Positions 1 to 64,000 of a stretch of DNA of 64,000 nt are shown in pieces. Position 1 is the first letter of the stretch, and every line of letters starts with the position of its first letter. Origin of the DNA: Tomitella fengzijianii (lineage in GTDB: Bacteria > Actinomycetota > Actinomycetes > Mycobacteriales > Mycobacteriaceae); assembly GCF_007559025.1 (NCBI RefSeq), contig NZ_CP041765.1, positions 1,112,679 to 1,176,678 on the forward strand. Reading direction: 5' to 3'. Below the pieces are notes generated by a model that saw only the letters and a program-made list of their open reading frames with translations, made no database searches and was not told the origin of the DNA. The position numbers and the translations under genes were made by a program.

Positions 1-101
1 GCAGCCGCATGCCCACAGAGCCGACGCCGCTCGTCCGGAGCGCGGAGGCCGCGCGACCGCTGCGACACGAAGGTGCGGGCGGGGCGCGGATCAGTACGAC
101 T

Positions 102-1745
102 CTAGGAGACGGTTCGCTTGTTCCGCCACTTCGATTCCGTGTGTTCTCGGCCATGTCCGATGTCGCGGCCGATGCGCCGGACGATGGGCTTGGGCAACGC
201 CGCGGCGCGCACTATTCGCGGCCGGCGGATGGTGCGGGCCGCCCATTCGCCGAGCACCACGCCTGCCGCGAGGGAACTGCCGATGCCGAACACGGTCGCG
301 AGTCCGCTTAAGCCCGTGAGCGGTTCGTTGGAAAGGAATGAGTACAGGCTGCGATACAGGGACAGGCCGGGCAGCAACGGGGTGATGCCCGCTATGCCGA
401 CGATGATCGGCGGGGTCAGCGCGCGGCGGGCGAGCAGGCCGCCCGCGACGCCCACGACGGTGGCCGCGGTGCCCGCCGCGATGATCGGGCCGGTGGCCCA
501 GATTTGCAGCACCGTGTAGACCAGGCTGCCGACCGCGCCCGCCGCGGCGGCCACGCTCACCGCGCGCGCCTCCGCGTAACAGGCCAACGCGAAGAACCCG
601 GCGGCGAAGGCGCCCGCGATCACCTGGACCGGGATGCGGGTGAGGTCCCCGGAGTACTGCGCGGCGCTGATCGGCGGGAGGGTGAGGCCGACCGCATCGG
701 ATACGCGCAGACCGATCGCCACGCCGACGATGATGCCCGCTGTCATCATGAGGAGCTCGAAGAACCGGGCCGACGCGGTGATGGGGGCGCCGGTGATGGC
801 GTCCTGGACCGAGCCGACCACGGAGAGGCCGGACAGCAGCACCACGATCCCCGAGGCGATGACCAGGGAAGGGCGCAGGTCCAGGCCCATGGCGTCGCGC
901 GCGGAGTAGAGCCCTGCCGCAGGGATCGTGGCGATGAATCCGCCGACGATTTGCTGGAAGAAGTACGGCAGCCCGACTCTGTTGAGCACCAGGTTGGTCT
1001 GGTAGATCGCCATGGTGCACAGCAGCGCCACCGACGCGACGATCACGCCCGCGCCCAGCAACACCGCGATGGCGCCGGCCATTCCGGCCCACGCCACTGT
1101 CGAAACCCAGCGAGGGTACGGATGCGGCGAGTTGGTGATCGATTCGAGCTCGTTCCGGGCCTCGACGGGGCTGACCGCGCCGACGCGAATACGCCGGACC
1201 AGCCGGTCGATGGCCGCCAGCCTGCTGAAGTCGTGGGAACGGTGTTCGACGATCCGGATCGACCCGGCCGGTGGCAGCGTCGACCCGCGGCGGGCGCTGA
1301 TCGCGATCGAGTTGAAGGTGACGTCCACGTCGCACTCCGCCAGGCCGTACGCCGCGGCGACCTGGCGGACCTGGATCTGTGTGTCGATGGCGCCGGTGCC
1401 CGACGCCATCAGGACCTCGCCCACCCAGATGGCGAGGCGGAGCACCTCGGTGACGGCGGTGTCGTCCGTGAGATCGATCGGCTGCAGCGGCGACGGCGGC
1501 GGCGTCGTCGTATCGACCGTGGCACGACGCACTTTGCGCGGGCGGCGCAGATCCTTGCGGCGGGTCAGACGCTGCGCGAGCGACCGCCGCGGAGGTGCCA
1601 CGGCCGTCGGTGCGGAGGCCGCGGCGCCACCGACGTCCGCAGGAGTCGACCCCGGCGGGTCCGGAGGCTGAACCCCGGCGGGGTCGGCTGGTTCGGCGCT
1701 GTCAGTCTTCGACAAGATCCCCGTCCCCGAGTCCGGTCGCGGCAA
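102..1745 (-). CDS. thrE: ThrE-family threonine/serine exporter
   Basis: Predicted inner-membrane exporter of threonine and serine. The first ~80 residues are Pro/Ala-rich and probably cytoplasmic. A conserved soluble domain follows (LRLAIWVGEVLMASGTGA, then the DVDVTFNSIAIS region), then about ten hydrophobic segments from residue ~215 to ~500. This order (DUF1212-type domain, then a multispanning domain) is that of Corynebacterium ThrE; M. tuberculosis has a homologue, Rv3737. The start used is a TTG inside the 3' end of the upstream gene. A second in-frame TTG lies 10 codons later (about 1715), so the N-terminus is uncertain. The overlap with the SnoaL-like gene suggests translational coupling. 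The family is clear; the substrate is inferred. Confidence 0.82.
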   Translation of the reverse strand: MPRPDSGTGILSKTDSAEPADPAGVQPPDPPGSTPADVGGAAASAPTAVAPPRRSLAQRLTRRKDLRRPRKVRRATVDTTTPPPSPLQPIDLTDDTAVTEVLRLAIWVGEVLMASGTGAIDTQIQVRQVAAAYGLAECDVDVTFNSIAISARRGSTLPPAGSIRIVEHRSHDFSRLAAIDRLVRRIRVGAVSPVEARNELESITNSPHPYPRWVSTVAWAGMAGAIAVLLGAGVIVASVALLCTMAIYQTNLVLNRVGLPYFFQQIVGGFIATIPAAGLYSARDAMGLDLRPSLVIASGIVVLLSGLSVVGSVQDAITGAPITASARFFELLMMTAGIIVGVAIGLRVSDAVGLTLPPISAAQYSGDLTRIPVQVIAGAFAAGFFALACYAEARAVSVAAAAGAVGSLVYTVLQIWATGPIIAAGTAATVVGVAGGLLARRALTPPIIVGIAGITPLLPGLSLYRSLYSFLSNEPLTGLSGLATVFGIGSSLAAGVVLGEWAARTIRRPRIVRAAALPKPIVRRIGRDIGHGREHTESKWRNKRTVS

Positions 1746-2088
1746 AGGCGCTGGCGAGGTCCGGGTGCACGAACACGGAGCCGACCTGGTCGCCGGTGAT
1801 CTGGAAAGCCGCGGCGATGGTGCGGGAGTCCGGCGCCTCGCCCGGAGTCGCCGAGCCGCTGGCGACGCTTTCCGAAACGACGAGATCGCCCCGCATGAAC
1901 ACGCGCTCGGGGGTCATCGTGGTGTGGGATTCGGACGCCCACTTGTTGAGCACTGCGAGGCCCTGTCCGCCGCCGTGATCGCCGGCGATCTCGATGCCGT
2001 CGCTGGATAACTCCAGAAGGGTGTCGATGTCCCCGGACGTCAGGGCTTCCTGCCAGGCGAGGGCAGTGGCGTAGGCGGTTGTGCTCAT
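1702..2088 (-). CDS. SnoaL-like (NTF2-fold) protein of unknown function
   Basis: A 128-residue protein with the small alpha+beta NTF2/SnoaL layout: an N-terminal helix (TAYATALAWQEALTSGDIDTLL), the SSDGIEIAG strand, then a curved sheet ending near VHPDLASAFAATGL. Members are small isomerases, hydrolases or ligand-binding proteins, and nothing here identifies a ligand. I prefer the ATG at 2088 over the upstream GTG at 2124 because TACGGT lies 7 nt before the ATG, a leaderless-type promoter. The gene overlaps the start of the ThrE gene and the two probably form one transcript. Confidence 0.7.
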   Translation of the reverse strand: MSTTAYATALAWQEALTSGDIDTLLELSSDGIEIAGDHGGGQGLAVLNKWASESHTTMTPERVFMRGDLVVSESVASGSATPGEAPDSRTIAAAFQITGDQVGSVFVHPDLASAFAATGLGDGDLVED

Positions 2089-2095
2089 GCCGTCA

Positions 2096-2101
2096 ACCGT
2101 A
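2096..2101 (-). promoter_or_regulatory. Leaderless-type -10 (TACGGT) for the SnoaL-like gene
   Basis: TACGGT fits TANNNT and is separated by 7 nt from the ATG at 2088, so transcription would begin at or next to the start codon. No Shine-Dalgarno sequence precedes this ATG. Confidence 0.45.
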
Positions 2102-2218
2102 GTGGGTCCGGTGGCGGCGCACACTGTTCCCGGCGCGGATCCGCAGACTTGCGACGGCGATTCCGCGCGCAGGCGTCCGACGGCTACGATGTGATGCGGT
2201 CCGGCGGACCGGGCCGGT

Positions 2219-2291
2219 GCTGGAGTGGCGCAATTGGTAGCGCACCCGACTTGTAATCGGGCGGTTGCGAGTTCAAGTCTCGTCTCCAGCT
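2219..2291 (+). tRNA. tRNA-Thr (anticodon TGT)
   Basis: A 73-nt cloverleaf. The acceptor stem is GCTGGAG/CTCCAGC, the anticodon stem is CCCGA/TCGGG around the loop CTTGTAA, and the T-arm carries GTTCAAGTC. Anticodon TGT reads ACA and wobble Thr codons. CCA is not encoded. A strong hairpin follows within 5 nt. Confidence 0.95.
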
Positions 2292-2295
2292 CCGC

Positions 2296-2335
2296 CGAAA
2301 CGCCAGGTCGCAGCAGGTGGTGACCTGGCGTTTCG
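2296..2335 (+). terminator. Terminator of tRNA-Thr
   Basis: A 14-bp perfect inverted repeat (CGAAACGCCAGGTC / GACCTGGCGTTTCG) with a 12-nt loop, directly downstream of tRNA-Thr. There is no T-run, as is common in actinobacterial terminators. It also separates the tRNA from the convergent bfr gene. Confidence 0.7.
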
Positions 2336-2420
2336 CCGTGCTCGGACCGTGTCTCGCGGCCGGCGCTTCCTGCCTGCCGCCTCCACCCCGCTCGGCAGTG
2401 CGCCCCTCCGAGGGGGGCGA

Positions 2421-2891
2421 TCAGGACTCGACGTGGGTGGACAGGTAGAGCGGTTCGCCGAGCTGGTTGATCAAGTCCAGCTGCCGGTCGAGGTAGTCGA
2501 TGTGCTCCTCTTCGTCCTCGAGGATCGTCTCGAAGATCCGGGCGGAGGTGACGTCGCCTACGGAGCGCATGTATTCGATGCCGCGCTGCAGGCGGTCCAC
2601 CGCGGCCACCTCGATCTGCTTGTCCGCCTCGAACATCTCGCTGACGGTCTGGCCGATGGCGATGACGCCGAGCCGCTGGTAGTTCGGCAGGCCGTCGAGG
2701 AACAGGATCCTGTCGGTGAGGATCTCCGCGTGCTTCATCTCGTCGATCGACTCGGCCCGGGTGTGGGAGGCCAGGCGCGCCCAGCCTCGGTCCTCCTGCA
2801 TCTTGGAATGCAGGAAGTACTGGTTGATGGCGGTGAGCTCGGCGGTGAGCTGCTCGTTCAGAAAGTCGATGACCTGCTTGTCGCCCTGCAT
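2421..2891 (-). CDS. bfr: Bacterioferritin
   Basis: Haem-containing 24-mer iron-storage protein that oxidises Fe2+ and stores it as a mineral core. The 156 residues carry the expected ligands at canonical positions: E18, E51 and H54 of the ferroxidase centre, the haem-ligating M52 (DEMKHAE), and the later Glu/His cluster in LEDEEEHIDYL. The start is the ATG at 2891, preceded by a strong GAGGA; the longer reading frame upstream is not supported. Immediately upstream on the same strand is bfd, so storage and release functions sit together. The 133-nt gap between them contains an inverted repeat at 2966-2981. Confidence 0.95.
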   Translation of the reverse strand: MQGDKQVIDFLNEQLTAELTAINQYFLHSKMQEDRGWARLASHTRAESIDEMKHAEILTDRILFLDGLPNYQRLGVIAIGQTVSEMFEADKQIEVAAVDRLQRGIEYMRSVGDVTSARIFETILEDEEEHIDYLDRQLDLINQLGEPLYLSTHVES

Positions 2892-2965
2892 CGTGTCCTC
2901 CTCGTGGGGGTGGGATGACACGTGCCGCCGACAGCGAGGCAAGGCCGCCCGCGACACCGAGTCGA

Positions 2966-2981
2966 GTACTGGAAACAGTAC
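2966..2981 (-). promoter_or_regulatory. Inverted repeat between bfd and bfr
   Basis: GTACTG-GAAA-CAGTAC is a perfect 6-bp inverted repeat with a 4-nt loop, about 75 bp upstream of the bfr start. It could be an operator for bfr or a small hairpin after bfd; the sequence does not decide between them. Confidence 0.3.
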
Positions 2982-3024
2982 AAGAATCCGGGGCGCGGAT
3001 GCGCCTTAGTGCGAGACCGGCCGG

Positions 3025-3222
3025 TCAGCCCGCGATCTTCAGCTCGATCGTCCCACCCTCAGCGGGCTTCGACCGGAGAATCGCCTGAATCTTCTTCACG
3101 CACGCGCCGCAGTCGCGGCCGGCTCCGCAGCTGCGGCCGATCTTGTTGACGGAGGTGTGACCGCAGGCGATCTGTGCCCGGATGTCCTCGTCCGTGAAGG
3201 CGTGGCACATGCACACATACAT
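3025..3222 (-). CDS. bfd: Bacterioferritin-associated ferredoxin (Bfd)
   Basis: A 65-residue [2Fe-2S] protein that donates electrons to bacterioferritin haem and so mobilises stored iron. The BFD-like fold is supported by four cysteines with the characteristic spacing, C4-x-C6 and C38-x-x-C41, and by the helix SVNKIGRSCGAG before the second pair. It lies 133 bp upstream of bfr on the same strand. An IdeR/DtxR-type iron box lies about 70 bp upstream of its start, which fits repression when iron is plentiful. Confidence 0.93.
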   Translation of the reverse strand: MYVCMCHAFTDEDIRAQIACGHTSVNKIGRSCGAGRDCGACVKKIQAILRSKPAEGGTIELKIAG

Positions 3223-3292
3223 CGGGATCCTCCACGGTCGTCGGGTGCGGCCTGCCGGAACGATGCCGACGGTCCGCCCTGGGCTGGCAGGC

Positions 3293-3311
3293 TCAGGTTA
3301 GCCTGCCCATA
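3293..3311 (-). promoter_or_regulatory. IdeR/DtxR-type iron box upstream of bfd
   Basis: TCAGGTTAGCCTGCCCATA matches the palindromic DtxR/IdeR consensus TTAGGTTAGCCTAACCTAA at 14 of 19 positions, with an intact left half and centre. It lies 71-89 bp upstream of the bfd start. IdeR with Fe2+ would be expected to repress bfd, and perhaps bfr by read-through. Confidence 0.6.
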
Positions 3312-3401
3312 CTTTAACAAGCATGGGCCCGATTCTCGTGTGATGTGAGTCTCAATTCCGCTTGGCGGGAGACGGACCGCATGTCCGCGCCCGCCCGCGC
3401 G

Positions 3402-4121
3402 TCAGTGCGGGTCGTGTTCTATCTCGGTGTAGACGTCGCGCACGGACCTCCGCCGGCGGCCGCCCGGGATCCGGTTGACGAGTTCGGTCAGCGGCTCGAC
3501 GGCGGCGTTGAGCGTGATCACGGCGTCGTGCAGCCGGTCGATGGTGTCGCCCAGATCCACCAGCTGGTCGAGGGTGCCGCCCTCGGCGGTGAGCTTCTCC
3601 ACGAAGCCCTCCTCCGCCAGCAGGCGCTCGGCCAGGCCGTCCTCGCCCAGGATGCGGTCGATGACGCCGCCCTCCGCCGTGATGCGGTCGAGGGCGCCGC
3701 CGTCGGAGAGCAGGCGGTCGATGGGGCCGTCCGCGGCGACGAGGTGGTCCAGCCCGCCGCCTTCGCGCAGGAAACGGTCGACGGGACTGCCGGGCCGGGC
3801 GAGGCGCTGCACCGGCCCCTCCTCGGACAGCACCCTGTCGAGGGCGCCGCCCGGCGCCATCGCCTGGCCCAGCGGGCGGTCGTTCGCGGTGACCTCCGCC
3901 AGCCGTTGCAGCAGTGCGATGGGGCCGTTCGGGTCGGTGAGGAGCTTGTTGATCTGCTCGGCCAGCCCGCCCGGGCCCACCACGGCGGAGAACTGGTCCG
4001 CGTACCCGCCGGGCCGGCGCAGCGGTCCGTCGGGCGCGACGAGCTGGCCCATGCCGAGGGTCGCCTGCGTCGCGGCCACGGCGACCTTGGCAGGAAGAGT
4101 GATCAGGTCGACGAATCCCAT
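3402..4121 (-). CDS. Decapeptide-repeat protein of unknown function
   Basis: A 239-residue acidic protein that I do not recognise as a named family. Residues 91-200 are eleven consecutive 10-residue units without a single insertion or deletion, following G-[GP]-[ALV]-[LIV]-[DE]-[RKQ]-[LIF]-x-x-[ED]; examples are GGALDRITAE, GGVIDRILGE and DGLAERLLAE. The same register can be traced weakly back to residue 31. A hydrophobic helix near the N-terminus (residues 5-26) and a basic patch GRRRR at 221-225 flank the repeats. There is no signal peptide. Each unit looks like a short amphipathic helix broken by Gly. M. tuberculosis may carry a similar protein near Rv0756c, from memory only. The start is supported by a leaderless-type TAATGT at 4128-4133. 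Confidence 0.75.
   Translation of the reverse strand: MGFVDLITLPAKVAVAATQATLGMGQLVAPDGPLRRPGGYADQFSAVVGPGGLAEQINKLLTDPNGPIALLQRLAEVTANDRPLGQAMAPGGALDRVLSEEGPVQRLARPGSPVDRFLREGGGLDHLVAADGPIDRLLSDGGALDRITAEGGVIDRILGEDGLAERLLAEEGFVEKLTAEGGTLDQLVDLGDTIDRLHDAVITLNAAVEPLTELVNRIPGGRRRRSVRDVYTEIEHDPH
3522..3851 (-). repeat. Eleven in-frame 30-bp units encoding decapeptide repeats
   Basis: The DNA encoding residues 91-200 of the repeat protein. The eleven 30-bp units have diverged at nucleotide level but keep exact length and a G-x-[LIV]-D-R-[LI] core, which points to old duplication under selection for the protein repeat. Confidence 0.75.
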
Positions 4122-4127
4122 GCCGAA

Positions 4128-4133
4128 ACATTA
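4128..4133 (-). promoter_or_regulatory. Leaderless-type -10 (TAATGT) for the decapeptide-repeat gene
   Basis: TAATGT lies 6 nt before the ATG at 4121, so the transcript would start at the start codon. No Shine-Dalgarno sequence is visible. Confidence 0.5.
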
Positions 4134-4198
4134 ACCGAGCGGCGTGCAGTCCATGCTCCGGCGACCATGCTCCGGCGACCCGCCGGGGCGGCGCGGGT

Positions 4199-4627
4199 TC
4201 AGGCGCCGGCGACCTGCGCGCCGTGGCCCTGGGCCCGGAGCGCGGCCCGGATCCGCTCGGCTGCCACGTCCATCTGCTCCGGCGGGGCCTGCGGATCCGC
4301 CAGTGACAGGTCGAACCCCGACATGTCCGCAGCCGGGAACACGTGCAGGTGCAGGTGCGGCACCTCGAATCCGGCGATGAGCATCCCCGCGCGAGGCGCA
4401 TCGAACGCGCTGCACACGGCCTTCCCGATGTGCTGAGCGACAGTCGAGCAGTGGGCGAACAGCGACGGGTCGACGTCCTGCCAGTTGTCGACCTCGTCGC
4501 GCGGGACGACGAGCGTGTGGCCCTGCGCGACCGGGGCGATGGTCAGGAAGGCGACCACCCGGTCGTCCGACCAGACGAACCGGCCCGGGATCTCGCCGGC
4601 GATGATCTTGCTGAATACGGTTGCCAT
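4199..4627 (-). CDS. HIT-family nucleotide hydrolase/transferase
   Basis: A 142-residue histidine-triad protein that would hydrolyse nucleoside phosphoramidates or dinucleoside polyphosphates in the cytosol. The signature HLHLHVFP is intact. The N-terminal [24 protein letters not shown] and the [16 protein letters not shown] segment are typical of the HINT branch. The start is the ATG at 4627 (MATVFSK); an ATG/GTG further upstream adds only four residues. It is divergent from purD. Rv0759c is the likely M. tuberculosis counterpart. Confidence 0.88.
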
Positions 4628-4769
4628 GCGTACGAGCATCGCCGATGGCGGTCCATCCCGCTACCGCGCCCGCCGACGTCTCCGTAGCCGCGACTGCGCG
4701 CCCCGACCGCGTGCCCCGACGGCTCCCTCCCGAGCCCGGCACCGGTGCGTCGGCGCACCTCGGTCCACG

Positions 4770-4775
4770 TAGTCT
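4770..4775 (+). promoter_or_regulatory. Leaderless-type -10 (TAGTCT) for purD
   Basis: TAGTCT is followed after 6 nt by the GTG start of purD at 4782. There is no ribosome-binding site, so purD mRNA is probably leaderless. Confidence 0.6.
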
Positions 4776-4781
4776 GTCCGG

Positions 4782-6053
4782 GTGCGCGTACTCGTGATCG
4801 GCTCCGGAGCCCGTGAACATGCCCTCGTGTCGGCTCTCGCCGACGACCCCGCAGTGGAGGCGGTCGTCTGCGCCCCCGGTAACGCGGGCATCGCCGCCCG
4901 GGCGCAGGTCCTGCCTGTGGACGCGGCGTCGGGCGACGCCGTCGTCGGGCTGGCGAGGGACACGGCCGCCGACCTGGTCGTCGTCGGGCCCGAGGTGCCG
5001 TTGGTGCTCGGCGTCGCGGACGCGGTGCGGGCGGCGGGGATCGCCTGCTTCGGGCCGTCGGCCGCCGCGGCCCGGATCGAGGGGTCGAAGGCGTTCGCGA
5101 AGGACGTCATGGCCGCGGCCGGGGTGCGCACCGCGCGCGCCGAGTCCGTGGACAACGCCGGCGACCTGGACGCCGCGCTCGGCCGATTCGGCCCCACCTG
5201 GGTGGTCAAGGACGACGGCCTGGCCGCGGGCAAGGGCGTTGTCGTCACGGCCGACCTCGAGGAGGCGCGCGCACACGCCGCCGCGGTCCTCGACGGCGGG
5301 CACCCGGTGCTGCTGGAATCCTTCCTGTCCGGGCCCGAGGTTTCGCTCTTCTGCCTGGTGCATGGGCGCACCGTGGTCCCGCTGCTGCCCGCACAGGATC
5401 ACAAGCGCGCTGGTGATGGCGACGCCGGGCCCAACACCGGCGGCATGGGCGCCTATGCGCCGCTGCCCTGGCTGCCGCAGGAGATGACCGACCGGATCGT
5501 CGACGAGGTCGTCGCCCCCGTGGCCGCGGAGATGGCCGACCGCGGCTGCCCCTACACCGGGCTGCTGTACGCGGGGCTCGCCATCGACTCCGAGGGGCCC
5601 GCGGTGGTGGAGTTCAACTGCCGGTTCGGCGACCCGGAGACGCAGGCGATCCTGCCGCTGCTGCGCACGCCGCTGGGCGCGGTGCTCGCTGCTGCGGCCG
5701 ACGGCACCCTGGCCGGCCTGCCGCCACTGGAATGGCGCGCCGGCGCGGCGGTCACGGTGGTGCTCGCCGCGCAGAACTACCCCGCCATCCCGCGCACCGG
5801 CGACGTCATCAGCGGGGCCGGGCTCGCGGACGGTCCGGACGGGACGGCGGTGCTGCACGCCGGCACCGCGCGAGGTGAGGATGGCCGGCTGGTCTCGGCG
5901 GGCGGGCGCGTCCTGAACGTCACCGGCACCGGGGACGATCTGGCGCAGGCGCGGGCGGCGGCCTACGCACGCCTGGCACAGATCAACCTCCCCGGGGCCC
6001 ACCACCGCACCGACATCGGACTCGCCGCGGAGCAGGGGCGCATCAGCGTCTAG
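4782..6053 (+). CDS. purD: Phosphoribosylamine-glycine ligase
   Basis: GAR synthetase, step two of de novo purine synthesis: 5-phosphoribosylamine + glycine + ATP gives GAR. The 423 residues match the monofunctional bacterial enzyme. Visible features are the N-terminal [15 protein letters not shown], the ATP-grasp region [16 protein letters not shown], the [14 protein letters not shown] substrate segment and the metal-binding [14 protein letters not shown]. The GTG start is placed by a leaderless promoter 6 nt upstream. It is the first of eight pur genes in the window and is transcribed alone or with the following aminotransferase, which has its own promoter. Confidence 0.96.
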
Positions 6054-6106
6054 GGGTGCCGGGCCGGGAGCGGCCACGCGGGCCGGGAGTGCGCCGCGGC
6101 ACGAGC

Positions 6107-6112
6107 TAGTGT
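6107..6112 (+). promoter_or_regulatory. Leaderless-type -10 (TAGTGT) for the PLP aminotransferase
   Basis: TAGTGT lies 6 nt before the GTG at 6119. The position fixes GTG as the likely start and implies a leaderless transcript. Confidence 0.55.
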
Positions 6113-6118
6113 CATGGC

Positions 6119-7381
6119 GTGGTCACACAGTCGCGGCGCTCAGGCATCGAGCCCTTCCATGTCATGGACGTGCTCAAAGCGGCGGGAGAGCGCTCCCGCG
6201 CGCACGGAGATCTGGTGAGCCTGGCCGCCGGGCAGCCGTCCACGCCCGCCCCCACACCGGTGCTCGCCGCGGCGCGAGAGGCGCTCGGATCGCACCTCCT
6301 CGGCTACACCGAGGCGCTGGGCATCCCGGAACTGCGCGAGGCCATCGCCCGGTACCACCACGAGCGTTCCGGCGTGGCCGTGGACGCGGACGACGTCATC
6401 GTCACCACCGGGTCCTCGGGAGGATTCACGCTGATCTTCCTGGCGGCGTTCGATGCCGGGGACACGGTCGTGATGGCCCGTCCCGGATACCCGGCCTACC
6501 GCAACACGCTGGCCGCCCTGGGTTGCCGCGTGGTGGAGATCGACTGTGGGGCCGACACCCGGTTCCAGCCCACGGTGGAGATGCTCGAAGAGCACACACG
6601 CCGGGCGGGGGCGGCGCCCGCGGGGCTCATCGTCGCGAGCCCCGCCAACCCCACGGGCACCGTGATCGATCCCGCCGGTCTGGCCGCGCTGGCCCGCTGG
6701 TGCGAAGAGCACGGCACACTGCTCGTCTCCGACGAGATCTACCACGGGATCGAGTTCTCCTCCGGGGCGGACGCGGGCGGCCCAGCCCCGGGCGGCCCAG
6801 CCCCGGACGGCCCAGCCCCGGACGGCCCTGCGGGCCGTGCGGAGGCGCTGCCGCCGACCAGCAGCGCCTGGGAGACGTCCCGCGAGGCCGTGGTCATGGG
6901 CTCGGTGTCCAAATACTTCTCGATGACGGGGTGGCGTCTGGGCTGGATGCTCGTGCCGCGCGGGCTGCGGCGCGCGGTCGACCGGCTCACCGGCAACATG
7001 AACATCTGCCCGCCCGCGCTCTCCCAGGTGGCCGCCGTCGCCGCCTTCTCGCCCGAATCGCGTGCGGAACTGGATGCGCACGTGCGCCGGTACGCCCGCA
7101 ACCGGGCCCTGATGCTCGAGGGGCTGCCGTCGATCGGGATCGGCGACCTGGCGCCCGCGGACGGCGCCTTCTACGTCTACGCCGACATCGGTCACCTCAC
7201 CCGGGACTCGCTGCGGTGGTCCACGGGCCTGCTGCGGGACACGGGCGTCGCCGTCACCCCGGGTGTGGATTTCGACACCCGCCGCGGCGGCGCCACCATC
7301 CGGATGAGCTTCGCGGGGGCCGAGGAGGAGATCGCGGAGGCGCTGGACCGGATGGGCAGCTACCTGCCGCACCGCGCCTGA
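6119..7381 (+). CDS. Class I/II PLP-dependent aminotransferase
   Basis: A fold-type I aminotransferase of the aspartate aminotransferase superfamily, 420 residues. PLP-contact motifs are visible: TTGSSGGFTLIFLAAFDAGD, the Asn/Pro pair in SPANPTGTV, DEIYHGIEF, the Schiff-base lysine in SVSKYFSMTGWRLGW, and the late Arg in IRMSFAGAE. The true substrate cannot be read from sequence. The oddity is a low-complexity insert of GGPAP/DGPAP pentapeptides after DEIYHGIEF, encoded by 15-bp tandem repeats. It sits in a surface loop between two PLP motifs and should not destroy activity. It lies between purD and a TetR gene. Confidence 0.87.
   Translation: MVTQSRRSGIEPFHVMDVLKAAGERSRAHGDLVSLAAGQPSTPAPTPVLAAAREALGSHLLGYTEALGIPELREAIARYHHERSGVAVDADDVIVTTGSSGGFTLIFLAAFDAGDTVVMARPGYPAYRNTLAALGCRVVEIDCGADTRFQPTVEMLEEHTRRAGAAPAGLIVASPANPTGTVIDPAGLAALARWCEEHGTLLVSDEIYHGIEFSSGADAGGPAPGGPAPDGPAPDGPAGRAEALPPTSSAWETSREAVVMGSVSKYFSMTGWRLGWMLVPRGLRRAVDRLTGNMNICPPALSQVAAVAAFSPESRAELDAHVRRYARNRALMLEGLPSIGIGDLAPADGAFYVYADIGHLTRDSLRWSTGLLRDTGVAVTPGVDFDTRRGGATIRMSFAGAEEEIAEALDRMGSYLPHRA
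6776..6835 (+). repeat. 15-bp minisatellite inside the aminotransferase gene
   Basis: Three near-identical 15-bp units, GGCGGCCCAGCCCCG (6776-6790, 6791-6805) and GACGGCCCAGCCCCG (6806-6820), plus a degenerate fourth (6821-6835). The unit is five codons, so the frame is kept and the protein gains GGPAP/DGPAP copies. Confidence 0.85.
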
Positions 7382-7491
7382 GCGCGCTGCCGGACGAGCG
7401 TCCGGATCGTGGCGTCGCATTTCCGCGCAGGCGGACATCGGCATGCGCGGAGCGGGGCGTGCACGGCGTCGGGTTATGACACTATTGCGCC

Positions 7492-8130
7492 ATGCCGACC
7501 GCATCCACGAGCAAGGGGGAGCTGCGGCGCCGATGCCTGGTCGACGCCGCAGTGGAGTTGCTGCGCGAGGGCGGCATCAGCGCCATCCGCCACCGGGCCG
7601 TGGCCGAGCGGGCGCACGTGCCCCTGTCCGCCACCACCTACTACTTCAGTTCCATCGACGACCTCGTGGCCAGTGCCATCGAGAAGTGCTCGCTGCACGA
7701 GCACGAGCGCATGCAGGACCTCGTCGATCGCATCACGGTGCGGCGCCGGGGCGGCCCCGCCACAGCGGATCTGCTCGCGGATCTGTTCGCCGCGCCCGGC
7801 GGAGTAGTGGAGCGCGACATGCTCATCGCGCGCTACGAGCGCCTGACGGGTTCCGCGCGCGTGCCGGGCCTGCGCGAACTGCAGCTGGGCCTGGCCCGGC
7901 CGTACGGGTGGATGCTCGCCGAGGTGCTGCGCAAGTGTCGCCGCCGGGCGGAACCCGAGGGCATGGCGGGCATCACCGCGATCATCAACGGCACGATCCT
8001 GGCCGGCCTGCTCGACACCTCGGCCGACCTGCACGCGGCCACCCGCGACGCGCTGCTTCCCGTGCTCGGCGTCTTCGCTCCGCCGCTGGCGGGCGGGGAG
8101 GTGCGGGGCGCCGCCGCCGATCCCGCATAA
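7492..8130 (+). CDS. TetR-family transcriptional regulator
   Basis: A 212-residue repressor-type protein. The N-terminal helix-turn-helix is at about residues 12-58 (LVDAAVELLREGGISAIRHRAVAERA, then PLSATTYYFSSIDDL). The C-terminal part is a TetR_C-like helical ligand domain ending in a flexible Ala/Gly tail. The TAA stop shares its last base with the purB ATG, so the two are probably cotranscribed and translationally coupled. The ligand is unknown. The coupling suggests, but does not prove, a link to purine status. Confidence 0.85.
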   Translation: MPTASTSKGELRRRCLVDAAVELLREGGISAIRHRAVAERAHVPLSATTYYFSSIDDLVASAIEKCSLHEHERMQDLVDRITVRRRGGPATADLLADLFAAPGGVVERDMLIARYERLTGSARVPGLRELQLGLARPYGWMLAEVLRKCRRRAEPEGMAGITAIINGTILAGLLDTSADLHAATRDALLPVLGVFAPPLAGGEVRGAAADPA

Positions 8131-9632
8131 TGGGCGGCGTGGCCGATTCGACGCACGCAGACTCCCCTTCCTTCTCGCCCGCAGCCTCCCCCGCAGCAGC
8201 CCCCGCGGCGCCTCCCGTGATCATGGACGTCCTCGCCCAGCGGTACGCGAGCGGCGAGCTGGTCCGCCTGTGGTCCGCCGAGCGCAAGATCGTCGCCGAG
8301 CGGCGGTTGTGGCTGGCGGTGCTCCGCGCACAGGCCGAGCTGGGCATCGAGGTGCCCGCCGGGGCCTTCGACGACTATTCGCGCGTTCTGGAACAGGTGG
8401 ACCTGGCGTCCATCGCGGCACGCGAGCGGGTCACCCGCCACGACGTCAAGGCCCGCATCGAGGAGTTCAACGCGCTCGCGGGGCACGAGCACATCCACAA
8501 GGGCATGACCAGCCGCGACCTGACCGAGAACGTCGAGCAGCTGCAGGTGCGCGATTCCCTCGAGCACGTGTACCGGCGGGGTATCGCGGTGGCCGCGCGC
8601 CTGGGCGAGCGGGCGGCGCAGTACTCGACGCTGGTGATGGCCGGCCGCAGCCACAACGTGGCGGCGCAGGCGACCACGCTGGGCAAGCGCTTCGCATCGG
8701 CGGCCGACGAACTGCTTCTGGCGCTCACGCGGCTGCGCGAACTCATCGACCGCTACCCGCTGCGGGGCATCAAGGGGCCGATGGGCACGGCGCAGGACAT
8801 GCTCGACCTGCTCGGCGGCGACGCGGCCAAGCTCGCCCGGCTCGAGGAGAGCGTGGCCGGGCACCTCGGCTTCCCGCACGTGTTCACCAGCGTGGGCCAG
8901 GTCTACCCGCGTTCCCTCGACCACGATGCGCTTTCCGCGCTGGTCCAGGTGGCCGCGGGGCCGTCGTCGCTTGCGCACACGATCCGGCTGATGGCCGGCA
9001 ACGAGCTGGTCACCGAGGGTTTCCAGCCTGGCCAGGTCGGCTCGTCGGCGATGCCGCACAAGATGAACACGCGCTCGTGCGAACGGGTCAACGGGCTGCA
9101 GGTGGTCCTGCGGGGCTACGCGTCGATGGCGGCGGAACTCGCCGGCGCACAGTGGAACGAAGGCGACGTGTTCTGCTCCGTCGTGCGGCGCGTGGCGCTG
9201 CCGGACGCCTTCTTCGCCATCGACGGGCTTTTCGAGACCTTCCTGACCGTGCTCGGCGAGTTCGGCGCGTATCCCGCCGTGATCGGCAAGGAGCTCGACA
9301 GGTACCTGCCGTTCCTCGCCACCACGAAGATCCTCATGGCCGCGGTGCGGGCCGGTGTGGGGCGCGAGACCGCCCACGAGGTCATCAAGGAGCACGCGGT
9401 GGCCGTCGCGTTGGCGATGCGGGAGGAAGGCCGCGAGCCGGACCTCGTCGATCGCCTCGCCGCAGACCCCCGCCTTCCTCTCGACCGTGACGGTCTCGAA
9501 GCGGCGCTCGCGGACAAGGCCGCGTTCATCGGGGCCGCCGGCGCGCAGACCGCCGGGGTGGTCGCGCGCGTGCAGGAACTGGTCGATTCGGATCCGGCCG
9601 CGGCCGCCTACACCCCGGGTTCCATCCTCTAG
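8130..9632 (+). CDS. purB: Adenylosuccinate lyase
   Basis: Catalyses two fumarate-releasing steps: SAICAR to AICAR, and adenylosuccinate to AMP. The fumarase/aspartase-superfamily signature GSSAMPHKMN is present, as are the TSRDLTENVEQ and MAGRSHNVAAQATTLGKRF segments. With the ATG at 8130 the protein has 500 residues. The first ~31 are Ser/Pro/Ala-rich and absent from typical homologues (about 470), so the ATG at 8223 (MDVLAQRYAS) is a serious alternative. The 8130 start overlaps the stop of the preceding TetR gene by one base. purC follows, 18 bp downstream, with its own -10. Confidence 0.93.
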   Translation: MGGVADSTHADSPSFSPAASPAAAPAAPPVIMDVLAQRYASGELVRLWSAERKIVAERRLWLAVLRAQAELGIEVPAGAFDDYSRVLEQVDLASIAARERVTRHDVKARIEEFNALAGHEHIHKGMTSRDLTENVEQLQVRDSLEHVYRRGIAVAARLGERAAQYSTLVMAGRSHNVAAQATTLGKRFASAADELLLALTRLRELIDRYPLRGIKGPMGTAQDMLDLLGGDAAKLARLEESVAGHLGFPHVFTSVGQVYPRSLDHDALSALVQVAAGPSSLAHTIRLMAGNELVTEGFQPGQVGSSAMPHKMNTRSCERVNGLQVVLRGYASMAAELAGAQWNEGDVFCSVVRRVALPDAFFAIDGLFETFLTVLGEFGAYPAVIGKELDRYLPFLATTKILMAAVRAGVGRETAHEVIKEHAVAVALAMREEGREPDLVDRLAADPRLPLDRDGLEAALADKAAFIGAAGAQTAGVVARVQELVDSDPAAAAYTPGSIL

Positions 9633-9636
9633 CGGA

Positions 9637-9642
9637 TAGGAT
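9637..9642 (+). promoter_or_regulatory. -10 element (TAGGAT) for purC
   Basis: TAGGAT ends 8 nt before the GTG start of purC at 9651, compatible with a leaderless or nearly leaderless transcript. Confidence 0.45.
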
Positions 9643-9650
9643 GTACCACC

Positions 9651-10541
9651 GTGCGTCCCACACTGTCTGACTACAAGCACTTGAGCACCGGCAAGGTCCG
9701 GGAGCTCTACGAGATCGACGAGAAGACCCTGCTCATGGTCGCCTCGGATCGGATCTCCGCGTATGACCACATCCTGAGCACCCCCATCCCCGATAAGGGC
9801 AAGTTGCTCACCGCGATGAGCGTCTACTTCTTCGACCAGCTGTCCGTGCCGAACCACCTCGCCGGTGATGCGGAGGACGAGCGGATCCCCGAAGAGGTGC
9901 TGGGCCGTGCGCTGGTGGTGCACAAGCTCGAGATGATCCCGGTCGAATGCGTGGCACGCGGATTCCTCACCGGCTCCGGGATGGCCGACTATCGCGCCAC
10001 GGGGGCGGTGTGCGGCGTCGCATTGCCGGACGGCCTGGTGGAGGCGAGCAGGCTGCCGGAACCGATCTTCACGCCGGCCCGCAAGGCCGCGGTGGGGGAC
10101 CACGACGAGAACATCACCTTCGACCAGGTGGTGGCGGCGATCGGCGCAGACCTCGCCGTCAAACTGCGCGACGACACCATCGACATCTACTCGCGCGCGT
10201 CGATGCTCGCTTACGATCGTGGGATCCTGCTCGCCGACACGAAGTTCGAGTTCGGCACGGACCCCGGCGGCAACCTTGTGCTGGCGGACGAGGTGCTGAC
10301 GGCGGATTCCTCCCGGTTCTGGCCGGTGGACGGGTATGCGGAGGGCAGCGCGCAGCCCAGCTACGACAAACAGTTCGTGCGTGACTGGCTCACCTCGGAC
10401 GAGTCCGGGTGGGACCGCGCGTCGGACACGCCGCCCCCGCCGCTGCCGCAGCACGTCGTCGACGCGACCCGGCAGCGCTACGTGGAGGCCTACGAGCGGC
10501 TCAGCGGCCGCTCCTTCGACGACTGGCCGGGCGGAGAGTGA
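9651..10541 (+). CDS. purC: SAICAR synthetase
   Basis: Phosphoribosylaminoimidazole-succinocarboxamide synthase, which condenses CAIR and aspartate with ATP. The 296 residues match the longer actinobacterial/eukaryotic type. Visible motifs are [25 protein letters not shown], the signature [15 protein letters not shown], and LADTKFEFG. The GTG start follows a TAGGAT -10. The stop overlaps the GTG start of ptrB (GTGA), so purC and ptrB are coupled, as in M. tuberculosis (Rv0780-Rv0782). Confidence 0.96.
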
Positions 10542-12670
10542 TTCCCCGGCGGCCCCCCATTGCGCCTCGCCACCCGGAGCGGCGCACCCACCACGGCGAC
10601 GGGTTCGTCGACGATTACGAGTGGTTGCGCGACAAGGACGCGCCGGAGGTGCGTGCCCACCTCGAGGCGGAGAACGCCTACACCGAGGCGCGGACCGCCG
10701 GGCTGACCCCGCTGCGCGATGCGGTGTTCGAGGAGATCCGCTCCCGCGTGCAGGAGACCGACCTGTCGGTGCCGGTGCGCGACGGCGGCTGGTGGTACTA
10801 CAGCCGTACGGTCGAGGGCAGGCAGTACGCCCTGCACTGCCGGGCGCCCGCGGCCGCGGACGATTGGACTCCGCCGGTGCTCGCGCCCGGCGTCGCCGTG
10901 CCCGGCGAACAGGTGCTGCTCGACGGCAACGCCGAGGCGGAGGGGCACGAGTTCTTCGCGTTGGGCAGCTTCGCCGTCTCCGACGACGGGACGCTGCTGG
11001 CGTTCGCCGTCGACACCGCGGGCGACGAGCGGTACACGCTGCGGATCAAGGACCTGCGCACGGGAGAACTGCTGGGCGACGAGATCCCGGGCACCTTCCC
11101 CGGCGCGGTGTTCTCGCCCGACGGCCGCTACGTGTTCTACCCGACCGTCGACGACGCATGGCGTCCCGACACCGTCTGGCGGCACCGCGTGGGCACGGGC
11201 CGCGGCGACGACGTGCGGGTGTTCACGGAGCCGGACGAGCGCTACTGGCTCGGCATCGGCGTGACCCGCAGCCGCCGGTATATCGTGATCGAACTCGGCT
11301 CCAAGATCACGTCCGAGTCGTGGATCCTGGGCGCCGACGATCCCGCCGGCGAGTTCCGGGTGGTCCTGCCCCGAAGTGAGGGCGTCGAGTACGAGATCGA
11401 TCACGCGGTGGTGGGCGGTGACGACCGCCTGCTGATCCTGCACAACGCCGACGGTGCGGAGAACTTCGCGCTCGCCCAGGCGCCGGTGGACCAGCCCGGG
11501 CGGATGACCGAGGTCATCGCGTATCGCGACGACGTGCGCCTGGAGCAGATCGACGTCTTCGCCGGGCACGTCGCTGTGGGCTACCGCAGCGGTGCCATTC
11601 CGCGTATCGGCGTGATGGCGGTGACCGCATCCGGGTTCGGCCCCGTGCGGGAGATCGGCTTCGACGAGGAGCTGTACTCGGCGGGCCTCGGCGCCACCTC
11701 CGAGTGGGAGTCGCCGCTGCTGCGCGTCGGCCAGACCTCGTTCGTCACCCCTGCACGGATCTACGACTACGAGTTCTCCACCGGGGAGCTGCACCTGCGC
11801 AAACAGCAGCCGGTGCTGCCCGACCCGTCGGGGCGGGCGTTCGACCCCGCCGACTACGAGCAGAAGCGCGAGTGGGCGACGGCGCCGGACGGCACCCGAA
11901 TCCCGATCTCGATCATCCGGCGAGTGCCCGGCACCGACGGCCCGGCGGCCCCGGCGCCGACGCTGCTGTACGGCTACGGCTCGTACGAGATCAGCGTGGA
12001 CCCGGAGTTCTCCATAGCGCGGCTGTCGCTGCTCGACAGGGGGATGGTCTACGCCGTGGCGCACGTCCGCGGCGGCGGCGAGATGGGGCGCCGCTGGTAC
12101 GACGACGGCAAGCAGCTGGCCAAGCGGAACACGTTCACCGACTTCGTCGCTTGCACCCGCCACCTGGTGGACAGCGGGCTCACCACGCCCGCGCAGCTGG
12201 TGGCGGAGGGCGGCAGCGCGGGTGGGCTGCTGATGGGGGCGGTGGCGAACATCGCGCCGGAACTGTTCGCCGGCATCCTCGCCGTGGTCCCGTTCGTGGA
12301 CCCGCTGACGTCCATCCTCGACCCGTCGCTGCCGTTGACCGTCATCGAATGGGACGAGTGGGGCGACCCGCTGCACGACCCCGAGGTGTACCGGTACATG
12401 AAGACGTACTCGCCGTACGAGAACGTCGAGAACCGCCAGTACCCGGCGATCCTCGCGGTCACCAGCATCAACGACACCCGGGTGCTGTACGTGGAGCCGG
12501 CCAAGTGGGTGGCCCGCCTGCGCGAGGTGGTCGACGAGAAGACGTCCGAGGGGATCCTGCTGAAGACGGAGATGGCCGCGGGGCACGGCGGGGTCAGCGG
12601 TCGCTACGACAAGTGGCGGCAGACGGCATTCGAGTACGCGTGGGTGCTGACCGCCGCGGGGGCGGCGTAG
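10538..12670 (+). CDS. ptrB: Prolyl oligopeptidase / protease II (S9 family)
   Basis: A 710-residue cytosolic serine oligopeptidase of the S9A family (protease II cleaves after Arg/Lys in short peptides). The N-terminal half (about 20-400) is the beta-propeller, with the PS9_N start [24 protein letters not shown]. The C-terminal alpha/beta-hydrolase domain carries the nucleophile Ser in [11 protein letters not shown], the SINDTRV segment around the Asp, and the catalytic His in [12 protein letters not shown]. The GTG start overlaps the purC stop by 4 bp. The homologue in M. tuberculosis is split into ptrBa and ptrBb; here it is one uninterrupted frame. Confidence 0.93.
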
Positions 12671-12791
12671 GCCGCGCGGGCTTCGCCGATTCGACACGGT
12701 TCGAGCACCGCGTGTGCACGCCGAGCGCCTGATCACGCGCTGACGGCGGGAGACGGTGTGCGGAACCGGGCGGGCGGCGGGCGCGCCGGAG

Positions 12792-13568
12792 TCAGCGGAA
12801 TCCGGCGTCGTGCAGGATCCGCTGCCCTTTCTCGCCGGTGACGATGCCGACGAAATCGCGCGCCGCGCCCGCCTGGCCGCCGGCGCCGCCGAGCACGGCG
12901 ATGGGGTAGTGGTTCACCGCGTGCCGGGCCTCCGGGAAGTCCACGGTGTCGACCCGGTTTCCGGCGGCCGCGGCGTCGGTGACGTAGACGAGTCCGGCGT
13001 CGGCCTGGCCCGCGAGTACTTTGCCGAGCACATCGGTGACGCTGTTCTCCTCGCTGACCGGGCTCAGTCGAACCCCCGCACCGTCCTCCACCCGTACGGC
13101 CGCGTCGCCGCACGGCACCTGCGGCGCGCACACGACCACTGAGACGCCCGGCCGGGCCAGATCGGCGAACGAGGCGATGCCGGCAGGGTTGCCGGGCGGG
13201 GTCACGATGGTGAGCACGTTGGAGGTGAACGTCTCCGGGTCCCCATCGGTGAGCCCCGCCGATGCGGCGTCCTGCATGACCGCCTCGTTGGCCGAGGCGA
13301 ACACGTCCGCGTCGGCGCCGCTCGCGATCTGCTGCTCGAGCGTGTTGGAACCGCCGAAGGAGAATTCCACGTTCCGGCCCGGGTACTGCTCCTCGTAGAC
13401 GTGGCCGATCTGCGTGAAGGTGTCCTTGAGCGAGGCCGCGGCGTAGACGGTGAGCGTGTCGGACGTGCCGGATGCGCAGGCCGACACTACGAGCACGGCG
13501 AGCGATGCCGCTGCGGCGCCGCACGCCCGGAGGGCCGGCCGCGTCCGCGGTGACCTCCCCGCCTTCAT
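12792..13568 (-). CDS. modA: Molybdate-binding lipoprotein of an ABC importer
   Basis: A 258-residue periplasmic-type binding protein anchored as a lipoprotein. The N-terminus is a signal peptide ending in the lipobox LVVSAC. The mature part begins SDTLTVYAAASLKDTF, the classical ModA opening that binds molybdate or tungstate oxyanion, and continues with EFSFGGSNTLEQQI and GADADVFASANE. The ATG overlaps the stop of the upstream TOBE-domain regulator (ATGA). No modB or modC follows: the downstream 120 bp is non-coding and then meets convergent ptrB. The transporter membrane and ATPase parts must therefore lie elsewhere, or this is an orphan. Confidence 0.93.
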   Translation of the reverse strand: MKAGRSPRTRPALRACGAAAASLAVLVVSACASGTSDTLTVYAAASLKDTFTQIGHVYEEQYPGRNVEFSFGGSNTLEQQIASGADADVFASANEAVMQDAASAGLTDGDPETFTSNVLTIVTPPGNPAGIASFADLARPGVSVVVCAPQVPCGDAAVRVEDGAGVRLSPVSEENSVTDVLGKVLAGQADAGLVYVTDAAAAGNRVDTVDFPEARHAVNHYPIAVLGGAGGQAGAARDFVGIVTGEKGQRILHDAGFR

Positions 13569-13981
13569 CGGGGCCCGTCCTCGGGGGCAGCCGGCGTCTC
13601 GACGATGACGTTGGTGGACTTGACCACGGCGACCGCGAGCACGCCGGGCGCGAGCCCCAGTTCGCGGGCCGAATCAGCGCTGATCAGAGAGACCACCGCG
13701 TGCGGGCCGGCCTGGATCTCCACCTGGGCCATCACGCCGTCCGTCTTGACCTCGGTGACGAGCCCCACCAGTCGGTTGCGTGCGGACCGCCCCACGGAGG
13801 AGGGGTCGTTCGCGGCGGCGGCGTGCGCGCGGGCGTGGCGGGCGAGCGCCGCACCGTCGATCATCGTCACCCCGCCGGGGCGGCTCTCGGCAGGCAGAGC
13901 GCCGGTGTCGATGAGGCGGCGCACGGTGTCGGTGCTGACGCCGAGGAGATCGGCGGCATGGCGGACGCGATACTCAGGCAT
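13565..13981 (-). CDS. Excisionase-type HTH plus TOBE-domain regulator (molybdate sensor)
   Basis: A 138-residue two-domain protein. Residues 1-50 are a MerR/excisionase-like helix-turn-helix (YRVRHAADLLGVSTDTVRRLIDTGALPAESRPGG). Residues 68-128 are a single TOBE domain (NRLVGLVTEVKTDGVMAQVEIQAGPHAVVSLISADSARELGL), the module that binds molybdate in ModE and molbindins. It overlaps modA by 4 bp, so sensor and binding protein are made together. A 28-bp imperfect palindrome 15 bp upstream of the ATG is the likely autoregulatory operator. The start is chosen at MPEYRV; the longer frame upstream has no homology-like content. Confidence 0.85.
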   Translation of the reverse strand: MPEYRVRHAADLLGVSTDTVRRLIDTGALPAESRPGGVTMIDGAALARHARAHAAAANDPSSVGRSARNRLVGLVTEVKTDGVMAQVEIQAGPHAVVSLISADSARELGLAPGVLAVAVVKSTNVIVETPAAPEDGPR

Positions 13982-13996
13982 GCGACCATCAAAGCT

Positions 13997-14024
13997 CATT
14001 ATCGACGCAAATGCGACAATAATG
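13997..14024 (-). promoter_or_regulatory. Palindromic operator upstream of the TOBE regulator-modA operon
   Basis: A 28-bp palindrome matching at 11 of 14 base pairs: outer arms CATTAT/ATAATG, inner arms CGCA/TGCG. It covers a GATAAT -10-like hexamer on the minus strand and ends 15 bp from the start codon, a good position for repression. Confidence 0.55.
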
Positions 14025-14102
14025 GGCGTTGTCGTCGAGATTGGTGCATCGGGTGCCGCCGCGGCGGATCGGCGGCCGTTCCTGGCCTGCGCTCTTTGTG
14101 GG

Positions 14103-14108
14103 TAGCGT
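14103..14108 (+). promoter_or_regulatory. Leaderless-type -10 (TAGCGT) for gpx
   Basis: TAGCGT is followed after 6 nt by the ATG at 14115, with no ribosome-binding site. Confidence 0.55.
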
Positions 14109-14114
14109 TGGGGC

Positions 14115-14612
14115 ATGAGCGCAGACGACCTGATGAACCTGTCCGTCAACACCCTGGCCGGCGAGCCGACGACGATCGCGCATGCGACGGGCTCCGGCCC
14201 AGTGCTGGCGGTGAACGTGGCCTCCAAGTGCGGGCTCACGCCGCAGTACACGGCGCTGGAGCAGTTGGCGAAGGACTACGCCGCGCGCGGCCTCACCGTG
14301 GTGGGCTTCCCGTGCAACCAGTTCATGGGCCAGGAGCCCGGTACTGCGGAGGAGATCGCGGAGTTCTGCTCCGCGACCTACGGAGTCACCTTCCCGATGA
14401 TGGAGAAGATCGAGGTGAACGGGAAGGGCCGGCACCCGATCTACGGCGTGCTGACGGAGAAGGCCGACGACGCGGGCGAGGCCGGCGACGTCCAGTGGAA
14501 CTTCGAGAAGTTCCTCATCGGCGCCGACGGCGCCGTGTTGCGGCGCTTCCGGCCCACGACGACGCCCGACGACCCGGCTGTCATCGAGGCCCTGGAAGCT
14601 GCGCTGGGCTGA
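14115..14612 (+). CDS. gpx: Glutathione peroxidase-family thiol peroxidase
   Basis: A 165-residue cysteine-type GPx that reduces H2O2 and organic peroxides. In organisms with mycothiol and no glutathione, the usual reductant is thioredoxin. The peroxidatic Cys39 lies in NVASKCGLTPQY. The second signature VGFPCNQFMGQEPG supplies C67 and the conserved Gln73, and the Trp is in VQWNFEKFL. A leaderless promoter sets the start. The last codons lie in a 15-bp unit that is duplicated immediately after the stop. Confidence 0.92.
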   Translation: MSADDLMNLSVNTLAGEPTTIAHATGSGPVLAVNVASKCGLTPQYTALEQLAKDYAARGLTVVGFPCNQFMGQEPGTAEEIAEFCSATYGVTFPMMEKIEVNGKGRHPIYGVLTEKADDAGEAGDVQWNFEKFLIGADGAVLRRFRPTTTPDDPAVIEALEAALG

Positions 14613-14627
14613 GCTGCGCTGGGCTGA
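14598..14627 (+). repeat. 15-bp tandem duplication across the gpx stop codon
   Basis: GCTGCGCTGGGCTGA occurs twice back to back. The first copy supplies the last codons and TGA of gpx; the second lies outside the gene. Confidence 0.85.
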
Positions 14628-14651
14628 GTAGAGCTGGGGCCGGGGCGGGGG

Positions 14652-15314
14652 TCAGGCGATCTCCACCGCCTCCTCGCGCGGCGGCGTCAGGAACCGCGAG
14701 TCCGCCGGACCGAGGTTCTGCAGCTGGCCCAGGTAGATCCCCAGCCCGGGCTCCGACACGATGGCGGTGTGGATCGGGATCGCGACGCGCGGCGCGACGG
14801 CGCGGAAGTAGTCGACGGTCTCCTGCAGCTTGGACCACGGTGCGGTGGCGGGCAGGGCCAGTACGTCGATGGGTTGTTCGGGGACGAACAGCGCGTCGCC
14901 CGGGTGCATGAATGCGCCCGCCTGCTGCGCCGTGGACAGGATGTAGCTCGCGTTGTCGACCAGCGGGATGTCCGGGTGGATCGTCGCGTGGGTGCCGCCG
15001 CCCACGTCCACGCGCACGTCGGCGATGACGAACTCGTCGCCGACGTGCGCCGCAGTGAACCGCGGACCCCATGCCTCGTCCGCCCACAGCCGGGCGCTCT
15101 GCGGGTCGCAGTACGCGGCGGCCTGCGGGTTGGCGTTGAGCAGTGCAGGCAGACGCGCCACGTCTCCGTGGTCCGGATGCTGGTGCGTCACCAGGATCGC
15201 ATCGAGCCCCGTGAGCGGTTCGAAGCCGCCGGAGAGGTTGCCGGGATCGATGAGGATGCGCGCCCCGCCGAGCTCGACGAGCAGGCACGAGTGTCCGAAA
15301 TGTGTCAGTCGCAT
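14652..15314 (-). CDS. MBL-fold metal-dependent hydrolase
   Basis: A 220-residue metallo-beta-lactamase-fold protein of the UlaG/L-ascorbate lactonase-like branch. It starts MRLTHFGHSCLLVE and has the metal-binding THQHPDHGD (HxHxDH variant with Gln), FMHPGDALFVPE and a late His in IPIHTAI. The substrate is unknown. The M. tuberculosis counterpart next to purS/purQ is Rv0786c, so the neighbourhood is conserved. It is divergent from purS; a CATACT hexamer 6 nt before the ATG suggests a leaderless transcript here too. Confidence 0.83.
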   Translation of the reverse strand: MRLTHFGHSCLLVELGGARILIDPGNLSGGFEPLTGLDAILVTHQHPDHGDVARLPALLNANPQAAAYCDPQSARLWADEAWGPRFTAAHVGDEFVIADVRVDVGGGTHATIHPDIPLVDNASYILSTAQQAGAFMHPGDALFVPEQPIDVLALPATAPWSKLQETVDYFRAVAPRVAIPIHTAIVSEPGLGIYLGQLQNLGPADSRFLTPPREEAVEIA

Positions 15315-15343
15315 GGCACCAGTATGCGACGGAACCGGACCGG

Positions 15344-15349
15344 TAGACT
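15344..15349 (+). promoter_or_regulatory. -10 element (TAGACT) of the purSQ operon
   Basis: TAGACT fits the TANNNT -10 and lies 5 nt before a GTG, but the purS start is about 110 nt further on. It therefore probably drives a transcript with a long 5' leader (about 15355-15458). Confidence 0.45.
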
Positions 15350-15354
15350 GCCAC

Positions 15355-15458
15355 GTGGCCGACGGGTGTCGGCCGGGCGCCTCAGCCGGGGTTCCCGCAA
15401 TCCATTCCGGATCCGGCCGCCGGATCCGATCTTTCGTTTCGACTTCGAGGAGCGACGC
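15355..15458 (+). other. Structured 5' leader upstream of purS
   Basis: The first bases can form a hairpin (GGCCGAC-GGGT-GTCGGCC). Further on, the palindromic CCGGATCCGG is followed by a partial copy (CCGGATCCG). No known riboswitch class is recognised. The leader ends with a GAGGAG ribosome-binding site 7 nt before the purS GTG. Confidence 0.35.
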
Positions 15459-15701
15459 GTGGCCCGTGTAGTGGTGGACGTCATGCCCAAGGAAGAGATC
15501 CTGGACCCCCAGGGGCAGGCTATCGCCGGCGCGCTCGGCCGGCTCGGGTACGCCGGGGTGGCGGGTGTGCGGCAGGGCAAGCGCTTCGAGCTCGAGGTCG
15601 ACGGTTCCGTCTCGGACGCGGACCTGGCCAAGATCGCCGAGGACGTGCTGGCCAACACGGTCATCGAGGACTGGAACGTCACCCGGGTGCAGCAGTCGTG
15701 A
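15459..15701 (+). CDS. purS: FGAM synthase subunit PurS
   Basis: An 80-residue small subunit of formylglycinamidine ribonucleotide synthase. It dimerises and bridges PurQ and PurL so that ammonia passes from the glutaminase to the synthase. The protein begins [21 protein letters not shown] and contains [13 protein letters not shown], both typical. The GTG at 15459 has GAGGAG 7 nt upstream. The stop overlaps the purQ GTG (GTGA). PurL, the third subunit, is encoded 4 kb downstream. Confidence 0.95.
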
Positions 15702-16378
15702 GCGCGCGCATCGGTGTCATCACGTTCCCCGGCACGCTCGACGATGTGGACGCGGCCCGTGCGGTGCGGGCGTCCGGCGCGGAGGCCGTGAGCCTCTGGC
15801 ACGGCGACGCGGACCTCAAGGGAGTCGACGCGGTGGTCGTGCCCGGCGGCTTCTCCTACGGCGACTACCTGCGCTGCGGCGCCATCGCGCGCTTCTCGCC
15901 GGTGATGGGCGAGGTGGTCGAGGCGGCGGGCAGGGGCATGCCCGTGCTGGGGATCTGCAACGGTTTCCAGGTGCTGTGCGAGGCCGGCCTGCTGCCGGGC
16001 GCACTCACCCGTAACGAGGACCTGCTGTTCATCTGCCGCGATCAATGGCTGCGCGTGGAGTCCGACGCGACCGCGTGGACGGCGCGGTACGACGCGGGTG
16101 CGGAGATCCTCATCCCGCTCAAGTCCGGTGAGGGCCGATATCAGGCTCCGGCCGACGTGCTCGAGCAGCTCGAGGGCGACGGCCGTGTGGTGTTCCGCTA
16201 CGTGGGCGACAACCCCAATGGTTCCCAGAGTGCGATCGCCGGTGTGGCCTCAGAGAACGGCCGGGTGGTGGGGCTTATGCCGCACCCGGAGCACGCCACC
16301 GAGGCGCTCACCGGCCCCAGCGACGACGGCCTCGGCATGTTCCTGTCGGTACTCGACGGGGTGCTCGCAGGGGCCTGA
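15698..16378 (+). CDS. purQ: FGAM synthase glutaminase subunit PurQ
   Basis: A 226-residue class I glutamine amidotransferase that hydrolyses glutamine to supply NH3 to PurL. The nucleophile Cys87 lies in [12 protein letters not shown]. The oxyanion segment [21 protein letters not shown] and the His/Glu pair in MPHPEHATE complete the triad. The GTG start overlaps purS by 4 bp. A strong bidirectional terminator follows. Confidence 0.96.
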
Positions 16379-16402
16379 CGGGTACGGCACGCAGACGCGG
16401 TT

Positions 16403-16437
16403 CCGGGGCACGTTCACCAGTGGTGAACGTGCCCCGG
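16403..16437. terminator. Bidirectional terminator between purQ and the encapsulin operon
   Basis: A perfect 35-bp inverted repeat: CCGGGGCACGTTCACCA, a single central G, then its exact complement. It sits between convergent purQ and the encapsulin gene and can serve both strands. Confidence 0.8.
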
Positions 16438-16465
16438 ACTCTGTGCGAGGAGGGTTCGGCCGCCC

Positions 16466-17266
16466 CTACTTGCCGAGCGTCACCGCGGCTTCGTCGGAGT
16501 AGACCGCGAAGGTGAACGACTCGGTCAGGTACAGCTCGATGCTCTCGGCGTCGTGCGAGGTGTAGCCGATCGACAGGTCCTGGCCGATGTGCAGCGCGAA
16601 GTCGCCACCGCGGGTGGTGAGCACCACCGCGCCCTCGAGCCCCGGCGCCCACACGATGTCGCCGTCGATGAGCCGCTTGAGGTGCTCCTTGATGGGGTAG
16701 CCGTGGTCGGTGGTCTCGGACACGGCGGTGTACGCCTCGGCATCCATCAGGATCGAATACGGGCCGTCCACGCCGTCGAGGCGCAGGATGCTCAGCGCCT
16801 GGGCCAGTGCGGTGGGCGCCTGCAGCGGGTCGCCGGGCAGCGCCATCGGCTCGTGCGAGGCGGCCTGCTTGATGCCCGTGATGTGCGCGGCCGCATAGCC
16901 CTCGAAGATCGCGCGGTCCTCGTGCAGCGCGATGGTCTTGGCGGCCTCCTTCACCGGATCCCAGTCGGAGTCCTGCGAGCCGCGCTCCACGTCGTCGACG
17001 GCGGCCCGCGTCACCGTGAACGGCACCCGCAACTCGACGACGGGCCGGGCGGTGCGTAGCCGGGCCTGGACGCCGCCGCCGGGCGCGTCGATCGCCTCGG
17101 TGTGGCCGGTGCCCACGGCGGCGAGGTCGAGGCCCGCGGGGCCGACGACGTCGACGACGCGGCGGCCGGCGATGTTCCGCTTGAACGTGCGCCGGGCCTC
17201 CTCCTCGATCTCGGCCCAGGCGCCGTCGGTGATCGGTGCGAGTTCACGGTGCAGATTGCTCATCAT
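16466..17266 (-). CDS. Family 1 encapsulin shell protein
   Basis: A 266-residue HK97-fold protein that self-assembles into an icosahedral protein nanocompartment. It begins MMSNLHRELAPITDGAWAEIEEEARRTF, with the N-arm and cargo-docking helix, and contains ALHEDRAIFEGYA and the C-terminal VYSDEAAVTLGK, all close to mycobacterial Cfp29 (Rv0798c, 265 residues). The ATG at 17266 has GGAG 6 nt upstream; a second Met follows directly. It is 9 bp downstream of the DyP peroxidase gene, whose C-terminus carries the encapsulation tag. Shell and cargo are one operon. Confidence 0.95.
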   Translation of the reverse strand: MMSNLHRELAPITDGAWAEIEEEARRTFKRNIAGRRVVDVVGPAGLDLAAVGTGHTEAIDAPGGGVQARLRTARPVVELRVPFTVTRAAVDDVERGSQDSDWDPVKEAAKTIALHEDRAIFEGYAAAHITGIKQAASHEPMALPGDPLQAPTALAQALSILRLDGVDGPYSILMDAEAYTAVSETTDHGYPIKEHLKRLIDGDIVWAPGLEGAVVLTTRGGDFALHIGQDLSIGYTSHDAESIELYLTESFTFAVYSDEAAVTLGK

Positions 17267-17275
17267 GCGTCACTC

Positions 17276-18328
17276 CTACTTGAGGCTGCCGATTCCGAGG
17301 GAACCGTGGGTGTCGGGGGCGGGGGCGTCGCCGGCCTCGTCCGCCGCAGCGCGTCCCGCGACCGGTGCGGGGGGCAGATCGCCGAGGAAGGACTGGGACG
17401 GAACGAAGTACAGGTTGCCGGTCTGCGGCGTGGAGAAGTCGAGGAGTCGATCGTAGTTGCCGGGCGGGTCGCCCAGGAACATGTTGCGCAGCATGCGCTC
17501 GAGCGTGTCCGCGCGTTTGGCGTACCCGATGAAGTAGGTGCCGTGCAGGTCCTCGGTGGGGGCGCCGAAGGGCATGTTGGCGCGATAGATGGCCAGGTCG
17601 TTTCCGTCGTCGTCGGCGATGTCGGTGAGCGCCACGTGGGAGTTCGTCGGCCGGTCGTCGCCCAGCTCGATGTCGTCGAGCTTCGTGCGGCCCACCACCC
17701 GCTGCTGTTCCTCGACGGAGACGGCGTTCCAGGAGTCCATGTCGTGCAGGTACTTCTGCACGATGACATAGCTGCCGGCGGCGAAGGGGTCTCCGGCGTC
17801 GATGTAGGCGGCGCCGGCCGCTTCCGCGCCCTCCGGGTTCTCCGTGCCGTCGACGAAGCCGAGGAGGTTGCGGCGGTCGAAATACTGGAAGCCGTGCACC
17901 TCGTCGACGGGGCTTACTGCGCCGCGCAGTGCGCTCATGATCTGGTCGGCCAGCGCGAAGCATGCGCCGGGCGACCCGGCCTGGATGTGGAAGAGCAGGT
18001 CGCCGGGGGTGGAGGGGGCACTGTGGCGGCCGCCGTCGAGTTCGACGAACGGGTGCAGCTCCGGCGGCGGTTCCGCCGCGAACAGCCGGGGCCAGGCGTC
18101 GGCGCCGATGCCGATGACGACCTCCGGTGCGGAGTCGGGTTTGCGGAACGCGATCGCCCTGCGCAGACCGGCGACGTCGGGCAGCAGTACGCGCACCGCC
18201 TCCTCGCCGCCGGTGTCGATGGTGAGCGTCAGGAAGATCGCGGCGGACGTCAGCGGCGTCGCGACCGACTGGGGTTTGGCGGGCGGCAGGCTCGTTCCGC
18301 CGGAGCGGTTCTCGTGCCCCTCGGTCAT
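17276..18328 (-). CDS. DyP-type haem peroxidase, encapsulin cargo
   Basis: A 350-residue dye-decolourising peroxidase that uses haem and H2O2 to oxidise bulky substrates. The signature GFVDGTENP is at 157-165 (distal Asp160), the proximal haem ligand His231 is in NSHVAL, and the distal Arg249 is in YRANMPFG. The tail after ~320 is a flexible Ala/Pro linker ending in [12 protein letters not shown] (339-350), the known targeting peptide that docks cargo inside family 1 encapsulins. The ATG at 18328 is preferred because AGGAGA precedes it; two earlier in-frame ATGs exist. Confidence 0.95.
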
Positions 18329-18350
18329 CGATCGTCTCCTGTCCATGGTC

Positions 18351-18440
18351 GGCCTTCGTGCGTGGCCTTCGTGCGTGGCGGCCGGGCGCAGCACCGGTTC
18401 GCGCCCGGACGATTCAGCACCCGGACGATTCAGCGCCCGG
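18351..18440. repeat. Short tandem repeats in the DyP-aminopeptidase divergent region
   Basis: GGCCTTCGTGCGT (13 bp) occurs twice at 18351-18376. A 16-bp unit, GCGCCCGGACGATTCA/GCACCCGGACGATTCA, occurs twice at 18401-18432 with a partial third. They lie in the promoter region between the divergent genes. Confidence 0.8.
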
Positions 18441-18555
18441 CCGGGTGCACTTGCGCGCTACTCGAACATGCGTCTCCCACCGTAATGGAACGCGTGTCTC
18501 CGGGCACCCGGTCGGCGGAGAAGACGCTGTCGGTGGCGCCTGCCATGATGGCGTC

Positions 18556-19929
18556 ATGGCCACCGCTGATACCTCCCGCTTCGAAGGTTCCGACAGCCCC
18601 GAAGGTTCCGGCAGCCCCGTCACGTCCGCGGACGCCGCGGGTCTGTGCGAGTTCATCGACGCCTCGCCGTCCCCGTTCCATGCGTGCGAGACGGCGGCGG
18701 CGCGTCTGCGGGCCGCCGGCTTCCGCGAGCTCGACGAGACCGATTCGTGGCCGGAGGAACCCGGCGGGTACTTCCTGATCCGCGGCGGCTCGCTCATCGC
18801 CTGGCGGTCCCGCGGCCACCGCACGGAAACCTTTGTCCCGACGGCGTATGCGGCGCGCCCGTTCCGCATCATCGGCGCCCACACCGACAGCCCCAACCTG
18901 CGGGTCAAGCAGCACCCGGAGATCGACTCGGCGGGCTGGCGGATGGTGGGCCTGGAGCCGTACGGCGGCGCCTGGCTCAACTCGTGGCTGGACCGCGACC
19001 TGGGTGTTTCCGGCCGCCTGGCGGTGTCCGCCGGGCGCGGGGTGGAGCACCGGCTCGTGCGCGTGGACCAGCCGGTGCTGCGCGTGCCGCAGCTCGCGAT
19101 CCACCTGTCGGAGGACCGCAAGGGCGTGCAGCTCGACCCGCAGCGGCACGTCGACGCGGTGTACGGGCTGGGCTCGTGGGCGGACGGGCCGGAGGGCGGA
19201 TTCCTCGGCATGCTCGCGGACCGGGCGGGGGTCCCGGCGCAGTCGGTGTTGGGCTGGGAGCTCATGACGCACGACCTCGCGCCCAGCGCCCTCACCGGGG
19301 CGGACGGTGAGCTGGTCAGCGCGCCGCGGCTGGACAACCAGGCGACGTGCTATGCCGGGCTCAGCGCGCTGCTGGACGCGGCGGCGGAGGAGCAGGACGC
19401 GGCGGACCCGGTGCTGGTGCTGTTCGATCACGAGGAGGTCGGGAGCATGTCCGCGCGCGGCGCGTTTTCCGACCTGCTCGGGACGGTGCTCGAGCGGGTG
19501 GTGCTGGCGCGCGGCGGCGGGCGCGACGACTACCTGCGGGCGCTGGCCGGGTCGCTCTGTGTCTCCGGCGACATGGCGCACGCCACCCACCCCAACTATG
19601 CGGAGCGGCACGAACCCCGGCACACCATCCTCGCGGGGGGCGGTCCCGTGCTCAAGGTCAATCAGAACCTCCGCTACGCCTCCGACGCCACCGGCGCCGC
19701 CGAGTTCGCGCTGGCCTGCGAGCGGGCCGGAGTGCCGTTGCAGCGGTACGTGCATCGCGCGGACCTGCCGTGCGGTTCGACCATCGGTCCCATCACCGCC
19801 TCGCGCACCGGCATCACCACCGTCGACGTGGGGGCGCCGCAGCTGGCCATGCACTCGGCGCGCGAGCTGATGGCCGCGTCGGACGTCGCGGCGTACGCGG
19901 CGGCGCTGGCGGCGTTCCTGGCGGGCTGA
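18556..19929 (+). CDS. M18-family aminopeptidase
   Basis: A 457-residue metallo-aminopeptidase that removes N-terminal (often acidic) residues from peptides as a dodecamer. The M18 metal ligands are visible: GAHTDSPNL, the [14 protein letters not shown] segment with its Asp and Glu residues, and the [13 protein letters not shown] segment. The start is the ATG at 18556; the upstream frame is low-complexity. The M. tuberculosis homologue Rv0800 is likewise next to the encapsulin operon. The first ~25 residues are a Ser/Gly/Pro-rich extension. Confidence 0.92.
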
Positions 19930-20061
19930 GACGCATGTTCGACGGGGATCGCACGCCGCCCCCCGTCGGGTGCACCTGCCAGCGCCGGAGGAACCCGCAC
20001 GGATAGACTGACCGTGCCATCGCCGTGGGCATTCCGCTGCACCGAAAGGACCCTTCCACCC

Positions 20062-22395
20062 GTGTCAGCACAGTCACCCGTGTCAGCGCAGCAGTCAGCG
20101 TCAGCACAGCCGTCCGTCGTCTCGGAACAGGCCGTGGACACGGTCTCGAACGCAGCCGCCACCCCGGACCTCGAGCAGCCTTTCCGCGAGCTGGGCTTGA
20201 AGGACGACGAGTACGCGCGCGTCCGCGAGATCCTGGGCCGCCGCCCCACGGACGCCGAACTGGCCATGTATTCGGTGATGTGGAGCGAGCACTGCTCCTA
20301 CAAGTCGTCCAAGGTGCACCTGAAGTACTTCGGCGAGACCACCACGGAGCAGATGCGCTCGAAGATGCTCGCCGGCATCGGCGAGAACGCGGGCGTGGTC
20401 GACATCGGCGACGGCTGGGCGGTGACCTTCAAGGTGGAGAGCCACAACCATCCGTCCTATGTGGAGCCGTATCAGGGTGCGGCCACCGGCGTGGGCGGCA
20501 TCGTGCGCGACATCATGGCGATGGGCGCGCGGCCGATCGCGGTCATGGATCAGCTGCGGTTCGGTGCCGTCGAGCACGCCGACACCCGGCGCGTGGTCGA
20601 CGGCGTCGTGGCGGGCGTCGGCGGATACGGCAACTGCCTGGGCCTGCCGAACATCGGCGGCGAGACCGTCTTCGACTCCTCCTATCAGGGTAACCCCCTG
20701 GTCAACGCGCTGTGTGCGGGCGTGATGCGCAAGGAGGACCTGCACCTGGCGCACGCGTCGGGCACCGGCAACCGGATCATCCTGTTCGGCGCCCGCACCG
20801 GCCTGGACGGCATCGGGGGCGTCTCGGTGCTGGCGTCGGAGACCTTCGACGAATCGCAGGGCCGCCGCAAGCTTCCCGCCGTGCAGGTGGGCGACCCGTT
20901 CACGGAGAAGGTCCTCATCGAATGCTGCCTGGAGCTCTACGCGGCGGAGCTCGTCGTGGGGATCCAGGACCTCGGCGGCGCGGGGCTCGCCTGCGCCACC
21001 TCTGAGCTGGCCGCGGCCGGCGACGGCGGCATGCTGGTCCGGTTGGACCGGGTCCCGCTGCGTGCCGAGGGCATGACCCCGGCGGAGGTGCTCTCCAGCG
21101 AGTCGCAGGAACGCATGTGCGCGGTCGTCGCGCCGGAGAACGTCGACGCGTTCATGGCGGTCTGCGCCAAGTGGGACGTGCTGGCCACCGACATCGGCGA
21201 GGTGACCGACGGCGACAACCTCGTCATCCAATGGAACGGGCGGACCGTGGTGGACGCGCCGCCGTCGAGCCTCGCCGACGAGGGCCCGGTGTACCACCGG
21301 CCGGTCGCGCGCCCGGACTCCCAGGATGCGCTGATCGGGAACACCACGGCGTCGTTGGCGCGCCCGCAGACGTCCGCGGATCTGCGCGCCACGCTGATGC
21401 GGATGATCGCCTCGCCGCAGCTGTGCAGCCGCAAATGGATCACCGAGCAGTACGACCGCTACGTGCGCGGCAACACCGTGCTGGCGGAGAACGCCGACTC
21501 CGGCGTGATCCGCATCGACGAGGAGACGGGGCGCGGCATCGCCCTGGCCACCGACGCCTCCGGCCGGTACACGGCGCTCGACCCCTATGCGGGTGCGCAG
21601 CTGGCCCTGGCCGAGGCCTACCGCAGCGTGTCCGTCAGCGGCGCGGTGCCCGCGGCGGTCACGAACTGCCTCAACTTCGGTTCGCCCGAGGACCCGGGCG
21701 TGATGTGGCAGTTCCAGCAGGCGGTGCGCGGGCTGGCGGACGGATGCGCCCAGCTGGGCATCCCCGTGACCGGCGGCAACGTGAGCTTCTACAACCAGAC
21801 CGGCAGCGAGCCGATCCTGCCCACTCCCGTGGCGGGCGTGCTCGGCGTTTTCGACGACGTCCACCGCCGCCTCCCGACGGGGCTGGGGCGCGAGCCGGGG
21901 GAGACCCTGATCCTGCTCGGCGAGACGCGCGACGAGCTCGACGGCTCCGCGTGGTCGCAGGTGGAGCACGGCCACCTCGGCGGCGTGCCGCCGCGCGTCG
22001 ACCTGGAGCGCGAGCGGCTGCTCTCCGAGATCCTCGTCGCCGGCAGCCGCGACGGACTGCTCAGCGCCGCACATGACCTGTCCGAGGGCGGACTGGCCCA
22101 GGCGGTCATCGAATCCGCGTTGGCGGGCGAGACGGGCTGCCGGGTCATCATCCCCGAGGGCGCCGACCCGTTCGTGACGCTGTTCTCGGAGTCCGCCGGC
22201 CGGGCGCTGGTGGCGGTGCCGCGCACCGAGGAGAGCCGGTTCATCGCGATGTGCGACGCGCGTGCGATGCCGTGGGTGCGCATCGGCGTCGTCGACCAGG
22301 GGTCCGACTCGGTGGAGGTGCAGGACCACTTCCAGGTGACCCTCGACGAGCTGCGTGAGGTGCACGAATCGACGCTGCCGAAGCTGTTCGGCTGA
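20062..22395 (+). CDS. purL: FGAM synthase large subunit PurL (small-type)
   Basis: A 777-residue ATP-dependent synthase subunit that converts FGAR to FGAM with ammonia from PurQ, in complex with PurS. Typical motifs are [41 protein letters not shown], and the second AIRS-like half with [11 protein letters not shown] and [13 protein letters not shown]. The GTG at 20062 has AAAGGA about 10 nt upstream. The N-terminal ~25 residues are a Ser/Ala/Gln repeat (SAQ motifs). A GTG at 20014, 4 nt after TAGACT, is an alternative start that would add 16 residues. Confidence 0.95.
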
Positions 22396-22415
22396 CGCCG
22401 GGCGCGGGGCGGCGG

Positions 22416-23864
22416 TCAGCCGGGGACGGCGTCGTCGAGCCAGTCGAAGACGACCTCGTTGCGGCGGGCCGGCGCCATCGGGGCGCAGTGGTACTGGGCG
22501 CCGTCGGCGGCGGTGAGCGTGACCAGTGTCTTGTCATCGACTGTGAGCAGTGACAGGAACTCCTCTGGTTGCCCGGGATAGAAGCTCTCGCCCTCGTAGT
22601 CGAGCACAAGCGTGGGGCACCGGATCCGGGGCGTGTCCTCGGCGACGGTGAACTTCTTCATCCGTGCCGCGACGGCGGCGAAATCGCGGGTGGGATGTCC
22701 TGCGAGCGCCGCGCGGTGCGCCTCCGGGGTGTAGATCTCCATGCGCTTGGCCACGGTGAACCGCTGCTCCGGCGACATCCCGGGGACCATGTGCTCGTTC
22801 CAGATCGTGTTCGTCCGTTCGGGGTCGTCGGGGTCGACGATCTGCCGCACCTGGTCGGGAAGTGTCCGCCACATGTCCACTGCGGGCGGATCGGCGACGA
22901 GCGCGGCGAGCCGATGCTCGTAGGCCGCCGCCCGGGCCACGAGCTCTCCTCCCATGCTCCACCCGGTGAGTGCGATGGCGTTTGCGGCGACGTCGTCGCG
23001 CCCGGAGAGCAGATCGACGATCGGCGTGATCACTTTCTCCCAGTCGGGGCGGAAGGGGATGCCCCGCTCGAACAGCATCGCGCCCTGTCCCGGGCCCTCG
23101 AAGACCAGGGCGTTCCAGTCCCGGTCCAGCGCCGCGCGGACGCCGTAGGCGATCAGCTCGACGCCCTGCGCGTCGCTGCCGTTGTTGACTATCACGGTGC
23201 GCCGCGCCGTTCCGGAGTCGTCGGGCCTGAACAGCCACCCCGTCAGGCCGCCGTCGCCGTACGGGATCTGCACGATCTCGGCGGCGGGACGCGACCCGAT
23301 CGCCAGACCGGCGCCGGAAACGCCCCGGTCCCATCCCTTGCGGTACTCCGCGTAGAGGGCCTTCTCGTCGCCCGGGTCGGCGGTGCCGAGCACGAAGAAC
23401 ACGGCGCGCGTGTAGTACGACGCGGCGCGGAGCGCGGTATCGCGGGCCGTGACGCGGTCGCCGGCCGCCGTCGCGGCATCGGAGGCCGCTGCCAGGCGGT
23501 CGCCCATCGCCCGGAATGCGGTGACGTAGCCGTCGTAGCCTGCGCCGGCGGCGTTCGCCTGGTTCACCGCGGTGACGACCTCGCCGGCCTCGGAGATCCC
23601 GTAGGCCGATTCGCCGAGGCCGAACAGCGCGTCGAAGTTCATCGACTCGTCGGCGAAGAGCCGGAACGGGGGAAGCGGCGTGGCACCGGGCCCGGGAGGG
23701 CCGGGAGGAGGAGGCGTGAGGGTGGTCGGCGGTGCGATCGGGCCGGCGGCCGCCGGCGCGGTGCCTCCGGCCGCATTCGACCCGCACGCCGCGAGCCCGA
23801 GGGCGGCGCCGGCGCCGAGGGCGCCGGCGAGGAAACCGCGACGGGTGGCGGTGGCGGGGTCCAT
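22416..23864 (-). CDS. Tat-exported alpha/beta-hydrolase lipoprotein
   Basis: A 482-residue secreted hydrolase of the FrsA/dienelactone-hydrolase-like branch. The N-terminus carries both a twin-arginine motif (TRRGFLAG) and a lipobox (LGLAAC), so it is probably exported folded and lipid-anchored. A Pro-rich linker follows (30-65), then a helical cap and the catalytic domain with the nucleophile Ser in GWSMGGE and a His late in AQYHCAPM. The substrate is unknown. It is convergent with purL, with only 20 bp between the stops. Confidence 0.82.
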   Translation of the reverse strand: MDPATATRRGFLAGALGAGAALGLAACGSNAAGGTAPAAAGPIAPPTTLTPPPPGPPGPGATPLPPFRLFADESMNFDALFGLGESAYGISEAGEVVTAVNQANAAGAGYDGYVTAFRAMGDRLAAASDAATAAGDRVTARDTALRAASYYTRAVFFVLGTADPGDEKALYAEYRKGWDRGVSGAGLAIGSRPAAEIVQIPYGDGGLTGWLFRPDDSGTARRTVIVNNGSDAQGVELIAYGVRAALDRDWNALVFEGPGQGAMLFERGIPFRPDWEKVITPIVDLLSGRDDVAANAIALTGWSMGGELVARAAAYEHRLAALVADPPAVDMWRTLPDQVRQIVDPDDPERTNTIWNEHMVPGMSPEQRFTVAKRMEIYTPEAHRAALAGHPTRDFAAVAARMKKFTVAEDTPRIRCPTLVLDYEGESFYPGQPEEFLSLLTVDDKTLVTLTAADGAQYHCAPMAPARRNEVVFDWLDDAVPG

Positions 23865-23968
23865 GGTTTCCGGCCTCCTCGTGCCGGCCCGCGTGGGGGA
23901 CCGGCGGCGTGGTCCGCGAGGTGATTCATGCTAGGGAATTCCGTGGGGGTCCGTGCCGGTTCGGGCAG

Positions 23969-24073
23969 AACCCGCATGGACGAAGATGGAACCCGCATGG
24001 ACGAAGATGGAACCCGCATGGACGAAGATGGAACCCGCATGGACGAAGATGGAACCCGCATGGACGAGGACGG
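23969..24073 (+). repeat. 21-bp x 5 intergenic minisatellite
   Basis: Four identical copies of a 21-bp unit begin at 23969, 23990, 24011 and 24032 (unit AACCCGCATGG + ACGAAGATGG). A fifth copy at 24053-24073 differs at two positions. They fill the divergent promoter region between two hydrolase genes. A 21-bp unit is seven codons, so every frame through it stays open. I do not call a gene here. Confidence 0.92.
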
Positions 24074-24151
24074 GCACCTCGGCGGGTGGAGGGCCGACGT
24101 ACGGCCCGACGGTGCTCGCGCGGGTAATAGCATGAGCCTGTCCGTCCTGGA

Positions 24152-26068
24152 ATGACGAAGCGGGAAGGGGGCATCCGGTGTCCATGGTTCCGGCGTCCCG
24201 CCTCGCCCGTGCCCGCCGCCGTGCTCGTTAGGCCCGGCGACGCGGAGCGCGGCGCCGCCCCCGCGGACGACCCGGCCGGCGGCGACGCCGGCGCACCGCG
24301 CGTCGGGGAGATCGGCGAGGACGGCCCGCGGCGGTACCCTCGCCTGCGCGGGGCGGGCCGGTGGGCCGCCGGACTGGCGAAGTTCGACATCACCGGCGTC
24401 TTCTTCGCGACGCTGTTCCTGTGCTGGTCGCTGACCCCGTCGCTGCTGCCGCGCGGGTGGCTGTACCAAGGCCTCATCGGCGGAATCAGCGCGGCTCTGG
24501 GGTACGGCGTGGGGCTGGTCGCCGGCTGGGCGGTGCGGCGCGTCTACCTGGACCGCCGGCCATGGTGGCCGCTGCGGCGGCCCCGCCTGCACGCGGTGCG
24601 CGTCGCCGTGGTGCTCGTGTGCGTGGTGGCCACGATCGGCATGCTGATCCTGTCGTCGATGTGGCAGCGCGACCTCGCCGCGCTCATGGGCGAGCAGGGG
24701 GCGAGCGCCGGCGGATACATCCGGGCCGGTCTGGTCACCGTCGGCGTGCTCGCCGCCGTCGTCACCGCGGCGCGGTTGCTGCGGGACGCGGCGGTGGGGA
24801 TCGGCAGGGTGCTGTCCCGGCGCACCGGCATGCCCCGGGCGGCGGCGGTCGCGATGGGATCGGTCGCCGTCGCCGCCATTGTGTTGGTGGTGGTCGACGA
24901 GGTGCTGCTGCGCGTCACGGAAGGCGTCACCAACCGCATCTTCAGCGCCAACAACGAGGCGACGCCGCCCGGGATCGAGCAGCCGCTGCAACCGGAGCGC
25001 TCGGGCAGCGGCGCGTCGCTGATCCCCTGGGACACCCTCGGTTACGAGGGGCGGTACTTCGTGGCGCGGGGCTGGCGCCAGGACGAGCTGCAGCGGCAGA
25101 CGGGCGAACCCGCGAAGCAGCCGATACGGCTGTACGTCGGCCTCGATTCGGCGCCCACGCCGCAGGACCGCATGCGGCTGCTGCGCGAGGAGATCGCGCG
25201 CACGGGCGCGTTCGACCGTGAAGCCGTCATCGTCATCCCCACCACCGGCACGGGATGGGTCAATCCCACCGCCGCGCAGGCCATCGAGCTGATGTACGGC
25301 GGGGACACGGCGATCATCGCCTCCCAATACTCCTACAAGCCCAGCGCAGTGTCGTTTCTGACCGACCGCGACGCCGCGGCGGAGGCCGGGAAGCGACTGA
25401 TCGACACTGTGCACGACGAGTACGAGGAGACTGTGGCCGGGCGGCCGGACGGAGACCGGCCCGAGTTGTACGTCTACGGGGAGAGCCTGGGCGTCACGGC
25501 GGGCGAGGGGGCCTTCGAGTCACTCGCGGACGTCAGGGAGACCGTGGACGGGGTCCTGTGGGTGGGGCCGCCCAACAGCAGCCGGCTGTGGCGCAGCATC
25601 GTCACGCGCCGGGATCCGGGCACCGACGAGATCGAGCCCACCTACGCGGGCGGATTGGTGGTGCGATTCGCGAACGACGCCGAAGACATCCGGGCCGACG
25701 AGCTGCAGGAGGCGCGCGGCCAGGGGACGTGGCTGAAGCCGCGGGTGCTCTATATCCAGCACCCGTCCGACCCGGTGGTGTGGTGGTCGACCGACCTGCT
25801 GCTGCACCGGCCGGCCTGGCTGTCCGAGACGCCGGGGTACGACCGCCTGGAGGCGATGCGCTGGTTCCCGCTGGTCACCTTCTGGCAGGTGAGCGCGGAC
25901 CTGGCGATGGCGGCGGACGTCCCCGACGGGCACGGCCACAACTACGGCACCCAGATGCTCGACGGGTGGGCGGCCGTGGCGGCGCCGCCCGGCTGGACCG
26001 ACGGCGACACCGAACGGACGCGCGTACTTCTGCAACGGGCCCGTGATCACCAGGGGCCGGAGAAATGA
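24152..26068 (+). CDS. Membrane-anchored alpha/beta-hydrolase (Abhydrolase_9 type)
   Basis: A 638-residue membrane protein. The N-terminal half has about four to five hydrophobic segments between residues ~85 and ~255 (FFATLFLCWSLTPSLL, LIGGISAALGYGVGLVAGW, VVLVCVVATIGMLIL, AVAMGSVAVAAIVLVVV). The C-terminal catalytic domain follows: VIVIPTTGTGWVNPTA, the nucleophile Ser in VYGESLGVTAGEGAF, WVGPPNSS, and late Asp/His in HPSDPVVWW and DGHGHNY. This is the actinobacterial Abhydrolase_9 layout. The substrate is unknown; the location points to the cell envelope. The ATG start lies 78 bp after the 21-bp repeat array. Confidence 0.85.
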   Translation: MTKREGGIRCPWFRRPASPVPAAVLVRPGDAERGAAPADDPAGGDAGAPRVGEIGEDGPRRYPRLRGAGRWAAGLAKFDITGVFFATLFLCWSLTPSLLPRGWLYQGLIGGISAALGYGVGLVAGWAVRRVYLDRRPWWPLRRPRLHAVRVAVVLVCVVATIGMLILSSMWQRDLAALMGEQGASAGGYIRAGLVTVGVLAAVVTAARLLRDAAVGIGRVLSRRTGMPRAAAVAMGSVAVAAIVLVVVDEVLLRVTEGVTNRIFSANNEATPPGIEQPLQPERSGSGASLIPWDTLGYEGRYFVARGWRQDELQRQTGEPAKQPIRLYVGLDSAPTPQDRMRLLREEIARTGAFDREAVIVIPTTGTGWVNPTAAQAIELMYGGDTAIIASQYSYKPSAVSFLTDRDAAAEAGKRLIDTVHDEYEETVAGRPDGDRPELYVYGESLGVTAGEGAFESLADVRETVDGVLWVGPPNSSRLWRSIVTRRDPGTDEIEPTYAGGLVVRFANDAEDIRADELQEARGQGTWLKPRVLYIQHPSDPVVWWSTDLLLHRPAWLSETPGYDRLEAMRWFPLVTFWQVSADLAMAADVPDGHGHNYGTQMLDGWAAVAAPPGWTDGDTERTRVLLQRARDHQGPEK

Positions 26069-26148
26069 GCGGGCCGTGAGGCCGCCCCGCCGTTGCGGGC
26101 GCAAGAACGAAGGCGGATGCGCTCCGACGGGCGCACGGACGGAGGCAG

Positions 26149-26655
26149 GTGGCTGTGGCAGGACGGAGAACGGCGGACCCGGCGCGCACGCGGGCGGCGA
26201 TGCTCGCGGTGCGCGCGTGGCTGGACGCTGCAGATGGTGACGCCGCTGGCGGTGACGCCGCTGTCGGTGACGCCGCCGCCGGTGGTGCCACGGACGGTGG
26301 TGCCACGGACGGTGGTGCCACGGACGGTGGCGGCGGGGCGCCCGCAGCCGGGGGCAGGCCCGCGCGGGCCGTCGTCGCGGAGGCGGTGCGCCTGAGCGCG
26401 CGCACGCTGGAGGCGGTCGCGCCGGGGCACAGCGTGGAGGTGCGTGTTCCGCCGTTCGTCGCCGTGCAATGCATCGAAGGACCCCGGCACACGCGGGGGA
26501 CGCCGCCGAACGTGGTGGAGACCGATGCGCTGACATGGCTCCGGCTCGCGTCGGGACGGTGGACGTGGGAGCGGGCGGTCGCGGGCGGCGCGGTGACGGC
26601 GTCGGGCTCGCGCGCGGCGGAGATCGCACGCTGGTTGCCGATCGTGCCGCTGTGA
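26149..26655 (+). CDS. Sterol-carrier-like family protein (Rv0807-like)
   Basis: A 168-residue protein resembling M. tuberculosis Rv0807, the conserved gene before purF. The recognisable part is the C-terminal half: [39 protein letters not shown], then [19 protein letters not shown]. The function is unknown; the family is annotated as sterol-carrier-like. Between an N-terminal helix and this domain is a repeat tract (GDAAG..GGATD copies) encoded by six 15-bp units. GTG at 26149 or 26155 could be the start; GGAGG at 26141 fits the second better. Confidence 0.72.
26236..26325 (+). repeat. 15-bp minisatellite (two subfamilies, six units) in the Rv0807-like gene
   Basis: Three units of GGTGACGCCGCTGGC type (26236-26280) are followed by three identical GGTGGTGCCACGGAC units (26281-26325). 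Both subfamilies keep a five-codon period and encode GDAA(G/V/A) and GGATD. Confidence 0.88.
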
Positions 26656-26719
26656 ACACCGCCGGCGCCGTCGGCGAGGGTGTGACCGACCACGCCCGGT
26701 GGCGCGGCGGCGGTGGCCG

Positions 26720-26725
26720 TAGAAT
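26720..26725 (+). promoter_or_regulatory. -10 element (TAGAAT) for purF
   Basis: TAGAAT fits TANNNT about 37 nt upstream of the purF GTG at 26763. The leader then has a GGGAG ribosome-binding site, so this is a conventional leadered promoter. Confidence 0.5.
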
Positions 26726-26762
26726 GAGTGGCGCATCGCCCAGCCGCGCAAGGGAGCACTCA

Positions 26763-28448
26763 GTGGTGACCGACGTCGATCCGACGAGCACCGACAGCAC
26801 ACCCCACGTCATGACGCATCCGGAGGCCGACGAGCCGGAGCCGCGCGAGGAATGCGGCGTGTTCGGCGTCTGGGCGCCGGGCGAGGACGTCGCCAAGATG
26901 ACCTACTACGGCCTCTACGCGCTGCAGCACCGCGGACAGGAGGCCGCCGGTATCGCCGCGGCGGACGGCGCGCAGATCCTCGTCTTCAAGGATCTGGGCC
27001 TGGTCTCCCAGGTGTTCGACGAGCAGACCTTGGGATCGATGCGCGGCCATATCGCCATCGGGCACACGCGCTATTCCACAACGGGCGCCACCACGTGGGA
27101 GAACGCGCAGCCGATCTTCCGCACCACCACCGCGGGCACCGGCATCGCGCTCGGCCACAACGGCAACCTCGTCAACACCGCGGAACTCGCGGCGGAGGCG
27201 TCGGAGAAGGGGCTGCTTGGCCGCAGCCGCGGCGCCGGGCGTGGCAGTTCCGACTCCGACCTCATCGGCGCCCTGCTGGCGTACGCGGCGGCGGACAGCA
27301 CCATCGAGCAGGCGGCGATAGAGCTCCTCCCGCGGCTGCGCGGCGCATTCTGCCTGACCTTCATGGACGAGAACACCCTCTACGCCGCGCGCGACCCGCA
27401 TGGCGTGCGCCCGCTATGCCTGGGGCGGTTGGAACGCGGCTGGGTGGTCGCCAGCGAATCGTCGGCGCTCGACATCGTCGGCGCCTCGTTCGTCCGCGAC
27501 ATCGAACCGGGTGAGCTGCTCGCGATCGACGCGGACGGGGTGCGTTCCTCGCGTTTCGCCGAGCCCACGGTCAAGTCGTGCGTGTTCGAGTACGTGTACC
27601 TGGCGCGGCCGGACAGCGTGATCGACGGCCGCTCGGTGCACGCCACCAGGGTCGAGATCGGTCGCAGGCTGGCGGGGGAGTGCCCTGCGCCGGAAGGCGA
27701 ACTGGTCATCCCGGTCCCGGAGTCGGGCACGCCCGCGGCCATCGGCTACGCGCAGGGGTCCGGCATCTCCTACGGGCAGGGGCTGGTCAAGAACGCCTAC
27801 GTGGGCCGCACGTTCATCCAGCCGAGCCAGACCATCCGCCAGTTGGGCATCCGGCTCAAGCTCAACCCGCTGCGCGAGGTGATCCGCGGCAAGAGGCTCG
27901 TCGTCGTCGACGATTCGATCGTGCGCGGCAACACCCAGCGCGCACTCGTCCGCATGCTCCGCGAAGCCGGCGCCGCCGAGGTGCATGTGCGCATCGCCTC
28001 ACCGCCGGTGCGCTGGCCCTGCTTCTACGGCATCGACTTCGCCTCGCCCGCCGAACTGATCGCCAACAACACGGGCAGCGGCACCGGCCGTGCACCCGCG
28101 GCGGACGGCGACGTCCATCATGCCGATCGCGTGGCGGACCTGGTGGAGGGAGTGCGGCAGAGCATCGGCGCGGACTCGCTGGGCTACATCTCCACGGACG
28201 GGATGATCGCCGCCACGCAGCAGCCTTCTTCGCGATTGTGCGCGGCCTGTTTCGACGGCACGTACCCCATCGCGCTTCCCGCGGAGGAGTCGCTGGGCAA
28301 GAACGTCCTGGAGCCGATGTTCGAGCGGGCAGACGCCGACGGCGGTGCCGGCGAACGCGGCGGCATCGTCGAGGACCGCGGTGGCGATGAGCCCGCTGAC
28401 GCCATGAGCGGGCGCAACGACAATGTCGACGCTCTGCGCAGGCCCTGA
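26763..28448 (+). CDS. purF: Amidophosphoribosyltransferase
   Basis: First committed step of purine synthesis: PRPP + glutamine gives 5-phosphoribosylamine. A propeptide of ~29 residues ends at PREE before the catalytic Cys of CGVFGVWAPGED, so the enzyme is of the processed Ntn type. It also has GHTRYSTTGATTWENAQP, GHNGNLVN, the PRPP loop VVVDDSIVRGNT, and cysteines (CVFEYVYLARPDS, CAACFDG) expected for the [4Fe-4S] cluster. The start is one of two adjacent GTGs (26763/26766) behind GGGAG. The C-terminal ~45 residues are a low-complexity Gly/Asp/Arg tail not seen in typical PurF. Confidence 0.96.
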   Translation: MVTDVDPTSTDSTPHVMTHPEADEPEPREECGVFGVWAPGEDVAKMTYYGLYALQHRGQEAAGIAAADGAQILVFKDLGLVSQVFDEQTLGSMRGHIAIGHTRYSTTGATTWENAQPIFRTTTAGTGIALGHNGNLVNTAELAAEASEKGLLGRSRGAGRGSSDSDLIGALLAYAAADSTIEQAAIELLPRLRGAFCLTFMDENTLYAARDPHGVRPLCLGRLERGWVVASESSALDIVGASFVRDIEPGELLAIDADGVRSSRFAEPTVKSCVFEYVYLARPDSVIDGRSVHATRVEIGRRLAGECPAPEGELVIPVPESGTPAAIGYAQGSGISYGQGLVKNAYVGRTFIQPSQTIRQLGIRLKLNPLREVIRGKRLVVVDDSIVRGNTQRALVRMLREAGAAEVHVRIASPPVRWPCFYGIDFASPAELIANNTGSGTGRAPAADGDVHHADRVADLVEGVRQSIGADSLGYISTDGMIAATQQPSSRLCAACFDGTYPIALPAEESLGKNVLEPMFERADADGGAGERGGIVEDRGGDEPADAMSGRNDNVDALRRP

Positions 28449-28773
28449 CCGGGCCGGGAAGCGCGAGGGAGCCACGGTGGCGCGGCTGTGCGCCGCCGGG
28501 GCCGCGGAACCGGGCCGGTTGCGGCGGGGGCGCGGCTGCGGTCCGGTATCGTGGGCGTGCAAGTCCGCCCTGATGCAGATGCCCGAACACAGGCACCTCG
28601 AACACAGGCGCCCGGAACGCAGGCCCCCATCGCAGGGGCCGGACCGGCGTGGTGGTGTCTGCACGATCGTGCTTGCGTGACCGTCCGTCCCGCCCGAGCC
28701 GAGTGACCCCGCGATCCCGCCTGTGATCCGGCTCTGCTCGAGAACCCATCACAGCTGTCGGAGCCGTAACCTG
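28449..28773 (+). other. purF-purM intergenic region with 15-bp repeats
   Basis: 325 bp without a convincing gene. It holds three 15-bp units at 28586-28630 (GAACACAGGCACCTC, GAACACAGGCGCCCG, GAACGCAGGCCCCCA). A TATCGT -10-like hexamer at 28547-28552 is followed by a GTG that opens a 49-codon frame through the repeats to 28706. CTGTGAT/ATCACAG arms lie 20 bp apart at 28721-28754. It may be a long purM leader. Confidence 0.4.
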
Positions 28774-29874
28774 ATGACCGAGAATTCCCAGTCCGAGGAC
28801 ACACCGGCGCAGTCCAGCCGGGGCGCTTCCTACGCCGCCGCCGGTGTGGACATCGCCGCCGGTGAACGCGCCGTGGAGCTGTTCGCCGATCACGTCTCCA
28901 AGGCCACGCGTCCGGAGGTCGTCGGCGGCATCGGCGGATTCGCCGGGCTGTTCGCGCTCAAGGGCGGATATCGGGAACCGCTGCTCGCCGCCTCCTCGGA
29001 CGGTGTGGGCACCAAGATCGCGGTGGCACAGGCCATGGACAAGCACGACACCGTGGGGCAGGACCTCGTGGCGATGGTGGTGGACGACCTCGTCGTCTGC
29101 GGTGCGGAACCGCTGTTCCTGCAGGACTACATCGCCGTCGGCAAGGTCGTCCCGGAACGCGTGGCGGAGATCGTCGGCGGCATCGCCGACGGGTGCGCCA
29201 TCGCCGGGTGCGCGCTGCTGGGCGGAGAGACAGCGGAGCACCCGGGCCTGATGGAGCCGGGCGTGTACGACCTGTCCGCCACCGGTGTCGGCGTGGTCGA
29301 GGCTGAGGACGTCCTGGGCCCGGACAAGGTCCGCCCGGGCGACGTCGTCATCGGCATGCGCGCGTCGGGGCTGCACTCCAACGGCTATTCCCTGGCGCGC
29401 AAGGTGCTCCTCGACATCGCCCGTCTTCCGCTGGACGGCTACGTGGAGGAGTTCGACCGCACCCTGGGTGAGGAGATGCTCGAGCCCACCCGCATCTACG
29501 CCAAGGACTGCCTGGCGTTGATCGCGGAGACCGAGGTGCGCACGTTCTGCCACGTCACGGGCGGGGGGCTCGCGTCGAACCTCGCCCGCGTCATCCCGCA
29601 GGGTCTCGTGGCCGAGATCGATCGGGGCTCGTGGACGCCGGCCGCGGTGTTCGCCCTGATCGCGCAGCGCGGCCGCGTCGAGCGTGCCGAGATGGAACAG
29701 ACCTTCAACATGGGCGTGGGAATGGTCGCCGTCGTGGCGCCCGAGGACGTGGACCGCGCCCTGGCCGTTCTCACCGCACGCCACGTCGATTCTTGGGTGC
29801 TGGGCAGCGTGCGCAAGCCCGCGGAGGACGAGGCGGAGCGGGCGATCCTGGTGGGCGATCACCCGAGGTTCTGA
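28774..29874 (+). CDS. purM: AIR synthetase
   Basis: Phosphoribosylformylglycinamidine cyclo-ligase, which closes the imidazole ring using ATP. The 366 residues contain SYAAAGVDIAAGERAVELF, SSDGVGTKIAVA, the DDLVVCGAEPLFLQDY signature, GGETAEHPGL and GMRASGLHSNGYSLAR. The ATG at 28774 (MTENSQSED) is preferred over an upstream GTG. It is not coupled to purF; a 325-bp gap with repeats separates them. A very strong terminator follows. Confidence 0.96.
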   Translation: MTENSQSEDTPAQSSRGASYAAAGVDIAAGERAVELFADHVSKATRPEVVGGIGGFAGLFALKGGYREPLLAASSDGVGTKIAVAQAMDKHDTVGQDLVAMVVDDLVVCGAEPLFLQDYIAVGKVVPERVAEIVGGIADGCAIAGCALLGGETAEHPGLMEPGVYDLSATGVGVVEAEDVLGPDKVRPGDVVIGMRASGLHSNGYSLARKVLLDIARLPLDGYVEEFDRTLGEEMLEPTRIYAKDCLALIAETEVRTFCHVTGGGLASNLARVIPQGLVAEIDRGSWTPAAVFALIAQRGRVERAEMEQTFNMGVGMVAVVAPEDVDRALAVLTARHVDSWVLGSVRKPAEDEAERAILVGDHPRF

Positions 29875-29889
29875 CCGGCTTTGCGGCCC

Positions 29890-29938
29890 CATCCGGCCCG
29901 GGCCCCGCGCTGCATGTGCGCGGGGCCCGGGCCGGATG
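29890..29938 (+). terminator. Terminator of purM
   Basis: A perfect 21-bp stem (arms 29890-29910 and 29918-29938, beginning CATCCGGCCCGGG) with the 7-nt loop TGCATGT, 15 bp after the purM stop. It also faces the convergent DUF3073 gene. Confidence 0.8.
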
Positions 29939-30096
29939 CGTCTGTGACCGCGATTGCCGGAGCCACACGTCTCGCGAGTGCGGAGCGAAAAGCACGGTAC
30001 GACGCTGGACCGTGCAGTCCGGCGTCGTACCGTGTATTCAAGGCCAGACGAGCGGCCGCGGCTCGCGGCGCACTCGCGTGCTCGGGGTGAGGCTCC

Positions 30097-30297
30097 TCAG
30101 CTACGCCACTGGTCGTGGTCGTCGTCCCACGAGGACTCCGCGTCCTGCTCCGAGCGATCGTCCTCAAGCAGGTCGCCCCCGGAGGGCGACGAGGTCGACA
30201 ACTCCTGCTGCAGGCTTTCGAAGTCTGTCGTCGGGGAGGAGTACTTCAGCTTCCGAGCAACCTTGGTCTGCTTTGCCTTCGCCCGGCCGCGGCCCAT
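30097..30297 (-). CDS. DUF3073 small protein
   Basis: A 66-residue conserved actinobacterial protein of unknown function. The first 20 residues are strongly basic (MGRGRAKAKQTKVARKLKY); the rest is acidic and probably disordered (DLLEDDRSEQDAESSWDDDHDQW). Its position beside purM matches Rv0810c. The ATG at 30297 is chosen because the upstream extension lacks conservation-like features. The charge split suggests a nucleic-acid or ribosome contact, which is inference only. Confidence 0.85.
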   Translation of the reverse strand: MGRGRAKAKQTKVARKLKYSSPTTDFESLQQELSTSSPSGGDLLEDDRSEQDAESSWDDDHDQWRS

Positions 30298-30508
30298 GGC
30301 TGCCCCCTTCGCGCAATGACGGGGCGGCCTGGGGAAACGTGGCGGCCCCGTACAACTGAGTATCTTTTCCTGCCACACACTCTAGCCTGCTCGCGCGAGA
30401 AGTGCCGCCACCGCCCACCGACGGTGTCGTAATGAACATGCCTGCAGTCCGCCGACCAGCGTAGGAGCGCATCGGCGGGCGCGGACGCAGACTGCGGCAT
30501 CCGTCAGG

Positions 30509-31687
30509 TCAGCGCCCCCTCAACCGGTCGATCGCAGCACGGCCGGCCTGCACCCGGTCGTCACGCGGGACCGAGTCGGGGTCGATGGACGCGGCGACGC
30601 CGCCCGCGACGAGCGGGGTGTCCGCGGGCACCGAGCGCTTGACCAGAGCGAGCGCGACCGGCCCCAGCTCGAAGTGGTCGATCACCGTGCCGACGCGGCC
30701 GACGGTGCGGCCGTCCGCGGTGACCGGGTCGCCGAGGGCGGGGCGCTGGTCCTCGCTGCCGTCGAGGTGGAGCAGTACCAGATTGCGCGGGGCGCGGCCC
30801 AGGTTGTGCACGCGCGCCACCGTCTCCTGCCCGCGGTAACAGCCCTTGTCCAGGTGGACCGCGCCGCCCTCGTCCGGCCCGCCGATCCAGCGGACTTCGT
30901 GGGGGATCGTGCGGTCGTCCGTGTCGACGGAGAGCCTGGGATTCAGGGACTCGACCCGCAACGCCTCGAAGGCCCACGTGCCTGCGGGGCGCGCGCCGGC
31001 ACCGGTCAGCCGGTCCCACCACTCGGCCAGCCGGCTCCGCGGAACCACGAGGTCCAGCGCGCCCTGCGCCGGCCACGGCATGCGGCGGACGAATCCGCCG
31101 CCGGGAAGCGGTGCAGAAGCGTAGAGCCGCTCCGGGACCGGCACGACGGATGCGAACTCGGGGTGCTGCTGCGGGGCGGTCGCGTGCAGGCCGTCGCCGA
31201 GGATCGTGAGAACCGCGTGGTCGTCGGCGGCCTGGGGCTCGACCTTCGCCCAGAACACCATGGAGGTCAGGTAGTGGAGCAGCGAGCGCCCGTGCCCGGG
31301 CTCCGTATCGAGCCACAGGGTGTCGTCCCGGTCGGTGAGGACGAAGTGCTCCTGGATCCGCCCCGAGATGTCGAGGACGAGATCCTCGGCGCCGTCGTCG
31401 GGCGACAGGGATTCGAGGTGCTGGCTGGTGAGGGAGTGCAGCCAGGAGAGGCGCTCCGGCCCCGGTATCCGGATCACCGGCCTATGCGAGCGGTCGACCA
31501 CGGCGATGCCGCGGGCGGCGGCGCGTTGCTCGCCGAACGGGTCGCCGAAATGCCATGCGACGCCGTCATCGGAGACCGTGCCCGCGCCGGGGGGTGCGGG
31601 GACTGCGCCGGGCACCGACATGGAGGGGCCGTCGGGTACGGGAGTGCTGACTTGGTGGGACGTGTCGTCACGTGAAGCCGGAACCAC
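30509..31687 (-). CDS. ygfZ: YgfZ/GcvT-domain folate-binding protein
   Basis: A 392-residue tetrahydrofolate-binding protein that supports iron-sulfur cluster enzyme maturation in other bacteria. The family signature KGCYRGQETVARVHNLGRAPRNL is intact, including its conserved Cys. The N-terminal fold (GVAWHFGDPFGEQRAA, VVDRSHRPVIRIPGPERLSWLHSL) is GcvT-like. Rv0811c is the positional homologue. The GTG at 31687 lies 6 nt after a TAGGAT -10, so the transcript is probably leaderless. It is divergent from the class IV aminotransferase, whose promoter has the same form. Confidence 0.9.
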   Translation of the reverse strand: MVPASRDDTSHQVSTPVPDGPSMSVPGAVPAPPGAGTVSDDGVAWHFGDPFGEQRAAARGIAVVDRSHRPVIRIPGPERLSWLHSLTSQHLESLSPDDGAEDLVLDISGRIQEHFVLTDRDDTLWLDTEPGHGRSLLHYLTSMVFWAKVEPQAADDHAVLTILGDGLHATAPQQHPEFASVVPVPERLYASAPLPGGGFVRRMPWPAQGALDLVVPRSRLAEWWDRLTGAGARPAGTWAFEALRVESLNPRLSVDTDDRTIPHEVRWIGGPDEGGAVHLDKGCYRGQETVARVHNLGRAPRNLVLLHLDGSEDQRPALGDPVTADGRTVGRVGTVIDHFELGPVALALVKRSVPADTPLVAGGVAASIDPDSVPRDDRVQAGRAAIDRLRGR

Positions 31688-31693
31688 GTGCCC

Positions 31694-31699
31694 ATCCTA
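31694..31699 (-). promoter_or_regulatory. Leaderless-type -10 (TAGGAT) for ygfZ
   Basis: TAGGAT with a 6-nt gap to the GTG at 31687. It faces TAGGCT at 31759-31764 in an 83-bp divergent region. Confidence 0.55.
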
Positions 31700-31758
31700 C
31701 GTCCGCCCCGCCGCGGCACGCTGTACGTGATTGCGCGGGCGCGGGCGGGTGCCCGCAT

Positions 31759-31764
31759 TAGGCT
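31759..31764 (+). promoter_or_regulatory. Leaderless-type -10 (TAGGCT) for the class IV aminotransferase
   Basis: TAGGCT with a 6-nt gap to the ATG at 31771; no Shine-Dalgarno sequence. Confidence 0.55.
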
Positions 31765-31770
31765 GGTCCC

Positions 31771-32712
31771 ATGACTGATACGGGCGTGAAGGATGGTCCT
31801 GGCGGCACTCGTGGCGGCGTGCAGGTCGTGATGACCCTCGACGGCGCGGCGCATGCGCCCGACGCCCCGCTGCTCTACGCCGACGACCTGGCGGTGCTCC
31901 GCGGCGACGGGGTGTTCGAGACGGTGCTCGTGCGCGGGGGGACGCCGCGGTTGCTGGACGCGCACGTGGAGCGCCTCGCCGGTTCGGCGCGCATGCTGGA
32001 GCTGCCTTCCCCCGACAAGGAGGCGTGGCGGCGCATGGCGAAGGCCGCTGCGGCGCGCTGGGGGACGAAGGACGAGGGCGTGATGCGTCTGGTCCTGACC
32101 CGCGGGCGCGAGTCCGGGGGTGGTCCCACCGGCTTCGCCCTGGTCTCACCCTTGCCGGCGCGGAGCCTGCGGGTCCGCAAGGACGGGCTGGCCGTCATCA
32201 CGATGGACTGCGGGCGCTCGGTGGAGACGGCCGGTGCGTCGCCGTGGCTGCTGGCCGGGGCGAAATCCATCTCTTACGCGTCCAACATGGCCGCCCTGCG
32301 ATACGCCGAGCGGCAGGGCGCCGGAGACGTGATCCTGGTCAGTTCCGAGGGGTATGTGCTGGAAGGACCACGGTCGACGGTGGTGATCGCGCGCGACGGC
32401 GGACTGATCAGCCCGCCCGTGGAGCACGGGATCCTGCCCGGCACCACACAGCATGCGCTGTTCGAGGCCGCCCGGGAACGCAGGATCGCCTGCCGGCACG
32501 CGCCGCTGCGGCCGGCGGACCTCATCGCCGCGGAGGGGGTCTGGTTGCTGTCGTCCACCACGCTGGTGGCGTCGGTGCGCACGGTCAACGGGGTCGAGAT
32601 CGGCCGGTCGGAGCTGGACGGCACCGTTCGGTCCATGGTGGAGACGGCGGTGGGCGGCGGGGCCGGCACCGACGGGCGGGAAGCCGCAACGGCCACGGCG
32701 GACGGCGCGTAG
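31771..32712 (+). CDS. Class IV aminotransferase / aminodeoxychorismate lyase-like
   Basis: A 313-residue fold-type IV PLP enzyme, by position the Rv0812 homologue. In this family it could be 4-amino-4-deoxychorismate lyase (folate pathway) or a D-/branched-chain aminotransferase. Visible features are LLYADDLAVLRGDGVFETVLVRGG, the Schiff-base Lys in LAGAKSISYASNMAALRYA, the EGYVLEGPRSTVVI phosphate-contact region and HGILPGTTQHALFE. The YgfZ folate protein is encoded divergently next door, which mildly favours a folate role. The last ~25 residues are a low-complexity Ala/Gly/Thr tail. Confidence 0.87.
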   Translation: MTDTGVKDGPGGTRGGVQVVMTLDGAAHAPDAPLLYADDLAVLRGDGVFETVLVRGGTPRLLDAHVERLAGSARMLELPSPDKEAWRRMAKAAAARWGTKDEGVMRLVLTRGRESGGGPTGFALVSPLPARSLRVRKDGLAVITMDCGRSVETAGASPWLLAGAKSISYASNMAALRYAERQGAGDVILVSSEGYVLEGPRSTVVIARDGGLISPPVEHGILPGTTQHALFEAARERRIACRHAPLRPADLIAAEGVWLLSSTTLVASVRTVNGVEIGRSELDGTVRSMVETAVGGGAGTDGREAATATADGA

Positions 32713-32765
32713 GCGGGTTCAGCGCGGGGCGGTCCCCGCAAGTGGTGGGAACGGCCCGCGGGCGC

Positions 32766-33410
32766 TCAGGTTTGCGTCTGAGGGGCCTGGTGGGCTGCGA
32801 GGATCTTGTCCAGGCGTGCGCGGCGCCGCGGTGGGACAAGCCCTGTCAGAAGCACCTGCAGCATCTCGTCGACGCGCCGGGACAGGTCGGTCCTCCGGGT
32901 CTCGAACTGGGAGAACAGCTGCACGCCTGCGAACGCGGACACGATGAAGTGCGCGAGCGCCCCGGCGTCCACGTCCTCACGCAAGTCGCCCTCGTCGATC
33001 GCGCGTGCTGCGAGCCGCGCGCATCCGGCGATCCAGGTTTCGTAGGGATGATGCGGGCCGTCCGTGATGCTCAGCTCGAGTGTGATGCGCACGCCGGCCC
33101 GGACTATCGGGTCCTCCAGGATCTGCCGTGCCATCTCGTGGCAGACCATGACGATCTGCTCGAGTGCGGCGGAGCCCGACTCCTCGATGGCCTCGACTGC
33201 CGCATGGGACTGCCGCTCCTGCTCCACGATGACCTCGCGGGCGAGGGCTTCCTTGGTCTTGAAGTGGAAGTACAGTGCGCCCTTCGTGGTGCCGGCCGCC
33301 TCGACGACGTCGTTGAGGCTGGCCCCGTCATAGCCGTACCGCTCGAAGGCGATGGCGGCGCCCTTGACGATGAGCGCGCGCGTCGTGAAGGCGCGTGCCT
33401 GTGTGACCAT
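32766..33410 (-). CDS. ScbR/ArpA-like TetR regulator (gamma-butyrolactone receptor type)
   Basis: A 214-residue TetR-family regulator whose N-terminal half resembles gamma-butyrolactone receptors of Streptomyces: ARAFTTRALIVKGAAIAFE, then YGYDGASLNDVVEAAGTTKGALYFHFKTKEALAREVI (HTH about 30-60). The ligand-domain segments QILEDPIVRAGVRITLE and HPYETWIAGCARLAARAIDEGDLREDV are also family-like, as is the length (ScbR about 215). The ATG at 33410 has GGAGG 7 nt upstream. Two GGTACC-centred palindromes lie 23-52 bp upstream and are probably its own operators. No butyrolactone synthase (AfsA type) is in the window. Confidence 0.88.
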   Translation of the reverse strand: MVTQARAFTTRALIVKGAAIAFERYGYDGASLNDVVEAAGTTKGALYFHFKTKEALAREVIVEQERQSHAAVEAIEESGSAALEQIVMVCHEMARQILEDPIVRAGVRITLELSITDGPHHPYETWIAGCARLAARAIDEGDLREDVDAGALAHFIVSAFAGVQLFSQFETRRTDLSRRVDEMLQVLLTGLVPPRRRARLDKILAAHQAPQTQT

Positions 33411-33432
33411 CGCGGTGACCTCCGGAGCCTGG

Positions 33433-33462
33433 GCGGTACCGCACTTGTCGCGCGGTACCGCG
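33433..33462 (-). promoter_or_regulatory. Twin palindromic operators upstream of the ScbR-like gene
   Basis: Two perfect palindromes, GCGGTACCGC at 33433-33442 and CGCGGTACCGCG at 33451-33462. Their centres are 19 bp apart, about two helical turns, on the same face of the DNA. The pair sits where a TetR dimer-of-dimers would repress its own gene. Confidence 0.6.
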
Positions 33463-33815
33463 GTGTGATGCATCGATGAGGCGCGCGCCGTCATCGAATG
33501 GCCGACCCGCGGCCGTCGAACGGGTAGCCGCCATGGGCGGCGACCGATTCTGCGCGAGTAGAACGTGTCACATATTAAATTACCATCAAGAGAATTGCAG
33601 GGTGATGCCTCGTCGCAGTCGACCGCAGATGCGCGCCGATGGGGCCACCGGCTGCGGCGTGGCGCGTGGCGCTGGTGGCGAAGGGATAGGTGGCGAAGGG
33701 GCGGGTGATCGCCGATGGCAGTGCTCAGACTGCGTACGCGGGGCCGGTCCGGGTGGCGGGCGCTGCGAGTGAACGGTCCCGTCGATCGGGGACGGGCCCG
33801 CCGAGGCAGGGGCGG
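33463..33815. other. Intergenic region with an AT-rich island
   Basis: About 350 bp with no supported gene. The stretch 33567-33598 (around CACATATTAAATTACC) is far more AT-rich than its surroundings and lies ~160-190 bp upstream of the ScbR-like start. At 33673-33705 GTGGCGAAGGG is repeated. I see no clear terminator for the flanking genes. Confidence 0.35.
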
Positions 33816-34499
33816 TCAGCCGGCGTAGCGGCTCAGACGCGCCGACATGTGGGGGCGGGGCTCGCCGTCGGCGAAGGCGCGTTCCTCGACGTACGCGAGG
33901 TCGCCGCCCTCGACGATCCCGTAAATGCGGGTGGCGCCGCCGTAGTGGGGGCCGGTGGCGCTGCGGATGACGACGTCCGTCGCCATCTCCCAGGAGGATT
34001 GATTGCGCGGCGCGCCGTAGAACATCTCGATCACGCCGGAACTGTGCGTGAGCATGAACTCGATGACGTCGTCGTTCGTGATGCGCCAGAACCCCGACTC
34101 GCGGAGGGTGGGGCGGACGAAAGCGCCCTCATCGTCGAGCAGCCACGCCCGCGCCTCCCAGGCGAGATACTCGCCCCCGTCGTGGGTGATCGTGATCTGC
34201 TGGCCGAAGCGGTGGGCGCCCAGCGCGGGGGAGTCCCCCTCGCCCTCGCCGCGCCATACCCCGACGAGCGGAAGCAGTGCCAGCAGCGCCGGATTCAGGT
34301 CCGGCCCCTGGCGCAGGTTCGCGGTGTCGTCCGGCAGCGGCAGGCCGGGAAGGTTGCTCAGGTTGCGGTCTGCGGAGCCGGTGCCGGCGGCCCGCTCGGC
34401 GGCCTCCGAGACGGCCCGGTTGGCCGAACCCGCAACGGGCGACGGCCCGACCGGTGCGGGAGCGTAGCCTGTGGGGTCGTCGTTCGACGGCCCGGACAT
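33816..34499 (-). CDS. Nitrobindin-like haem protein (FABP-like DUF1794)
   Basis: A 227-residue protein whose C-terminal ~155 residues form a 10-stranded beta-barrel of the nitrobindin/THAP4 family, which binds ferric haem and isomerises peroxynitrite or binds NO. The entry motif GVWRGEGEG and the probable haem-ligating His in [13 protein letters not shown] are present. The first ~70 residues are a Pro/Ala-rich extension. The homologue is Rv0813c. The ATG shares one base with the stop of a small upstream membrane-peptide gene (TGATG), which implies coupling. Confidence 0.85.
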
Positions 34500-34615
34500 C
34501 ACTGGTCGGGGGACTCGTTCGAGATCGTGCGCATCACCGTGTAGACGGCGAACCATGCGATGGCGATGCTGCACAGGACCAGAAGGATCGTAAAGAAGAT
34601 TTCCACGCCTGCCAT
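34499..34615 (-). CDS. Small single-pass membrane protein
   Basis: A 38-codon frame ([20 protein letters not shown], then a polar tail ending SNESPDQ). One hydrophobic segment spans residues 5-26, followed by a short polar tail. A GTG at 34606 is an alternative start (35 residues) with a better-spaced AGGA. The stop overlaps the nitrobindin ATG by one base (TGATG). The overlap and a clean transmembrane profile argue that it is real; I do not recognise the family. Confidence 0.5.
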
Positions 34616-34673
34616 CCTATCGTGATCGGGGTCCGGCGAATGCGCGCAGGGCCGCATGTGCCGGATATCGCGA

Positions 34674-34709
34674 GCGGGGGCCCGGCACCGCACGGTGCCG
34701 GGCCCCCGC
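34674..34709 (-). terminator. Terminator of the sulfurtransferase operon
   Basis: A perfect 17-bp stem (GCGGGGGCCCGGCACCG and its complement) with a 2-nt CA loop, 35 bp beyond the DUF1416 stop on the minus strand. Confidence 0.75.
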
Positions 34710-34743
34710 GCCCCGGATGCGACCGGGGCGGCGTCACGGTCGG

Positions 34744-35049
34744 CTACGCGCCGATGGTGATCGTCGTCTCGTGCACGCCCGGCCCGGACGGTGCGATGGT
34801 CGTGTCGCCGTTGCCGGCGGACGACAGCGCACGGACGGTCCAGCTGCCCGGTCCGGCGAAGAACCGGAAGTCGCCGGTGGCGGACGCGACGACCTCGGCG
34901 GTGAACTCGCCCGACGAGTCGAGGAGACGGACGAACGCGCCGCCCACCGGCTGCCCGTCCTTTCCCGCGACCCGACCCGTGATCACGGTCTCGGTCTCCG
35001 CGTCGACCCCGGCGGGAAGGGTCTGACTCTGCACTGGTGCTCCGCACAT
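34744..35049 (-). CDS. sseC: DUF1416 protein (SseC)
   Basis: A 101-residue protein of the actinobacterial DUF1416 family, always next to a thiosulfate sulfurtransferase. It starts MCGAPVQSQTLPAGVD and has a carboxypeptidase-regulatory-like beta-sandwich (VITGRVAGKDGQPVGGAFVRLLDSSGEF). Its biochemical role is unknown. It follows the sulfurtransferase gene by 31 bp with AGGGAG before the ATG, the same pair as Rv0814c/Rv0815c. Confidence 0.9.
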   Translation of the reverse strand: MCGAPVQSQTLPAGVDAETETVITGRVAGKDGQPVGGAFVRLLDSSGEFTAEVVASATGDFRFFAGPGSWTVRALSSAGNGDTTIAPSGPGVHETTITIGA

Positions 35050-35080
35050 GGTGATCTCCCTAGTGTGTTCTGGTGCGCTC

Positions 35081-35914
35081 TCAGGCGCCCTGTTCGACGG
35101 GGGCGCCGACGAGCGAGCCGTACTCGACCCAGCTGCCGTCGTAGTTCCTGACGTTCTTCTTGCCGAGGATCTCCTGGAGGACGAACCAGGTGTGGCTGGA
35201 CCGCTCGCCGATCCGGCAGTAGGCGATGGTCTCCTTGGAGTCGTCGAAGCCCTTCGCGCCGTAAAGCTCGGTGAGCTCCTCGTCGGACTTGAAGGTGCCG
35301 TCCTCGTTGGCGGCCTGGCTCCAGGGGACGTTGAGCGCGCCGGGGACGTGGCCGCGGCCCTGCGCCTGCTCCTGCGGGAGATGCGCGGGCGCGGCCAGCT
35401 CGCCGGAGAACTCGCCGGGCGAGCGGACGTCGACCAGGTTCTGGTTCCCGATGGCGGCGATGACGTCGTCGCGGTAGGCGCGGATCGACGTGTCGGGCTG
35501 CTGCGCCTTGTACTCGGTGGCGGGGCGGTGCACCGCATCGGTGGACAGCGGACGCGCGTCGAGCTCCCACTTCTTGCGGCCGCCGTCGACGAGCTTGACG
35601 TCCTTGTGTCCGTAGTACTTCAGGTACCAGTACGCGTACGCGGCGAACCAGTTGTTGTTGCCGCCGTACAGGACGACGGTGTCGTCGGCGGCGATGCCGC
35701 GCTCGGAGAGCAACTTGCTGAATCCCTCGCGGTCGAGGAAATCGCGGCGGACGGGGTCCTGCAGGTCCGCGCGCCAGTCCAGGCGCACGGCGCCCTCGAT
35801 GTGTCCGGTCTCGTACGCGCTGGTGTCTTCGTCGACCTCGACGAAGACGATGCCGTCCGCGCCGATGTTCTTCTGTGCCCAGTCGGTGCTGACCAGGACG
35901 TCGGAGCGTGCCAT
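35081..35914 (-). CDS. cysA: Thiosulfate sulfurtransferase (two rhodanese domains)
   Basis: A 277-residue cytosolic enzyme that transfers sulfane sulfur from thiosulfate to thiol acceptors. The N-terminal rhodanese domain (to ~125) is the inactive type (SKLLSERGIAADDTVVLYGG). The C-terminal domain (~150-275) has the catalytic loop CRIGERSSHTW with the persulfide Cys. The ATG at 35914 follows AAGGAACCTC. The homologue is cysA2/cysA3 of M. tuberculosis. Upstream are a DUF4395 gene and a polycysteine leader ORF, so expression is probably controlled by cysteine supply. Confidence 0.94.
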   Translation of the reverse strand: MARSDVLVSTDWAQKNIGADGIVFVEVDEDTSAYETGHIEGAVRLDWRADLQDPVRRDFLDREGFSKLLSERGIAADDTVVLYGGNNNWFAAYAYWYLKYYGHKDVKLVDGGRKKWELDARPLSTDAVHRPATEYKAQQPDTSIRAYRDDVIAAIGNQNLVDVRSPGEFSGELAAPAHLPQEQAQGRGHVPGALNVPWSQAANEDGTFKSDEELTELYGAKGFDDSKETIAYCRIGERSSHTWFVLQEILGKKNVRNYDGSWVEYGSLVGAPVEQGA

Positions 35915-36158
35915 GAGGTTCCTTCCTCGCTGTATCACCGCAGGGGCGGTGACGCTGGGTGTGTGACTCTCGATCAGTCGATGCGAAAATCGTTCCCCGG
36001 CAACGTGATGCCGGTGGATTCTGCGGGGCGATCGCGCGGGGGCGACCGGGTCTCCCGGCGGGTGCGGCCGTCATCGCGGCACAGCCCGCCGGCGGGGCAC
36101 CGGATCCGGCGCCGGCGGCGCCGCACGAAGGCGGCGGGTCCGGCGGCGCGGAATCCGG

Positions 36159-36626
36159 TCATGTCATTCGCAGGTAGGCGATCATCGGGTACATCCGGCA
36201 GCCCAGGCAGAAGCCGAAGGCGGCGTTCAGCAGCGCGGCGAACAGTGCCAGCGCAGTGGCGAGCGCGCCGAGCAGCGGTACTCCCGCCGCGTATCCGGCC
36301 ACGCCGACTGCCGCGAAGACTAGGCCCACAGTCTGCGCGAAACGCAGGGGCGCCACCGGTTCCCGCTCCGCCGGCGGCGTGATGCGGGGCGCGACGACGT
36401 GGGAGAAGAACCAGCCGTACGGGGTGCGGCGCGGGCCGAAGGCGGCGCCGACGGCGAACACCACGGCCTGGACGGCCAGCAGCCACCAGGCGCCGGTGAG
36501 CAGGACCGACGCCAGGACCACGGTGGTGACCGCAGCGGCGAATCGGGGGCCGCGGACGTCCACTACCGCGCTCTGCTGCCGGTGCGCCGGACGCTCAGCG
36601 TCGCGGTGGGTGGATTCGAGGGACAT
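36159..36626 (-). CDS. DUF4395 integral membrane protein
   Basis: A 155-residue membrane protein with four hydrophobic segments: 34-50 (AVTTVVLASVLLTGAWW), 52-66, 94-114 and 116-140. A CxxC-type motif, GFCLGCRMYP, lies at the end of the last one. DUF4395 proteins occur next to thioredoxins and sulfurtransferases and are suspected to handle sulfur or disulfide transfer at the membrane, which is not demonstrated here. The ATG at 36626 has AAGGAG 9 nt upstream. It is the first main gene behind the polycysteine leader. Confidence 0.85.
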   Translation of the reverse strand: MSLESTHRDAERPAHRQQSAVVDVRGPRFAAAVTTVVLASVLLTGAWWLLAVQAVVFAVGAAFGPRRTPYGWFFSHVVAPRITPPAEREPVAPLRFAQTVGLVFAAVGVAGYAAGVPLLGALATALALFAALLNAAFGFCLGCRMYPMIAYLRMT

Positions 36627-36840
36627 CGGGTGTGGGCTCCTTGGCTGCTGAGGATGCCGCGCAACGCGAAGAATGCTGCGGCTGCCGGGGATCCGGCGGG
36701 GGACTGCATGGGCGGCGTTCTCAGAGGTACCGGCGATCCGGATCGCGCCTCCGAGGGCGGCGATGGTCGGCATGCCCGAGAATCGATGCCGGGTCCGCGG
36801 TGGAATCACCGTTGGAAGCGACCTTTGCCTGGCCCGTCTA
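36627..36840 (-). promoter_or_regulatory. Attenuator leader between the polycysteine ORF and DUF4395
   Basis: A 214-nt untranslated stretch after the leader ORF. It contains self-complementary elements (CGGTG-ATTC-CACCG and the 14-bp palindrome GCGATCCGGATCGC) and ends with AAGGAG before the DUF4395 start. It is the likely site where stalled versus released ribosomes change access to the downstream gene. Confidence 0.45.
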
Positions 36841-36909
36841 TCAGCAACAGGAACAGCAACAGCCCCCGAGGCGGCACAGGTCTACTGCGCGGCGTCGGGT
36901 GAGCATCAT
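36841..36909 (-). CDS. Polycysteine leader peptide (cysteine-responsive uORF)
   Basis: A 22-codon ORF starting ATG ATG at 36909. The peptide reads MMLTRRRAVDLCR, then LGGCCCSCC, then TGA. Six of its 22 residues are cysteine, five within the last six codons. Short ORFs ending in cysteine runs in front of sulfur-assimilation operons have been shown in mycobacteria to act as translational attenuators: ribosomes stall on Cys codons when charged tRNA-Cys is low and downstream genes are then expressed. The ORF lies 214 bp upstream of DUF4395-cysA-sseC on the same strand. A TAGTCT -10 is at 36937-36942. No strong Shine-Dalgarno precedes it. Confidence 0.78.
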   Translation of the reverse strand: MMLTRRRAVDLCRLGGCCCSCC

Positions 36910-36936
36910 TCGCTCGTGGCTTGTCTGCACACGGTG

Positions 36937-36942
36937 AGACTA
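36937..36942 (-). promoter_or_regulatory. -10 element (TAGTCT) of the sulfur operon
   Basis: TAGTCT on the minus strand, which would place the transcript start near 36930, about 20 nt before the polycysteine leader ORF. Confidence 0.4.
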
Positions 36943-37013
36943 CCGTGCGCCCTGCGGTCTGCGCCACTCCGGGTGCGAACCGCGCGCATCAGCGGAGACT
37001 AGCGCCGTTGCCG

Positions 37014-37081
37014 CGGTCGCTCAGTGCAGCCGGTCGCTCAGTGCAGCCGGACGCTCAGTGCAGCCGGTCGCTCAGCGCAGC
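37014..37081 (-). repeat. 17-bp x 4 tandem repeat at the thioredoxin 3' end
   Basis: CGGTCGCTCAGTGCAGC at 37014 and 37031, with single-base variants at 37048 and 37065-37081. The last unit contains the final codons and TGA of the thioredoxin gene; the other three are non-coding copies of that gene end. Confidence 0.9.
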
Positions 37082-37596
37082 GGGCGCAGCGCTTCAGCGA
37101 GCGCGGACGCGTCCGGCACGCCGCTGATCCGGCCGTGGCCGACGCCCTCGGCGTCGTAGATGAAGGTCGTGGGCAGCGACATGACCCGCAGTCGGCGCGC
37201 CAACACCGCGTGCTCGTCCAGGTCGAGCTCGAGGTCCTGCACCGGGGCGCCTTCGGGAGCCTCCGCCGCCAGGCGCGCAGACGTGCCGGCCACCACCCGG
37301 CGCACCGCCGCGCAGGGGCCGCACCAGGTGGCGGAGAAGTGCACGACAGCGGGGCCGTCGCCGCGCAGCCCCGCGGCGCGCAGCAGCGCCTGCACCCCGG
37401 TCTGATCTCCGGACTCCTCTTCGGCCGTGTCGACGTCGCGATCGGCCTGGTCGTCCGGCCGGCCCGCGGGTGCCGGGCGTCGGGCCACCGTCTGTGCGCC
37501 GGCCGTGGGCTTCACCGTGCCCGAGCGCGCGCGCAGGACGAGCCCGACGGCCACGGCGAGCACGACCACCAGCACGAGGATCACCGTTCCCGTCAT
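37072..37596 (-). CDS. Membrane-anchored thioredoxin-family protein
   Basis: A 174-residue protein with an N-terminal membrane anchor (residues 3-22, GTVILVLVVVLAVAVGLVLR), a polar linker to ~75, then a thioredoxin fold with the active site SATWCGPCAAV and the cis-Pro loop MSLPTTFIYD. It probably faces outward as a thiol oxidoreductase. It corresponds to Rv0816c (thiX), although that protein's topology may differ. The ATG overlaps the lmeA stop (ATGA), so the two are translated together. The stop lies within a 17-bp tandem repeat. Confidence 0.88.
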   Translation of the reverse strand: MTGTVILVLVVVLAVAVGLVLRARSGTVKPTAGAQTVARRPAPAGRPDDQADRDVDTAEEESGDQTGVQALLRAAGLRGDGPAVVHFSATWCGPCAAVRRVVAGTSARLAAEAPEGAPVQDLELDLDEHAVLARRLRVMSLPTTFIYDAEGVGHGRISGVPDASALAEALRPLR

Positions 37597-38420
37597 CGAT
37601 CCCCCTCCGGGACGATCGTGTCCGGTGCCGATCGGAGGTCGGTCAGTCGGACCCGGACGTCGTCGGCGCCGCCCTGGACGACGATGTCGGTCCCGTCGGA
37701 GTGCACGCGGGTGGCGTCGAGGCCGTAGGGGAGGTGACGTGCGTCGATGGTGACGGCGAACTGCGGGCCGACGACCTCGATCGACGGGACCGGCTCGGGT
37801 TCGATGCCCGGCGCGCCGGCGCGGGGCCACACCGCGCTGGGGACGATCGACAGCATGCCCTTGTCCAGGACCAGATAGGCGACGACGGAGACCGGACTGC
37901 GCACGGGGCCGGATTCGTCCGCGGACGTCTGCACCGTCCCGGTCAGCAGCACGCGGTGGGCGCTGAGCGGCGGGCCGTAGGTGAGAGCGCCCGTCCGGGC
38001 GGCGTCGTCCGCGTCGGGCGGCTCGGACACCTCCAGGTCCGGGACGCCCAGCAGCCGGCCGAGCGTCGTCTGGCCGATGACCCAGCTCGCAGTGGCGTGC
38101 TCCGCGCGGACCGTCGTCCGGGGATCGGAGATTATGCCGCCATCCGGGAAATCCACTCCAGTGAAACGGGTTTCGACCGTGGTGCGGTAAGAGATCGGGG
38201 TGGGTACGTCCTGTGCGCTGACGGTGATGGCAGAGGCGTGCCCGCGGGGCACCGACCACAGGAACGGGAAGGCGGAGATCGAGACCTCCGGGTCGCTTCC
38301 GAGCGCTGCGCTGTCGCGTACGGCGCGCGATACGCGGTACTCGGTGGCGATCGCAGCGCCGAAGTCGACGACGACGAGCAGAGCCGCCAGCGCTGCCAGT
38401 CCCAGGACGAGTTTCCGCAC
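37593..38420 (-). CDS. lmeA: LmeA-like DUF2993 protein
   Basis: A 275-residue secreted or membrane-anchored protein. The N-terminal hydrophobic segment (MRKLVLGLAALAALLVVVDFGAAIA) is a signal peptide or anchor. The rest is the DUF2993 lipid-binding fold (SDPEVSISAFPFLWSVPRGHASAITVSAQDVP). In mycobacteria the homologue (Rv0817c) binds phosphoinositides and promotes mannan elongation of lipomannan at the cell envelope. The GTG at 38420 is used; a GACAAT hexamer 6 nt upstream may be its -10. It is divergent from glnR and coupled to the thioredoxin gene. Confidence 0.87.
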   Translation of the reverse strand: MRKLVLGLAALAALLVVVDFGAAIATEYRVSRAVRDSAALGSDPEVSISAFPFLWSVPRGHASAITVSAQDVPTPISYRTTVETRFTGVDFPDGGIISDPRTTVRAEHATASWVIGQTTLGRLLGVPDLEVSEPPDADDAARTGALTYGPPLSAHRVLLTGTVQTSADESGPVRSPVSVVAYLVLDKGMLSIVPSAVWPRAGAPGIEPEPVPSIEVVGPQFAVTIDARHLPYGLDATRVHSDGTDIVVQGGADDVRVRLTDLRSAPDTIVPEGDR

Positions 38421-38474
38421 CCGCCCATTGTCGCCGATCCCGCGGGGCGCCCTACGCGCGGTGGGGGCTGCCGA

Positions 38475-38480
38475 TAGAAT
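38475..38480 (+). promoter_or_regulatory. -10 element (TAGAAT) for glnR
   Basis: TAGAAT fits the -10 consensus in the glnR-lmeA divergent region. It would give a leader of about 120 nt before the GTG at 38609. Confidence 0.45.
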
Positions 38481-38608
38481 CGGCGCAAAGCGATGGATCC
38501 GCTGTGCGTTTGGGGGACCCGGTCTCCGCGGTCTCGTCCGGGACACAGCGTTCGGGCCGGGACGGCCGGGGCCGTTGGGGGATCCATGGCCTCCGAGAGG
38601 GAGTCCGG

Positions 38609-39313
38609 GTGGAGCTGCTGATGTTGTCGTCCGCGAACGACGCGGCGGCAGTGCTGCCGCCGCTCGGCCTGCTCGCACACGGGGTGGAGGTCGTCTCGTC
38701 CCTGGCGGCCGCGCCCGAGCAGGCGATGCGGGCGGACGTCATCGTCGTCGACGCTTTGGCGGATCTGCCGCGGGCGCGCGCGGCGTCGGCCTCGCTGGCG
38801 GCCGCGGTGCCGGACGTTCCGGTTCTGATCGTCGTCTCCGAGGGCGACGCAATCGCCTTGAACGCCGAGTGGGGGCTCGCGGATTTCGTGCTGCCCTCCG
38901 CAGGGCCCGCCGAGGTGGACGCGCGCCTGCGACTGCTCGGGGCGCAGGCGGCACGGGGCGGCGGCACCGGAGAGCCGGACCAGGCGGAGCAATCGACGGT
39001 CACGCTGGGCGAGCTGGTGATCGACGAGCACACCTACACCGCCAGGCTGCGCGGCCGGCCGGTGGATCTGACGTACAAGGAGTTCGAGCTGCTGAAGTTC
39101 CTGTGCCAAAGCCCGGGGCGGGTGTACACGCGTGCGCAGCTGTTGCACGAGGTGTGGGGCTACGACTACTTCGGCGGTACCAGGACGGTCGACGTGCACG
39201 TCCGCCGTCTGCGCGCGAAACTCGGCAGCGAGTACGAGTCCATGATCGGTACCGTTCGGAATGTGGGGTACAAGTCGGTTCCGCAGCCGGGTTCACGCGA
39301 ACAGGGCGACTGA
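38609..39313 (+). CDS. glnR: GlnR-type OmpR-family response regulator
   Basis: A 234-residue regulator of nitrogen assimilation, positional homologue of Rv0818. The N-terminal receiver-like domain (1-115) has an Asp in ADVIVVDAL but lacks the usual acidic pocket (the N-terminus is MELLMLSSAND), as in orphan GlnR proteins that have no cognate kinase. The C-terminal winged helix (~130-228) is clear: RGRPVDLTYKEFELLKFLCQSPGRVYTRAQLLHEVWGYDYFGGTRTVDVHVRRLRAKLG. The GTG at 38609 has GAGGGAG upstream. No histidine kinase gene is adjacent. mshD follows. Confidence 0.9.
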   Translation: MELLMLSSANDAAAVLPPLGLLAHGVEVVSSLAAAPEQAMRADVIVVDALADLPRARAASASLAAAVPDVPVLIVVSEGDAIALNAEWGLADFVLPSAGPAEVDARLRLLGAQAARGGGTGEPDQAEQSTVTLGELVIDEHTYTARLRGRPVDLTYKEFELLKFLCQSPGRVYTRAQLLHEVWGYDYFGGTRTVDVHVRRLRAKLGSEYESMIGTVRNVGYKSVPQPGSREQGD

Positions 39314-39404
39314 CACCGCAGGATCCGGCGCCGGTGGTGCCCATGCCGTTGGATGCGTGCCGCGCGGAGGACTCGACGCGGCACCTGTGCGAGGAGGTCG
39401 GGAA

Positions 39405-40364
39405 ATGTCTGGTCCACGGGATCGAGAGGGCGGCGCCGGGGCGCGGGGCGGTGCGGGCGGCCACAATCTGCGGCGCACCTCGCAGCTGACGCAGGAGGAG
39501 GCGGACGCGGTGCGGTCGGCGGTCGCCGTGTCGACCCGCGTGGACGGGGTGGAGCCGATCGGTGACGGTCCGATGCGCAGCCTCGCCGGCGGCGCCGGGA
39601 CGCGCCACCTGCTGGTGCACGACGGGTCCGGACGGCTGCTGGCCTATGCCAATATCGAGGCTCCCGGGACGCCGCACGCGATGGTCGAAGCGTTCGTCGT
39701 TCCGGACGCGCGGGGCAGGGGCATAGCGTCGGCGCTGCTGCACGCCGCCACCACGGAGGCAGGGTCGCAAGGGCGCATCTGGGCGCACGGGGACGGGGTG
39801 GCGGCACGCGCTGTCGCCGAGCGCATGGACATGGACGTCCGACGTGAGTTGCTGCAGCTCTCCCGGCCGCTGACGGACCCCGCGCTGCCGCCGTCGCGGA
39901 TGCCGGAGGGCATCTCGTTCCGCACGTTCCGCGATGCCGACGAGGACGAGCTGCTGCGCGTCAACAACGCGGCCTTCAGCTGGCACCCGGAGCAGGGCGG
40001 GTGGACGTCCGGGGACTTCGACGAGCACCGCGCGCAGCCCTGGTTCGACCCCGACGGCATCTTCCTCGCGTTCGACGAGGCGCAACCGGGCGCGCTCCTG
40101 GGCTTCCATTGGACCAAGGTCCACGCGGCGCGCGGCGACGAACCCGCCCTCGGCGAGGTCTACGTGCTGGGCGTGGACCCGGGTGCGCAGGGGCGCGGGC
40201 TGGGGTCGGCGCTCACTCTGGTCGGCCTCGAGCATCTGCGTGACCAGGGGTTGGCGACGGTGATGCTCTACGTGGAGGGGGACAACACCGCGGCGGTCAA
40301 TACCTATACGCGCCTGGGCTTCACACGCGCGCGCGCCGACGTGGCCTACGGGTGGTCGAGCTGA
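39405..40364 (+). CDS. mshD: Mycothiol synthase
   Basis: Acetylates Cys-GlcN-Ins with acetyl-CoA, the last step of mycothiol synthesis; mycothiol is the main thiol of actinobacteria. The 319 residues contain two tandem GNAT domains. The N-terminal one (~45-155) includes VEAFVVPDARGRGIASALLHAA. The catalytic C-terminal one (~170-315) has LGEVYVLGVDPGAQGRGLGSALTLVGLEHL and MLYVEGDNTAAVNTYTRLGFTR. The ATG follows GAGGAGG. The first ~20 residues are a Gly/Arg-rich extension. Confidence 0.95.
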   Translation: MSGPRDREGGAGARGGAGGHNLRRTSQLTQEEADAVRSAVAVSTRVDGVEPIGDGPMRSLAGGAGTRHLLVHDGSGRLLAYANIEAPGTPHAMVEAFVVPDARGRGIASALLHAATTEAGSQGRIWAHGDGVAARAVAERMDMDVRRELLQLSRPLTDPALPPSRMPEGISFRTFRDADEDELLRVNNAAFSWHPEQGGWTSGDFDEHRAQPWFDPDGIFLAFDEAQPGALLGFHWTKVHAARGDEPALGEVYVLGVDPGAQGRGLGSALTLVGLEHLRDQGLATVMLYVEGDNTAAVNTYTRLGFTRARADVAYGWSS

Positions 40365-40382
40365 CGGCGGACCTGCGGTGAT

Positions 40383-40415
40383 CGTCACCCACCGTTCCGC
40401 GCGCGTTCACCCGGC
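40383..40415 (+). promoter_or_regulatory. Candidate PHO box (three 11-nt direct repeats) upstream of pstS
   Basis: Three successive 11-nt units, CGTCACCCACC, GTTCCGCGCGC and GTTCACCCGGC, in the direct-repeat layout of actinobacterial PhoP/RegX3 boxes (core GTTCACC). They end about 80 bp before the pstS start. Induction under phosphate limitation is expected. Confidence 0.5.
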
Positions 40416-40446
40416 CGCAGCAGCGCGGTAATCCCGGTCTCTTAGC

Positions 40447-40481
40447 GTTCGCATCGACGGCAGGGCGCCGTCGATGCGAAC
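40447..40481 (+). promoter_or_regulatory. 14-bp stem-loop in the pstS leader
   Basis: A perfect stem GTTCGCATCGACGG / CCGTCGATGCGAAC with a 7-nt loop (CAGGGCG). It ends 12 nt before the pstS GTG and abuts its ribosome-binding site (GAGGGGAA). It may terminate upstream transcription, insulate pstS or control its translation. Confidence 0.55.
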
Positions 40482-40493
40482 CGAGGGGAACGA

Positions 40494-41696
40494 GTGCAGA
40501 CACCACAGCTGCAGGACGGCCGCACGGCAGGGCGCGACCGTCAGTCGATTCGACGGATCACCGGTGCCGGGCGGGCGGCAGGGACGCTGGGGCTCGCGGC
40601 CGTGACGGTCATGACGGTCGCGGCATGCGGCAGCGACAACAACAGTGCCGCGACCAGCGCCGCTGCCACCGGCGCGGCAGCCGCCGCGGCGGACTTCCAG
40701 GTCGATTGCCAGGACAGCCGCGCGTTGTCCGCCGCCGGTTCGTCGGCGCAGAAGAACGCGATGGACCAGTTCACGGCCGCATACATCGCGGCATGCGGCG
40801 ACGCCGGAGCCAATCTGGCGTACACCGCGAGCGGTTCCGGCGACGGGCGCAAGCAGTTCATCGGCGACCAGGTGGACTTCGCCGGTTCGGACTCCGCGAT
40901 CACAGGCGACCAGAAGCAGCAGGCGGCTGCCCGGTGCGGCGGCGAGGTGTGGAACCTCCCGATGGTGTTCGGACCGGTTGCGCTCGCTTACAACCTTCCG
41001 GGGGTGGACGGGCTGATTCTCGACGGCCCGACGGCGGCGAAGATCTTCTCCGGCCAGGTGACCACCTGGAACGACCCGGCGATCGCCGCGTTGAACCCGG
41101 ACTCCGAACTTCCCGACACGCCGATCGGCGTCGTGTACCGCTCCGACTCGTCCGGCACCACCGACAACTTCCAGACCTACCTGGAGGCGGCGTCGGACGG
41201 GGTGTGGACGAAGGGTGCGGGGTCCGACTTCGTCGGCGGCGTCGGCAACGGGTCCAAGGGCTCGGCGGGAGTGGCGCAGGCCGTCTCGGCCGCCGAGGGC
41301 TCCATCACCTACGTCGAAGCGTCGTTCGCGACGCAGTCGGGGCTGCAATCCGCGCAGATCGACAGCGGGGCGGGACCGGTGGAACTGACCCCGGAGAACG
41401 CGGCCACCGCCATCTCCCAGGTGGAGTTCGTCGAGCCTGGCGGCAACGACATGGCCATGGACCTCACGTCCATCTACGGCACCGAGGCGCCGGGCGCATA
41501 CCCGCTGGTCCTGGCGACCTACGAGATCGTCTGCGGCAGTGGCTACGACGAGCAGACCGCCGGCGCGGTGAAGTCCTTCCTGAAGGTCGCGGCCGGTCCG
41601 GGTCAGCGGGGCCTGGCCGACATCGGTTACGTCCCGCTGCCCGACGACCTGCGGGCCAGGCTGACCGGCGCGATCGACTCGATCACGGCGGGCTGA
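40494..41696 (+). CDS. pstS: Phosphate-binding lipoprotein PstS
   Basis: A 400-residue high-affinity phosphate receptor of the Pst ABC importer. The signal peptide ends in the lipobox VAAC (about residue 43), followed by an Ala/Ser-rich linker. Phosphate-contact segments are visible: SAAGSSAQKNAMDQF, DFAGSDSAI, YRSDSSGTTDNFQTYL and GNGSKGSAGVAQAV. The GTG start follows GAGGGGAA. It is the first gene of pstSCAB, with a candidate PHO box and a strong hairpin upstream. Confidence 0.95.
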   Translation: MQTPQLQDGRTAGRDRQSIRRITGAGRAAGTLGLAAVTVMTVAACGSDNNSAATSAAATGAAAAAADFQVDCQDSRALSAAGSSAQKNAMDQFTAAYIAACGDAGANLAYTASGSGDGRKQFIGDQVDFAGSDSAITGDQKQQAAARCGGEVWNLPMVFGPVALAYNLPGVDGLILDGPTAAKIFSGQVTTWNDPAIAALNPDSELPDTPIGVVYRSDSSGTTDNFQTYLEAASDGVWTKGAGSDFVGGVGNGSKGSAGVAQAVSAAEGSITYVEASFATQSGLQSAQIDSGAGPVELTPENAATAISQVEFVEPGGNDMAMDLTSIYGTEAPGAYPLVLATYEIVCGSGYDEQTAGAVKSFLKVAAGPGQRGLADIGYVPLPDDLRARLTGAIDSITAG

Positions 41697-41703
41697 CCGG
41701 GAG

Positions 41704-42771
41704 ATGACGACGATGCTTCGGACGCCGGACTCCGTGCGCGCGCGCGAGGACTTCCGGCACCGTGATCGCGGCGGAGCCGGGGCGCCCGGCGGTCCCGGCC
41801 CCGGCGGTCGATTCGGCCGCCGCGGATGGACCGGGCCGTCGACCGGACGCACCGGCGACCGCGTGCTGCGCGCGACGACGAAAACGGCGGCGGTCGGTGT
41901 CTCCGCGATGGTGGCGGCGATCGGCGTCTTCCTGGCGTGGCGTGCGGTGCCGGCGTTGCAGCGCAACGAGGCGAACTTCCTGACCTCGCACGAGTGGTCC
42001 ACCACCGATGTCGCGCACCTCGCGTTCGGCATCGCGGATCTCCTGGCGCTCACCGTGATGGTCTCGGTGTTCGCGCTCGCGCTGGCGATGCCGGTGTCGT
42101 TCGGCATCGCGGTGTTCGTGACGCGCTACGCGCCACGGCGCCTCGCCGGGCCCGTCGCCTACGTCGTCGATCTGCTCGCGGCCGTCCCGTCCGTCGTCTA
42201 CGGGCTCTGGGGGCTGCTGGTCCTGGCGCCGGCGCTCGAGCCCGTCGCCACCTGGCTCAACAGCACGCTGGGATGGCTCCCGCTGTTCGCCGCCGGCTCC
42301 GGTTCGGTCGCGGGCGGCGGCACGGTGTTCACGGCGGGCATCGTCCTGGCCCTGATGATCGTCCCCGTCATCACCGGTGTGACCCGGGAGGTGTTCCTGC
42401 AGACGCCGCGTGAACACGTAGAGGCCGCGCTCGCGCTGGGCGCGACCCGGTGGGAGGTGGTGCGCACCGCGGTGCTGCCGTTCGGCCGCAGCGGGTTCAT
42501 CGGCGCCTCGATGCTGGGCCTCGGGCGCGCGCTCGGCGAGACCATGGCGCTGTACATGGTTCTGCAGACGACATCCGCGGCCTTCGGCTGGTCCCTGTTC
42601 GACAGCGGTGCCTCCATCGCCTCGAAGATCGCCCTGGGCTACGCGGAGTTCAACAACGAATTGCAGGCGGGCGCATACATCGCGGCGGGGCTGGTGCTCT
42701 TCGCTCTCACATTCGTCGTGGGTGCGGGTGCGCGCATGATCGCTGCGCGCGGAAACGGAGGCCGACGATGA
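41704..42771 (+). CDS. pstC: Phosphate ABC transporter permease PstC
   Basis: A 355-residue inner-membrane permease with about six transmembrane helices and a long periplasmic loop after the first (ALQRNEANFLTSHEW). The ~50-residue N-terminal tail is rich in Gly/Arg/Pro. The ABC permease EAA loop is VEAALALGATRWEVVRTAVLPFGRSGFIGASMLGLGRALGETMA. It starts 7 bp after pstS and overlaps pstA by 4 bp (ATGA). Confidence 0.95.
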   Translation: MTTMLRTPDSVRAREDFRHRDRGGAGAPGGPGPGGRFGRRGWTGPSTGRTGDRVLRATTKTAAVGVSAMVAAIGVFLAWRAVPALQRNEANFLTSHEWSTTDVAHLAFGIADLLALTVMVSVFALALAMPVSFGIAVFVTRYAPRRLAGPVAYVVDLLAAVPSVVYGLWGLLVLAPALEPVATWLNSTLGWLPLFAAGSGSVAGGGTVFTAGIVLALMIVPVITGVTREVFLQTPREHVEAALALGATRWEVVRTAVLPFGRSGFIGASMLGLGRALGETMALYMVLQTTSAAFGWSLFDSGASIASKIALGYAEFNNELQAGAYIAAGLVLFALTFVVGAGARMIAARGNGGRR

Positions 42772-43685
42772 CACTCGCGACAGACGCACGCGTCGCGCCT
42801 GTTCGGGCGGCCACGTTCGTCCCCACCTCCCGCCGGCGCCGATGCACCGACGGAGCGGCGCGCATCCTGGTGTGGGCCAGCGTGGCGGTGGCGCTCGTGC
42901 CGTTGGCCTGGATCCTGTGGACCGTGACCGCCAAGGGGCTTCCCGCTGTCGCGTCGTCCACCTGGTTCACGAATTCCCTGAGCGGACTGTCCGCGACGAC
43001 CCCGGGCGGCGGCGTATACCACGCCATCATCGGCACGCTCCTGCAAGGGCTCGTGTGCTCGGTGATCGCGATTCCGCTGGGGATCTCCGTGGCCGTCTAC
43101 CTCGTCGAGTATGCCGGTGCGTCGCGGCTCGGCAAGGTGACCACCTTCATGGTCGACGTCCTCGCCGGGGTGCCGTCGATCGTCGCGGCGCTGTTCATCT
43201 ACGCGCTCTGGGTGGTGACCTTCGGATTCGACAGGTCCGGAATCGCGGTGGCGCTGGCACTGGTGCTGCTGATGGTCCCGATGGTGGTGCGCTCGACGGA
43301 GGAGATGCTGCGGATCGTGCCGACCGACCTGCGTGAGGCGGCCTTCGCGTTGGGAGTGCCGCAATGGAAGACGATCGCCAAGGTCGTGCTCCCCACCGCG
43401 TTGCCCGGCATCGTCACCGGCACGATGCTCGCGATCGCGCGGGTGCTCGGCGAGACCGCGCCGCTGCTGATCCTCGTCGGCTACGCGCCGTTCATCAACT
43501 TCGACCTGGGGTCGGGGGAGATGGGGACGCTTCCCGGGCTGATAGTCGACCAGATGAACAATCCCGGCGCGGTGGGAGCGGACCGGATGTGGGGATCCGC
43601 GCTGACCCTCATCGGCATGGTCGCGATTCTCAGCATCGCCGCGACGCTCCTGGCGCGGCGCTCCACCGTCCGCGGCGGTCGTTGA
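42768..43685 (+). CDS. pstA: Phosphate ABC transporter permease PstA
   Basis: A 305-residue second permease subunit with six predicted helices and the conserved loop LREAAFALGVPQWKTIAKVVLPTALPGIVTGTMLAIARVLGETAPLL. The ATG overlaps the pstC stop. The gap of ~100 bp to pstB contains a small hairpin. Confidence 0.95.
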   Translation: MTLATDARVAPVRAATFVPTSRRRRCTDGAARILVWASVAVALVPLAWILWTVTAKGLPAVASSTWFTNSLSGLSATTPGGGVYHAIIGTLLQGLVCSVIAIPLGISVAVYLVEYAGASRLGKVTTFMVDVLAGVPSIVAALFIYALWVVTFGFDRSGIAVALALVLLMVPMVVRSTEEMLRIVPTDLREAAFALGVPQWKTIAKVVLPTALPGIVTGTMLAIARVLGETAPLLILVGYAPFINFDLGSGEMGTLPGLIVDQMNNPGAVGADRMWGSALTLIGMVAILSIAATLLARRSTVRGGR

Positions 43686-43715
43686 GAACCGGGGCACGTG
43701 CCACAGCACCGGAGA

Positions 43716-43736
43716 CCCGTCCGCACTGGGGACGGG
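43716..43736 (+). promoter_or_regulatory. Hairpin between pstA and pstB
   Basis: CCCGTCC-N7-GGACGGG stem-loop. It may adjust the relative amount of pstB transcript by processing or partial termination. Confidence 0.35.
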
Positions 43737-43787
43737 AACCCACCGGGGACACCTCCCCGCAACCGCACACGAGAAGGAGGGCCCGCA

Positions 43788-44564
43788 ATGTCCAGGCGGG
43801 TAGATCTGAAGGACGTCAACATCCATTACGGCGACTTCCAGGCCGTCGCCGACGTGGACCTGAGCATGCCGGCGCACAGTGTCACGGCGCTGATCGGGCC
43901 GTCGGGCTGCGGCAAGTCGACGGTGCTCCGGTCTATCAACCGGATGCATGAGGTCACCCCGGGTGCCCGAGTGGAGGGCAGCATCCGGCTCGACGACGAG
44001 GACATCTACGGGCCGGGAGTCGACCCGGTGGCCGTGCGGCGCACCATCGGCATGGTCTTCCAGCGGCCCAACCCGTTTCCGACGATGTCGATCCGCGACA
44101 ACGTGGTCGCCGGCCTGCGGCTGCAGGGCGTGCGGGACAAGTCCGCTCTGGCCGAGATCACCGAACGCGCACTGCGCGGGGCGAACCTGTGGGGCGAGGT
44201 GAAGGACCGCCTGACCTCGCCGGGCGGGGGGCTGTCCGGCGGTCAGCAGCAGCGGTTGTGCATCGCCCGTGCCATCGCGGTCTCACCGGAGGTGCTGCTG
44301 ATGGACGAGCCCTGCTCGGCGCTCGACCCCATCTCCACGCTTGCGATCGAGGAGCTCATCGCCGAGCTCAAGGAGCAGTACACGGTGGTCATCGTCACCC
44401 ACAACATGCAGCAGGCCGCCCGGGTGAGCGATAGGACCGCGTTCTTCAACCTGCCGGGAGTGGGCATGCCCGGCGAGCTGATCGAAGTGGACGATACGGA
44501 AACGATCTTCTCCAACCCGGCACAGAAGGCCACCGAGGACTACATTTCGGGCCGCTTCGGCTGA
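43788..44564 (+). CDS. pstB: Phosphate ABC transporter ATPase PstB
   Basis: A 258-residue ABC ATPase that powers PstSCA. Walker A is GPSGCGKST, the Q-loop is [10 protein letters not shown], the signature is [14 protein letters not shown], Walker B is [13 protein letters not shown] and the switch His is in VTHNMQQA. The ATG at 43788 follows GAAGGAGG. M. tuberculosis has only a lone pstB homologue (phoT, Rv0820) at this locus; here it is part of the complete operon. Confidence 0.97.
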
Positions 44565-44596
44565 CCTGCCGGGCCGTGCGCACCGGCGCGGGCGGG

Positions 44597-46459
44597 TCAG
44601 AAGGCCGCCTCATCGAGGTGCATCGGCTCCTCGTCGAGCCCGTCGATGACCTCCCTGGCCGCGGTGATCCCGGGAAGGACGTGGCGGGCGAAGAACGATG
44701 CGGCGACCACCTTCCCCTCGTAGAACAACCTGTCCGGTTCGGCGGGGTCCGCGTGGAGCAGCCGCAGGGCGATCTGCGCCTGCAGGGACAACTGCCAGGC
44801 GATGAGCAGGTCACCTACTGCCAGAAGGAAGTCCACCGCGCCGAGCCCGACCTTGTACAGCCGGTCCGGGTCATCGTGCGCCGCCATGGCATGGCCTCCG
44901 AGCGTGGCGGTCATCGCCTGCACGTCGCCGAGGGCTTGCGCGAGCCGGGCGCGCACCGGGGCGAGACGGTCCGCGCCGACGTCGCCGCCTCGGCTGACAC
45001 CGTCGTCACCACCGTCCGCGGTTCTCCGGACCTGTTCTGCCAGATGCGCCAGCGCGCCTCCGCCGTCGCGCAGGATTTTGCGGAAGAAGAAGTCCTGTGC
45101 CTGGATCGCGGTGGTGCCCTCGTAGAGCGAGTCGATCTTGGCGTCGCGGATGTACTGCTCGACGGGGTGGTCCTGCAGGAAACCCGACCCGCCGAAGCAC
45201 TGAAGGGTTTCGGTCAGCATCGCGTAGGCGCGTTCGGAGCCGGCGGCCTTCACCACGGGCAATAACAGGTCGTTCACCCGGGCGGCCATGTCGGCGTCGG
45301 CGCCGGAGACGCGGGCGGCGACTGCAGCGTCCTGGTGTGCGGCCGTGTACAGGTACAGCGCGCGCAAACCCTCCGCGTACGACTTCTGCATCAACAGCGA
45401 GCGGCGCACATCCGGGTGATGGCTGATCGTCACTTTGGGGGCCGATTTGTCCCCCATCCGCGCGAGGTCGACTCCCTGGACGCGCGTACGCGCGTAGTCG
45501 AGCGCGCCGAGGTAGCCGGTGGACAACGTCGCGATCGCCTTGACGCCCACCATCATCCGGGCTTCCTCGATCACATGGAACATCTGGGCTATCCCGGCAT
45601 GCCGGTCACCGACGAGGTAGCCGACAGCAGGGGTGCCATGCATGCCGAAGGAGAGCTCGCAGGTGGCGGAGGCCGTCAGACCCATCTTGTGTTCGATCCC
45701 GGTGACGAAGACACCGTTGCGCGCCCCGGGCTCGCCGGACTCGGGGTCGAACAGGAACTTGGGCACGAGGAACAGGCTCAGCCCCTTGGTGCCAGGGCCG
45801 GCCCCCTCGGGGCGGGCGAGCACCTGGTGCACGGTGTTCTCGCACAGGTCGTCGGCGTCGGCGGAGGTGATGAAGCGTTTGACGCCCTCGATCCGCCAGG
45901 TGCCGTCGTCCTGGCGGATCGCGCGTGTGCGTCCCGCCCCCACGTCGGAACCGGCGTCGGGTTCGGTGAGCGCCATCGTCGCGCCCCATTCCCGCTCCAC
46001 CGCGATCCGTGCCCACCGCCTCTGCCTGTCGGTCCCGATGCGGTGGAGTATCTCGGCGAACTTGGGCCCGGCGAGGTACATGTATGCGGCCGGCTGGGCT
46101 CCCAGAGCGAGCTCATTGAGTGCCCACACCAGGATGCGCGGTGCCGGGACGCCGCCCAGTTCCACGTCCATACCGACGCGGTACCACCCGGCGCTGCGCC
46201 ATGCGCGGAAGGACTCCTTGAACGATTCCGGCAGGCTCACGGAGTGATCGGCCGGGTCGAAGCGCGGAGGATTGCGGTCGGCGTCGGCGTAGGACGCCGC
46301 CAACGGCCCCTCCGCCTGCCGGGCGGCCTCAGCGAGGATATCGCTGACGGCATCCGGATCAAGGTCGCCGAAGGCGCCGTCGGCCAGGATCTTTCCGATG
46401 CCCAGCACCTCGAAGAGATTGAACTCGATGTCCCGCACGTTGCTCCGGTAGTGGCCCAT
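44597..46459 (-). CDS. FadE5-like long-form acyl-CoA dehydrogenase
   Basis: A 620-residue FAD-dependent acyl-CoA dehydrogenase, longer than the usual ~380. It begins [21 protein letters not shown], typical of mycobacterial FadE5. The FAD/substrate motif is [21 protein letters not shown], the central [19 protein letters not shown] is present, and the catalytic Glu is in [15 protein letters not shown]. The C-terminal ~130 residues are an extra helical domain. It performs the first beta-oxidation step on medium/long acyl-CoA. GGAAGG precedes the ATG. It lies between pstB and phoU on the phoU strand, with no obvious functional tie to phosphate. Confidence 0.9.
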
Positions 46460-46725
46460 CTGCAGCCTTCCGAGTCCGGCTTCCGCGGGTGCGGGCGGCA
46501 CGGCGTACCGCGTGCCCCACAGTGCGCCGCGACATGCGGGTTACGCAACGGTAGGTTGTGCGTCGCGCCGGGTCCGCAGCGTCCGGCGCCGAGGCCGGTC
46601 GCAAAACGATGTCGCGAAACGCTTCGGTGACGGATTTCGGCAGTGTCACGGACGGCGCGGACGTGTCGGACTCCTCGGGTCTGCGCTCGGTGACAGACTC
46701 GGCCTCCACCGGTTCGACCCGTGGC

Positions 46726-47394
46726 TCACAGCAGCTCGTGGTCGACTACCTGGTCCGGCATCTCGCCCGTCGCCAGGAACACCACCCGGCGGGCCACCTG
46801 CACCGCATGGTCCGCGAAACGTTCGTAGAAGCGGCCGAGCAGTGCCACGTCCACGGCAGCGCCGACACCGTGCCGCCATTCGCGGTCCATCAGCACTGTG
46901 AGCAGGTGATGGTGCAGGTCGTCCATCGCGTCGTCTTCGGCCTGCAGGTGGCCCGCGCGTTGCGGGTCGTGCGTGACCAGCACCTCGCGCGCCGCGTCCG
47001 CGAGGGCCACCGCGATCCGGCCCATCTCCGCCACATGCCCGCCGACCTCCTCCGGCAACGCGTGCTCGGGGTGGTTGCGCGCGGCGACCTTCGCGATGTG
47101 CGCCGCCAGCGCGCCCATCCGCTTGAGGTCGGCGACGATCTGGATGCCGCTGACGATCTGGCGCAGGTCCCCGGCGACCGGAGCCTGCAGTGCGAGGAGC
47201 GCGAACGCCTGCTCCTCGCAGCGTGCGGCCAGTTCGTCGAATCGGGGGCGGGTGGCGAGGACGTGCTCGGCGAGGGGGAGATCCGCCTGCAGCAGCGCCT
47301 CGGTCGCCTGGTCCATGGCATCCTCTGCCAGGCCGCACATCTCCGCCAGTCCGGTGGAGAGCTGCTCGAGCTTCTCGGTGTATGTGGATCGCAC
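46726..47394 (-). CDS. phoU: Phosphate signalling protein PhoU
   Basis: A 222-residue all-helical protein of two three-helix PhoU repeats, with metal-binding acidic clusters ([32 protein letters not shown]). It links PstB to the sensor kinase and keeps the Pho regulon off when phosphate is plentiful. The homologue is PhoY2 (Rv0821c). The GTG start lies 7 nt after TAGGCT, so the mRNA is probably leaderless. It is transcribed toward fadE5 and away from the LCP gene. Confidence 0.94.
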
Positions 47395-47401
47395 GGACCC
47401 A

Positions 47402-47407
47402 AGCCTA
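47402..47407 (-). promoter_or_regulatory. Leaderless-type -10 (TAGGCT) for phoU
   Basis: TAGGCT with a 7-nt gap to the GTG start of phoU at 47394; no ribosome-binding site. Confidence 0.5.
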
Positions 47408-47481
47408 GGCGGGCAGTCTTGAGGGGCGGTGCGGTCGCGGTGAACGCCGGATGAATTTCCGGGCCGGGTCCGCGGGTGCGG

Positions 47482-49887
47482 TCAGCTGCAGCTCGTGTCG
47501 CCCGCGTTGACGACGCTGACGTCGAGCGGAACCGAGCCCTCTTCGGAGCTGTCTCCGGCGAGCATCGGGGTCAGCACGGAGCCGGTGCTCTGCGGGGTGA
47601 CGGTGGATTGCGACGAGGTGTCGCTGAGCAGCACCTCGACGATGGAACCGAGCCCGGTGGTGCGCTGCAGCCTGGCGCCCGGGAACGCGGAGGCCACCGT
47701 CGCCGCGGCCGCCAGATTGTCCCCGGAGAACTGGACGATCGTCCCGCCGGTGACGGGCGCCGTGTGATTGCCGATGCTGTAGATCTGGAAGCCCTCGGCG
47801 CCCAGCTCGTCCGCGGTGGAGGAAGCGAAACCGCCGATGCTCGACGCGTTGCTGACCTGCACCGAGATGGTCCCGGGGGCGACGGCGTGAACCTGGGTCG
47901 TATCCGGGTCGCCGGCGGCATCCGCACCTTCCGTCCCCGCGGTGGCCGGGGCGGCGGGCGCGCTCGTCGACTCGGCGCTCCGGGCGTCGGCGCGCTGCTC
48001 GCCGGGGAGCGGCTCGTCGTCGATGATCGCGTCGAAGATGTTGCGGATGTCCTGCAGCCGCGGCGTCTCGTTGCCCCAGGCGTCGGTTCCGTCCGTGGGG
48101 GCGGTCAGGAAGGTGACCTGATCGGCGTCGACGTTCTGCAGCGAACGGCCGAGCGTGATGAGCGCCTGGGTGTCGAGATTGTCGCCGAAGGACGCCTTGA
48201 TGAACTCGTTGATGAACGAATTCAGCTTGCCCGGGTCCAGCAGGACGTTGTGCGACAGGGCCTTGCGCAGCAGTGACGACAGGAACATCTGCTGGCGCTT
48301 GATGCGCCCGTAGTCGCCGTTGCCCTCCGCCTCGACCTTGCGGGCCCGCACGTACTCCAGCGCGGTCGTGCCGCTGATGGTCTGCGTGCCGGGCTCCGGC
48401 AGGATCGTGCCCAGCTCGTCGTCGACCAGGGGCCTGGTGGTGCACACTTCGACGCCGCCGACGGTGTCGACCATCGCCTCGAAGCCTGCGAAGTCCATGC
48501 CCAGGAAGTGGTTGACCTTGATCCCGGAGAGCTTCTGGATCACCTGGACGAGGCATCGGGGTCCGCCGAAGGCGTACGCGCTGTTGAGCTTGACGTCGTC
48601 CTGCGCCGGCACGATCTCGTCGGTGTAAGTGCCGGACGAGTTGTCCCAGCGCTCGCAGGAGGGGCGGTCGACGTTGAGGTCGCGCGGGAAGGACACCCCC
48701 ACAACCCGGCTGCGGTCGGCGGGGATGTTGACCAGCATGATGGTGTCGGATCGGGCGCCCTCGACCTGGGTGGAACTGCCCGCGCCCACCTCGGAGTTCG
48801 CGCCGGCCCGGGTGTCCGTTCCGATGATCAGGTAGTTCTCGTCCCCGAACTGTCCTGCGGGGTTGCGCACGTCGTCCGAGTTCTGGTCCAACGCGGAGAC
48901 CTGGGTGTACTGGCTGTCGGTGATGCGCAGGTAGCTCCACACCGCGCCGGTCACCACCAGGGAGAGCACCGAGACCAGCGCGATGGCGACATGGCTGACG
49001 CGCAGCCAGTAGCTGGGGTGGCGGTCGTGCCCGGCGCGACCGTGGTGGAGGCGTCCCGGGATGCTCAGTGGCAGCGCCGAGCGGATCCACGACGCGGTCT
49101 CCGGCGTGGGGCGGGGCGCTTCCCCGTCCGCTGCGTGCGGGATGCCGACGTCCGCGGCGGCTTCGCCGTCGTGCGCGTCGTCGTCCTGAGGGGAGTCGTC
49201 CTGAGGGGAGTCGTCCTGCGGGGGGCCGTCGGAGCGAAGGTCGTCCGGAGGGGCCTTGTCGCCGTGATGAGCGGAGTGCGGCCGTCCCGCCGGGTCGGAC
49301 GGCGCGGATCCCGCAGGCGATCCCGCGGTCGACTCGGCGGTGTATGCGGGCGCGTCCGGGGGAGTCCGCCGCGGTGGAGCCCCCGCGTCGGATGGGGCGG
49401 ACGGCGCGGATGCCGTATCCGGTTCCGGTCCGGTGGCCGGATCCGCCGACTCGTCCCCGGAGCCCGGCGGTGCCGTGTCGCCGGGGGCGGAAGGAGCCTG
49501 GCCGGGGTGGCCGATGCGTGCGATGAGGTCGGCGACGGTCACCCGGCCGTGCGGCGCCTGGTCTGCGGAACTCAGCCTGCGTCGCCCGCCGTCGGCATCC
49601 GACTGCCCGGAGGCGCTTCGACGGGCTTCACGCCCCGGATCGCCGTCGTCCTCCAGTCCTGGGGACCCCTCGTCCCCGACGCCCCGGCCGGTGTCGTCGG
49701 GGGCGGCTGCCGGGGGTGATTCCTCGCCCCGGACGCGGGACAGGGGGCGTTCCCAGGGGGCGGTGAAACGGTGATCGTCGGTCACTGCCCGCCCTTCATG
49801 CTCCTCGACCCGTCGGCCGTCGTCGTCGGTGGCCCGTCGGCCCCGGGGTGTGCGTGATGCCGCGCGACCGTTGACGGCCGCCGACAT
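47482..49887 (-). CDS. LytR-CpsA-Psr (LCP) family envelope protein
   Basis: An up to 801-residue protein, homologue of Rv0822c. Residues 1-290 are a disordered Pro/Asp/Ser-rich cytoplasmic region with one conserved-looking patch, RVTVADLIARIG (~115-126), and three PQDDS repeats. A single transmembrane helix is at ~297-319. The LCP catalytic domain follows (~350-525: NYLIIGTDTRAG, GARSDTIMLVNIP, VVGVSFPRDLNV, YVRARKVEAEGNGDYGRIKRQQMFL), then a LytR_C domain (~690-780). LCP enzymes attach arabinogalactan to peptidoglycan in this order. A GTG at 49785 (767 residues) is an alternative start. Confidence 0.88.
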   Translation of the reverse strand: MSAAVNGRAASRTPRGRRATDDDGRRVEEHEGRAVTDDHRFTAPWERPLSRVRGEESPPAAAPDDTGRGVGDEGSPGLEDDGDPGREARRSASGQSDADGGRRRLSSADQAPHGRVTVADLIARIGHPGQAPSAPGDTAPPGSGDESADPATGPEPDTASAPSAPSDAGAPPRRTPPDAPAYTAESTAGSPAGSAPSDPAGRPHSAHHGDKAPPDDLRSDGPPQDDSPQDDSPQDDDAHDGEAAADVGIPHAADGEAPRPTPETASWIRSALPLSIPGRLHHGRAGHDRHPSYWLRVSHVAIALVSVLSLVVTGAVWSYLRITDSQYTQVSALDQNSDDVRNPAGQFGDENYLIIGTDTRAGANSEVGAGSSTQVEGARSDTIMLVNIPADRSRVVGVSFPRDLNVDRPSCERWDNSSGTYTDEIVPAQDDVKLNSAYAFGGPRCLVQVIQKLSGIKVNHFLGMDFAGFEAMVDTVGGVEVCTTRPLVDDELGTILPEPGTQTISGTTALEYVRARKVEAEGNGDYGRIKRQQMFLSSLLRKALSHNVLLDPGKLNSFINEFIKASFGDNLDTQALITLGRSLQNVDADQVTFLTAPTDGTDAWGNETPRLQDIRNIFDAIIDDEPLPGEQRADARSAESTSAPAAPATAGTEGADAAGDPDTTQVHAVAPGTISVQVSNASSIGGFASSTADELGAEGFQIYSIGNHTAPVTGGTIVQFSGDNLAAAATVASAFPGARLQRTTGLGSIVEVLLSDTSSQSTVTPQSTGSVLTPMLAGDSSEEGSVPLDVSVVNAGDTSCS
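49180..49224 (-). repeat. 15-bp x 3 repeat in the LCP gene
   Basis: GTCGTCCTGAGGGGA at 49180 and 49195, and a variant at 49210. It encodes repeated PQDDS pentapeptides in the disordered cytoplasmic region. Confidence 0.85.
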
Positions 49888-50042
49888 CCCTGCCTGTGTC
49901 CGGCGGCGCCCGGCCGTTCTCCGGCCATGGTCTCCGGTCGATCACTCATCGTACTTATCGGCGCGCCCGGGCGCCGTGACGCCCACCCGGAAAGGCGCGT
50001 CCGGAGCTCGCCGTTGCAGCCGGGCCGCGGCACCCGTGTAGG

Positions 50043-51206
50043 TCAGCCGCCCGAGTTCATCACGTCGGCGCCGAACGGCACCGTCAGGTCGTCCGGATCG
50101 TCCAGCCATCCCTCGGGCAGGACCACCTTTCCGGGCGAACCCTGCCGCCCCCGGGGCTGGTAGCCCTCGGCGGGGAAGGGCACGTCCGGGTCGAGGCGCC
50201 CCAGCCGGTCCTCGAACTCGGCCATGCTCGTGACCCGGGCCAGCGCCACCCGCAGCTCGGATCCGGCGGGGAAGCCGTGCATGTACCAGGCGATGTGTTT
50301 GCGGATCTCGCGGCAGCCCTTGAGCTCGCCGTGGTGGGCGATCAGCAGTTCCAGGTGCCGACGCATGATGCGCGCCACCTCGCCGAGATTCGGGGCGGCC
50401 GGGATCTCGCGGCCGCCCAGGTGCGCGTCGAGCTCGGCGAACAGCCACGGCCGGCCCAGGCAGCCCCGGCCGATGACCACGCCGTCGCAACCCGTCTCCG
50501 CCATCATCCGCGCTGCGTCCTGGGCGGTGAAGATGTCGCCGTTGCCGAGCACGGGGATCTGCGGAACATGCTCTTTTAGCCGGGCGATCTGCGACCAGTC
50601 CGCCTGCCCCGAATAGCGCTGCTCGGCGGTGCGGGCGTGCAGGGCGAGAGCCACCGCGCCCTCGTCGGCGGCGATGCGCCCGGCGTCGAGGTGGGTGTGG
50701 TGGTCGTCGTCGATGCCCACGCGGAACTTCACCGTCACCGGCACGCCGCTGCCCTCGGTGGCCCGGACGGCGGCCGCCACGATCCGCCGGAACAGCGCGC
50801 GCTTGTACGGCAGGGCGGAGCCGCCGCCGCGCCGCGTCACCTTGGGCACCGGACAGCCGAAGTTCATGTCGATGTGGTCGGCCAGGTCCTCGTCGACGAT
50901 CATCTTCGCCGCGTCGTAGGTGGTGTCCGGGTCCACGGTGTACAGCTGGAGCGAGCGCGGCGACTCGTCCGGCCCGAAGGCGGTCATGTGCATCGTCACC
51001 GGGTGCCGCTCGACCAGCGCCCGCGCCGTGACCATTTCGCACACGTACAGCCCCGCGGCGCCGCCGGTCCGCTCCCGCTCCACCTCGCGGCAGAGCGTGC
51101 GGAAGGCGATGTTCGTGACCCCGGCCATGGGGGCGAGGACCACGGGACTGCGCAGCGCGAACGGGCCGATGGTCAGAGGGGCGGGGCGGGTCTGCAGCGA
51201 AAGCAC
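50043..51206 (-). CDS. dusB: tRNA-dihydrouridine synthase (DusB-like)
   Basis: A 387-residue FMN-dependent enzyme that reduces uridine to dihydrouridine in tRNA. The TIM-barrel signatures are APMAGVTNIAFRTLC, the catalytic Cys in MNFGCPVPKVTRRGGGSAL, VKFRVGIDDDHHTH, ALHARTAEQRYSGQADW and IPVLGNGDIFTAQDA. The homologue is Rv0823c. The GTG at 51206 lies 6 nt after CACAAT. The stop of the downstream desA gene is 20 bp away, so the two genes are closely spaced on the same strand (desA first). Confidence 0.93.
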   Translation of the reverse strand: MLSLQTRPAPLTIGPFALRSPVVLAPMAGVTNIAFRTLCREVERERTGGAAGLYVCEMVTARALVERHPVTMHMTAFGPDESPRSLQLYTVDPDTTYDAAKMIVDEDLADHIDMNFGCPVPKVTRRGGGSALPYKRALFRRIVAAAVRATEGSGVPVTVKFRVGIDDDHHTHLDAGRIAADEGAVALALHARTAEQRYSGQADWSQIARLKEHVPQIPVLGNGDIFTAQDAARMMAETGCDGVVIGRGCLGRPWLFAELDAHLGGREIPAAPNLGEVARIMRRHLELLIAHHGELKGCREIRKHIAWYMHGFPAGSELRVALARVTSMAEFEDRLGRLDPDVPFPAEGYQPRGRQGSPGKVVLPEGWLDDPDDLTVPFGADVMNSGG

Positions 51207-51225
51207 CCGTCCATTGTGCCGGAAC

Positions 51226-52176
51226 TCAGCCGGCGAGCGACTCCCGGCGCTTGCGGTCACGCTCGAGTGCGCGGGCGCGGGTCTCCTCGAACCGCGCGAC
51301 CTTGCCTTCGAGATCGTCGATGAACGCGCCGATGCGGTCACGCTGGCGCTCGCCCTCGGCCGTGTAGTCGGTGCGCTCCATGATCTGCCACTTGCGCAGC
51401 ACGGGCTTGACGACCTCGTTGAGGTGCTGGCCCAGATCGTAGATGCCGTTCTTCGCGATGAGCACGGCGTTGCGGCGGAAGTCGGGCATGCCGTGCCCGG
51501 GCATCTCGAAGGCCTCGAGAATGTCCGCGATGGCGCCCACCGCCCTGTCCGGCGCGAGCTCCAGGGCGGACTCGCATAGGTTGCGGTAGAAGACCATGTG
51601 CAGGTTCTCGTCGGCCGCGACGCGCGCGAGCATGCGGTCGGCGACCGGGTCGCCGCAGGCCTTGCCGGTGTTGCGGTGGCTCACCCGCGTGGCCAGCTCC
51701 TGGAAGGTCACGTATGCCAGGGAGTGCAGGATGTCCTTGTCCGTCTGCGGGTTGTAGCCGGTGATCATGTGCTGCATGCGCGCGCGCTCGAGCGCCACCG
51801 GGTCCACGCCGCGGGTGACCACCAGGTAGTCGCGCATGACGATCGCGTGCCTGTTCTCTTCCGCGGTCCACGTGCCCACCCACGTGCCCCACGGTCCGTC
51901 CAGCGAGAAGTTGGTGGCGATCTCACGGTGGTAGGAGGGCAGGTTGTCCTCCGTGAGCAGGTTCGTGATCATCGCCGCCTTGGCGGTGGGATCGAGGCGT
52001 GACTGCTCCTCGTCCCAATCGACGCCGCCCATCGCCGCGAAGTTGGTGCCCTCGTCCCAGGGGACGTAGTCGTGGGGGTGCCACTCCTTGGCCATCGACT
52101 GGTGCCGGTTGAGGTTGGCCTCGACCACCGGCTCGAGTTCGGTGAGCAATTCGAGCTCGGTCAGCATGCTGGTCAT
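51226..52176 (-). CDS. desA1: Acyl-ACP (stearoyl-ACP-type) desaturase DesA
   Basis: A 316-residue soluble di-iron desaturase that introduces a double bond into ACP-bound acyl chains, in mycobacteria part of mycolic acid synthesis. Both diiron motifs are present, TAEENRHAIVM and ADENLHMVFYRN, with upstream Glu in the LPSYHREI and ELATRVSHRN helices. The homologue is desA1 (Rv0824c). The ATG follows GGAGGGAA. Confidence 0.92.
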   Translation of the reverse strand: MTSMLTELELLTELEPVVEANLNRHQSMAKEWHPHDYVPWDEGTNFAAMGGVDWDEEQSRLDPTAKAAMITNLLTEDNLPSYHREIATNFSLDGPWGTWVGTWTAEENRHAIVMRDYLVVTRGVDPVALERARMQHMITGYNPQTDKDILHSLAYVTFQELATRVSHRNTGKACGDPVADRMLARVAADENLHMVFYRNLCESALELAPDRAVGAIADILEAFEMPGHGMPDFRRNAVLIAKNGIYDLGQHLNEVVKPVLRKWQIMERTDYTAEGERQRDRIGAFIDDLEGKVARFEETRARALERDRKRRESLAG

Positions 52177-52349
52177 CGGTTCCCTCCCATTGGACTCCTG
52201 GACACGGTCACTTTACGGCACCGTAGGTACGGGTGAAAGGGTCCAGGGGTTGAATTCGTCGATCGTCGATGCACCCTGGCCCGGCCGTGCATGCTGGGTG
52301 GTGCCGGCCGCTGCTCGGCGTCCGGAGCGTACGCGACGGGAGGACGCAT

Positions 52350-53726
52350 ATGTCGATAGCGACGATCAATCCGACGACCGGCGAACTTGTCCGCAAGTTC
52401 GACGAGATGTCCGCCGACGAGGTCGAGCGGCGCATCGCCCTGGCGCACGATGCCTATCTTCGCCATCGCCTCACCGGATTCGACGAGCGTGCCCGCCTCA
52501 TGCGGGCGGCGGCGGACCTCATGGATTCGGACGCCGATGAGCTGTCCAAGACGATGACCGTGGAGATGGGCAAGACCCGCGAGTCGGCCCGCGGCGAGAT
52601 CGCCAAGTGCACGAGGACGATGCGGTACTACGCGGACAACGCCGGGAAGTTCCTCGCCGACGCGCCCCGCGACTCGGCGGCCGTCAAGGCGCAGGACGCC
52701 TACGTCAAATACCTGCCGATCGGCCCCGTACTCGCGGTGATGCCCTGGAACTTCCCGCTCTGGCAGGTCGTGCGCTTCGCGGCCCCGGCACTGATGGCCG
52801 GCAATGTGGGGCTGCTCAAGCACGCGTCCAACGTGCCGCAATGCGCGCAGTATCTCGGCGAGGTGTTCACGCGGGCGGGGTTCGAGGAGGGCTGTTTCCA
52901 GACTCTCCTGATCGGCGCCCGGCACGTCGAGGCCGTACTGCGCGATCCCCGGGTACAGGCCGCGACTCTCACCGGCTCGGAGCCGGCGGGCCGGTCGGTC
53001 GCGTCGATCGCCGGTGACGAGATCAAGCACACGGTGCTCGAGCTCGGCGGCAGCGACCCCTTCGTCGTCATGCCGTCCGCCGACATCGACCGCGCGGTGA
53101 AGACGGCGGTGTTCGCCCGTACTCAGAACAACGGCCAGTCCTGCATCGGCGCCAAGCGGTTCATCGTGCACGCGGACGTCTACGAGGAATTCAGTGCGAA
53201 GTTCGTCGCCGGCATGGACGCCCTGCGCGTGGGCGACCCGATGGAGGACGGCGTCGACGTCGGGCCGCTGGCCACCGAACAGGGGCGCAAGGACGTCGAG
53301 GCGCTGGTCGACCCGGCCCTGGCGGCGGGAGCGAAGGCGCTGTGCGGCGGCAAGCGGCTCGACGGTGCGGGATGGTTCTACCCGCCGACGGTCATCACGG
53401 ACATCACCGAAGACATGGACATCTACCGTCAGGAGGTGTTCGGTCCGGTCGCGTCGCTATACAAGGTGGCGGACATCGACGAGGCGGTCTCGCTGGCGAA
53501 CGTCGTCGATTTCGGGCTCGGCGCCGTCGCCTGGACCGAGGACGCCGACGAGCGCGCCCGGTTCATCCGTGACCTCGAGGCCGGTGCGGTGACCATCAAC
53601 GGCATGACGACGTCCTATCCGGAGCTGCCGTTCGGCGGAGTCAAACGCTCCGGGTACGGGCGCGAGCTCCACGCCGAGGGCATCCGGGAGTTCTGCAACG
53701 CCAAGACGGTGTGGGTGGGCGAATAG
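52350..53726 (+). CDS. gabD1: NADP-dependent succinate-semialdehyde dehydrogenase GabD1-like
   Basis: A 458-residue aldehyde dehydrogenase. It starts MSIATINPTTGELVRKF and has AVMPWNFPLWQVVRFAAPALMAGNVGLLKHASNVPQCA, the Glu in LELGGSDPF, the catalytic Cys in QNNGQSCIGAKRF, and PELPFGGVKRSGYGREL. It closely follows the mycobacterial GabD1 pattern (Rv0234c), which oxidises succinic semialdehyde to succinate and bypasses alpha-ketoglutarate dehydrogenase. GGGAGG precedes the ATG at 52350; an upstream frame extension is not credible. A hairpin terminator follows. Confidence 0.92.
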   Translation: MSIATINPTTGELVRKFDEMSADEVERRIALAHDAYLRHRLTGFDERARLMRAAADLMDSDADELSKTMTVEMGKTRESARGEIAKCTRTMRYYADNAGKFLADAPRDSAAVKAQDAYVKYLPIGPVLAVMPWNFPLWQVVRFAAPALMAGNVGLLKHASNVPQCAQYLGEVFTRAGFEEGCFQTLLIGARHVEAVLRDPRVQAATLTGSEPAGRSVASIAGDEIKHTVLELGGSDPFVVMPSADIDRAVKTAVFARTQNNGQSCIGAKRFIVHADVYEEFSAKFVAGMDALRVGDPMEDGVDVGPLATEQGRKDVEALVDPALAAGAKALCGGKRLDGAGWFYPPTVITDITEDMDIYRQEVFGPVASLYKVADIDEAVSLANVVDFGLGAVAWTEDADERARFIRDLEAGAVTINGMTTSYPELPFGGVKRSGYGRELHAEGIREFCNAKTVWVGE

Positions 53727-53753
53727 GACTCTCCACAGGTTCTCCGTACGGAC

Positions 53754-53787
53754 CGTTCCCGGCCGGGCTCACGACCGGCCGGGAACG
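53754..53787 (+). terminator. Terminator of gabD1
   Basis: A 13-bp perfect stem (CGTTCCCGGCCGG / CCGGCCGGGAACG) with an 8-nt loop, 28 bp past the stop. Confidence 0.75.
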
Positions 53788-53856
53788 ACGAACCGATGTG
53801 TCCGATGTGTGGGACCGCGGCTGAAAAGTGGGCCGGCACACTGTGGGATGCGCGAT

Positions 53857-55653
53857 ATGACGATCGGAACCGGGAATGCCGGCAACGCGATGAGCGGACC
53901 GGCGGAAGAGGACACGGCAGTGGACGCGAGCGGCGACGGCGAGTATGTGGCGCCGACGAGTGAGCCGGAGGACGTCGAGCGGCTGTTGCCGGAGGAGGCC
54001 GCAGCGCAGGGGCTGACTTTCGCAGACGTCCTGATGCGGCGCCGGGGCGACGACCATCCCGGCATGTTGTTCGAGGATTCGGCGTGGACGTGGGGGCAGG
54101 TGGTCCAGGAGTCGATCGACCGTGCCGTGGTGCTGCGCGGGCTGCGCAGCGAGGGCAAGCCCTTCCACGTGGGCGTGCTTCTCGAGAACGTGCCCGAGTA
54201 CATCTTCCTCATCGCCGCGGCAGGGTTGGCGGGAGCCACTCTGGTGGGCATCAACCCCACCCGTCGCGGCGCGGAGCTCGCGGCCGACATCCGCGGGGTG
54301 GACTGCGACCTGATTCTCACCGACTCGGTGCAGGGCGCGGTGCTCGACGGCCTGGACACCGGAGTCGCGGCCGACAGGATCATCGACGTGGACGGTGCGC
54401 GGTGGCGCGGACTGCTCGCCGAGGCCGCGGGTTCCGAGGTGCCGGACGTGCCCGAGGCGCACGACCCGTCTCGCATCCTGCTGCTCACGTTCACCTCGGG
54501 CTCGACGGGCGCTCCGAAGGCGGTCATCTGCAGCAGCGGCCGGCTGGCGGCGCTCGCGGCGATCAACCACCTGTCGTTCGTGCGTGACGACGTCACCTAC
54601 AACTCGATGCCGCTGTTCCACGGCAACGCGATCTTCTCCTGCTGGGCCCCGTCGGTGTACACGGGCGCGACGTTCAGCATGCGCCGCAAGTTCTCGGCGT
54701 CCGGCTTCCTGCCGGACGTGCGCAGGTTCGGGGCGACGTTCTTCAACTACGTCGGCCGGTCGCTGGCGTACATCCTCGCGGTGGAGGAGACGCCGGAGGA
54801 GGCGGACACCCGGCTGCGCACGGTGTTCGGCACCGAGGCGGCGCCGCACGACCGCGACGAGTTCGAACGGCGGTTCGGCGTCCGTCCCATCGAAAGCTAC
54901 GGCTCGTCTGAGGGCGGGTGCATCGTGAGCCAGACGCCCGATGCGCCGGCGCAATCGTTGGGTCGACCGCCCGTCTTCATGGATGTGCGGGTGCTCGATG
55001 ACGACGGGAACGAGTGCCCCCCGGCCGGGTTCGACGCGGACGGGAAGATCACCAACGCCGCCGCCGCGATCGGCGAACTGACCACGCTCAACGGTGCGGC
55101 GATGTTCGAGGGCTACTACAAGAACCCGGAGGCCACCGCGGACCGCATCGACGGCGAGGCCTACCGCACCGGCGACCTGGCCTACCGGGACGCCGACGGC
55201 TTCTTCTACTTCGCGGGCCGCAAGGGCGACTGGATGCGGGTGGACAGCGAGAACTTCTCGGCCGCGCCGGTGGAACGGATCCTGGCCCGGTTCCCGGGTG
55301 TGTCGCTGGTGGCCGTGTACCCGGTGCCGGACCCGCGCACGGGCGACCAGGTGATGGCCACATTCCAGATGCTCGGCGGCACCGCGTTCGACCCGGCGGA
55401 GTTCGGCCGGTTCCTGGCCGCTCAGCCGGATCTGGGCACCAAGTGGGCGCCGCGGTTCGTGCGCATCACCGACGGCATCCCGGTGACCGCCACCCGCAAG
55501 ATCGACAAGCCCACGTTGCGGCGTCAGTCGTGGGTGGACGCGCACACGGTGTACGTCGGCGACACCAAGTCGCTCGAGTACACCGCGCTCGACGGCCCTG
55601 TCCGCGAGGAACTACTCCTGGAGTACGCCAAGTACGATCGCTCGCCCGCATAG
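53857..55653 (+). CDS. FadD-type fatty-acyl-CoA / AMP-forming ligase
   Basis: A ~598-residue ANL-superfamily enzyme that activates carboxylic acids through acyl-AMP. The AMP-binding P-loop is LLTFTSGSTGAPKAVI, the adenine motif region is ESYGSSEGGCIV, the motor hinge is YRTGDLAYRDADGFFYFAGRKGDWMRVDSENFSAAPVERIL, and the catalytic Lys is in VTATRKIDKPTL. It resembles mycobacterial FadD proteins that use fatty or sterol-derived acids; the chain is unknown. The start is uncertain (GTG 53809, ATG 53848, 53857 or 53890); 53857 has GGGA about 9 nt upstream. Confidence 0.9.
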   Translation: MTIGTGNAGNAMSGPAEEDTAVDASGDGEYVAPTSEPEDVERLLPEEAAAQGLTFADVLMRRRGDDHPGMLFEDSAWTWGQVVQESIDRAVVLRGLRSEGKPFHVGVLLENVPEYIFLIAAAGLAGATLVGINPTRRGAELAADIRGVDCDLILTDSVQGAVLDGLDTGVAADRIIDVDGARWRGLLAEAAGSEVPDVPEAHDPSRILLLTFTSGSTGAPKAVICSSGRLAALAAINHLSFVRDDVTYNSMPLFHGNAIFSCWAPSVYTGATFSMRRKFSASGFLPDVRRFGATFFNYVGRSLAYILAVEETPEEADTRLRTVFGTEAAPHDRDEFERRFGVRPIESYGSSEGGCIVSQTPDAPAQSLGRPPVFMDVRVLDDDGNECPPAGFDADGKITNAAAAIGELTTLNGAAMFEGYYKNPEATADRIDGEAYRTGDLAYRDADGFFYFAGRKGDWMRVDSENFSAAPVERILARFPGVSLVAVYPVPDPRTGDQVMATFQMLGGTAFDPAEFGRFLAAQPDLGTKWAPRFVRITDGIPVTATRKIDKPTLRRQSWVDAHTVYVGDTKSLEYTALDGPVREELLLEYAKYDRSPA

Positions 55654-55672
55654 CAGGCGGACGACAGCCGAC

Positions 55673-55705
55673 GGCGGCCCCGGAGGCGCGTCCTCCGGGG
55701 CCGCC
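55673..55705. terminator. Bidirectional terminator between fadD and the Clp ATPase gene
   Basis: A 14-bp perfect stem (GGCGGCCCCGGAGG / CCTCCGGGGCCGCC) with a 5-nt loop between the two convergent genes. Confidence 0.8.
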
Positions 55706-55728
55706 ATCTCTGTGACGCGGGCCCTCCG

Positions 55729-58293
55729 TCAGCCGGCCGCGAGCATCAACTCGTCGCCGTCGACCGTGACCTCGATGGTGTCGCCGCTGTGCACGCGGTC
55801 GTCCAGCAGCAGGTCGGCGACCCGGTCGTCGATCTCGCGCTGAATGGTGCGCCGCAACGGCCGCGCACCGTACTCGGGCTGGTGGCCGCGCTCGGCCAGC
55901 CAGCTCACCACGTCGTCGGAGAAGCTGATCCCGATCTCGCGCGTGGCGAGCCGGGCGCGGCTGTCCTCGAGCAGCTTGTCGGTGATCACGTGCAGCTGTT
56001 CGGCGGCGAGCTTCTGGAACACCACCACCTCGTCGATCCGGTTGAGGAACTCGGGCCGGAACGACTCCCGGAGTCGACCCAGCACGCGGTCACGCGCCTG
56101 CTTCTCCGAGCCGTCGCCGTCGAGCGTGCCGAATCCGATCCCGCCGGATCGCGACGAGATGAACTCGGAGCCCAGGTTGCTCGTCATGATCAGCACGGTG
56201 TTGGTGAAGTCGACCGTGCGTCCCTGGCCGTCGGTGAGGCGGCCGTCGTCGAGCACCTGCAGCAGCACGTTGAACACGTCCGGGTGCGCCTTCTCGATCT
56301 CGTCGAGCAGGATCACCGAGTACGGGTTCCGCCGCACCTTCTCGGTGAGCTGACCGGCCTCGCCGTATCCGACGTAGCCCGGGGGAGAGCCCACGAGACG
56401 GCTGGCCGTGTGCCGCTCGCCGAACTCGCTCATGTCCAGCCGGATCATCCGGTCGGCATCGCCGAACAGGCTCTGCGCGAGCGTCTTCGCCAGCTCGGTC
56501 TTGCCCACGCCCGTCGGCCCCAGGAACAGGAAGCTCCCGACGGGCCGGTTCGGGTCGGACATGCCCGCCCTGCTGCGGCGCACCGCCCGGGCGATCGCGT
56601 GCACGGCGTCGTCCTGCCCGATGACCCGCGCGTGCAACTCGTCCTCGAGCCGTACCAGCCGGTCGCGTTCGCGCTCGGTCATGCGATCGGCCGGGATGCC
56701 CGTGGCACGCGCGATGATGCCTGCGATGTCCTCCTCCGTCACGGTCCGGTCGGCGTCGCCGGAGTCTGCGGCGACACGGTCCGCGTTCGCCGTATCGCCC
56801 TCCGGGCCCGCAGGCTTCTCGGCCTGGGCCGCGGCGACCCGCTTCTCGAGCGCGGCGATCCTGTCGCGCAGAGCCCCCGCCGTCTCGTAGTCCTCCGCGG
56901 TGACGGCGTCGTCCTTCTGGGCGGTCAGACGTGCGACCTCGCGGTGCAGAGCGTCGGTGTCGACGGTCGAGAGCCGCTTGCGCGCGCCCGCCTGGTCGAT
57001 CAGGTCGATCGCCTTGTCCGGCAGCAGTCTGTCGGTGATGTACCGCTTCGACAGCTCGACCGCCGCGCGGACCGCCTCCCGGGTGTAGGTGACCCCGTGG
57101 TGCTTCTCGTAAGCGGGACGCAGCCCTTCGAGGATCCGCACGGCGTCCTCCACGGCGGGTTCGGCCACCGTCACCGGCTGGAACCGCCGCTCCAAGGCGG
57201 GGTCCTTCTCGATGTTCCTGCGGTACTCGTCGAGCGTCGTCGCGCCGATCATGTGGAGGTCGCCGCGTGCCAGCTTGGGCTTGAGGATGTTGCCCGCGTC
57301 CATGGCGCCCTCGGACCCGCCGGCGCCCACGATGGTGTGGAGCTCGTCGACGAACACGATGGTCTCGCCCTCGGCCGCGGAGATCTCGTCGAGCAGCTTC
57401 GTCAGCCGCTCCTCGAAATCGCCCCGGTAGCGGGTGCCGGAGAGCATCCCGGCCAGGTCCAGCGCCACGACCCGGCGTCCGAGCAGCAGCTCGGGAACGT
57501 CGCCGTCGCTGATCCGCTGCGCCAGGCCTTCGACGATCGCGGTCTTGCCGACGCCGGCCTCGCCGATCAGCACCGGATTGTTCTTGGTGCGGCGCAACAG
57601 GATCTCCACCACCTGCTCGATCTCGTCGCCGCGGCCGATGACGGGGTCGAAGCCTCCGTCGCGGGCGCGGGCGGTGAGGTCGTCGCCGTACTTCGCCAGC
57701 ATCGAATCGGATTCGCCGCCGGAACCCGCGCCCGGGCCGCCGTCGTTCGGGCCCTGCCCCTGTGCCGCGGCGATGAGCCGGTCCGGCGTGGCGCCCGATT
57801 CGTTCAGCTGCCGGCCTGCCGGAAGGTCGGGGGTCATGGCGAGGGCGAGCAGGACGTGTTCGGGCGCGATGCGCTGGGCGCCTGTCGCCCTGGCCAGCTC
57901 GAGCGACTCGCTGAGGATGCGGCTGCCCTCGAACCCCAGGGACGGGGCGTCGGACAGCGCGACGTGCCCGGATGCCGACCCGGCGTCGGTGCCGCCCCTG
58001 TCGGGGCGGATTGCGTCGGGGTCGAGGCCCGCGGCCTGCAGCAGGTCCGCGACACGTTCGTGCTGCGCGAAGGCGTGCAGGATGCGCAGCGAGCCGACGA
58101 CCGATTCGCCGTGGCGCTGCGCCTCGGCGAACGCCTCCGCGACGATCTTCTGGGTCTCCTCGTCGGCGACGGCGCCCAGTTCGATGCGCCGCCGGCCGCC
58201 GGGGTTGCCGGAGAACGGGTTGCCTTGGCCGAATCCGCCCGGAGTACCGGAGCCACCGCGGCCGAACGAGCCCGGCCCGTAGAACACTGCCAT
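55729..58293 (-). CDS. ClpC-like AAA+ unfoldase (Clp ATPase, class I)
   Basis: An 854-residue protein with two AAA+ modules. After a Gly-rich N-terminal tail (3-33) come a Clp_N repeat domain (~40-175), D1 with Walker [10 protein letters not shown] and Walker [10 protein letters not shown], a short linker with a UVR-like motif ([24 protein letters not shown]), and D2 with [23 protein letters not shown] and the Clp_D2 small domain. The linker is too short for a ClpB M-domain, and an IGF tripeptide (GGIGFG) in D2 is in the right place to dock ClpP. That argues for ClpC over ClpB. The ATG at 58293 has AGGAGG. A HAIR-like operator overlaps the promoter. Confidence 0.9.
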
Positions 58294-58308
58294 GAACAGC
58301 CTCCTGTA

Positions 58309-58329
58309 TGTGAGTGATTCTGACTCAAC
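58309..58329 (-). promoter_or_regulatory. HAIR-type (HspR) operator upstream of the Clp gene
   Basis: TGTGAGT-N7-ACTCAAC matches the HspR inverted repeat CTTGAGT-N7-ACTCAAG at 11 of 14 positions, with the exact 7-bp spacer. It lies 16-36 bp upstream of the start codon and overlaps a TTGTTA-N17-CACATA promoter-like pair. Heat-shock induction by HspR release is expected. Confidence 0.65.
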
Positions 58330-58453
58330 TAACAAGGAGGTCGGTGTTCGTATTCCTGCCGGTTCGCCCAAGGTTGAGCGTTGCAGGGTTAATCCTGTGG
58401 ACGGTGGGCCGTGTGGTCGGCGAGACTCGTGGACAAGTATCGTGTCGGATCGA

Positions 58454-58526
58454 GCCCCTTTAGCTCAGTTGGTAGAGCTACGGACTTTTAATCCGCAGGT
58501 CGTCGGTTCGAGCCCGACAGGGGGCA
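58454..58526 (+). tRNA. tRNA-Lys (anticodon TTT)
   Basis: A 73-nt cloverleaf. Acceptor GCCCCTT/AGGGGGC (with a G-T pair), D-arm AGCTCAGTTGGTAGAGC, anticodon loop CTTTTAA, T-arm GTCGGTTCGAGCCCGAC. It is the first of four tRNA genes over 630 bp on one strand. Confidence 0.95.
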
Positions 58527-58690
58527 CTCCGGTGGCTTCCATCGCTGGTGGGCATGACTGTTCCGACGTCGACCGCGGGGTGGCCTTCCCGGACCGTGCG
58601 GCCGATTTGGCGGACGGGGATCGCATGTCATATGCTTTCCTCGCTCCCAACGGAAAGCCGTTGAGGGTACTTGCCGAGCCTGCTCGGCGA

Positions 58691-58763
58691 GCCCCCTTCG
58701 TCTAGCGGCCTAGGACACCGCCCTTTCAAGGCGGCGGCGCGGGTTCGAATCCCGTAGGGGGTA
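58691..58763 (+). tRNA. tRNA-Glu (anticodon TTC)
   Basis: A 73-nt cloverleaf. Acceptor GCCCCCT/AGGGGGT, anticodon stem CCGCC/GGCGG around CTTTCAA, T-arm GCGGGTTCGAATCCCGT. Confidence 0.95.
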
Positions 58764-58906
58764 CGTTCCACCGGAGTGTGCCTTCGCGTGCGAGCAGTAG
58801 CGTGATCGTCCGCGATCACCACTGCGAACCAGGCGATTCGGTTCCGGCGGCGGGACATGGTAGAAATTACTACCGGAAGCGCGAGTTTCCCGGTGGTACA
58901 CAGCAA

Positions 58907-58980
58907 GGCCCTGTGGCGCAGTTGGTTAGCGCGCCGCCCTGTCACGGCGGAGGTCGCGGGTTCGAGTCCCGTCAGGGTCG
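58907..58980 (+). tRNA. tRNA-Asp (anticodon GTC)
   Basis: A 74-nt cloverleaf. Acceptor GGCCCTG/CAGGGTC, anticodon stem CCGCC/GGCGG around CTGTCAC, T-arm GCGGGTTCGAGTCCCGT. Confidence 0.95.
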
Positions 58981-59012
58981 CAAAAGGTTTCGGTGGTAAG
59001 CCGAGACCTTCC

Positions 59013-59086
59013 GGCCAGGTAGCTCAGTTGGTACGAGCGTCCGCCTGAAAAGCGGAAGGTCGCCGGTTCGACCCCGGCCCTGGCCA
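59013..59086 (+). tRNA. tRNA-Phe (anticodon GAA)
   Basis: A 74-nt cloverleaf. Acceptor GGCCAGG/CCTGGCC, anticodon stem TCCGC/GCGGA around CTGAAAA, T-arm GCCGGTTCGACCCCGGC. It is the last of the cluster. Confidence 0.95.
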
Positions 59087-59100
59087 CAACAGTATTCACA

Positions 59101-59137
59101 CGGAAACCCCGGTAGCCCTTCGGCGCCGGGGTTTCCG
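59101..59137 (+). terminator. Terminator of the tRNA cluster
   Basis: A 12-bp perfect stem (CGGAAACCCCGG / CCGGGGTTTCCG) with a 13-nt loop, 14 bp after tRNA-Phe. Confidence 0.75.
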
Positions 59138-59316
59138 TGTTCTACGGCGGCGCGTGCTCCGCCGGAAGGGGTGAGGCGGGGAGTGCGACGCCGACACCGC
59201 CGGATAACCTGACCGAACGGCGGCCACCGCCCGCCCCGCAGGGATCGGCACCGAAGGCGGTCAGGTCGCCGCTGCACCACAGCCGTCCCTGCCGCCCCGC
59301 CACGAGGAGTGAATCC

Positions 59317-60144
59317 GTGCCGCAGCCCACCCACCCGCTCGACGCCTCGCTGGAACTGACGCAGGGAGACGACGGGAGCGTCACGGGAGCCACCACGGCG
59401 GCGTACGCGAACATGGTGGGACCGTTCGGCGGCAACACGGCCGCGGTGCTCCTGCACGCGGCACAGGAGCATCCGGAGCGCCTGGGGGAGCCCGTGGCAC
59501 TGACGGTGAACTTCGCCGGGCCCGTCGCGGACGGCGACTTCACCGTCACCGCCCGGCCCATGCGCACCAACCGATCCACGCAGCACTGGTCGATCGAGCT
59601 CAGCCAGGACGGCGTCGTCGCCACCACCGCCACCGCGGTCTTCGCGGTGCGCCGGGACACGTGGGCCGCCGACGAGGCGGTGATGCCGCGGGTTCCCGCA
59701 GCAAACGAGGTGCCGGCGACGGCGATGCCGCCGTTCATCAAGTGGGCGGACAACTACGAGTTCCGCTGGGTCGTCGGCGGCATCCCCCAGCCGCCCGCGG
59801 ACGGCGAGGCCCCTGTCGAGAGCGACGATTCGACCACCACGATGTGGGTGCGCGACATGCCGCCGCGCCCCCTCGACTTCGCGGCGCTCACCGGCATCTG
59901 CGACAGCTTCTATCCACGCGCGTTCCTGCGTCGCGGCACCGCGCTGCCGGCCGGGACGGTCACCTTCACGGTGTACTTCCACGCGGACGCCGAGGCCCTG
60001 GCAGGCCAGGGCAGCGAGCCGGTGCTCGGCACGGCCCGGGCGAAGGCGTTCGGCAAGGGCTACTTCGACCAGGTGGCGGAGATCTGGGGTGCGGACGGCC
60101 GGCTGCTGGCGACCTCGCACCAGCTCGTCTACTTCAAGGCCTGA
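59317..60144 (+). CDS. Acyl-CoA thioesterase (double hotdog, TesB-like)
   Basis: A 275-residue thioesterase-family protein of two fused hotdog domains, hydrolysing acyl-CoA to free acid. The N-terminal domain has GATTAAYANMVGPFGGNTAAVLLHAA and TVNFAGPVADGDFTV. The C-terminal domain has TMWVRDMPPRPLDFAALTGICDSFYPRAF and TVTFTVYFHADAEALAGQG. The GTG at 59317 has GAGGAG 8 nt upstream. The substrate is not determinable. It is convergent with the ehu operon. Confidence 0.85.
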   Translation: MPQPTHPLDASLELTQGDDGSVTGATTAAYANMVGPFGGNTAAVLLHAAQEHPERLGEPVALTVNFAGPVADGDFTVTARPMRTNRSTQHWSIELSQDGVVATTATAVFAVRRDTWAADEAVMPRVPAANEVPATAMPPFIKWADNYEFRWVVGGIPQPPADGEAPVESDDSTTTMWVRDMPPRPLDFAALTGICDSFYPRAFLRRGTALPAGTVTFTVYFHADAEALAGQGSEPVLGTARAKAFGKGYFDQVAEIWGADGRLLATSHQLVYFKA

Positions 60145-60180
60145 CCCGCCGGGACCCGGCCGCGGCGGGACCCGGCGGGT
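60144..60180. terminator. Hairpin between the thioesterase and ehuA
   Basis: A 10-bp stem (ACCCGCCGGG / CCCGGCGGGT) with a 17-nt GC-rich loop immediately after the thioesterase stop; it faces the convergent ehuA stop. Confidence 0.55.
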
Positions 60181-60189
60181 TCCGGAGGA

Positions 60190-60993
60190 TCAATCACCCA
60201 GCACGGCGTGCAGGAACTTGCGGGTGCGCTCCTCGTCGGGTTCGCCGAAGATCTTCTCCGGCGTCCCCTCCTCGACGATCCGGCCGCCGTCGAACATCAG
60301 CACGCGGTTGGACACGTCCCGCGCGAACCGCATCTCATGCGTGACGATGAGCATCGTGATATCGGTGGTGCGGGCGATCTCGCGCAGCACGTCGAGCACG
60401 TCGGAGACGGTCTCCGGGTCCAGCGCCGAGGTCACCTCGTCGAGCAGCAGGATCTCCGGCTCCATGGCCAGTGCGCGGGCGATGGCCACGCGCTGCTGCT
60501 GACCGCCGGAAAGCTTCGACGGGTGCTGCTCGGCCTTGTCCGCCAGCCCCACCATCTCGAGCAGTTCCATCGCCCTCGTGCGGGCGTCCTGCTTGGAGTG
60601 CCCGAGCACGCGGATCGGCGCCTCGGTGATGTTGTCGATCACCTTCATGTTGGGAAACAGATTGAAGTGCTGGAACACCATGCCGATGGTCCGTCTGCGG
60701 CGACGCAGGTACTTCTCCGGTGCGGGGATCAACTTTCCGCGGCGGCGGATGTGGCTCAACGGCTCGTCGCCCACCCAGATGACGCCGTCGGTGACCTTTT
60801 CGAGCGTCATCAGCAGCCGCAGGATCGTCGTCTTGCCCGAGCCCGAAGGGCCGATGAGGGTGACGCGGTCGCCGCGGCGCACCGAGAAGTCCAGGTGGTC
60901 GAGCACAGTGTTGTCACCGAACTTCTTGACCACCTTCTCGAAGCGGATCATCGGCTGATCCTGCGTGGTGGTCGCGGTGTCAGCTGCGGGCAA
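60190..60993 (-). CDS. ehuA: Amino-acid/ectoine-type ABC transporter ATPase (EhuA-like)
   Basis: A 267-residue polar-amino-acid-family ABC ATPase, last gene of a four-gene importer operon. Walker A is GPSGSGKTT, the Q-loop is MVFQHFNLFPNM, the signature is [14 protein letters not shown], Walker B is ILLLDEVTSALDP and the switch His is in VTHEMRFA. The insert LSHIRRRGKLIPAPEKYLRRRRRTI before the Q-loop is seen in ectoine/hydroxyectoine (Ehu) ATPases. It overlaps ehuD by 14 bp; an internal ATG at 60951 (MIRFEK) could be the true start. Confidence 0.87.
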   Translation of the reverse strand: MPAADTATTTQDQPMIRFEKVVKKFGDNTVLDHLDFSVRRGDRVTLIGPSGSGKTTILRLLMTLEKVTDGVIWVGDEPLSHIRRRGKLIPAPEKYLRRRRRTIGMVFQHFNLFPNMKVIDNITEAPIRVLGHSKQDARTRAMELLEMVGLADKAEQHPSKLSGGQQQRVAIARALAMEPEILLLDEVTSALDPETVSDVLDVLREIARTTDITMLIVTHEMRFARDVSNRVLMFDGGRIVEEGTPEKIFGEPDEERTRKFLHAVLGD

Positions 60994-61627
60994 GGCGTGC
61001 CTCCAGACGGCGGATGAGCAGGGACGTCGGGTAGCTGGCCACCAGGAAGATCAGGCCCGCCATCGTGAGCGCCTCCATGTAGCGGAAGTGGTCGCCGCCG
61101 TAGACCTGCGCCACGCGGACCATCTCCGTGACGGTGATCACCGAAAGGAACGGCGTGTCCTTGAACATGGCGACGATGTTGTTGCCCAGTGCGGGCACCA
61201 CGCGGCGGAGTGCCTGCGGCAGGATCACCGCGATCCAGGTCCTGTGGCGGGGCAGCGACAGCGCGGTGCAGGCCTCCCACTGGGGCTTGGGCACGGCATC
61301 GATGCCGGCGCGGAAGGCCTCCGACTGGTAGGTGGCGTAATGGACGCCGATGACGGCGATGCCGATGTAGAGCGGTTTGACGGTGGGCATGGCCACGTAG
61401 ACGGCGGTGAGCTGCACCACCAGCGGCGTGGAGCGGATGAAGGTGAACACGAAGCTCAGCGGCCACGTGACGGGTTTGAACCCGGTCTGCTGGATCACGG
61501 CGACTACGAGCCCCGCGACGACGGCGATGGCCGAGCCGATCACGGTGACCAGCAGCGTGGTCTTGAAACCCTCGAGGAGTACCGGCAGTACGTCCCAGGT
61601 GGTTTCCCAGCTCCAGTCGACGCTCAT
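60980..61627 (-). CDS. ehuD: Ectoine-type ABC transporter permease (EhuD-like)
   Basis: A 215-residue HisM-type permease with about five transmembrane helices and the EAA loop WEACTALSLPRHRTWIAVILPQALRRVVPALGNNIVAMFKDTPF. The ATG overlaps the ehuC stop by 4 bp, so the two permeases are made in equal amounts. Confidence 0.88.
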   Translation of the reverse strand: MSVDWSWETTWDVLPVLLEGFKTTLLVTVIGSAIAVVAGLVVAVIQQTGFKPVTWPLSFVFTFIRSTPLVVQLTAVYVAMPTVKPLYIGIAVIGVHYATYQSEAFRAGIDAVPKPQWEACTALSLPRHRTWIAVILPQALRRVVPALGNNIVAMFKDTPFLSVITVTEMVRVAQVYGGDHFRYMEALTMAGLIFLVASYPTSLLIRRLEARLARS

Positions 61628-62409
61628 CGGTCACCCCCTCGCAGGCCGCCCGGCCCCTCGTTGGACCCGCCCGGCGCGGACGGTGCGGCACCCGCCGGAG
61701 CGGGCGTCGCTGTCATGCGGCGGCGCGGGTCCCACCACGCGGTGTCGACGAGGCCCAGCCGGTGCTTGGCGAGGTACTCGACGCCCTTCATCAGCCACTC
61801 GATCACGTACGCGATGATGAAATAGAGCACCAGCACGATGCCGTACGCCAGGAACGTGTTGCCGGTGGCGTTGCGGAGGATCTCCCCCTGGAAGTTCAGG
61901 TCCACCAGCGTGATCGCCGAGGCGATGGCGGAGCCCTTGAGCAGCTGGATGATCAGCACTTTCATGGGCGGGATCATCTGCACCCACGCCTGGGGGAAGA
62001 CGACTCGGCGGAAACGGTCCACGGGCGAGAAGCCCAGGGCCACCGCGGCCTCGCGCTGGGGCACCGGCACCGCGCCCAGCGAGCCGCGTACCACCTCGGC
62101 CCCGTAGGCCCCGTAGTTGAGGCCCAGCGCGAGGATGCCGCACAGCATCGGCGAGATCTCCACGCCGAGCTGGGGCAGGACGTAGAACAGCCAGAACATC
62201 TGGACGACAAGGGATGTTCCGCGAAAGAACTCGATCACCACACGGGCCGCGCCGCGGACGACGACCGCGGGCGAGGTGGATGCCAGGCCCAGCGTGAACG
62301 CCAGGATGAACATCAGAACCGTACCGCCCGCGGTCAACTCCAGGGTGACTACGAGACCGTGCTGGAAATCCGGAAGGTGGTCGAGTACAGCGTCGAGCTG
62401 GTCTCCCAT
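61624..62409 (-). CDS. ehuC: Ectoine-type ABC transporter permease (EhuC-like)
   Basis: A 261-residue HisM/GlnP-type permease. The conserved loop is PQREAAVALGFSPVDRFRRVVFPQAWVQMIPPMKVLIIQLLKGSAIAS, and FFRGTSLVVQMFWLFY is the first core helix. The last ~35 residues are a Pro/Gly-rich cytoplasmic tail. The ATG at 62409 lies 5 bp after the binding-protein stop. Confidence 0.88.
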   Translation of the reverse strand: MGDQLDAVLDHLPDFQHGLVVTLELTAGGTVLMFILAFTLGLASTSPAVVVRGAARVVIEFFRGTSLVVQMFWLFYVLPQLGVEISPMLCGILALGLNYGAYGAEVVRGSLGAVPVPQREAAVALGFSPVDRFRRVVFPQAWVQMIPPMKVLIIQLLKGSAIASAITLVDLNFQGEILRNATGNTFLAYGIVLVLYFIIAYVIEWLMKGVEYLAKHRLGLVDTAWWDPRRRMTATPAPAGAAPSAPGGSNEGPGGLRGGDR

Positions 62410-62414
62410 ACCGC

Positions 62415-63332
62415 TTACGGCAGCTTCCCGTCGCAGAACGCCTGCGTGGTCCAATCCGGGTCGGGCATCTCCGCCTCGCTGAAGCCGAAGTCACTGACCA
62501 GCGAGAGGTAGCGTTGCTTGTCGGTGACGATGGGGCGGACCTTCTCGTTGAAGGCGTCGACCAGTTCGGTGTCGCCCTGGCGGAACGTCGCTGCGCCGCC
62601 GCTGATCTGCGGGACGCCGTCGATGGCCTGGACGAACGAGGGCGTGACGTCCACGGGCGCATCCGGTTGCTGCTTCTTCATGTAGTGCAACGACACGCCG
62701 GTGAGCGCGAAGGCGTCGACGCGGCCCGAGGTGACCGCGTCCATGCCGTCCTGCGCGGTGTCCACCGAGGTCTTGTTGATCCCCAGCTTGTCGCAGTATC
62801 CGCTCTCGAGCGCACCCGCCATCACGGCGATGTTGGCGCCCTTGGCGGCCGCATCGTCGAGGTTCATCAGCCCCATCGGGTTGCCCGGCGGGGTCATCAG
62901 CGCCGTGGTGTAGCGGAAGGTGGGGGTGGAGAAGGCCACCTCCTTGCAGCGCTCCGGCAGGATCGACATGTCGGCGCTGACGGCGTCGAACCGCCCCGCT
63001 TTGAGCCCGGGAATGAGCCCGCCCCAATCGACCAGCACGCCCTCGACCTTGTCGATGCCGAGCTCCTTGTAGGCGGCGCTGTCGATGGCGATCGCTGCGC
63101 CCGTGAGCTTCCCGTCCTCCTTGAAGCTGTGCGGCCGCTCGCCCGCGAAGCCGACGGTGATCTTGCCGGCGTCCTGCGCCTTCTGCAGCGTGTTCCCCGA
63201 CGCCGTGTCGCTTCCGCACCCTGCGAGCGTGAAGCCGGTGGCGGCCACGAGGCCCACTCCGCCGGCCCCCGCCAGGAATCCGCGCCGCGTAAAGCCCTGC
63301 GTAAGCGGCGTTGTCAATGACTGTCTGCTCAT
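62415..63332 (-). CDS. ehuB: Ectoine/amino-acid-binding lipoprotein (EhuB-like)
   Basis: A 305-residue family 3 solute-binding protein, first gene of the importer operon. The N-terminus has a twin-arginine motif (TRRGFLAGAG) followed by a lipobox (LAGC), so it is probably Tat-exported and lipid-anchored. The ligand domain has ITVGFAGERPHSFKEDGKLTGAAIAI, GLIPGLKAGRFDAVSADMSILPERCKEVAFSTP, and a C-terminal FGFSEAEMPDPDWT, which resembles EhuB. The ATG at 63332 has GAGGAG. Ectoine uptake is inferred from family resemblance; other compatible solutes or polar amino acids are possible. Confidence 0.85.
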   Translation of the reverse strand: MSRQSLTTPLTQGFTRRGFLAGAGGVGLVAATGFTLAGCGSDTASGNTLQKAQDAGKITVGFAGERPHSFKEDGKLTGAAIAIDSAAYKELGIDKVEGVLVDWGGLIPGLKAGRFDAVSADMSILPERCKEVAFSTPTFRYTTALMTPPGNPMGLMNLDDAAAKGANIAVMAGALESGYCDKLGINKTSVDTAQDGMDAVTSGRVDAFALTGVSLHYMKKQQPDAPVDVTPSFVQAIDGVPQISGGAATFRQGDTELVDAFNEKVRPIVTDKQRYLSLVSDFGFSEAEMPDPDWTTQAFCDGKLP

Positions 63333-63450
63333 GATCGCGCTCCTCGCCGCGGCGGCCGGCACGCGGGCGCCACTCGTCGGTTGCTTCCGTGCCTTCGGTC
63401 GAATGTGACCTTATAGGTAATTCGCCCCCGATGTGATCGGCACCCCGGAA

Positions 63451-64000
63451 TCACGCCTCGGGGGAGATGCGATCGTGATGTGGCGTTCGCCCCTGTGCGC
63501 CGCGTCCACCGCGTGCGGGCTTCGGGATCAGCAGCGCCACCGCACATGCCAGGGCGGCGGCGCCTGCGGCGGCGTAGTACGCGGTGTCGAAGGCGCCCGG
63601 CGCAGGCAGATGCGCCAGGGACCCGGGCACGCCGCCCGCCTGCCCGGCCGCGAGGTCGGCCGCGGTCACGGTCATCGCGGTGAGCAGCGCCGCCACCACC
63701 GCGCTGGCAGTGGACGTGCCGATGGACCGGAGCAGCGAGTTGAGCCCGTTCGCGGAGGCGGTCTCGGTGCGCGGGACGGACTCCATGATGAGCATCGGCA
63801 TCGACGAGTACGTGATGGCGGTGCCGATGCTGACGAACATGGCCCCGAGCACGATGAAAGCGACCGAATGGTCCAGCTGGGTCCGCGCGAGGTACGCGAC
63901 GGCCATGACGGCCGCACCGACGAACAGCGTGGTGCGGGGCCCACGGCGGTTGGTGATGTACGCGGAGAACGGCGAGAACAATGCCATCGCCATGCCGCCG
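63451..64000 (-). CDS. MFS transporter, C-terminal part (cut by the window edge)
   Basis: The last ~180 residues of a major-facilitator exporter, likely the DHA2 drug/H+ antiporter type. It reads GGMAMALFSPFSAYITNRRGP (the loop between helices with its basic patch), TYSSMPMLIMESVPRTETASANGLNSLLRSIGTSTASAVVAALLTAM (typical of the late half), then the final transmembrane helix and a basic tail. The 5' end lies beyond position 64000. Confidence 0.82.
   Translation of the reverse strand, partial: GGMAMALFSPFSAYITNRRGPRTTLFVGAAVMAVAYLARTQLDHSVAFIVLGAMFVSIGTAITYSSMPMLIMESVPRTETASANGLNSLLRSIGTSTASAVVAALLTAMTVTAADLAAGQAGGVPGSLAHLPAPGAFDTAYYAAAGAAALACAVALLIPKPARGGRGAQGRTPHHDRISPEA

Follow-up and report, generated by a model that had tools for sequence, protein, structure and literature searches.

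The window, the whole 64,000-nt stretch of Tomitella fengzijianii DNA that was analysed, carries on its minus strand a short upstream ORF (uORF) that is the first ORF ahead of a sulfur gene set (DUF4395, rhodanese and DUF1416), and the gene order is the same in relatives. The features of the locus are as follows.

37072..37596, minus strand: thioredoxin-like gene (PF00085) with ATG at 37596, the conserved neighbour upstream of the uORF
36937..36942, minus strand: probable -10 element TAGTCT, picked by eye and with conserved TANNNT spacing
36841..36930, minus strand: uORF, probably leaderless with a GTG start, 29 codons and a stop, MQTSHERMMLTRRRAVDLCRLGGCCCSCC
36844..36861, minus strand: Cys tract, codons 24-29 (Cys Cys Cys Ser Cys Cys)
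36841..36854, minus strand: predicted anti-Shine-Dalgarno (anti-SD) segment, made of the Cys-tract end and the stop codon (MFE pairing; matched-versus-permuted excess in 23 genera)
36636..36651, minus strand: UCAGCAGC-CA-AGGAGC with the Shine-Dalgarno (SD) sequence AGGAG (36641-36637) of DUF4395 (sequence and MFE)
36159..36626, minus strand: DUF4395 gene (PF14340, E 8e-46), first in the operon
35081..35914, minus strand: cysA-type rhodanese/sulfurtransferase (PF00581, two stretches matched)
34744..35049, minus strand: sseC (DUF1416, PF07210)

The first-pass annotation had described a Cys-run ORF on the minus strand between the thioredoxin and DUF4395 genes, with DUF4395-cysA-sseC downstream. 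Pfam matches agree with these neighbours, and the frame, its six Cys residues, the 214-nt spacer from its stop to the DUF4395 ATG (36626) and the TAGTCT element were all recovered when the sequence was re-read. The frame ends DLCRLGGCCCSCC-stop at 36841. Its C-terminal end is GGCCCSCC, and CCCSCC corresponds to the C-terminal cluster of Cys codons seen in mycobacterial polycysteine attenuators. A 17-bp unit, CGGTCGCTCAGTGCAGC, is present in four head-to-tail copies at 37014-37081, covering the last part of the thioredoxin-like gene and the stretch immediately behind it.

Among the ORFs of 12-60 aa in the window, the uORF alone has at least four Cys in its final 10 residues. In 60 first-order Markov resamples, ORFs with at least four Cys averaged 0.08 (maximum 1), and none had five or more. 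The bare motif TGYTGYTGY is not rare in the genome (541 sites), although it lies below its reversed control (901 sites). Because the motif alone is common, the case rests on context and conservation.

Conservation and gene order in Mycobacteriales

Among 61 genomes searched, 49 gave a DUF4395 match, and one locus was examined per genome (30 + 19). Thirty-six of the 49 loci are of the close type, and the uORF core is present in 33 of these (28 of the first 30 and five of the next six). L257, one of these five, fits a looser uORF motif only, and two close-type loci (L030 and L259) have no uORF. L007, from the same genus as the query and from a genome that is 81% complete, keeps the GTG start and ends in ACCRSCR, while its RRRAVDLCR core is replaced; either the locus can be maintained without a strict need for the core, or the copy is decaying. 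In L256 the uORF is present though the stretch has no cysA match. No uORF was found before any of the 13 divergent DUF4395 genes, whose 1.5-kb flanks contain no cysA, sseC or thioredoxin match, indicating that the uORF tracks the sulfur operon and not DUF4395 itself. A wider draw from the same family found DUF4395 in 181 of 201 genomes; 19 of the 30 loci taken from this set were new, and 18 of the 19 have the uORF. In L208 (same family), DUF4395 directly follows the thioredoxin-like gene, leaving no room for a uORF, and the uORF is absent.

A DNA pattern scan of named genomes gave at least 119 stretches, a collection from which frequencies are not derivable. Among the matches listed, the layout thioredoxin-uORF-DUF4395-cysA-sseC occurs, for example, in L073, L071, L076 and L143 (Mycolicibacterium, Nocardia, Rhodococcus and Hoyosella), and it is also found in Tomitella biformata. 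The suggestion that the operon layout is new must therefore be rejected, since named loci carry the same gene order and NCBIfam already models the leader. Among the loci listed, at least 163 uORFs have their first gene less than 700 nt away (158 DUF4395 and five CysA).

As the first-pass annotation had anticipated for an alignment of related genera, an LTRRRxVDLCR-type core recurs before DUF4395-cysA-sseC, with synonymous codon variation at Val and Asp. Among 77 distinct sequences, RRxVD keeps its Val and Asp without exception, while their codons vary (Val: GTC 27, GTT 25, GTA 13, GTG 12; Asp: GAT 44, GAC 33), and the Cys columns mix TGT and TGC; related loci in these conservation tests, and in the covariation tests below, are not independent. 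The short ORF is genuine and subject to selection. The retention of the Cys run in close relatives, also expected by the first-pass annotation, is borne out in part: the run persists in some form in the five loci of the same genus (in L007 as ACCRSCR) but is reduced in the genus with the nearest DUF4395 (L006, GSALCRMH; L190, GSAPCCMR). Of the core-bearing loci, 19 of the 23 that belong to the family of Tomitella have a CCC run, and none of the 10 belonging to other families does.

Start codon and promoter element

The uORF had been annotated as 22 codons from ATG 36909. Its frame and end stand, but this ATG is internal, and GTG 36930, located 6 nt after TAGTCT at a spacing conserved across loci, opens the same frame and gives 29 aa. 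A start codon occupies this fixed place in 154 of the 163 listed uORF loci (152 GTG and two ATG), and 153 of the 154 have TANNNT 6-8 nt before it, 149 of them at 6 or 7; the loci were found by pattern, are related and include a few duplicates, so that these counts are not independent, and one extra codon of L002-L004 was placed by hand. The background for a GTG at a TANNNT spacing of 6-7 is 158 of 20,471. The other nine loci, which have no start codon in that position (L009, L019, L020, L021, L024, L025, L026, L028 and L031), belong by kinship to other families of the order, L021 excepted. Given the conserved start place and TANNNT spacing, a leaderless GTG 36930 is more likely to be the start than ATG 36909. 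A consensus sigma-70 scan of 36500-37100 returned no promoter-like site, TAGTCT included; this element was accepted because of inspection by eye and its conserved spacing, not because of a consensus match.

Predicted pairing of the uORF end with the DUF4395 Shine-Dalgarno sequence

In the MFE fold of 36930-36597, positions 36854-36849 pair with 36636-36641, and 36848-36841 pair with 36644-36651. In leader numbering, nt 77-82 pair with AGGAGC and nt 83-90 with UCAGCAGC, so that the SD of DUF4395 is predicted to be hidden. The overall stability of the leader is not unusual (z -0.71). Over 118 distinct uORF-end/SD pairs, a uORF end pairs better with its own SD (-15.5 kcal/mol) than with permuted partners (-14.2 kcal/mol), and none of 20,000 permutations was as good; 15 of the 163 uORF loci, which have no AGGAG before the first gene, were dropped from the pairing tests. 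With one locus per genus (n = 23), the excess is also seen when the window stops at the uORF end or 4, 8 or 12 nt beyond it (z between -4.2 and -4.4, with at most one of 5,000 permutations as good); at the remaining ten offsets, z lies between -1.9 (at +20) and +1.8. The pairing region had been spotted by eye before testing, after which 14 window offsets were scanned with 5,000 permutations each. The 23 loci were drawn from L002-L031 by leaving out L003, L004, L005, L007 and L024 as genus repeats, L023 for the absence of AGGAG and L030 for the absence of a uORF.

A ribosome-sized mask on the Cys tract of the Tomitella locus raised the predicted SD openness from 0.04 to 0.53, whereas masks placed upstream or in the spacer left it at 0.04. 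Across 25 loci, the Cys-tract mask raised the mean openness from 0.19 to 0.31 (Wilcoxon p 0.001), compared with 0.17 for the upstream control and 0.23 for the spacer control, the latter also above the free state (p 0.0004). The gain exceeded 0.1 in 12 of the 25 loci, and openness fell in four (L006, L018, L027 and L028); fold predictions are weak for single loci. Canestrari 2020 is said to describe a fold of the mRNA that conceals the downstream SD until a stalled ribosome disrupts it. Such a structure is predicted here by MFE folding, masking and permutation, except that in the sister locus L003 masking of the Cys tract brought no gain (0.59 to 0.59). No terminator-like site was found in 36500-37100. 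Together with the SD pairing, covariation and masking results, this favours translational attenuation.

Attenuation model and related leaders

Two NCBIfam leader models match the uORF. It exceeds the cut-off of NF042934 (cis_reg_atten, "putative leader peptide"; 33.2 bits, or 32.1 in the genome search, against 27), a broad domain model that implies no Cys run. With NF042933 (Ms5788A family Cys-rich leader peptide, equivalog), it scores 36.6 bits, below the cut-off of 45; thus, the Tomitella uORF is not filed under this family, though its position is the same. The Tomitella biformata copy passes both models (45.9 for NF042933 and 37.6 for NF042934), and, of ten other uORFs at the same position, four (L073, L087, L005 and L010) pass NF042933 and six fail. 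Like the Ms5788A-type leader, the uORF is a short Cys-tailed ORF before cysA with the core LT(R/K)RRxVDLCR and the gene order of named Mycolicibacterium, and it is leaderless in Tomitella by prediction. It differs in its GGCCCSCC end, compared with the longer runs (AGCCCCCCSC etc.) of many Mycolicibacterium copies, and in its 214-nt spacer. No Pfam model was found for the three peptides tried, and an Rfam search of 36000-37600 (E up to 10) gave a single match, below the gathering score and on the opposite strand.

Excerpts of Shell 2015 (PMC4633059) describe a ribosome-occupied, Cys-clustered ORF before cysA2/Msmeg_5788, for which attenuation was proposed. Cysteine-responsive attenuation by such mycobacterial ORFs is reported, with credit to Canestrari 2020, in excerpts of PMC13236596, PMC9094748 and PMC9031893, the first of which names translation attenuation. 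A cysteine-sensing uORF before cysA is thus already described in mycobacteria, and the Tomitella copy joins this known type; a narrow full-text literature search found no published account of such a uORF in Tomitella or Rhodococcus. In Corynebacterium, of the same bacterial order, an amino-acid operon, ilvBNC, likewise has a uORF attenuator or leader in front of it (PMC10272879 and PMC11857589), but the operon is a different one, and these papers treat the C. glutamicum leader as a hairpin attenuator acting on transcription.

Very probably, the uORF attenuates translation in response to cysteine and corresponds to the mycobacterial uORF that precedes cysA2. The reading as an attenuator, already put forward by the first-pass annotation, is supported by the recurrence of the uORF before DUF4395-cysA-sseC in other Mycobacteriales and by the matches to the two leader models, and the predicted anatomy fits cysteine-responsive attenuation. 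We infer that a leaderless mRNA begins at or next to GTG 36930 and that ribosomes would start immediately on the 29-codon uORF. When Cys-tRNA is plentiful, the ribosomes would clear the Cys tract and leave, and the tract end (36854-36841) could then pair with the SD-containing segment at 36651-36636, so that the DUF4395 SD would be hidden. Under Cys-tRNA shortage, a ribosome stalled on the Cys codons would cover the anti-SD segment and keep the SD free, so that DUF4395 would be translated. The same would apply to cysA-sseC if they lie on the same transcript, presumably by co-transcription across the 244-nt DUF4395-cysA gap.

Leader-peptide attenuation of amino-acid operons is classically transcriptional. 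A stalled ribosome might accordingly block termination in the 214-nt spacer, either intrinsic or Rho-dependent; the spacer is long in this genus and gives room for hairpins, and effects on transcription or translation are mentioned in excerpts of Shell 2015 (PMC4633059). With no terminator-like site in 36500-37100 and a uORF end that covaries with the SD, we consider this mechanism improbable. That covariation also speaks against the peptide itself, rather than the position of the ribosome, acting in trans, for instance as a small Cys peptide of the metal- or redox-binding kind. Such a role would agree with the strong sequence conservation and the synonymous change at the Val and Asp codons, but the number of Cys varies widely, and in the loci examined the uORF remains immediately in front of the sulfur operon and is absent before unlinked DUF4395 genes, which makes a peptide function highly improbable. 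A chance ORF without function, as might be suspected from its very short length, the genomic abundance of TGYTGYTGY and the ordinary stability of the leader, is ruled out for practical purposes by cross-genus conservation, coding-type codon change and the absence of ORFs with five or more Cys from the 60 resamples.

The Cys run could be a late elaboration, in the family of Tomitella, of an older order-wide device in which the conserved LT(R/K)RRxVDLCR nascent peptide, accompanied by few Cys codons and a stop-overlapping anti-SD, would already sense sulfur supply by peptide-dependent stalling. We regard this idea as rather doubtful; it stems from the confinement of the CCC run to the family (19/23 versus 0/10) and from the core peptide common to both groups, and is countered by L007, in which the core is lost but the Cys-rich end and an anti-SD remain. 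Probable cysteine-sensing uORFs before cysA extend to many Mycobacteriales genera outside mycobacteria, and the present data add evidence, from covariation, for masking of the downstream SD by the end of the uORF itself. A role for the strongly conserved LTRRRxVDLCR peptide is not demanded by a pure codon-stalling model and is now directly testable.

Three matches in the genome exceed the cut-off of NF042934: the uORF described here and two others, which precede an amino-acid permease and a TauE/SafE gene. Weaker matches are located ahead of OsmC, a nitrite/sulfite reductase and a second TauE/SafE gene. Four of the candidates are given here in genome coordinates.

3692320-3692376, minus strand: leader candidate L063 (NF042934 genome search)
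55152-55208, minus strand: leader candidate L064 (NF042934 genome search)
2786542-2786598, plus strand: leader candidate L066 (NF042934, below cut-off)
3076239-3076289, plus strand: leader candidate L067 (NF042934, below cut-off)

Together, these four precede the amino-acid permease, the two TauE/SafE genes and the nitrite/sulfite reductase, and some of them recur in other genomes of the genus. The genome thus seems to place a group of sulfur-linked loci under related leaders, in line with what the mycobacterial papers describe. At the OsmC locus (L065:1370-1581, genome about 1255507-1255718), 9 nt separate the end of a SAM riboswitch aptamer (RF00162, 50.1 bits) from a leader uORF, MRGNATAVFVFLHSRRCIDLCRVSTEGCRMPRGRA, that precedes the OsmC gene, and this arrangement may combine SAM and cysteine sensing. 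The order SAM aptamer-uORF-OsmC also occurs in L217 and L220, giving three of five genomes of the genus, and among 31 aptamer loci examined a uORF-like frame follows the SAM aptamer in two further genera (L250 and L252).
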